This document shows positions 1 through 60,000 of a stretch of DNA of 60,000 bases, in pieces. A program made the position numbers and the translations under genes. How positions within the stretch are numbered: the stretch's first letter is position 1; each line of letters opens with the position of its first letter. This DNA comes from Bolinopsis microptera (Eukaryota > Ctenophora > Tentaculata > Lobata > Bolinopsidae), in NCBI RefSeq assembly GCF_026151205.1, contig NC_087074.1:18018712-18078711 (forward strand), read 5' to 3'. A model generated the notes under the pieces. The model saw only the letters and a program-made list of their open reading frames with translations. It did not search any database and was not told the origin of the DNA.

Positions 1-459
1 AGAAATTTTCAATTAAACGAGAAATTTAATTTCTAGCACATTTAACAGAATAAAAAGTTGTAAAATAATTCATAAACAAATAAAGCCCATTTGGTATATG
101 ACCATTTGGTATATAACAATGACCCTATATAAAAGTTCAATATAAAAATTCAATCAAAATCTTAGTAAATTTTATAAAAACCCTTTAAGTAGTAAAAGTA
201 GTCAATTCAATTTTTTGGCTCTAAATTTATATCTAAATCTGATATTTTAACGGCACTACCACTTTTTATTCTTCTTTCTCCTCTAAGAGCAATAATCGTT
301 GTTCTCAATAAGTCAAATCTTATTCTTTTCCGGATAAATGTCATCGCCTCTTTGACCTAATTTTCTAAATAGTTTATCAGCTAACTTTTTGAAGAAAGTA
401 TTTGCTTCTTTTCCGGCCATTCCACCTATTGTTGATAGGACTATTCGTGTAAATGTTCC

Positions 460-965
460 ATGTTCCACTTCAACCAGTGCGCGGCTCTCCCTGTATCGTA
501 GAAACTATACAGTGTGACCATAGTGAAACGACCGTGGGGGTCACGACGTGATACAACATACGTGTGGTTGCGAGAAGATGCGCGGCGCGGCCCAGTTGTG
601 CATCGCGTTGGAGGAATTCGCCGCTTCGACGCGCCGCGCGAACTAGCATTCTTGCTTCGCAGAGCAACGATCTTGATGGGTTGACATTGTCAACCAATGC
701 ATCGCGCTACAAATAATTAACGAAAATTGTCCAATTGGTATTTCTGATTTCGAAAATCGGTAAAAAATTAATTAACGGCGTACGGTGGTACTCGTAAAAT
801 ATTTGTTCCAATCGACGAGTCCAACTCGGCGCGCGTCCTGGTAGGTTATATAAACTTGATTGACGATGTCAACCCTTTTGCAGATTGTTGCTCTGCGAAG
901 CAAGAATGCTAGTTTGCGTGGCGCGTCGAAGCCCTCCAACATCCAAGTTATAAACCTACACAAAA
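460..965. repeat. GC-rich dispersed repeat block (two copies, opposed)
   Basis: Two GC-rich islands lie in AT-rich DNA (about 470-720 and 770-960). They share the strings GCGCGCCGCGCGAACTAGC (with variants), CTTGCTTCGCAGAGCAA and GTTGACATTGTCAACC, and appear in opposite orientation to each other. The first ends with GCATCGCGCTACAA, which is also found at 25494-25507 and, as its complement, at 27926-27940. Short frames that cross these islands look like chance. The nature of the element (SINE-like or MITE-like) is not settled. Confidence 0.6.
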
Positions 966-1139
966 TTAACAATTAAAATTTTGATAACGTAATCAACGAC
1001 CAAACCCCCCCCCCCGTAATCAACCGCAAGCATTTTTTAAAAACCCTTTCGGCTGATTACGTAATATGTGAATGACATGATCCCTAATATAATACGTATA
1101 TAGGCGAAATTTCTAATTTGGGAAGTTATTGACCATTGT

Positions 1140-1690
1140 TAACATGACAGTCTGGCCCGGCGCGCGCTACTTCGCACTTCGTAGCACTTGCCATCGGGCC
1201 AAGATGCATTTCGATTAGAAAGCAGGGCCGGGCGCGCTACTTCGAAGAAATTTAGACGATTAAGATCCGTATTCCGTCAAGAAGTTAGCATAAACATATT
1301 ATTTATTGTATAAACTGCGGTTAACTTACTACTTAGCCATTAAGAAATAAAATAACCTGGACGAATAGAAACACTGTCACACGTTGTAAACTTAACCTAC
1401 AGCCGTGCGCGGCTGTATCGTGGACTTCGCCACGATCAACGATAATAGTTGCTAGTGAAACGACAATGGGGGTCTCGACGTGTAATATAATAATAAAGGT
1501 AGTTCAGCAGTTCAGCAGCAGGAATGGTGATGTTATACTTATGACTTATCATATTAATTTGGAGGACTTCGCCGCTTCGACGCGCCGCGCGAACTAGCAT
1601 TCTTGCTTCGCATCGTCGATCGTCGATCGTTGATCGTCGATCGTCGCTCTGCTTCGCAGAGCAACGATCTCGATGGGTTGACATCGTCAA
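1140..1690. repeat. GC-rich dispersed repeat copies with ATCGTCG run
   Basis: Further copies of the GC-rich family. About 1150-1245 holds two CGGCGCGCGCTACTTCG-like strings. About 1400-1690 repeats the CGACGCGCCGCGCGAACTAG and CTTGCTTCGCAGAGCAACGATC blocks and contains a short tandem run of GATCGTC units at about 1613-1650. It ends in GTTGACATCGTCAACC, as the copy at 460-720 nearly does. No coding function is evident. Confidence 0.55.
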
Positions 1691-3460
1691 CCAACATATT
1701 AATAATAAACAATGTAAGCCTAATAATATTTATTTCATATATTTAATGCTCTGCTGAACTGTTGGTCTGCATTTACACTTCATATTAAATTAGTCGCAGA
1801 AAGATTTAGTCTCAACATTACCTGGGGACCACAGGCTATAATAGAGATTCGGCGGAATGACAGGCTGAGCGCCGCCCAGTAAGTCTCAACAATGAATAAT
1901 TTTGGTTTACAACAATTTTAGTCAAAATTTTCATGACTAAATTTATGTACTACAAAAAACAGCTAGTAGTACTGCAAGATAGTAACAATAACCAATAAAA
2001 ATTAAATGACATAGTAGTACTAGTACATGCCCTGCTTCCTTCCTTTCCTAAATTCCTTACAAGCTCCTCCTCTCTCACTTCTTTTCACTCATATCTTATT
2101 ACCACAATATCTGCTGCAAAACCAACATGGCCCAAGTAGAAAGGGGCCTTGACGTTGTTTCCCACTTGGCCCTGCATCCCATGCTGACGGTCGGCCTTCA
2201 GTGAAGGCCGATGGTCAGCAAATAGCGATGTTAGAACTTGGTGGTAACAAATCCTGACCTCCTTTTACACCTTTAGGACGACCCTCGCAAATGCGAGAGG
2301 AATGACCCCGGGGAGGGCTCCATTGGTTTTAGTAGGTTGCCTATTTAAAAAATTAAAATTAAAAATTAAAAAAATACTAAATTTATGGTTCCTAAGGTAC
2401 CACACTTTATTTAGTTCGCAAAATTTTATCAAACCTTATTTGGTTGCCAGACAACTTAGCCCTCTGAGGGCGACAAAACTGTCTTTATTTAGATGGTATT
2501 TCAACGCAACCCATTCGCCATGGCAACGAGACCGGTTAAAATAGAAAATCTTGACAATATACAGACTGGATTAAATAACGTATTGTATACAATGGTATAT
2601 ACTGGAACTTGTCGGTTGTTGGAAACTTTAAAAATTCTATAGAATGATACAGAAATGATACAGAAAACTAAAGCGTAGAAAACACGAAAAACGCTATAAA
2701 AATAAAAACTGTGATACATACCTACTAGCTGAACCAATTTCAGTACTGCAGAAAATAACCAATGTCAAATGTATAGAGACGAAGACAAATAATAAAGTTC
2801 TATTATAACAGACTGTAACTTCTGCTAAAAAAGCGCTCTGTAGAAACATACTGATACAACGAAGATGTTACATACGTGGAGTAGCGATTTGACTTAAACT
2901 TAAAGTGATATTATACATTATAGAACTCGTATTTCGTGTCTATTACATCATTAGATCACCATCAATCATAAACTCGGGCTTGTACAACAAAATTTACCGG
3001 CAGATCGATTCATTTTTTCGTGCGTCACAAAAACGAATAACTATTATTATTATCAACAATCAAGCAAACTTATCCACAAGTGTAGTGTACCCCCACTTAT
3101 CCTGACTAAAAATATAACTGTTCATATCTAACTTCCTAAATCCAGTTCTGTTTTTAATTTAACAGTTTTGTTAAAAACTTAACGATTTTAAAAACATGTA
3201 GTCTGGTCAGTTATGCACGAAATGCATTTCATAGTAGCATTTCCAAGATTTATAGAACCGAAAACATCTGACCAGACTAAAGAGAAAAGCTAACAATATT
3301 CATATAAATCTCAGGGTCAAAAATGTACCCATAATATTCAAACTAATAATACACACACAGTCATACAAAAACGTTTCCATGATCCCGTTCAACTAATTAC
3401 TAAACTATAAATCAGAACTATCAAAAATTGAAAAACGTATACTCTATAATTTGGGCACTA
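1691..3460. other. intergenic, no gene seen
   Basis: AT-rich sequence with no convincing exon on either strand. It holds a 38-bp near-perfect hairpin at 2182-2219 and short frames without recognisable domains. The 3' untranslated region of syntaxin A presumably lies just below 3461. Confidence 0.5.
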
Positions 3461-4404
3461 TCATGACTGCAATTTAATCGTTATCGCAATAACCACTGCG
3501 ATGATTAACAGTATTGCCAGTATCACTGCCGCACATATCACCTTTCTCTGAAATAGAAAATTAATTAACAGTAATTTTATAGATCGCCAAATTAAATTCA
3601 AACTATGATCATCATTATAAGTTATTAAAAGGCCAAATTATGAATAATTTTTGACAAGTCATTGAAATTGAAAACGCAAAGCTGGCTATATTATTTTATA
3701 TTATTTTTATTTATATAATATTGAAACATTTAAATATATACCCTTCTGGTTTTATCAGTGATTTCTTTGGCTTCTTTGAGTTCAACCTCAGCCTGCTTGA
3801 CATGCTCATGCGACTGATCCACGTTCTTCTCGATGTTGTTCAACATCTCACCCTGCTGCTCTACCATCAGCGCCAAGTCTCTGAACATTTCGTGCAATTG
3901 CTGAAATCGTTGTGGTCAGCACCCACAAGTTTGGTTTTTAGTATTTTATTAGTAAACGCACTTTTGGGACTTGGCACCCCTCCATCTCAAAACGAAGATC
4001 TGGTATTAACGAATAACATTATCACTTACTTTTAAGCTTTCGGCGAGTTTTGTTATGTCTTTACTTCGAGTCTCTAGTTCCTCCATGTCTTTCGGTTGAA
4101 ATTGTGCCTATAAAGGATTGTCTGGATTATAGTTACTAGCAGGAACCCGTATAACCTTAAAATGGTGTCAAGGCTAAAGAGACTAAAATAATTATTGCCT
4201 ATTTAATTCGCATTTTTGACACCACTTGGAGGTCCAAATTTTGGGCTCTAAAACTCCTATTTCTTGGCCAATTTTTTTCATGATAATTTGGAGGCCATTA
4301 AAGCATTTGACCCAGTGAAAAAAGTTTCAGTTGTATATCTTTTACGGTTTTTTCGGAAAGTCGCGTTAAAGTTGATGCCGTGGTGTCAGTAAAATGGTAC
4401 GGAT

Positions 4405-4444
<40 letters not shown>

Positions 4445-6352
4445 TCTCGCTTTATATATAGTAAGATTAGTATTAATTACGAAAAGTAGAAAGATGTTAA
4501 TTTTGATAAATTAAGCTAAGAAAATATTGAATTATTACTATTCGGAAATAAGACAAAATTTCCCGATAAATGTAATTAGTCGCTAACTTTGCAATGAAAT
4601 ACATTAAAAATTAGTTTTAATACTTTCAACACTAGTACTATACTATATAACAAATAATTTGAGGCTCTAAGGATGTAGTTTTACGAAGATTTCAAGCCTT
4701 ACGTTGTGTGTTTCCCTTCGTGTCCAAAGCATTACATTAAAAATCAATAAGAAGAAGAATTAGCGTACGTTATAAGAGAAGACTGTGAATTTTCCAGATT
4801 CTATCATATCGTCTATCTCAGCAGGCGTTACTTTCTTTTCCGCTGCAAATATATCATATATAATAATATACATTATCGGTATAATATTCTTTATCGGTAT
4901 TTGGTATGTAGGGAAGAGGATTTAACATTAATAGGTTAATCCAAATTAATAGATCAATAGATTCATGAAGAAAAAAAACTGTATTAGAAATAATTTGACT
5001 TATTTACTTATTTGAATCTGTCGGGTAAGTTTCTCCTTGCATTTCTCTCTGTAATCACTCTGACACTCATTATACTCTGTCCACGTCTCAAAGAACCAAC
5101 GTTGTAGAGTCGTATACTGAGAACTCATTATTCTGACGTCTGATGTACGATGGTTCTGGTCGGAGTCGTCCGCTTTTACAGCCTGTAGTGAGCATTTGTA
5201 GTGAGCAAATTGTAACGAGTTTATCTGTTTATTACATCAATCATACTTTGTCGAAACCGCTTTGGGTTGCTTTTCTAATTTTTAGTTTTGGTGAACAATT
5301 AAAAAAAAACTCAAATAACGGAGCGACAAATGTTTTAACTAACTTTGAACTTCTCATCGAGTGTTTTGAGGGCTTGTTTGACAGTGTCGAACATCTCCCT
5401 GATCTCATCCATAGCTCGGTTCAGGCTCTGATGGACATCTGGTAATATATTGTTTGGTTATTTTCATTGTTCACAGAGATCAGTCATTGTTCACAGAGAT
5501 CAGTCATTGTTCACAGATATCAGTCATTGTTCACAGATATCAGTCATTGTTCACAGATATCAGTCATTGTTCACAGATATCAGTCATTGTTCACAGATAT
5601 CAGTCATTGTTCACATTGCACTCCAGGTCACAGTGCTGGTAAATTACCTTCGTTTCTAGCAGCCGATCCAGTGATTTTGCCATGGTAACCTCGTATCTGA
5701 TTGACAATACTTTCGATACCCACAACTTTATCTCGAACTTGCTGAGCATCTTTCAAAAACTTTTTCATTTCGTCAGCATGGTCGCCTCCTGAATGGACGT
5801 CCAGTATCGTAACTCTGCCATCATAGGCTTCATGGTCATCAGTTTGCTGAAATATCACCAGTATGTTATAGTTAGACGATAATCTTTTAAGTGATACAAA
5901 ATCACGAATTATTATATTTTTGACGAAGAAATCTTGTGGATTACAACGAAGTGTCTTCATAAAGTTGAACATAAATCATCTCACGAGGAGTATTATTCAG
6001 TTTATCAAATGAAATTAAAGAAATTAAATCAACATGAATCAGATAACAGTCATTACACAGTACACAGTGTGCCACACTGACTTACTGTCAGATAACAGTC
6101 ATTACAGTGCACAATGTGCCACACTGACTTACAGCTCGCAGATTTGCAAAAGATAAGTCATTGGGGTCCCGCTCCTGTAACGAATTGTTCTCATTTAACC
6201 TAGGTAACACCCAACAAGTTACCCTTCAAGCGATCAACACAAAACACTTTACCCGGTGTGTAAAGATCAGAACAAGAATATAAAATATAACAGAGATCAC
6301 ACAATATAAGGTAACATCTTACGAGTCTGAAGAAGTTGATGCGATCCCGCAT
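3461..6352 (-). CDS. syntaxin (plasma-membrane Qa-SNARE), tandem copy A
   Basis: Nine exons on the minus strand, from the start: 6323-6352, 6133-6174, 5648-5846, 5344-5438, 5008-5182, 4769-4842, 4030-4107, 3742-3900, 3461-3547. Together they give about 312 residues, a normal syntaxin length. The protein opens with MRDRINFF, like the MKDR start of syntaxin 1. A helical Habc region follows at about 25-155, and the Qa-SNARE motif at about 200-285 contains MVEQQGEM with the zero-layer glutamine near residue 247. A single C-terminal membrane anchor of about 22 hydrophobic residues follows KTRRRK. Such proteins sit in the target membrane and pair with SNAP-25-type and R-SNARE partners to drive vesicle fusion. 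All introns are GT-AG. The terminal-exon donor choices rest on phase. Which vertebrate syntaxin (1 to 4) is closest was not resolved. Confidence 0.9.
4407..4442. repeat. (AT)n microsatellite
   Basis: About 18 uninterrupted AT dinucleotides inside an intron of syntaxin A. Confidence 0.95.
5464..5616. repeat. 20-bp tandem repeat in syntaxin A intron
   Basis: About eight copies of a 20-bp unit (TCATTGTTCACAGATATCAG; the first two copies read AGAGATCAG at the end). The array lies in the intron between exons 5344-5438 and 5648-5846. Because 20 is not a multiple of 3, every frame reads the same peptide repeat. Those open frames are artefacts of the array and not genes. Confidence 0.95.
6033..6132. 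repeat. tandem duplication covering a 5' splice site
   Basis: A unit of about 51 bp (CAGATAACAGTCATTAC to CACACTGACTTAC) occurs twice, with a few differences. On the gene strand each copy starts with GTAAGTCAGTGTGGCAC, so the donor of syntaxin A exon 2 has a second copy about 50 bases into the intron. Confidence 0.85.
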
Positions 6353-8035
6353 AGTTCCTCGCTTTCTACTGCTACATCCTTAAATTAACAAGTTAAAGTC
6401 ATAAAATAAATTTAAATCAGAATTTAAACCATTCCGTTATTATTCTCAACCAGTAAGGTGTAGAGAACCCCCCCCCTCCCCCATTCAACCAATCTTAATG
6501 TCGATATATTTTAAATGCACTTCTTGTGGAGGATGTCCGTAGTACCATTACCGATATATTATGCATAAAATGTAATTTTTTTCCACTTTTATAATTTTTG
6601 ACGAAATTAGATTTTGTCGGAAATATAATCGAATTTATAATAATGACTAACAATATGACTAAAAGTTAAGTAAATATTGACACATTTTGATGAAAAATTT
6701 TTAGCAGCTGCTCCTTCATAATAATTGTTCATTATTTTTCACACATTTTATGCGGTACAACCTGTATTATATAAACCGATCGATTCTGACCATTTCCAGC
6801 TCAAAATATTATTTTTTGTTCATTCTGTTCATGAACCAGTGAGCTTGTTCGCCACTATTATTGCCTAGGTACACCCACAAACGATTAAGACTTATTTCAT
6901 AGCAGTTATCTGAGAAATGTACGTATACTGATCACCACCCAATGTATGTATACTGACCTCAGCTCCACCCAATATGTATACTGACCCCCCCCCCCCTATT
7001 TTTAGTTTATCTTGTTCTAGGTGTGCCACTGGTTAAATCACTTCGGACTGTTCTAAAATTCCACAGTGAAAACTCCCATCAATCGAAATTGAATTGTAAT
7101 AAATATTAAATATCGTATTGCAAATGTAATGCAGTAACGAAATAAAGTCACTAATACTCAAGATGATAAGAACTATCTCCCCACCATATTTATTGAAGTA
7201 TGTAATAATTGTAAACATTCAAATATTTCAAATATTCAAACTATTAAAGAGCATATACAATCGATGTGGAAACACGTTAAATTTGTTAAACTCGAATTAA
7301 ACTAGTTAAATTTGGATATTTAAGAAAACTCTAAATTTGCAGGCGAATTTCGCCAAAAATCAACATCATGAAAACCCAACAAATCTCTCTGTTTCTTAAG
7401 TTAGCCAGCGATCAGAGCAGCTGAAAATGTAAACTACACCCCTGAGTAAAACAATAAGTAAGTAGGTTAATTGAATTATATTATAATTATTACTGTTATT
7501 ATTATCTGTGGCGAAATTTCAATTAGCAATTACAATTATATCCAAAAATAAAATGTTATTTATTAATTTAAATTCGAAAAAGATAGTTATTATTGGATCG
7601 TCATCGACTGCAGAACAGTAAAGATCGGACCAATCTAAATGTCAACTGAACCATAATGAAATTGAATTTTAGCTGATAAAATTAACAATATGCATTAAAT
7701 AATGTAAATAATACTCTAGTTGCAGAGTAATTAGGTTCGTTACCAGCACGAACCTCTAATTAAATAACGTTACAACTTTGAAATAATCAAAAAAACAAGC
7801 TTGCGTGTCAGCGATTCTGTTGAGGTAAAATCAGTAATCAAAATAAACCGTTTAGTATATGGTGTGAAGTGAAATTCAAATACCCAGATTTCAATCCAAG
7901 CTCAGGTAGGATAACATAATTTATCACAAAATAACTGTATTATTACTCTTTATAGGTGGTACAAAATATTTGAGTGTATGTATAATATAATTGGTGGCAT
8001 ATTTACAGGACTAAAGTATTATTATGTACAGTTAA
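6353..8035. other. intergenic spacer between the syntaxin copies
   Basis: AT-rich spacer of 1.7 kb holding the likely 5' region of copy A and the 3' region of copy B. It contains C-runs at about 6470-6482 and 6985-6995 next to a repeated GTATACTGA string. No exon or transposon was recognised. Confidence 0.5.
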
Positions 8036-11000
8036 TTATTTGGATTGTAAGTGTACTACTATAGCTATCACCGCTCCAACGATTACTACGATTATCAGTA
8101 TCACCACACCGCAAATCAGCTTTTTCTGAAATTAAATACTATTAATATAATACTATTAATATAATACTATTAATTTAATACTATTAATATAATACTATTA
8201 ATATAATACTATTAAGTTATAGTATTGTCCAATATTTTTATCCAAATTATTGCACGAACTATGTAAGGAATATATACGGAATATATACGGAATATGTTCT
8301 GAATAGTGAATATGTACAGAATATGTACAGAATATGTACGGAATATATATATGACATCTTGCTTCTTTTTATGGCAAAATCTAAGTTTGAAAAGTTCCTG
8401 AAACTTTTACGAATTAAGGTTACATATCAATTAAGTTCGCAATACTCCACGTGTATCAACCTAACACTCCACGTGTATCAACCTAATACTCCACGTGTAT
8501 CAACCTAATACTCCACGTGTATCAAAAAAATGAACGTGAATATTGTTTGATTCGTTATATTGCTCGAATGAGTAGTAATAGCAACACCAAAATAGCTCAG
8601 TCAGGCACTCACTGACTGAGCTATTAATGCCAACGAATGTACACTGACTTTTGGCACCCCTCTGTACATTGTTTATGTTTTCGTTAAGGAATACGTTTTC
8701 ACGGTGAAATCAATATTGCGGAAAAGTTTAACGCGAAATATTCAATCGATGGAATTGACGAATTGCAGAATATGCGGTTCCTATGGCTAAAACAGACAGG
8801 CTTGTTTTAGTGAGAAATGAGAAATGGGAAGTAAAAACTGATTATCGACCAATTAACTAATTATCAATCAATTAACAATTACCTTCCTCCACTTATTGGT
8901 TAAGTCTACAGCTTGGTGACATTCCCGCTCCGCGTCCGCAACGTAGTCACGAGCCTGGTCCACGTTCTTCTCGATGTTGTTCAACATCTCACCCTGCTGC
9001 TCTACCATCAGCGCCAAGTCTTTGAACATTTCGTGCAGTTGCTGCAATTGTTGACAGTCTTAGCTTTTAATAGAATAAATATTTGTACTCAGCTCTAATG
9101 GGGCTGAGTATGTTTAGGATGCTTGTCCCCCCCCCCTCATGCTTCAATGCTCAAGTAGATTTCCCACTTGAGAAACAAACCCAAAAGACTAATACTAATT
9201 GTTGTTTGCAGGAATTTCCCACTAGCGTTTTTTTGGGTCGCAGTTCACAATTGGAAACTTGCCTTTAAACTTTCTGCGAGTTTCGTTATGTCGTTGTGCC
9301 TACTTTCCATTTCTTCAATGTCTTTAGGCTGGAATTGAGCCTGAAAATGTTGTAGTGAAATCGAGAGCATCAGTTAATTGATAAATGAATTATTGGATTG
9401 ACTAAACCGGGCTATTTTTAATTACTAAATAGTATAGTTGAATAGATAATCTATATAGATACATCAATCATTCTAATACTGTAATAAATTTATCAAGATA
9501 CCGAAACCCCGATTTACCGGAATATTTCCCTTTCCCGATAAGTGTACGGTAAATCAGGATTTTACTGTAATTATAAAATTACTTCTTCGGAAGACAAATT
9601 ATAAGGCACGTTTCCACGTCAAAAAGGATACACGATAACTAAAGGTGCAATCTTTCCTTTTATCGACTCAAAACTTCGTAAATACTAATGTTTAAGTCAA
9701 GATAGGAATATATGTATTATCAAAGAGAACGTTATATATAACGTTTAATTTGATATAAAGTTGATAATTTACAAACATTATAAGAGAAGACAGTGAAGTT
9801 TCCACTTTCGATCATTTTATTGATTTCTTCTTGTGTAACTTTCTTTTCCGCTGAAATAATCAACAATAAGATCTTCCTATTTAAAACAAATTTTGCTTAA
9901 TATATAGAAATTTTAACGCCTAAAATAGTTTGCTTTAGGAAAAATATGAGATAGCATATTTCTAATTAACTAGAAGATTTAACATATTTTTTCCCTAATT
10001 CTGATGAAATTCATTCACCCTTAAAACCACTTTTTACTGCGCACATCCGCTACTCCGTAATCCGTATTCCTGATTCCTTAAAACATTTAATCCACATAAT
10101 AACTATTATACCACACGCCAGCCTTATACAAAATTCTAATACTGATGACACGGCGACACTAATTTGCCCGAAAATATCACTGCAGTTGTATAAACTACCC
10201 AGAAACCAGGCCAACCAATTAAAAGGAACATACTAATCTGAATCTGTCGGGTAAGTTTCTCCTTGCATTTCTCTCTGTAATCACTCTGACACTCATTATA
10301 CTCTGTCCACGTCTCAAAGAACCAGCACTGCAGAGATGTATACTGAGAACTCATTATTCTGATGTCAGCAGGTCGTTTTAATTCAGCATCCTTCTTCTGT
10401 GACAGTGACTGGAGATGGAGGGATATAAGCATCATATGGCACAAATTTCTTCATGACTCATACAGTAAAGCTACGATTTACCGCGGCCAACATATAAATA
10501 TAATGTAACAATATAATGTAACTTTGTATAGAAGTTTTCAAAATTAAAAAGATCTGGAATCTGGATTCTTGATGATAAAATAAGTTCGGGTATATTCCAG
10601 ATACTTAACAAATCGCTTTTCAGACTTTCCCCAAGGTAATTGTGCTAGTGACCTTACAAAACCGATAATTCGGTCACAATTCCAACATTATGATACGTTG
10701 AAATTGAAAAGTTGAAATTACTTTGGACTCTTGCTCCATTCTCTTCAAAGCTTCTTTCACTGTGTCAAACAACCTCCTGATCTCATCCATAGCTAGATTT
10801 AACTTTTTGTGAACCTCTGAAAAATGTTAGATTATATGACAATAACGAGTCACCTGATTATTGGTTAATCAAGGTTCGTTGACAAAACTGGAATTTCAAA
10901 ACGAAGTTTTGGCAGAGGTAGAGATGTTTTATTAGGTATCTCGGTTTACAGTACCTTCATTTCTAGCTGCAGCTCCTGTAATTTTGCCATGGTACTCGCG

Positions 11001-11787
11001 TATCTGGTTCACTAGCTCTTCTATCGCCACTATTTTCTCCCTAGTGTGCTGAGCTTCCTTCAGGAACTTCTTCACCTCGTCTACACCACCGTCCGAATGA
11101 AAGTCTACTACTGTAGGCCTACCTTCATTTGCTTCTTGATCGTCAACTTGCTGAGAAAAATCAGTGATAAAGGTCCTGTCCGTTGGGGCTGACAATGAAC
11201 GACCAGCAATGTGGCCCCCCCCCCCAATGTATGTACTTAGAATTCAGGGGGGGGGGGGGGGGGGGGCACACTACACTTAGAATTCAGTCCTAAAAACTCG
11301 CACTATAATTCCTTGATACCTAAAGAATTGAGGTATTTATTAAAACTGATTCTCAAAGGCATGCCCTATCTGAGTAGTAAATGGGAGTTGGACCTTAAAA
11401 TTTTAATTTACATAGTACTACTAAAGAAGTGAGTTCGCCTGCAATGGATTGAAATCAATCAGGAAAATCAACTACAATCGGATGTGATTCAGCTTAGAAC
11501 AACAAATCAAGTTTAACCCCTGTATAGCTATTATTAACTGTTATTTTAGAATAACAAATCAAGTTTAACCCCTGTATAATTATTATTAACTGTTATTTTC
11601 TGTAGGAACACTTACAGCCTGCAGATTAGCAAAAGAAAGGTCATGAGAGTTACTATGGTGGTCCTGAAGAATATAGCTCACGCAAAAATAACTTCAATAT
11701 CGTATCTCTAAAAAAGGAAACTCTGAATTTAATAATGTAAAATAAAAATAGACGTACCCGGCTGAAGGAGTGAACACGGTCCCTCAT
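8036..11787 (-). CDS. syntaxin (plasma-membrane Qa-SNARE), tandem copy B
   Basis: Nine exons on the minus strand: 11758-11787, 11616-11663, 10955-11150, 10722-10816, 10234-10396, 9777-9850, 9263-9340, 8883-9041, 8036-8125. They give about 310 residues. Intron positions and phases match copy A, and the length differences are all multiples of three, so this is a true tandem paralogue. It starts MRDRVHSFSR, has the Habc region, then a SNARE motif with MVEQQGEM (zero-layer glutamine near residue 244) and a C-terminal anchor after NKWRKK. Expected role: target-membrane SNARE in vesicle fusion. The exon 9263-9340 donor reads GCAAGT, a GC-AG intron. Two stretches are base-identical to copy A although the Habc exons have diverged. 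Both copies look intact. Confidence 0.9.
8132..8215. repeat. AT-rich 16-bp tandem repeat
   Basis: About five copies of TACTATTAATATAATA directly upstream (gene sense) of the membrane-anchor exon of syntaxin B, in its last intron. It lies close to the splice acceptor at 8126. Confidence 0.9.
8441..8524. repeat. 22-bp tandem repeat containing CACGTG
   Basis: Four copies of a unit reading ACTCCACGTGTATCAACCTA with small changes, in the last intron of syntaxin B. Each unit carries the palindromic hexamer CACGTG, the core of an E-box. Confidence 0.9.
8561..8672 (+). repeat. dispersed hairpin repeat, copy 1
   Basis: A segment of about 110 bp (CTCGAATGAGTAGTAATAGCAA to ACTGACTTTTGGCACCCCTCTGTA) that reappears with clear similarity at 19753-19866. 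It contains a 13-bp-arm hairpin, ATAGCTCAGTCAG facing CTGACTGAGCTAT, at about 8593-8625. It lies in an intron of syntaxin B. Confidence 0.65.
11208..11269. repeat. poly-C and poly-G tracts around a short duplication
   Basis: A run of about 13 C is followed by ACTTAGAATTCAG, a run of about 20 G, and a second CACTTAGAATTCAG. Tracts of this kind are prone to length errors in assembly. Confidence 0.8.
11480..11603. repeat. tandem duplication in syntaxin B intron 2
   Basis: A unit of about 50 bp (AACAAATCAAGTTTAACCCC to AACTGTTATTTT) occurs twice in a row just downstream, in gene sense, of exon 2 of syntaxin B. The duplication at 6033-6132 sits in the corresponding intron of copy A. Confidence 0.85.
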
Positions 11788-13334
11788 ACTCTACTCTCCG
11801 ATACTCACATGCTATCAAGAGATTAATTAGTATTACGAATCAAAAGGACGCAGCATTAGAGAGGGTATTAAATAAGCGTACCTGGAGGGGGGTTCAGCCA
11901 GGTTTATCAGATATTGAGTAGGCTCGGAATGCAGTTTCACTCCCCTCCCCTCTCTCAGTTTCATAAAGCCGGCACCCAGTTTGTTCCTTATTTGCTAAAC
12001 CTTACAATCTTGAAATTACCTCAAATTTCGTATCGGGAGATATGTTAGGCTGGCAGGACTCATGATAAGAAATCGGGTTAAGAGCTAGTTAATGTATTGG
12101 CCCGGCATTTAGAGAGGTTTTTCAAATTTATTAATGAGGATTTGGATCGACCAAATGTTTCACGGTACCTTACTTTTCTTCTGTAAGTAACCCTTCAATT
12201 TTTACAACGATTTCTATCAGAAGCATGGTGATATCAGGACTGCAGAAGTATCTAGTTACTCTGGTAGCACGGTGTAATTAAGTTACATACGTAATATAAG
12301 AGATCTGATCGCAATTGCGCGCAATTTAAGCAGTCGTTTGCGCGAACTTGAAGGTAGTTAGTATAATTTAAATTTATCTGCGCGTTCCATAAATGTTGTC
12401 CAATCGGCACGTAGCCAGTGTATGTTCTCTTTTCAGAATTGTAAATTTTGTCCCCCAAGTTTGGATCTGAAATAGCGAAAAATTTAGGTGCGTGCGGAAA
12501 TTCACATCGATAAATAATACTGTTCGTAGAAGACTACCAGAAGAAGGCCTTGTATTGTATATTGTTTATGGGTCCGAAAAAATTGATATAAGCTGGAATG
12601 ATCACACATTGACACATATTGATTGGAAATTTACTTTTAATAAACAGGTAACGAACAGTATTTTATTGAGAGAAGTTTCACCGATACAATGATAGAGCCC
12701 CACCACTCAGGATATACTGCAAAAGTGCATATGTACCGGTAACGGTAGAGATCTTAAGGTACTGTTCCTGGCTTCATTCGAGTCCATCTTTCTATATGGC
12801 TCTGAACCATGGACTATCAGCCAGACCCTCCCAAAGCGTATATACGGATGTGACATAAAAGCATAAACTGGAAAGAGCGGCCAACTACCGCCAAAGTGTA
12901 TTGACACCTGAGAGTATCCGATAAGATAGCTGAGGGGAGGATGAGGCTCGCCAGACATGGCGGGTACATTTTTTTTATTAAATACTTTTCAAATTTTACA
13001 GAGTACAGCAATAGATGAATATAAAATAGAATCGTTCAAAATATCGCCCCCATCTGTAAAATATGATGGGCACCCAAACACGGTAAACACATAGTGAACT
13101 ATGTCCGCAGTAACTTGGACCCATTACATCGAATTAATCTAAATCCAAAAATTTATGAAAAACTATTTAAGAACAAACAAATCCATGGTGAATAACTGTG
13201 GATATAGAGTCAAAATTGGTATTTCAATACGTCAAATTCCAGATACATTAGATACAGGTCTGAAATGGTCATTAATGTGTGAGAAGGTGTGCGGGTGAAG
13301 TGTGATATGAAGTTGAAAGTATAGGAAGGTAGAT
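11788..13334. other. intergenic repeat-rich stretch
   Basis: No host exon was recognised. A 70-bp segment at 12432-12500 is the inverted partner of 18178-18252. A T-rich run at 12966-12978 could mark the end of a repeat. The short frames at 12707-13011 on the minus strand have no recognisable domain. Confidence 0.5.
12432..12500 (-). repeat. inverted repeat partner flanking the retrotransposon (left)
   Basis: Read on the minus strand this matches 18178-18252 at roughly 80% by eye, including the identical string GACAAAATTTACAATTCTGA. The pair brackets the 13.3-18.2 kb retrotransposon in opposite orientation. Confidence 0.6.
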
Positions 13335-13387
13335 AAAAAAATTAATAAAACAAAAATAATAATAATATGGGGAGCAAAGAGACTAGG

Positions 13388-16300
13388 CTAGACTGTTGTT
13401 TCACTATCCAATAAACATTTCCATAGATGCTTAGTGACCTCAGCTTTGAAAAGACTAGTAGACACAATCTGTCTTACCTGTAAAGGGAGTCCATTCCACA
13501 GTATATGGGTTCTGTAGAAAAATGATTTTGCCAGAGGGCTATTTGAGGTACATGTGGTGTGTGAATTCTGACTTAACTTAGGTAAAATTGATGACACAAT
13601 AGACAGACTGTCGAGGTGGCAACGTCTTAGTCGAGAAGTGCCCTGATATAAAGAGAGATAGTGAGGCAGCGATACAGGAATTAAATTGTTAAGAACTTTG
13701 TGGAAAAAAATAAGATCATTCAAGTCAAACTTTTGAGACAAAGGGAGAATGTCGACAAGCTTGCACTTTTTGACATATTGCTCAGGTGGATAACTGCGGC
13801 CCTCTTCAGACAGAATCCATTTAATAGCTCTCTTTTGGAGACTTTCTAATTTATCACTAAGTGATTTATTACAAGGGCGCCAGATTATGGAACAATTTTC
13901 GAATTGGCTACGAACCAGGGAGAGGTAAAGCGCCCGGCGACGTTTCTGATCAATGACAATATATGGCCATCTCTTCTGACCATACCAAGTTGTTGGCAGG
14001 CCTTAGTATAAATTCTGTCGCACTGACTATTCCAACTTAGCTTAGGAGTAACATCGACTCCAAGATCTTTTTCTAACTCTACATACACAAGAGGAGAGCC
14101 ATCAAGATTATATGCGAATGGAGGAGATAAAGATGGTTTTCCTGAAACAATAAGCACTTTACATTTTGCTGGATGGAATCGCATTTTGTTTCTTAGTGCC
14201 CAGTCAGAGAGATAGTCTATATCCATTTGTAAATTAGTATTATCAGAAGATGAATGTATTTTACGCCAGATTTTTGTATCATCGGCATACAAAACAATAT
14301 CAGTATTATCCGAAAGGCCAAGAGGAATATCATTGATAAACAATACAAAAAGTAAGGGACCAAGAATAGAGCCCTGGGGGACACCAGAATTAACTGAGAG
14401 GGTAGATGACATCTCATTACCAATAACCACTCTTTGGTAACGGCCTTGAAGGTAATTGGTAAGAAATTTGAGAAGTGTACCATCAATGTTATATAAGGTC
14501 TTTAGCTTATGAAGAAGGATATCATGATTTACAGAATCAAATGCCTTAGCAAAATCAAAATACACAACATGATTGATAATGTTTTCGTTAAGAGACAATG
14601 CCAGGCTATCACAAAAGTCAACCATATTGGTTGTGCATGACTTGTGCTCTAGAAAACCATGCTGCCTGGGATCAAGAAGGGTACTTGTCAAAGAAAGCAG
14701 TTTACGTTTAACAATGCGCTCAAAAACTTTCATGACTAAACAAGTAAGGGATATTGGTCTATAGTTTTCAACCTCACTTTTCTTACCTTTCTTAAATATT
14801 GGGACAACATTTGCAAGTTTCCATTCTTGTGGAATGTAGCCGCTGTTGTAAGATCCACGAAAAATGCATGTTAGAGGGTAAGCTAAACCTACGGAACAAT
14901 TTTTGAGAATTTTACCGTGTATGCCATCTGGTCCCTGGGCTTTATTTGAATTAATATTTGAAAGAAGCTTACGAACATCCCGATGATCGAAGTCAATATC
15001 AAAATCAACATCATTGACATAGGAGATGTCAGTGTCATAAAGTGAAGGATCCGAAAACTGGTTATAAAAGAAAGAATTGAAAAGTTCAGCTTGAGCTTTG
15101 GGTTTGAACCGAAGCTGTCCAGAATAACTAACACAATTAGGAATACGGCAGGAGTTAGATTTATACTTAACATGTGACCAAAACTTCTTAGTTATAAGCG
15201 CTGGATCATCACTATTGAAAAGATTGTCTCTTATTTTGGCTGATGAAAGCCTCTTAAAATCTTTACGGCTAGTAACAAACTTTAACTCATCAGAAATAGA
15301 ACCAGAAATTTTAAATTTAGCTCTGAGTCTATCTTTTTTACGGCATGAAGAAAAAAGTTCACTATCGAACCACGGGGGTTGAAACTCTGATTTAATAGTT
15401 ACTTTAGGAATATGTATATCAACTAAATTCATAATGCAGTCTTTAACTAACTTCCAAGACGAATCAGGATCTAGGCATTCCAGGACTTGCCAATTAATCG
15501 AGCATAATTCACGATTAATCATGTCCCAGTTTGCTTTCTTATAATTATAGATTTTACGTTTAGGAGTTTTCTTGCGGGAAAAGGAGCTTTTAATTGAAAA
15601 AGTGACAGGAAAATGATCAGATTTGCACACGGAATGAGGATCACAGACATTCAAGTTATCGATTGTGTTATCATAATTACTGAGAAGAATGTCTAATGTA
15701 TTACCACTTTTATGGGTGGGTGATGTGATCAACTGGGAGAGAGAAAGATCACTGAAAGAATCTATGAAGGATTGCTCAATAGGTACGGTACTGGATGAAG
15801 ATAGCCAGTCTGTATGGGGGAGATTAAAATCACCAATAACATAGATTTTAGGGGGATTCTTTTTGGAAACTAGCTTGCGAATATAACTAACTATGACATC
15901 ATGATTAGGTAACCCAAGAGTTCCTACTCTATAACAAGTACAGATTACAATACTCTCTTTGTTAGGAAAAGCAATTTTAACGGCAAGCATTTCTGCACCT
16001 AGGCTAACTGGTAGTCGGGTTGTAGTGGCATCGAGATCAGACCGAACAGCCAAAAGAACACCACCTCCATTTTCCCTAAACTTTTTAGGGTTATTAGGAT
16101 CTTGAGGATGAGTCTTTCTCGTGCGGTCATTGCGGAAGATTTCATATTGAGAAGAAGGAAAGATTTCGTTGCTAGAAATAGATTTTTTGAGCCAAGTCTC
16201 ATTTAGGGCAATTATGTCAGGCTGCTCTATGTTAGCAAAGGATTGAAGTTCGGAAATCTTATTACCATCAAGAAGGGGATGGGAGGAGCTTACGTTACTG

Positions 16301-16905
16301 AAAGGAATAAGACCTTGGACATTTTGGTAGAGTACAGATAGGGAGTTGGGACCTGGATTAAGCATAGAAGGATTAACAAGAGTTATCAAAAGAAAGTTAA
16401 GAGAGAAAACCCAAAGAATGAATAAAGATACTAGACGCCTGAGGCGGCTGGAATACTTGACTCTATTCATCTTACCAGGGAGAAGAACATTTCTTATAAA
16501 CCATGAGGAGATAATTACAAAGAAAAGTTTGATGTGGGAGCAAGCAAGAAATGGTATAAGATAACGTGGGCTGTCAAGGAGTAGAGAGGAATGAATATTA
16601 TAATCTAGGGGGAATACGGTGTTCATGGACCTAGTCGTGGAGAGAAGAATTGGGAGAAGGTAAGTCATGATGAGAGAATAGAAGAGAAACATATGATTAT
16701 GAGAATTGTGGTTGATGTGTGGAGTGTATGGGGACTTGAATGTGTAAATTTTGTTAGGTATAAACGTGTTGATATGTATATGTGCATTTCTTGACTGTGT
16801 ACGAGGCCTTTTGCATGCAAAAAGACCTATTCTAAGTCTAAACGATTCATTGTCTAACATATGGGAAAATGGGCAGTGACCGAATGTACCTGAAATAGGA
16901 GGCAT
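13388..16905 (-). pseudogene. retrotransposon ORF2: endonuclease and reverse transcriptase, one frameshift
   Basis: The main open frame (16905 to 13885, 1006 residues) starts with a variable leader holding three hydrophobic stretches and ending in LNPGP at residues 182-186. The endonuclease domain follows, with QNVQG, NETWL, GDFN and SDHFPV. Then comes reverse transcriptase with NYRPISL, DFAKAFDSVNHD, SGVPQGSILGPLLF and LYADDTKIW. Near 13975-13985 the frame slips by one base. The conserved CR1-type tail, with RTHILWNG, continues in another frame and stops at 13388. The enzyme would nick target DNA and copy element RNA at the nick. The single frameshift makes this copy probably inactive, unless it is a sequencing error. 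Confidence 0.85.
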
Positions 16906-17002
16906 AAAATTGAGAAAAAGATTAAATCAGAGATTTGTTTGAGTTTTAATTTTAGGCGCAACGTCTTAATCAAAATATTAAATGAAAGAAAAGATCAAAG
17001 AT

Positions 17003-18046
17003 TTAAATTCCCAGAAGATTATTTACAACCCTGTCAAAACTGTGTTCGTTTACAACAAACTTAAGCCAAGTGGACAATAAACCTACTCCTCTCATGTTGA
17101 GATGAAGCCAATCATGGTATAGAAGTTCATTACAGGATCTAAAGTCTCGAGTTAAAAAGTCTGAGAAACAGTCTAAGAACACGCAATTATTATTTAGGCA
17201 TAAGTCTTTAAGTAGATTATTAAAATCTAGAACATTCTTTGCTATGTAGGAATATAAACACTTAATAGGAAGACAACATTGGATAATTATAATTGCAGCG
17301 GGAAATAACTGCTTAGTGGTGTCAATTAAGTCATTAAGATACTTCCTAAGGAACTGAACCCCATACTTAGAATGTTTTATGTCATTTGTACCAACACTCA
17401 ATATAATCTTTTCAATATCGTCAGCTTCTGCAGCTGCATGAGTTTTATGAAAATGCTGAATATTTTCAGTGATATCTCTAATTTTTGCACCACTTTGGGA
17501 CACATTGATTACTTTCCTTCCCCGGAATCCCAACTTATTTGTCCGTACGAATTTTGTCATTGACGTACCAAACAGGACAGTGGTTTTTCTGCTCTTCGGT
17601 TTTCTTGGAGCATTTCGGTAGTAAAGGGTTGGTGTTGAGGTGGTGGTGGGCGGCATAGGAATTGTAGTGAGAACATTCTGCTCCCTGACTACATTTGTAT
17701 CTGTCTTCGGTATCTGGCAGCGAAAAGATAAGCTATACCGAGTCTCCTTAGCTGATCTCTCTGCACGAACCTTGTGAAGACAATATTCCTGACACCCCGG
17801 TTTCATAATATACAAACTACAGTCCTTTGGGGTGATATGGCATTTACTGTTACATCGCTTATCCCCATTTTCTGGAATTATGTCGAGGGTCCTCTCAGCT
17901 CCAAATGAAACTACATAAATACCTTGCGACTGGTCAAGAGACACCTCGTCGTCGTTGTGGTACCTAGTTGAACAAGAACCAGACTTGTACATGCTTGCTA
18001 GGCATGAGTTTAGCTTGCAGCCAAACTTGGAGTTGATATCATGCAT
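17003..18046 (-). CDS. retrotransposon ORF1: AlkB-like dioxygenase domain plus SGNH esterase domain
   Basis: 347 residues from the first ATG. The frame is open for about 36 more codons upstream without an ATG, so the N-terminus may be incomplete. Residues 1-110 resemble AlkB-type 2OG-Fe(II) dioxygenases: iron ligands in H30-N-D32, a third ligand H91, and the AlkB signature R103-x5-R109 (RYSLSFR), with GIYVVSFG in between. A threonine/proline-rich linker at about 120-150 leads into an SGNH hydrolase fold: block I GTS (S162, in place of GDS), block III VGTNDI (G219 to D222) and block V DWLH (D312 and H315). Esterase ORF1 proteins are known from CR1/L2 elements. AlkB enzymes oxidatively remove alkyl groups from nucleic acid bases. 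The combination suggests protection or editing of element RNA or DNA, which is inference. Confidence 0.8.
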   Translation of the reverse strand: MHDINSKFGCKLNSCLASMYKSGSCSTRYHNDDEVSLDQSQGIYVVSFGAERTLDIIPENGDKRCNSKCHITPKDCSLYIMKPGCQEYCLHKVRAERSAKETRYSLSFRCQIPKTDTNVVREQNVLTTIPMPPTTTSTPTLYYRNAPRKPKSRKTTVLFGTSMTKFVRTNKLGFRGRKVINVSQSGAKIRDITENIQHFHKTHAAAEADDIEKIILSVGTNDIKHSKYGVQFLRKYLNDLIDTTKQLFPAAIIIIQCCLPIKCLYSYIAKNVLDFNNLLKDLCLNNNCVFLDCFSDFLTRDFRSCNELLYHDWLHLNMRGVGLLSTWLKFVVNEHSFDRVVNNLLGI

Positions 18047-18165
18047 AAGCTCTGATATCCCAGATTGAAATATTGCAAACCGTTCAAAACTTTCGTGGTA
18101 AAGTGGTTTACTACAACCTCCGGGCGTGCTCCTGCCGCGATTACATCATCAATTATAAATTACTT

Positions 18166-19086
18166 AAAAATTACTTATCTCCGCATGCACCTAACTTTTT
18201 CGTTATTTTAGATCAAATTTGGGAGACAAAATTTACAATTCTGAGAATAAACCTTGGGCGAAATTTGGGGACATTCTTACAATTTCGCTTACAATTTCGC
18301 TAGAACACCTCCTCTCACGTAGCTATATTTATTGTTATTATCTAGAGACCGACAAAAAGTCATTGTCGAACCTGTACTTAAACTATGTAGCTCCCGCCAG
18401 CAAGTCCTGGTCTTGAGGTCAGGGCCACTGAGGACTGCTCCGTTTCATAGCTAGCTGAGAAAACATTCATTAGTTGATAATTCAAGTTATGTATTCAGTG
18501 GTTTATATGTATAATGGTTATATCTCTTTTATAAAATATTAACCTATAGATTTTGAAAATGGTAATTTTGAAATTTGTAGTTCATCTTGTATTGTAGTTC
18601 ATCTTGTATTGACGGTTGAGGCGGTCGACATAATAATCTGTAAATCCAATCAGTTAAGGTAAGAAAAGCTGAAACCCGAAAATTCTGAACATTACATACA
18701 CATAGCATACACAGTCAAAACTTAGTCATTCTTATTCAATATGTACCAATTCGAATTTAAAACTACTACTAATAACCACTACTATAATATGATATATCTA
18801 CAATTTTGTTGAAAACAAATAATTTAAGCTATTCTTTATAGAACCACACCGACGTAAAACAAAAGTTTATAAAGCTACTGCTATACTATATTAATTATAC
18901 CAATATTAACTGTCGCACTTGACTTGAGAGAGTAGGGGGAAAGAGTATAAAATTCAGTCAAATGATCTATTCAACTTATAAACACATAAGTTATACAGAC
19001 TAGTTAACTTATAAAGTAGCAAATACATTGGGATTTGAAAGTAATATTGTAAGTTTGACGGTTCTAAATAAGAATTATATAATACG
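18166..19086. other. spacer with inverted repeat partner, no gene seen
   Basis: It contains the right-hand copy of the inverted pair (18178-18252) and AT-rich sequence up to the stop codon of the SDF2 gene. No exon was recognised. Confidence 0.5.
18178..18252 (+). repeat. inverted repeat partner flanking the retrotransposon (right)
   Basis: Plus-strand copy of the segment whose complement lies at 12432-12500. The shared core includes GACAAAATTTACAATTCTGA and a GCACCTAA string. Confidence 0.6.
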
Positions 19087-22000
19087 TTACAATTCATCGT
19101 GAGCAGAATTATCTTCATTGTTAGGTAGAAACATAACCGCCTCTACTGGTTTCCATAGTGACGCATCTGATATACCACTGTGTGCTGAAGTAAAAGGTAA
19201 GTGTTACCAAGTTCAATAAAACTGTGTAGTAAGTAACTCGGGGGAGGGGGGTTTACGAAAAAAGGGCGATATTTTAAGATTCACGTTCGGAGAATTGGGG
19301 CTCATAATGCTATTATTCCAAAAAAAGAACTCATCATAATATGCTGTGTACTTTATAGAGTATAGTGTGTACTAAATACTATATAAATAATAAATATGTA
19401 CACATTAGGTTAGTAGCTTCTTTACTTTTGAACAGATTTGTGCTGCGGAGCTAACTGTTTACATAGAAATTAGGTTTATTTTTCATCCAACTTTTTAACT
19501 AACACAATTAAGTCTTTATGTCGAGTGAAATGTATTTTCTTGCTTGAATTTAAATACGCTGCATATCTCATGAAGTCAGATCAGATCGCCTAGATGAAAT
19601 ATAAAGTGAAAATAGCACAAGCAATTGCGAAAAGCTTCATTTCTTGTTTGGATATCAGACCCTAGTATATCATACACCCTTGTAGGTGTACCTACAAGGG
19701 TGTACCTACAAAGGTAGGTTATGGGGTTGCCTCCCCCGATTTGATACATTCCTCGAATGAGTGGTGATAGCAAGTCATACCAGAAATAATTATCTCAATC
19801 GGGCATTCAGTAACTGAGCTATAAAGGCAAACGTATGTAAACTGACTTTTAGCCCCCCTGTATATTCGATGAATTCAGTTAAACCCGTTAAAAATAACTG
19901 TCAAAAATTATGAAATAGTCACACAAGCTGATTTCCTTACCAGTAACTTCATACTGTCCAGCAATGGGTCGGCCGAAGGTTTGTCCCGGGACGGTGAGGT
20001 ATTTGGAGGTTACCACGTGACGCAGTCTGACGGGAGAGGTTTTATACCAAATCTCAGAAGAGCAGATCACTTGCCAGTTATCTCCGTCATCACCTAAACC
20101 ACCCTCACCAAACGCTGATACCTGGATAGTGGGTCAGGTTACCAGGTTAGTTTACACTGCTACCTAGGTGAGGTTACCAGGTTAGTTTACACTGCTACCT
20201 AGGTGAGGTTACCAGGTTAGTTTACACTGCTACCTAGGTGAGGTTACCAGATTAGTTTACACTGCTACATAGGTGAGGTTATCAGGTTAGTTTACGCTGT
20301 TACCTAGGTGAGGTTACCAGGTTAGTTTACGCTGTTACCTAGGTGAGGTTACCAGGTTAGTTTACGCTGTTACCTAGGTGAGGTTACCAAGTTAGTTTAC
20401 GCTGCTACCTAGGTGAAGTTACCAGGTTAGTTTACGCTGCTACCTAGGTGAGGTTACCAGGTTAGTTTACACTCCTACCTAGGTAAGGTTATCAGGTTAG
20501 TTTACGCTGTTACCTAGGTGAGGTTACCAGGTTAGTTTACGCTGTTACCTAGGTGAGGTTACCAGGTTAGTTTACGCTGTTACCTAGGTGAGGTTACCAG
20601 GTTAGTTTACACTGCTACATAGGTGAGGTTACCAGGTTAGTTTACACTGCTACATAGGTGAGGTTACCAGGTTAGTTTACACTGCTACCTAGGTGAAGTT
20701 ACCAGGTTAGTTTACGCTGTTACCTAGGTAAGGTTACCAGGTTAGTTTACACTGCTACATAGGTAAGGTTACCAGGTTAGTTTACACTGCTACCTAGGTG
20801 AAGTTACCAGGTTAGTTTACGCTGTTACCTAGGTGAGGTTACCAGGTTAGTTTACGCTGCTACCTAGGTGAGGTTACCAGGTTAGTTTACACTGCTACCT
20901 AGGTGAGGTTACCAGGTTAGTTTACACTGCTACCTAGGTGAGGTTATCAGGTTAGTTTACGCTGCTACCTAGGTGAGGTTACCAGGTTAGTTTACACTGC
21001 TACATAGGTGAGGTTACCAGGTTAGTTTACACTGCTACATAGGTGAGGTTACCAGGTTAGTTTACACTGCTACCTAGGTGAAGTTACCAGGTTAGTTTAC
21101 GCTGTTACCTAGGTAAGGTTACCAGGTTAGTTTACACTGCTACATAGGTAAGGTTACCAGGTTAGTTTACACTGCTACCTAGGTGAAGTTACCAGGTTAG
21201 TTTACGCTGTTACCTAGGTAAGGTTACCAGGCTAGTTTACACTGCTACATAGGTAAGGTTACCAGGTTAGTTTACGCTGCTACCTAGGTGAAGTTACCAG
21301 GTTAGTTTACGCTGTTACCTAGGTAAGGTTACCAGGCTAGTTTACACTGCTACATAGGTAAGGTTACCAGGTTAGTTTACGCTGCTACCTAGGTGAAGTT
21401 ACCAGGTTAGTTTACGCTGCTACATAGGTGAGGTTATCAGGTTAGTTTACGCTGCTACCTAGGCCTAGGTGAGGTTACCAGGTTAGTTTACGCTGCTGCA
21501 GGTAACTAGGTGAGGTTACCAGGTTACTAGGTGAAGTTACCAGGTAACTAGGTTAGGTTACCAAGTAACTGGGTGAAGTTACCAGGTGAGGTTACCAGGT
21601 AACTAGGTGAGGTTACCAGGTAACTAGGTGAAGTTACCAGGTAACTAGGTTAGGTTACCAAGTAACTAGGTGAAGTTACCAGGTGAGGTTACCAGGTGAG
21701 GTTACCAGGTAACTAGGTGAAGTTACCAGGTAACTAGGTTAGGTTACCAAGTAACTAGGTGAAGTTACCAGGTGAGGTTACCAGGTGAGGTTACCAGGTA
21801 ACTAGGTGAAGTTACCAGGTAACTAGGTTAGGTTACCAGGTAACTAGGTTAGGTTACCAAGTAACTGGGTGAAGTTACCAGGTGAGGTTACCAGGTAACT
21901 AGGTGAGGTTACCAGGTAACTAGGTTAGGTTACCAAGTAACTAGGTGAAGTTACCAGGTAACTAGGTTAGGTTACCAAGTAACTGGGTGAAGTTACCAGG

Positions 22001-23660
22001 TGAGGTTACCAGGTAACTAGGTGAGGTTACCAGGTAACTAGGTTAGGTTACCAAGTAACTGGGTAAAGTTACCAGGTAACTAGGTGAGGTTACCAAGTAA
22101 CTAGGTGAAGTTACCAGGTGAGGTTACCAGGTGAGGTTACCAGGTAACTAGGCGAAGTTACCAGGTAACTAGGTTAGGTTACCAAGTAACTAGGTGAAGT
22201 TACCAGGTAACTAGGTTAGGTTACCAGGTAACTAGGTTAGGTTACCAAGTAACTGGGTAAAGTTACCAGGTAACTAGGTGAGGTTACCAAGTAACTAGGT
22301 GAAGTTACCAGGTAACTAGGTGAAGTTACCAGGTAACTAGGTTAGGTTACCAAGTAACTAGGTGAAGTTACCAGGTGAGGTTACCAGGTAACTAATTCTA
22401 AATAAAGCTCACCTCCTGATGACTGCCAGTCATGGGTGCAGTAAAAGTGTGGGAGTGCAGATTGCGGTGAGTTGTGAAATGTCTGAGTCGTATCACATCA
22501 CCACACTGTATCTCTTCTCCACGCTTACATTGCGGTTTGTTACTCCCGTTCAAGATTACCCAGTAACTGTTCACATCGTCTCCATTAGTCACACCTGGTA
22601 ACAAAAATATTAAAAGTTTATATAGTAAAAAATAATGTGCACATTATTTTTAAAATAATACACCAGCCTAGGAGTGTATTATCCCACGAGTTTGGGAGTG
22701 GTATGTGTTAACGAGATATACTTTAAAAGTGCTAGGTTTTAATGTTTATAATATAGCCTATAGGGTATTACCATTGAGCTTTTCGTATTAGCAACAACTA
22801 TAAACCGAACCCCTAATGTCTGCTAACAATATTCTTTTCCGATCCTAATATGAGCCTTGTCTTGAAAAACTCATCTGAACTAGCGTTTCAGTGTGTGCAA
22901 AAGCTATCAGGCATGCACAATCCTTGCCCTGTTAGTTATCTGTCCTTTCAAAATCAAACTAACAGTCAAGGACAAAAAGTCATATACCGAATGGGCATTA
23001 TATTTTGTTCCCTACTATTGCCGGAGTATATAAAAGGAGTCTATTTTTCAAGGTAGACCGAACCCTATAATTATGTATATAAAAGGAGTATATTTTTCAC
23101 GCGCGACGCCAGTTATGTGTTAATTAATTACACGCATGGCAACCAGTTTTTGGTAGTTGACAACTGTTACACTATGCACACAGCGCAACACCGGTTTCAA
23201 ATAAATTCCATTTTACTGGAATTCAGGAGTATAGCGTATTAGTCGCCAATGTAAGTATTATTTTAGTGAAACTAATTACCCAGTGCTTAAGTTAAGCTGT
23301 CAAAAAATTCCATTATAACATCAGGCATCAACTGATAAACTTATGCAATGGATGATCAGTAATAACTTGATTGTAAGTATGGCACTAAGAATAAATAATT
23401 GAAAACAGATCGAACCATGTAAGCAAATAAGATTGCTTCCTGAACGTAAATAAGATTATTAGTATTATATAGATTATAGATAAATAAAACATACCTGTAA
23501 CCGACTGTTGTCCACTACCACTTCCATATTTCACTTCATGAGAATGAAGTCGAACACCACGTTGAATGTTTTGCAGCTTGATGATGCTGGTGCAAGTGAC
23601 TATTTCATTTCCAGCAGTAATGTCCAGGCAGACAAGTGCTAACACTGATATCCAGATCAT
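19087..23660 (-). CDS. SDF2: SDF2-type MIR-domain ER protein
   Basis: Four exons on the minus strand: 23495-23660, 22413-22594, 19941-20121, 19087-19184. They total 627 bp and 208 residues, against about 211 in mammalian SDF2. The ATG at 23660 is preferred because it opens a hydrophobic signal peptide (MIWISVLALVCLDITAG). Three MIR repeats follow, with the family strings RLHSHEVKYGSGSGQQSVTG, NSYW, NLHSHTFTAPMTG, QEVSAFGE and FGRPIAGQYEV. The last residues are HDEL, an ER-retrieval signal. SDF2-type proteins are ER-lumenal and, in vertebrates, associate with J-domain chaperones. SDF2 and SDF2L1 were not separated. All splice sites are GT-AG and phases close. Intron 2 is filled by a 2.3 kb minisatellite. 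Confidence 0.92.
19753..19866 (+). repeat. dispersed hairpin repeat, copy 2
   Basis: Similar to 8561-8672 in the same orientation: CTCGAATGAGTGGTGATAGCA at the start and GTAAACTGACTTTTAGCCCCC near the end. The internal hairpin is less perfect here. It lies in the last intron of SDF2, beside a short inverted repeat at about 19674-19701. Confidence 0.6.
20128..21495. repeat. 35-bp minisatellite in SDF2 intron 2
   Basis: About 38 head-to-tail copies of a 35-bp unit containing GAGGTTACCAGGTTAGTTTA and C(A/G)CTG(C/T)TACCTAG. Variants (ACAT for ACCT, GAAG for GAGG, ATCAG for ACCAG) recur in blocks, which suggests higher-order duplication of several units. The array starts within about 10 bases of the exon 3 acceptor. 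Confidence 0.95.
21496..22397. repeat. second minisatellite (13/21-bp units) in SDF2 intron 2
   Basis: Directly continues the 35-bp array but uses shorter mixed units, AGGTGAGGTTACC (13 bp) and AGGTAACTAGGTGAAGTTACC (21 bp). The shared core GGTGAGGTTACCAGGT shows that both arrays come from one ancestral motif. It ends about 15 bases before the exon 2 donor. Confidence 0.95.
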
Positions 23661-23904
23661 ATTTCTAGCTAATAACAGTTTCAAGTTAGTAATAAATGAA
23701 TTGATGTTTTATGGTGACTACCTGGAATCTGCCTTAATATTAAAATTGCTAGGAATTATTATACACACCCCATGGGCTGATCAGGTATACATGATCAGGT
23801 ATTCATGATCAGGTATTCACATGCATTTTTAAAATTTTGCAACACTCGCCACTGTTTGTAGGTGTGGTTGTCATACTCATAACATAATTACACTGATAAT
23901 TACA
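23661..23904. promoter_or_regulatory. upstream region of SDF2, no defined element
   Basis: Short AT-rich stretch between the SDF2 start codon and the retroelement fragment, so the promoter should lie here or within that fragment. A three-fold repeat of ATGATCAGGTATTCA-like sequence is present at 23777-23820. No TATA box could be assigned with confidence. Confidence 0.3.
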
Positions 23905-24590
23905 ACATTTTTTTATTGAAATCTTTCAAATCAATCAATTACATACAAATTTACACAATGAATGAACAACATTAAATCTTCTCAAAAGTATAAGACTCCG
24001 ATAAAATCAGATTTTCTAGGACAAAATGTATGTAATGAAAGGACCTGAGGGTCACCAAAACACAGATGTTGAGAGCAAAATGCACCTCCTGCACAAGTAT
24101 GGGCCCACTACACGGAAATCGTGAATTTCAAATAGAATTTCAAATAGAATCACACAAAAATATCAAAAGCAATCAAATCATATAATAAAGTGAAATCCAT
24201 GATGTGATGATATGCACTAAAATGAGAAATGAGAAATACAGACAACAGGGATTTAAGCTCTTATGAACATATTGTTAGCTTTAGGTAGACTGCCTCACAT
24301 CTCTGTCTCGAGGGAATAATCTAGATCATAATCAAAGTCCTCCGGCAGAATTTTATCCCGCATGTAGGAGGTCAATTTGCTTTTGAACTCAGAAATAATC
24401 TCTATCTCACGTATAGCTAGAGGAATATGATTCCATTTGGAATGGGTCCTAAAGTAAAAGTTCTTAGCGAAAGCGTTAGAGCTTGCTCGTGGTAAGATTG
24501 AGCTTACAAAACATAAGGGGTCCATTTGGCTATTTCTTAACCTTAAGTGGCCTTGAAATGGTTGCAAATATGACAAACATTACAACTGCC
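23905..24590 (-). mobile_element. 3' fragment of a non-LTR retrotransposon
   Basis: The minus-strand frame 24295-24576 encodes about 90 residues ending a reverse-transcriptase ORF. Its strings LRLRNSQMD, FYFRTHSKWNHIPLAIR and EFKSKLTSYM parallel the tail of the CR1-type element at 13388-13741. A stop lies just upstream and no polymerase core is present, so the copy is 5'-truncated. The T-rich run near 23909 is the likely A-rich 3' tail. It lies head to head with the next fragment. Confidence 0.7.
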
Positions 24591-24637
24591 GTTGTGCTGC
24601 TACTGTATTTTTTATTTCATACAAGTAAAAGTACACG

Positions 24638-25400
24638 ATGGAGGAAAAGGATAGTCTTCAAAGATTGTCAGATTACTCTTGCTACATTACTAAAGAGCAT
24701 GAGGACTATAACGGGTGGATCAGTAAACTCGCTGAAGCTACGTACTGCAATAACAAGTCAGAGTTTTCAGTTGAAACGTTCAAAAAGCCAGTGAAGGGAG
24801 AATAAGTTAAACTTTTGTATAATGCGTATCAGACTACCAGTGCTCATGTAAGTACATTTCTGGATATCAAGAAAGATATGGAGGAGTTGAAGAGCCATCT
24901 TACTGATCGCAAGGTAATGTTATCAAGCTGCAGTCTCAACTTCTGGAAATCAAATGGAAGCAGTTGGAATCCGTGCACTCCACCGTCAAGACCGCCGTTC
25001 AAGACACTGTCCAAGCTGAGATGAAGACATACAGTCAAACTGTGTCTAAAACTGCACCTGTGCTTACAGAAGAGAGTTTGAAAAAGGTTGTACAGAATGC
25101 TGTATCAGAAGAGGATCGCAGTAGGAATGTGCTCACCTTTGGTTTGAAGGAGACTGATGAAGAGAAACAGTGAGATTGTTTTAACGTGATTTTTCAGTAG
25201 ATTGAAGAAAAACCACGTTTTGGAGCTATCCGGATTGGGAGGAAATCAGCCGACAAGACGAGACCAGTCAAAATTTCGCTAGGTAATTCTAGTACCGTTC
25301 ATCAGATATTAATATGAGTAAATGCCAAAAAACTGAGACTGTGCGAAGATCATAAAACTGTTTTCATATCTCAAGATGGATCACCTGAAGCTATCAAGCT
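24638..25400 (+). pseudogene. retrotransposon ORF1 remnant with coiled coil and RRM-like segment
   Basis: Begins MEEKDSLQRLSDY at 24638 and hits a stop at 24803-24805. Further coding pieces follow in shifted frames: a helical, probably coiled-coil part (24964-25173, with ESLKKVVQNAVSEED), then RSRNVLTFGLKE, which resembles the first strand of the RRM-like domain of LINE ORF1 proteins. After a further stop comes an RIGRKSADKTRPVKI-like segment. At least two disruptions make it non-functional. ORF1 proteins of this type bind element RNA. Confidence 0.6.
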
Positions 25401-25409
25401 ATCCATCAG

Positions 25410-25519
25410 CGGTTGGTCTTGATTCACGATGTCAATCCTTTGCATCTCGCAACTTGCGAGAAGCATTATTGGATGCGCGCGCGGCCAAGTATTGCATCGC
25501 GCTACAACGGTTGGTCTTG
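25410..25519 (-). mobile_element. short GC-rich insert with 12-bp target duplication
   Basis: The string CGGTTGGTCTTG stands at 25410-25421 and again at 25508-25519. Between them is an 86-bp GC-rich insert (25422-25507). Its complement begins TTGTAGCGCGATGCA and closely matches 27925-28035 and other GC-rich blocks in the window. The perfect 12-bp direct repeats mark this as an insertion into the older retroelement and define the ends of the repeat family. The length of the duplication suggests SINE-like, LINE-driven insertion. Confidence 0.75.
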
Positions 25520-25610
25520 GAGATTCGATCAAGAAAACAACATTATTATATCAGAAGTGGTAATATTTGAAGTGAGGACAAGATGTTAGACTAGAAAGTG
25601 ATACATAATA

Positions 25611-27071
25611 ATGAGTGATATACGTCAATTACGTAAAATTGATATTGGCAAAGGAACGGAGCAAGGACACCCCCTATCACCAGACCTTTTTAAAATCTAT
25701 ATTAATAACTTGTCATCTCTTCTGAAATCTGTTGGTGATTATCCAGTTCTTGCTGACGTTCTAATATCACATCTGCTCTGGGCTGACGATCTTGTCCTTC
25801 TTGCTCTAAGTCCCAAGGCCTTGCGAGTCAATATCAACATTCTATCTGACTTCTGTAACTCCATGGGCCTTGAAGTAAATATAAAGAAAACTAAGATTGT
25901 CATATTCAGCCCTCCCAAAAAGAAGCAGTCCCATGAAACATTTACATTGGGAGGTCAGCCCATCCAGCACACCGAAAAGTACTGCTATCTTGGCATAATA
26001 TTCCACAGAAATGGATCCTTTACGGCGGCAAATACTGAGCTGAGGGCCAAAGCTCTCCGTGCTCTATATGGCCTTAAAGGCAATATAGTTAAAGATGCCC
26101 TCTCTCACCGTGCCCTTAATATTCTATTTGATTCCTTAATCAAACCAATCCTGCTTTATGGCTGTCAAGTCTTATGCCCCCACTCTAAAACAATGAGATA
26201 CCTTTCAAAAATAGATGACAAAGCCAGCCCCCAGCATACCCTGAAGTACATTGCACAGGACCACTATGAGAAATTCCACCTAAAATTTATCAAGTGGTCT
26301 TTGTCCGTCCATTCAAAAGCATCAAATATAGGTTGCTGGGGCGAAAGTGGGCGCCACCCCCTATTTTTTGAAGCCTGCAAACTTGCAATAGATTACTATA
26401 GTCGCCTTGAAAGCACCGAAAATGAACTACTTTGTGCTGCATTTCACGAGCAGATCATGCTGGGCCTTCCTTGGTATACCAACATCTCAAAGCTTCTCAC
26501 CAAATACAACTTCCCCCACTCATCTTCATCAAAATCTAAGCTCTCCACCCAAATCAGTCATAATATGAGGGAAGAATTCGTAAATACCTGGAAATCTGCC
26601 AAGGCCTCCTCACCAAAACTAGAATTCTATAACTTAATTAAACATGATTTTGAACCAGAGGCATACCTACGAATAATCAAAGTACCTGATTTTCGAAAAA
26701 GCTTGACAAGGTTTCGTATCAGCTGCCACAACCTCTACGTTGAAAGGGGCAGATACGAAACCCCTCTTGTACCAAGAGAAGAACGTTGGTGCACTTACTG
26801 CTTTTTCAGTAAAGGGCTCAAACCTATCGAGGACGAAAGCCATGTATTAATTGACTGTTTGCTTTACTCCTCAGTTAGGGAAAAATTCAACTTTTATCCC
26901 CAAAACATCACTGACCTAGCCGGTCTGCTCTCCAACAAAAATCTAGATCCTACCAAATTTACTGCCACAGCAAGAGCAATCCATTCAATTCTCTCTGTGA
27001 ACGAACAATATACAGCCTATTATAAGAGCCCAGATTTCCACTCAAATACTGGCAAGTGCATAATGCTCTAG
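25611..27071 (+). pseudogene. partial retrotransposon ORF2 (C-terminal reverse transcriptase)
   Basis: 486 residues open from 25611. The start falls in the middle of a polymerase domain: EQGHPLSPDLFKIYINNL, then LLWADDLVLLA with the ADD catalytic core, then GLEVNIKKTKIVIF and YCYLGIIF. The C-terminal region has a cysteine/histidine cluster (WCTYCFFSKG, then ESHVLIDC) typical of the tail of CR1-like ORF2 proteins. The endonuclease and the first polymerase motifs are absent, so it cannot work alone. The long intact frame suggests a fairly recent loss. Confidence 0.8.
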
Positions 27072-27242
27072 GAACTCAAAATAAACTCATGAACCATACA
27101 AATTTGATTTACTTAAAGAAAATAGCATTATATTATAACATTTCTATTTTATCCCTACACATTTGTAAATGATTAGAAGTGTGTAACTTAAATTATTTCA
27201 GAATTATAACTTTTGTGAACTCAATAAAATAATTATCACTTT

Positions 27243-27275
27243 TGTATCCTTGTATCCTTGTATCCTTGTATCCTA
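27243..27275 (+). repeat. 8-bp 3'-terminal repeat of the retroelement
   Basis: Four units of TTGTATCC at the end of the element at 24620-27280. Confidence 0.85.
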
Positions 27276-27424
27276 CGTCCTAAATACGTCCTATCCATAC
27301 ATTTTTACTGTGTGTGATAACTTTGTTGTTTGTTTAAAAAGAAGTCAAGTAAGTACTTTTGGTTTTTAAAGTTGTAACTAGTACATTCATATATTAAGTA
27401 TCTAGTTTTTGGATTACATCGCAA

Positions 27425-28110
27425 GCTTGTAGCGCGATGCCGTTACTGTGCCGCGCCGCGCACTCAATGAGGCTTCTCACGCTAGATCGGCGAGATGCAC
27501 TACTGTGCCGTTTTAAATATTACAAAAGAAGGTGACAATTCAGATGTCAAAAAGTTTTATTTTGGACCGAATCAAAATTGACATGACTTTAATTTTACAA
27601 ATCAAATTCCTGTCCTAGACTAAACTGTGTTACGTGTTAATTAACGTGACGATGTCAATTCATCGCAGCTCGGCGCGGCACAGTAGCGCATCTCGCCGAT
27701 CTAGTAGAAGCTTCACATAGCCATGTGTATCTGCGTACTGCGTGACGCGCTTGTTTCACGCTACTGCAAGCGAGAGGGCTATGGTTAGAGCAAAGTAAAA
27801 GCATCACTGAGTGCGCAGCGCGGCACAGTAACGCATCGCGCTACAATGTCACGTGCAGCTCCTAAATTGCGTTCACCTAACCATGTGCTTTCGCGCCACC
27901 TCGGCTGCGCTTGTTTGACAACTGCTACGATTGTAGCGCGATGCACTACTGGGTCACGCGCGCATCCAATAATGCTTCTCGCAACCACAGACTAGATGCA
28001 GATCGGCGAGATGCGAAGGATTGACATCGTGAATCAACTGCTACGAAAGCGCATGAAGAGCTCTGGATAGCAAGGGATCTGGATAGCAACGCGCCGCGCA
28101 TCCAACAACA
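27425..28110. repeat. cluster of GC-rich dispersed repeats
   Basis: At least four partial copies in both orientations: about 27426-27513, 27650-27720, 27810-27845 and 27925-28035. Shared strings are TTGTAGCGCGATGC, CTACTGTGCCGCGC, GATCGGCGAGATGC and GATTGACATCGTGAAT. The copy at 27925-28035 is the best match to the insert delimited at 25422-25507, but carries an extra central segment (ACCACAGACTAGATGCAGAT). Confidence 0.65.
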
Positions 28111-28350
28111 TAATGCTTCTCTTGCTTATACGTAATATCGTTAAGTAGGTATTTAGGAGTTTTGTGAATATTTTGAAATCAAATTCGAGCGTGTATTTTG
28201 TGATTTAGCGAGATGCGCGGAAAAAGCAAATAACCGTCAGCACATGGCCATACAGCCTTCATAGTGGCATCTGAGATCGGTTACCGATGCGGCACTATCC
28301 TTTTTACAAAAATACGTCGAGAAGAATCCAGGTCGATACAGGATCGGAGA

Positions 28351-28672
28351 CAGTGGCGTAACTTAGGGCTCCGCAGACCCCGCTGTGCGGGGGGGGGGGG
28401 GGGGCGCCGTACAAGGGGGGCGCAATTTTCCTGAATTTTAGGCCCTTTCACTGAAAAAACGCCTTGTTTGTGTATTTCCCTGTCCAATTTAGCGTTCGGT
28501 CGACCCTTTTTTGCTTCAGGGGGGGGGGGGGGGGGCGCAAAAAGCTGTATGGGGGCGATACGAGAAAAAAGTACCCGACCTTTTTTTTTTTTTTTTTAGG
28601 GACACAAAAAATTTTAGGGGGGCGCTTTTCGTCACTGAGCAGGGGGCGCCAACAGGCAAAGTTACGCCACTG
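28351..28672. mobile_element. hAT-type MITE with 8-bp target duplication
   Basis: 322 bp bounded by 14-bp perfect terminal inverted repeats (CAGTGGCGTAACTT at 28351-28364 and its complement at 28659-28672). The 8-bp direct repeat ATCGGAGA flanks it at 28343-28350 and 28673-28680. An 8-bp duplication with CAGNG-type ends is the hallmark of the hAT superfamily. The inside is G-rich (runs of 15 or more G) with no transposase, so it is non-autonomous. Frames through the G runs are meaningless. Confidence 0.9.
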
Positions 28673-28680
28673 ATCGGAGA

Positions 28681-30011
28681 GTGCAGACCATAAAGTTTAC
28701 GTTCCCACCTTTGCCTCCTGAGTTCTTGGTTGGATAGAAATTTATGCAAACTTGGTCGTTTATATAATACTCCAAGTTCCTTTGTTAAAAAAGGGTAATA
28801 TTAACTATGTCTAGAGTTATCTTCGTTCAATAATAACAATATCAATATAATCAATATCAATATCAATATCAATATCAGATAAACTACCGAATAAATTATT
28901 AAATATCAATTAATTCGTTCCGATAAAAATTTTTATAAATTTAGATATTTAGTATATAAAAACATTACAACAAATGGTTAAAAGCGCCCAAAATCGATTT
29001 TAAAGATTTTCTGTCTATAGTACAATCATGATAGTAATAGTAAGTGTGTGCCGCTGTAATTAGATTTGATTACTGCAATTCAAAATTGTTTGGAGTCCAA
29101 GTACCTTTTAAGTCAGCTGCCTGTGCTTGTATTAATAGTGCTTTGGTTCTCAATTTTATCAAGTTAATGGACGTTTCTAAGCTCTTTGATATATAATACG
29201 TCCAACCAGTACCCTTTATGGAAAAAAAGGAATGGGGCCAAATAAAAAGGTGTGTGGTGGGTTTTTGCCATGAAATTTTGAACGCAGACACTGTAGCATT
29301 ATGCCATTTGATTTGAAAAGTTTCAAGTTGCCAAATCTAATTTGAGGCCAGTCTCATAGGGGCCGTTTTTGGGACACTGTGTATTAAGTGCATACCATTT
29401 ACCTTGTAGTTTATTGTATCAAGTCTTTACAATTTTCTATGGTTTGTAACCTAAATGTGGATTGCTTTTCAGGTTTTCTTGTATCCTGACTTGTTTTCGT
29501 GGCACACCTGTGCATTTTAAGTTGTTGTGTCACTATAATCTTTAAGTTTAAATTATTATTATTAGGGTGGTTCAGAAAACCCTAAGTTGCTCAAATCTTT
29601 CTGACCAAAGCTTATAAGTAGATGCCTTTGTTAAAAAAACCTTGTCTCCGTGCCACAACCTTTAAGGTGCAGTCACATCTCAACTGTTGATCATAGAATT
29701 TTATATCTTGAATTATTAGGAAACACGGTGCAATACATTGCATTAGATTATTTGATGGGTTCAATAAAAGAATTGTGTAATGCAATGTAATATACTATTC
29801 TTGTGCTGTTGAAAAATGCAACCTGAAAGTACCTGAGGGTTTCATTAAATAAAGGTTTCATTATAAATATTTTATTTTATTGTTTAATTAAGTATGCTTC
29901 TATTCTCTGTCTTTGGACATTGGAAAATTGAGTCGAGGATATCGATCTTTTCTCATACTGATTGTACAGCTAAAATTACTGACCTATCCTTCCTTTATAT
30001 TATAGAATATC
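28681..30011. other. intergenic region before SPTLC2
   Basis: AT-rich, with an (ATATCA)n-like run at about 28848-28878. A minus-strand frame at 29070-29291 has no recognised domain. The 5' untranslated exon and promoter of SPTLC2 probably lie here, since a splice acceptor (TTATATTATAG) sits just before the first coding exon. Confidence 0.45.
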
Positions 30012-50426
<20,415 letters not shown>

Positions 50427-51349
50427 GGAATCATTCCATGCTGTTTTACTGAAAAAAGCATTCCTTCCTCCTACGACCCCACAGTGATCGGAATTATTTG
50501 AATTTCATCGATATCGAATCGCCCGGGTCTTGATGTGATATCGAAAAACACTGTATTGTAATTGATTATCGATTTGTAAACTGTTTGTAAATTATGTCAT
50601 TTTTTATCATTCAAGCCTGTGCCAATAGATTTATAGTTTATTGACAGCTTAGAATACTTAATTGATGCTAATAAATCGATTAATTGATTCAACCAAGCCA
50701 ATGTTGATCAGTTGGTTGATATTGATTGTTTCACAGATGATATGAGTTCTAGAAATTTTCCTTGCATCGTTTCTTGATGGAAGAAGTTTTGGCCTTTTCC
50801 ATTGTGTTTGGTAACAGTTAAGTGTATTTGTGCCTAAAAGTAAAAGTATAGCAGCAATGAACCAGAATAAAGAGCGAATTTTGATATAGATCAGATATTT
50901 TCTTAAATCGTCAATGGAGTTCGACGCAATGAATTTTAAAAGTTTTGATAGATTTAAGTTTTATGGAATTGTAGTTGTATAACGTATCCTCTAACCCTCT
51001 GATTAACGAGAGTCATTCAGGAGCTAAAAATGTCATTGCTACCTAATCGACGAAAAGTAGAAATAGAAGACTTTTTATGATAATCTATCAATTTTTAATT
51101 TGATTTAAAAAGATGGATGATTCTTATAAAGCTTCACTGCAATAAAATTAGCCCCCTCACATGCATAATACTAATGATTGTTTTACATGTGTCATGTACG
51201 ATATTGATATTATATTTATCACAATTGCAGAGGCCACATATTTTGAATTTTCGTAATTTATATCAGAAATGAGAATATGCCCTGGACTTGATCATCATGT
51301 TTAATAACTGAGAAAAATTGTTTTACTCGACCCCCGGGCCCCAAAACTG
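50427..51349. other. 3' region of SPTLC2 and convergent neighbour
   Basis: The plus-strand SPTLC2 gene and the minus-strand gene at 51350 converge here, so this stretch should hold both 3' untranslated regions. AATAAA occurs at 50870-50877, which could serve SPTLC2. No other feature seen. Confidence 0.4.
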
Positions 51350-52216
51350 TCACTTATGAACAGTAGAGCTCCTCTTGCCCCCGGAGGTAGCTGCAGAAAG
51401 GCTGAGAGTAGAGGGAGAGGTGAGGGAGGAGAGCTTGTTCTTGCTCCTTCTGCCGCTCAGTTTCACCACGCTCGTAATGTCCTCTATGAACCTCGCTTCT
51501 TTGCTGTCCACCCCTAGACTTGTCCGGGTGGACGCGTAGCTCGCCGTGCCTATTCGTTCTTGTTCTGGGAATTTAGAGAGTCGCGTTAACATGGCCGGTA
51601 GAATTGACGGAGTTAATGCTGCTTATCTTTTATTTTACGTCACTGAAATCTAAAACATAAAAGAAGATACTCTATCGTGTTAATGATCAATTATCCTCTG
51701 ACATGGTAATAACCAAGGAGGCAAACATGTGATTCTCTACTTTAAACTTTATTGACGGGTTATAACCAGACCTCTGAGCGCTTTGACAAACTCCTTGGTC
51801 TGCAGACTGTTGTGACACAGTGGAAAATACCGGATGTAATTGTCATTCCCTGAAAGTAAAACGTTCTTAGTTCTTAGTTGACTACAATTAGCTATTCGCC
51901 ATGCTTTCAGCTTCGCTACCATATTAAATTGGATGAAGCTACTTGGGGCATGTGAAATATTCGACATCAGCCAGCCGGACATATCTTTAAAGCTACTAAC
52001 TGATCACTTTGACGACCACATAAGTAGTTCTGTCAGTAAGAAAAGGGCGGGCACTGTTCCTCAGAGCAGTGTTGGTCAGGTTAGCCACCACCCCTTGAAG
52101 CGTGCACAGATCCAAGTCTCCCGGCTTGTCGCTAAGGAAACAGAGTTGTTTGATCACGTGCATCAGGTTTAGTATTGAACAGTCTGGGTTCAATAAACTC
52201 TGATCCAACTTCTGAA
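51350..52216 (-). CDS. unrecognised protein, last three exons
   Basis: Exons 52001-52216, 51772-51849 and 51350-51564 join in phase (donors GTTAGT and GTCTGG, acceptors TTTCAG and TCCCAG) to give about 168 C-terminal residues. The 5' part, upstream on the minus strand, was not found. The first exon is leucine-rich and helical (LNLMHVIKQLCFLSDK, then LQGVVANLTNTALRNSARPF), like an armadillo or HEAT repeat. The next contains YIRYFPLCHNSLQTKEFVKALR. The tail is basic and serine-rich (KLSGRRSKNKLSSLTS). An armadillo-type protein is possible, but the family is not recognised. The GTCTGG donor is weak. Confidence 0.55.
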
Positions 52217-54412
52217 CTGTAAAATAAGAATTATTATAGCCAGAAGGTGACAAAATTTAAACTTATTTGCATTTGGAATTCAAAGTGTAGCACTGTGGTG
52301 TCATTATCAAAAGTTCAAGTTCAACATAATTGATTATCCAAGAAGATTTGATTATTGTTCAGTGACTTGAATGTGGATAGCACACACACGACGGGTAACT
52401 AATAACTATGGATGACAGGAGAGCCAGTTGAAGTACTGAAAGTTAGATTCCGGACGAAGAAACTGAAAGCACCTCAAAAGGGAAAATCATATTGTCCAAT
52501 TCTCGTCCCATTTTCGAAGATGGTGAATTTCAACTTTAAAATGCCTGGACGCAGATATTTATTATCTGCAGACATATTAGTATTACATACCATTATTATA
52601 CATATGAACCTGCAAATGCAAGAATGGGCTAAGTAGTTTCTGGAAGTTTTGAGATAAACGAAAAAAACTATCCCATTTCTTCAGGAATTTTTTTGGTCTA
52701 CGTTACCTACCCCGCAGAATGTTCTATAAATCAAAATGGGTGGGCCAAGTTACGTAGACCAAATCAGTTTATTGGAAATAAGTTGGGCCAAGTAACTTGG
52801 CCCATATCACCCTGCTTTTAAAAAGGAGTGAAGACCAAAAAAGTGTAATTACTTCGTGGGCTATGTTAGCTAACCCATTCTTGACCTGCATATCTTAGGT
52901 GGAAGTCGAGATCCATGTTATACTTATATAGCACGTTATTGCATTCTACAAAAAAAACTGATTTAAAAAAAAAGAAATTTAAATCATCTTCAAATTTCAC
53001 ATGCAGATATGATGCGTCTATGGATCCTAATGACCTCTAGCCACAGAATGAAAAAATGACCCAAGTAACTTGGCCCATTGTTGCATGTGCAGGTTCATAT
53101 TATGCTCCTAGTTAGATGTATACAAAACGTTTTCTGTTCGGAGGATGACAGGGACTCTATCATATTAATTAATTAACATTAAAAATTTGTTTTATCATAA
53201 GTTATTTATTTTATTTTAAGGCGTTGTTAGTGGCGATCCGGTTAGGCTCAAGTTCAATCAACAACAAGCTTACCTCCGTGATAAAGAACAACAAACATAT
53301 CGCACTATCCGGTATATATCTGCATGACTCTCGTAACAAGCAACTAACAGTGTTAGTAACACTACCCCTCAAAATCTACAATCTAACCACTAACAAAATA
53401 ACAAACCTGCAATGTAACAAGCTGGCGCTGATTAAAATACAGGCCAAAGTGCTCTACTCAATCACTCCTTATAGTATCATGTATTTAACAGGTCAACGAT
53501 TTTATTTTTAGAGGTCAAAGATTATACAGGACAGCTTTTATGGTGTGTGTGTGTTTTTTCTCAACACATCATGCTCGCTTTTACATCTTGATGTTAAAGT
53601 TTTTTAGATTAAATAAGGCAAAAACACAGTGTTTCCAACAGTATAAAGTTCAATTATAATAATAAGAATGAAACTGTTACAGGATATAATCTTATCTACA
53701 AAATTGACTGAAGCATGGGAAGAAATACAGAACCATCACAAGCTATTCTCAACGTTGAACACAACATATTTATTCCCAACAATAGTAATAAACGGCATGC
53801 AATTGCCATGGTAATTAGTAAAATATTATAATCTTGTTAGCGAGAGTAAATTTTGCAGACAATAATTTAATGAAATAACAAACAAATTAACCTACAGTTC
53901 CATAATTATAACAAATTTTACGTGGCCAAAGCTTTACGTTCGTTTTCAAGTTCCCAACTTCAAATTCATAAGCGGGCAAATCTTTACACTCTGTAATAGC
54001 CGTAGCAGTAGATTTTCGTGAAAAAATAGTAAATAGCAGTATCAATAATGTAGAACTTGTGACACCACTACACTGTGACACCACTGTGACACCACTACAC
54101 ATTACACAACTAGGAAAGCATCCCTAGGAAGTAGGATAGCGCCCTGAAATAGCACCCAATTTACATCTCGTTATTGACGCATTATATAAATTCGATATAA
54201 TCCTTAGTGAAAGTAAATGAAGACTATCGGTATCATGTGTGACATTTAGGTGAGAAGCAGTTCCAGAAAGATTGTACAAAGATTTCTTAAAAGAGTTTTG
54301 ATTTACAGAATTCAAATATTTCTCGAAGGGTTCCAGCAGTTTTTACATAAATAATCCCTGTAATTTTGGAAGTTGGTACGAGTTTTGATCAGAATTGAAG
54401 AATCCTTGGAAT
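52217..54412. other. spacer with short hairpins, possible exon at 53221-53511
   Basis: It should contain upstream exons of the gene ending at 51350, but none could be assigned. A plus-strand frame at 53221-53511 follows an acceptor-like TTTTAAG and reads as plausible protein (SSSINNKLTSVIKNNKHI), without a recognised family. Several GGCCAAGTTACTTGGCC-like palindromes lie at 52690-53085. Confidence 0.35.
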
Positions 54413-57400
54413 CTAAGAAGGGTTGCACGAGTTTTGTAAACTGTCCGGGTCGACCATTCCGAGCATTGCGTTCTGTATCATTGCAAACGTTGGAATAGAT
54501 TCTCGGCTATCCATCTGAGACTGCGGGAAAATAACGTAGGAGTTAATCGGAATAGCTCATATCCTTGTTAAATTCGTGAAGAAAGTATTCAATATAATAT
54601 GGCAAACATCACAAATTGCGAGCATAACATACTTTTGCTTTGTTTACCAAATGTCAATTTTCCATCAGGTTTACAATAAACATAGCAAATTTTCACTCCT
54701 CACATGTTTCCTTTTCTACTACCTTCAATAAACCAGATGGTACGGAAATTTACAGTGGTAATCGATTGTGAATATGTCGAGTGTAACTTAAACTACGTCA
54801 TAAAGTTGCATTTGTTGTTGGTGTGCCTATTATTTATGGAAGCTAATAAATGCTGGAAATTGTTCTCCGGATTTGGGCCCACCTCACCTTCCACACTACC
54901 GCCACTCTCAGAATCTGAGTAGTAGGGGATTATTGCAAAATCTAGTGGAGACCAAACTTCTGATTCGCTTTGTTCTACCTAAAATGTAGAGATTTGTCTT
55001 GAAAAATCATCGTTCATAGATTGAGATGACCCCAAATCACGTCGACTTTAACAAAAACAAAAGAGAAGCAGGTTGTCATCATACTCAGTTGGGTAATGGG
55101 TATAGCACACATCTGCACAACAGAATATATCGCTAAACTGTTGACACTAGATTTTATAAAAGAAAAACTTAAGCAGTATAAAATTAAAAATACCTGATTA
55201 TTCCGGACTATTTCGTTGAGGGAGATTTCGTCAGCATTGAGTAGTCCAATCTGATGATCGCCATCATCAACAACCAGATCTTGAGACTGAGGTGACCATA
55301 ACTTCACCACTTTTTCTAGACCTGCAAGTTAATGTGTAGAAGACTTAGGGGCATTGCAATAAAGTACCGGTTCATTTGTAGCCTCATGATTCTTATGTGA
55401 TCCGTACAATCTGATTGCTACTAAGGCAGGACCTTAGGATCATAGGATGTGTACTACTGTGCGAGTCACGAGATCAGGTCTTCAATGTTAACTAATTCTG
55501 TCACGAGTCGAACAAACGTGCATTGCCTACCTAGTTCATAAGTACATACCCGTATAACAATGAACATAATCTGACCTGAAGAAGCTATGATGGGAAGGTG
55601 AGGATTGGGCTGAACACAGTTCACCAGAGAGTGGTCGCCTTTGTAAACCCTCAACACTTCACACGAGTTCCTGTCCCAGAAGAAAATGTGTTTGTCGTCG
55701 CTCCCCGCCATGATGTACTCCTGGGAGACAGTCGAATAGGGAATTGGGCTAGGATTATGAAGTTAATTTAATAATACTCCGACTAATCCAGAGACTTGGA
55801 AAAGAGATGAAGGCTTAAAATGTGAAAATCCGTTCAGTAGGTCATAAGTAACATCTTACTATGTACATCTAAATTAAAACAGTGTAGGAACGTGAAACTA
55901 TGTACAAATTGATAAAAACGTATCATATTTATTCGTACTTGGTCAGGACCAAAGAAGTTAGCCTCTTTGATATCAGTTTTGCAGTTGCAATGTCCCGTAT
56001 ACCTCTGAACATAATCCGCACAGTCAGACAAGTCTGGTCGAATTGGCGGGTCTGAAAATGTACACTTTTAATACAATAGTCAGGATTATTTTCATGGCAG
56101 GATAATCATATAAAATTATCACTTTAATGGCAAAAACTGTTACCAACAATATTAAAACTATTACCAATATGAATATACTCAAATTTATGTAATAGTTTTA
56201 AAACCAATTTTATGATCAAAAGCTTTTTAATCGTCGGAAGTCAGAACAAGGGAGAACCTTTCTGGTTGTTTTTGATGGCTGTACTGATTTCATCAGATAT
56301 AGTCTTCAGGGCACTGTCAGTTTCAGGTGTTCTGGAGAATTTGGTTTGGAAGTGTTTTAACTTGATCTTTGCTAGTTTGCTGTACTTCATTGCGTGAAGA
56401 CTCTGGATCTGTAACGGGATGAACAGTGATTGAATTATTTACATTACTCACTCGTATCTACGAAAATTGAAGTGTTCCAAATATTTAATTATAGTGAATC
56501 TCATAGTGGGTCATTGTTACTGGTTACTGGATGTACCTGTCTAAAGTGAGCCTTCTCATTATCAGGATCAATGTTAAGGGCGGTGGAGGAGTCCCTCAGG
56601 GCTGCGTACTCGTCTCCCTTCCACTCCCTTTTAAGTAACGCTTGAGCTCTGTTGTTAAGCAAAACCACGCTATGCGGGTATCGAGCTGAAATAGTGGGAT
56701 TTGATGTTACAAATGTTTGTGCTGCTAGCGGATATGATGCTTCAAATTTAAGCAACAAGCTTCAAATTTGGGGTGATTGGGGGGCTAATTGTAGTAAATT
56801 ATTACCAAGGCATTTGGAATACGCGGTAATTGCTCGGTGATAATCCTTTTGTTTGTAATGAGAGTTACCCTCTTCTTTTACTTCCGTTGTATCAGTGTCC
56901 AGTTCGACCAATGATCTGGGTGGTAATGGCCTGAAGAATAAGGGGTTAAAAATAGGACGTGCAATAATGGAAAGCCATAATGGTAAGCCACGTATATTAA
57001 AATACAGCAATTTTTCTGACTGATAAATTATAATATGAACGTTTGGAGACCAATTTATAGGGCTTGTTGATCGTTTGAAATATGTAGAAAAAGAAGTGGT
57101 TTTAGTTGCTGATTAAGACTGAGCATTTACTAACATGCTCGGAGATTCAACATCTGAAGCCATCTTCTCAAGCTCGATTACTTTTAATTTGCCTTCCACA
57201 TCATACAAATAGATCTGAAGAATAAAACTTACAGATCAGGAAAAAAAACAATTATAATATCTATAATGGCCAATGGGCAAAATGTGGTCTTAATTGGTAC
57301 TATAATATGTCACCACAAGTCAGGGCACCTGCACACTGCCAGCAGGTGCCTCGACTTGTGCACAATGTCAGTAGGTGCACAATGTCAGTAGGTGCACAAT

Positions 57401-59806
57401 GTCAGTAGGTGCACAATGTCAGTAGGTGCACAATGTCAGTAGGTGCACAATGTCAGTAGGTGTGCAATGTCAGTAGGTGCGCAATGTCAGTAGGCGCACA
57501 ATGTCAGTAGGTGCACAATGTCAGTAGGTGCACAATGTCAGTAGGTGCACAATGTCAGTAGGTGCACAATGTCAGTTGGTGCACAATGTCAGTAGGTGCA
57601 CAATGTCAGTAGGTGCACAATGTCAGTAGGTGCACAATGTCAGTAGGTGCACAATGTCAGTAGGTGCACAATGTCAGTTGGTGCACAATGTCAGTTGGTG
57701 CACAATGTCAGTAGGTGCACAATGTCAGTAGGTGCACAATGTCAGTAGGTGCACAATGTCAGTAGGCGCACAATGTCAGTAGGTGCACAATGTCAGTAGG
57801 TGCACAATGTCAGTTGGTGCACAATGTCAGTAGGTGCACAATGTCAGTAGGTGCACAATGTCAGTAGGTGCACAATGTCAGTAGGTGCACAATGTCAGTT
57901 GGTGCACAATGTCAGTTGGTGCACAATGTCAGTAGGTGCACAATGTCAGTAGGTGCACAATGTCAGTAGGTGCACAATGTCAGTAGGCGCACAATGTCAG
58001 TAGGTGCACAATGTCAGTAGGTGCACAATGTCAGTAGGTGCACAATGTCAGTAGGTGCACAATGTCAGCAGGTGCACAATGTCAGTAGGTGCACAATGTC
58101 AGTTGGTGCACAATGTCAGTAGGTGCACAATGTCAGTAGGTGCACAATGTCAGTAGGTGCACACTGCTAGTTTACCCTCATCCAGTACCTGTTCTCCACC
58201 CATGTTACAGAGGAGAAAGTTGCCAGTAGGATCGAATGTGCACCAGGTGATGCTGGGACCGGAGTAGAACCTATTCTCATCCTCCTCCTGGTCCACGGTA
58301 GGGTAAGCCAGGTGTCCCGGCAAGTACCGGGCTAGTTCTGGGGTTGAGTCAGGACTACCAGCCTGTTCGGGATATATGTTTTGTTAAACTACTAGTTGCT
58401 TTTAATTTTAAGGGCCTTGGAGGAATATCAGACAATACTTTATAGTTTTTCTAGTTCAATAAAAACGCCTGGTGCGGTGGCTGAAATGTCAAGAGTACGC
58501 CATGAAAACAGCCACGTCATATAAAGTATGATAAAAAGGTAATGAAAAACAGTTCATGGCTAACATGAGTAAGCGAGAGCATGCGTCTATCGTAGACTCT
58601 GGCAATGTCATCACTTGTACCGACACAAACCAAGTGTGTTCTGACTGGGTTGCTGTTGATACTTTTTATCTGAAGCAGACATGTTTTAGCCTCTACGCTT
58701 TAAAATTACATGAGCATCTTCCCAGAGAGTCTTAAATGGTTAAACAAGGCCTCCGTTATGTGAACGATCCCTTAGGAACCGAATAACCCAGAAAACTAGC
58801 AACTAAGAAGTAAGCAACCTAGTCAACCAGTAACAACTCACAGAGCAGTGTTCTAGGCTGATCAGAGTGTTGGAACAGCCGGAATCAGTTGAGCTGCATG
58901 TGTGCCCTTCCCGGATATCAAATTGTCTGAAAATTTGACTATTAATATCCGTTCATTCCTAGTTGGCCCCCTCTAGGGACCGGAATGACTGAGAAGAGCA
59001 ACTGTGCAGAAAGTATGCAACACGGTATCCTAGTAATAACCTGGTAACCTAGTAACCTGGTATCCTAGTAACCTGGTATCCTCCCTACCTGGCAGTTCCG
59101 TCCTCGGAGGAGCTGATGACGAGGTTGTCGTCGTCCTCTACCGTACAGCACCTCTTTACTCGGTGCCTGAATTTAATGCAGGGTGACGTGAGCTATTCGA
59201 CGTCTTCATGAATACTTTCGGCCGAGAATTTAGTCCATTAGAAAAGTACTATTTGCCATCTATTTAAACCATCTAGTTAAAATCTATTTATAGTTTGTAT
59301 TGTACAACTTTCGGTCCTGTGCTTTTGCTTGAATGATATCATTACAGTATTGTAACCTGTGGCAGCGCCATGCTGAGAGAACACTAGCAGCGGCGATATC
59401 AAGATGCCGCACCTCGCCATCCCCCGCACCACTGATAACTTGCTTATCTTTGTTTACGAACTGTGGAAACGGAGCTGTGTAACAAGGTGGACAAGATATG
59501 TATATTATGTAACACGTTTTAGGTGTTCGATAGAGAAGTCTCCTTTCCCGTTATAACGGTTCTAAGCAGATTCAGGTGTATGATTGTTGTTAACAGATTC
59601 AGGTGTACGATCGTTGTTAAGTAGTACGAACTATGTTTGGAATGTACCTTGACAGAGAATATGTTCTCGCCGTGATGGGACGGTATTTGAGCCAGTAGTT
59701 TGTGCTGCAGAGGCTCCCATACACATACCGTCTTGTCGTCTGAGCCACTCAGAAGTAATCTGCCAGATTTACTCCACTGTAAACAATTCACGCAACCACC
59801 ATGACA
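54413..59806 (-). CDS. WDTC1: WD and tetratricopeptide repeat protein 1 (DCAF9-like), 5' partial
   Basis: Fourteen exons on the minus strand: 59648-59806, 59357-59460, 59089-59166, 58842-58926, 58189-58362, 57135-57214, 56806-56930, 56537-56685, 56258-56408, 55939-56051, 55576-55720, 55194-55321, 54883-54978, 54413-54514. They give 562 residues. The N-terminal WD repeats come first (GCVNCLQWSKSGRLLLSGSDD, then FSVK, RVKRCC and SEDGTAR), then LLCNMGGEQ. TPR helices follow at about 226-370 (EEGNSHYKQKDYHRAITAY and NNRAQALLKREWKGDEYAAL), then the diagnostic GHCNCKTDIKEANFFG and two C-terminal WD repeats. The family acts as substrate receptor for CUL4-DDB1 ubiquitin ligases and restrains fat storage in animals. 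The start codon and about 50 residues lie beyond 60000. The donors at 56257 (GTTCTC) and 54882 (GTGGGC) are weak but fit the phase. Confidence 0.92.
57345..58163. repeat. 17-bp minisatellite in WDTC1 intron
   Basis: About 48 copies of GGTGCACAATGTCAGTA with rare variants (GTTGG, GGCGC, TGTGC). It fills the intron between exons 58189-58362 and 57135-57214, and its upper end is about 25 bases from the exon donor. Confidence 0.95.
59034..59085. repeat. short CCTGGTAACCTAGTAA repeat next to a WDTC1 donor
   Basis: Three to four units of CTGGTA(A/T)CCTAGTAAC directly after the donor of exon 59089-59166. On the other strand this matches the CTAGGTTACCAGG core of the large SDF2 minisatellite. Confidence 0.75.
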
Positions 59807-60000
59807 CTGAAATATTACATCATTAAGAAAAGTATTGTTTAAACAAGCTCCAATACGATACGATAAAGAATATTCAAAGAATCCCTGACTGGTTTTAAAT
59901 TTAACACGTCGTGATAAAATAAAGTTTGACTGACTTTTAGTGTTGTCTCAAGGTTGAGCTTGTTAAAGAAATAACCACGCCAAGCTTTTTGAGAGGCGCC

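Follow-up and report, generated by a model that had tools for sequence, protein, structure and literature searches.

A LINE ORF1 that joins an AlkB-like dioxygenase domain to an SGNH esterase in the ctenophore Bolinopsis microptera

Introduction

The ORF1 proteins of LINE retrotransposons are diverse and poorly understood. Esterase-type (type IV) ORF1s of CR1/L2 LINEs carry an esterase, and the five ORF1 types, as set out in the available text of two accounts, include no oxygenase (PMC3905857, PMC4120745). A 60,000-nucleotide stretch of the Bolinopsis microptera genome (contig NC_087074.1; hereafter the window) holds, immediately before a LINE ORF2, a frame in which residues arranged as in AlkB dioxygenases are followed by the motifs of an SGNH hydrolase. 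Is this a genuine two-enzyme ORF1, how widespread is it, and what could a mobile element do with an oxidative demethylase? The two active sites kept in such proteins make an enzymatic role for ORF1p directly testable.

Results

The window holds a young, dead LINE copy (Table 1). The longest relative aligned to it, L031 (5598 bp), has both ORFs intact, with an ORF1 of 460 aa and an ORF2 of 1171 aa; ORF1 frames of full copies run to about 478 aa, and the 460 residues used for numbering here are counted from the Met of MDLNS. Compared with L031, the window copy begins inside ORF1 codon 108 and has two extra bases in the aligned part. ORF1 residues 1-108 are missing from it, and with them the helices of the N-terminus and the opening strands of AlkB. 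Its remaining frame (17003-18046, minus strand) encodes 347 aa, referred to below as the window protein. The original prediction had extended the feature to 18165; the frame is open only to 18145, three stops lie before 18166, and homology to intact copies ends at 18063. Its motif placement (H30-x-D32, H91, R103-x5-R109, GTS162, GTND222 and D312-WLH315, in window protein numbering) is correct throughout, the codons having been rechecked, and the LINE ORF2 that it had placed next to ORF1 contains both reverse transcriptase (RT) and endonuclease domains by Pfam.

Table 1. Positions in the window of the LINE copy, its reading frames and the domains and active-site residues of ORF1 (residue numbers of the 460-aa ORF1; fractions are rows of the window-type alignment)
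Feature	Position	Strand	Evidence and remarks
5'-truncated LINE copy	12969..18063	minus	blastn to L031: 5095 bp, 99.27% identity, one gap
ORF1 remnant, residues 109-460 of 460-aa ORF1	17003..18063	minus	first Met of window frame at 18046 = residue 114
AlkB-like 2OG/Fe(II) dioxygenase domain, residues 109-226	17708..18063	minus	domain residues 36-108 missing in window copy
HxD iron ligands His143, Asp145	17951..17959	minus	89/89 each; codons checked
Glu147, following HxD	17945-17947	minus	89/89
Second iron-ligand His204	17774..17776	minus	89/89
Arg216-x5-Arg222, 2OG-binding signature	17720..17740	minus	88/89 and 89/89
SGNH/GDSL hydrolase domain, residues 265-448	17042..17593	minus	Ser275 17561-17563, Asn334 17384-17386, His428 17102-17104
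ORF2: APE-type endonuclease + reverse transcriptase	13885..16926	minus	RVT_1 9.9e-29, Exo_endo_phos_2 6.2e-13 (Pfam); C-terminal part frame broken
ORF2 C-terminal part, other frame	13388..13741	minus	117 aa nearly identical to C-terminus of L031's 1171-aa ORF2

The marks of the LINE class are present: an APE endonuclease and RT in ORF2, multiple copies, 5' truncation, and an A-rich 3' end, which the window copy has in common with L031-L033. No clear target-site duplication was found in the 4 copies examined. A search of the element's own assembly (264.65 Mb, 232 contigs) with the window protein gives at least 118 matches (117 of 850 candidates scored); 33 of the matches listed, the window copy counted, span its 347 residues to within one residue, with identities of 95-100%, and 32 of these 33 have no stop. 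One copy with both ORFs intact has relatives that are 99.3% identical to it across 5.6 kb, which speaks for recent activity. Just beyond both LINE ends lie the arms of an inverted repeat (window 12430-12501 and 18177-18247; 87.5% identity over 72 bp), as if the LINE copy had landed within a fold-back element.

The feature is the ORF1 of a two-ORF LINE of the esterase type (type IV-like) that also carries an AlkB dioxygenase domain. Ser, Gly, Asn and His blocks and the fold of the SGNH/GDSL hydrolases are present in the window type (S275, G299 and N334 in 89/89 rows, H428 in 88/89), and the zebrafish ZfL2-1 ORF1 esterase (4c1b) matches window protein residues 157-325 at 7.1e-5 in a single-sequence search; with a profile the match reaches 3.8e-13. 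For the AlkB half, a single-sequence search of PDB chains matches residues 5-113 to human ALKBH3 at 6.8e-9. The matches to ALKBH3 and 4c1b, together with Pfam Lipase_GDSL_2, mean that the motifs of the window protein did not arise by chance. The original prediction had proposed profile searches for both domains; in Pfam the esterase match is there (Lipase_GDSL_2, 3.4e-12), and the AlkB model PF13532 is not reached by the window protein, nor by P0001. Of 78 relatives, 58 reach it at E 0.001, and the related model PF03171 gives the window protein E 0.0046, below its cut-off. Because the window protein lacks a Pfam AlkB match, the assignment relies on profile, fold and intact copies instead. Structure prediction finds the double-stranded beta-helix fold, matching AlkB enzymes, and places N-terminal helices of ORF1 at residues 3-10, 15-34 and 54-66. 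Fold, motifs and intact copies thus bear out the earlier reading of the frame as an AlkB-like plus SGNH ORF1 of a LINE.

The original prediction had named poor conservation of the HxD, H and R residues in other copies as a refutation. The window-type alignment has 89 rows, made up of 79 of 99 hits (those longer than 440 aa) and 10 genome loci. Mean column identity is 33%, yet the active site is near-invariant, with HxD, H and R kept in every row save for Arg216 in one. In a second family, for which fold and motifs likewise indicate AlkB, HxD, E, H, R and R are kept in 123 of 123 rows. The H-x-D-x-E motif, whose Glu we take to contact the methylated base, occurs in the 13 LINE rows and the one Helitron row tabulated, and is common to host ALKBH2- and ALKBH3-like proteins. 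The N-x-Y positions, presumably 2-oxoglutarate (2OG) contacts as Asn120 and Tyr122 of E. coli AlkB, are more variable. Of the 89 window-type rows, 53 have Ser at the Asn120 equivalent, 15 have Thr and only 5 have Asn, and 69 have Tyr at the Tyr122 equivalent; the second family has Thr in 94 and Asn in 11, with Tyr in 114, of 123. Both residues are kept in L034, L049, L055, L056, L058 and the Helitron L047. The Asn is also kept in the host ALKBH2/ALKBH3-like proteins and is Ser in L031. A homologue search with AlkB alone returned 22 proteins, which were taken as pieces of the same ORF1s and left out of the analysis, and scans of viral and bacterial contigs gave one weak AlkB match (22%, on IMG/VR contig L060) and none for the second family.

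A Pfam AlkB search of the genome gives at least 151 matches (150 of 587 candidates scored), in frames of up to 3388 aa. The best eight of these (L043-L050) comprise two host-like proteins, resembling host ALKBH2 (L043) and host ALKBH3 (L044), as well as L045, four copies of one LINE family and one Helitron. L045 (C5:22265392-22268829) has an ALKBH3-like AlkB frame of 296 aa, followed some 700 bp further downstream by a frame of its own for an SGNH-like protein, and may be a host gene or an element. Further copies with ORF1 and ORF2 side by side, which the original prediction proposed to seek, do exist: in each of the 20 LINE-type loci for which the 3' flank was retrieved, an ORF2 is present, whole or broken (broken in L037, L039 and L040), called from ORF lists in 18 and by alignment to L031 in L032 and L033. 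ORF2 was scanned with Pfam in the window, L053, L054, L056 and L058, and identified by reading in the others, with 13 rows placed by the RT tree.

AlkB in LINE ORF1 is therefore wider than the window copy. It stands ahead of an endonuclease/RT ORF2 in L049/L055, L053, L054, L056, L057, L058/L061/L062 and the window-type L031-L041, and PF13532 is above cut-off in L049 and L053-L058. In a tree of this genome's elements alone, the RTs form five groups: window-type, L053/L049/L055, L056/L057, L054 and L058. An SGNH domain follows AlkB, clear in some and weak in others. It is clear in the window-type families and below the Pfam cut-off in L049, L053, L054, L055 and L056, with the fold confirmed for the L053 type; in L057 it is recognized by BLAST to L056 (3e-17), and in the L058 type only by eye from its motifs and by a weak BLAST match. 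L056/L057 also give weak matches to PHD fingers, which stay below the cut-offs (E 0.0035-0.0074).

Several further observations concern these LINEs. In L031, L034, L035, L039 and the window (16320-16926), a long N-terminal extension of ORF2 has hydrophobic stretches that end in NPGP, before the endonuclease. The stretch (for example VNPSMLNPGP) resembles a degenerate 2A-type skipping sequence in which the D-x-E part that belongs to a 2A sequence is absent. The same decayed ORF1 copies, with identical E-values and stops, lie equal distances apart on a number of chromosomes (C10, C12, C13, C5, C11). Their spacing is 36,663 bp, for example, at C10:7598938/7635601, C12:1364478/1401141 and C13:15319248/15355911; this points to duplication of a block tens of kilobases long.

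Retrotransposons are not the only carriers of the pair. By its domain content, AlkB is also part of predicted Helitron replicases, in the order SGNH-AlkB-Rep-helicase. L047 and L051 are one locus with a 2459-aa frame that reads SGNH, a Pro/Ala-rich linker, AlkB (PF13532, 2.1e-22), DUF6570, Helitron_like_N (PF14214, 4e-23) and PIF1 helicase (PF05970, 6.2e-21); its SGNH scores 31.1 bits, just under the Pfam cut-off of 32.9. A second copy, L059, has nearly the same sequence by reading and is open for 3039 aa in the fetched piece. Searching the genome with the Helitron SGNH-AlkB part gives at least 38 matches (70 of 6202 candidates scored); L047/L051 and L059 are the loci at which Rep and helicase were checked. 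Among the matches listed, 12 loci have both halves: nine close copies, two of a more distant family (C9) and one decayed (C13). Two others listed are short fragments, and six loci match in the AlkB part only (query 357-622); these six include L034 and L037, and the other four have the same frame lengths and scores as these two in the genome search with the window protein. Helitrons are known by a 5'-TC end, a 3' hairpin followed by CTRR, and insertion at an A-T target.

L034 shows signs of module exchange. Its ORF2 RT is of the window type (support 99/100) and its SGNH is nearest that of L031 (32%, 2e-21), and its AlkB is nearest the Helitron's (42%, 5e-35; tree support 99/97 and 97/97). An AU test rejects a placement of L034 within the window-type AlkBs in a 30-row tree (p 0.020) and does not in a 42-row tree (p 0.168), for a group named after the first tree was seen. 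L049 and L055 are 98.2% identical over 3474 bp of the ORF2 region and only 66-70% in the aligned ORF1 parts, with the change in identity near the ORF1/ORF2 junction. We read this as a recent ORF1 swap, with AlkB and SGNH kept in both versions. ORF1 appears to be exchanged between elements. The AlkBs of L058 and L045 lie near host proteins in the tree (94/82, 84/83); the transposon AlkBs may have one origin or several.

Purifying selection, for which the original prediction had proposed a test on the HxD, H and R residues, is seen between families. Values of omega were calculated pairwise between loci (Nei-Gojobori), and because the search for relatives went by similarity, heavily decayed copies are under-represented. 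Between families, AlkB omega ranges from 0.054 to 0.180: 0.172 for L035 against L036 (dS 0.77; SGNH 0.099), 0.180 for L035 against L041, and 0.122 for L049 against L055, where dS is near-saturated at 1.8. In the L058 type, constraint is stronger on AlkB than on the SGNH region: 0.054 against 0.154 for L058/L061, 0.055 against 0.138 for L058/L062 and 0.072 against 0.127 for L062/L061. In the window family (23 of 29 loci, those with the full ORF1 start; six dropped), omega is 0.32 for ORF1 and 0.69 for AlkB over 231 pairs, which average 1.4 synonymous and 3.5 non-synonymous AlkB differences; against the outlier L015 the AlkB value is 0.49 (22 pairs). It is 0.45 for L031 against L023 (3 and 5 changes) and 0.56 for L035 against its close copy L040 (3 and 6 changes). 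The changes are too few to demonstrate selection within the window family or in these two pairs, and L034/L037 and L036/L041, with one AlkB change each, are uninformative.

Discussion

What is the AlkB domain for? In LINEs, RNA has to be copied by RT, and m1A and m3C block RT; Helitrons pass through single-stranded DNA. The best explanation, and in our judgement a reasonably probable one, is that this is an esterase-type LINE ORF1 in which AlkB would oxidatively demethylate single-stranded nucleic acid belonging to the element itself. ORF1p would multimerise through its N-terminal helices and coat the element RNA, and AlkB, with Fe(II), O2 and 2OG, would remove base methyls from the single-stranded nucleic acid of the element. 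It would target m1A/m3C-type lesions, at which reverse transcription stops, and perhaps m6A as well; the demethylated template could then still be copied and would be harder for the host to detect. For the SGNH domain, a role with lipids or membranes is likely, like the one put forward for ZfL2-1 ORF1p. In Helitrons, AlkB-SGNH fused to Rep-helicase could act on a single-stranded DNA intermediate or on the element mRNA. Relatedness to ALKBH2/3 and the H-x-D-x-E motif favour repair-type substrates, with m6A or 6mA erasure possible. Finding AlkB in LINEs and Helitrons alike fits single-strand protection or mark erasure better than a function specific to RNA templates.

Could the methyl marks themselves be the object? 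AlkB might strip m6A from element RNA, or methyl marks from DNA copies, and so let the element escape host recognition. An RNA-copied LINE and a DNA-copied Helitron fit such a common host pressure better than a need specific to reverse transcription, and the AlkB of an orchid element is described as an m6A RNA demethylase in vitro (PMC9289625); we regard mark erasure as a serious but minority possibility. The best explanation has against it that most window-type proteins lack the equivalent of AlkB Asn120 and that AlkB omega in the window family is high, on few changes. These same two observations would suit a purely structural use, in which the AlkB fold merely lets a Gag-like ORF1p bind nucleic acid and catalysis is dispensable. 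Binding alone needs neither iron ligands nor arginines, and these are invariant or nearly so over two large sets, which makes the structural account unlikely in general; in the window's own lineage AlkB may be structurally kept and inactive.

A further question is whether the protein acts on the element at all. Cellular AlkB enzymes work in trans, and no measurement here links AlkB to the element's own RNA, so ORF1p might instead demethylate host RNA (tRNA or mRNA) or DNA, with SGNH as its membrane part; the ORF1 proteins of LINEs are known mostly as RNP proteins that act in cis, and we think an action on the host quite improbable. A pair of host genes beside which a LINE happened to land would agree with a single window copy and nothing further. 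The many full-length matches at 95-100% identity and the ORF2 adjoining every flanked LINE-type locus refute it, leaving it a vanishing probability. Since the AlkB and esterase pair recurs in several kinds of element, such elements may come equipped to clean or unmask nucleic acid themselves. It is conceivable, though we would not count on it, that AlkB-SGNH is a portable nucleic-acid-processing cassette traded among LINE lineages and Helitrons, kept because methyl marks set on element nucleic acid by the host or by single-strand chemistry must be removed; base methylation would then be the object of an arms race in which transposons use demethylases of their own. A genome whose RNA-copied and DNA-copied transposons have the same enzyme pair is a natural case for study.

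Human ALKBH2 and ALKBH3 are single-domain repair enzymes, unlike the window element, which joins AlkB to a further domain. Plant RNA viruses with AlkB are, to our knowledge, not transposons and have neither RT nor esterase. They resemble the LINE as RNA replicons with an AlkB of their own, which occurs in Alphaflexi-, Betaflexi- and Closteroviridae and is postulated to serve RNA repair, according to the consulted sections of PMC9289625. The ZfL2-1 ORF1p shares with the window type a helical N-terminus and an SGNH esterase upstream of an APE-endonuclease/RT ORF2. Here AlkB sits between helices and esterase, unlike in type IV ORF1s, where the sections consulted describe a coiled coil, zinc finger/leucine zipper, PHD or RRM (PMC3905857, PMC4120745); the word AlkB is absent from the main texts of both. 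In bdelloid rotifers, GDSL esterase ORFs are common to LTR and Penelope-like elements, and non-LTR esterases are taken as independent captures; an esterase module thus spans different mobile-element classes there too, but without an oxygenase, a word with no occurrence in the available text (PMC5408684). The nearest reported case to AlkB in LINE ORF1 is an orchid Ty3/Gypsy element whose AlkB (2-ODD) demethylates RNA in vitro and is termed a recent acquisition in the title of the paper (PMC9289625). Both are retrotransposons encoding an AlkB-type demethylase, here predicted from sequence; the orchid element differs in being an LTR element of one Phalaenopsis lineage with a separate 565-aa ORF2, and the parts of the account at hand mention no esterase (PMC9289625). 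No report of AlkB in LINE ORF1 or Helitrons was found in CC-licensed PMC full text, judged mostly from listings, with Repbase, Dfam and subscription journals outside its scope. Given the at least 151 AlkB matches in this genome, ALKBH gene counts in invertebrate genomes may include transposon copies.

Other features of the window

An ORF2 fragment of another AlkB-bearing LINE family, the L058 type, lies at window 25634-26796 on the plus strand (87% to L058 over 1163 bp), within an open frame at 25611-27071. A tandem array of a 35-bp unit occupies 20132-21497 (38.9 copies, 92% matches) and may extend further, because the scan ended at 21500.
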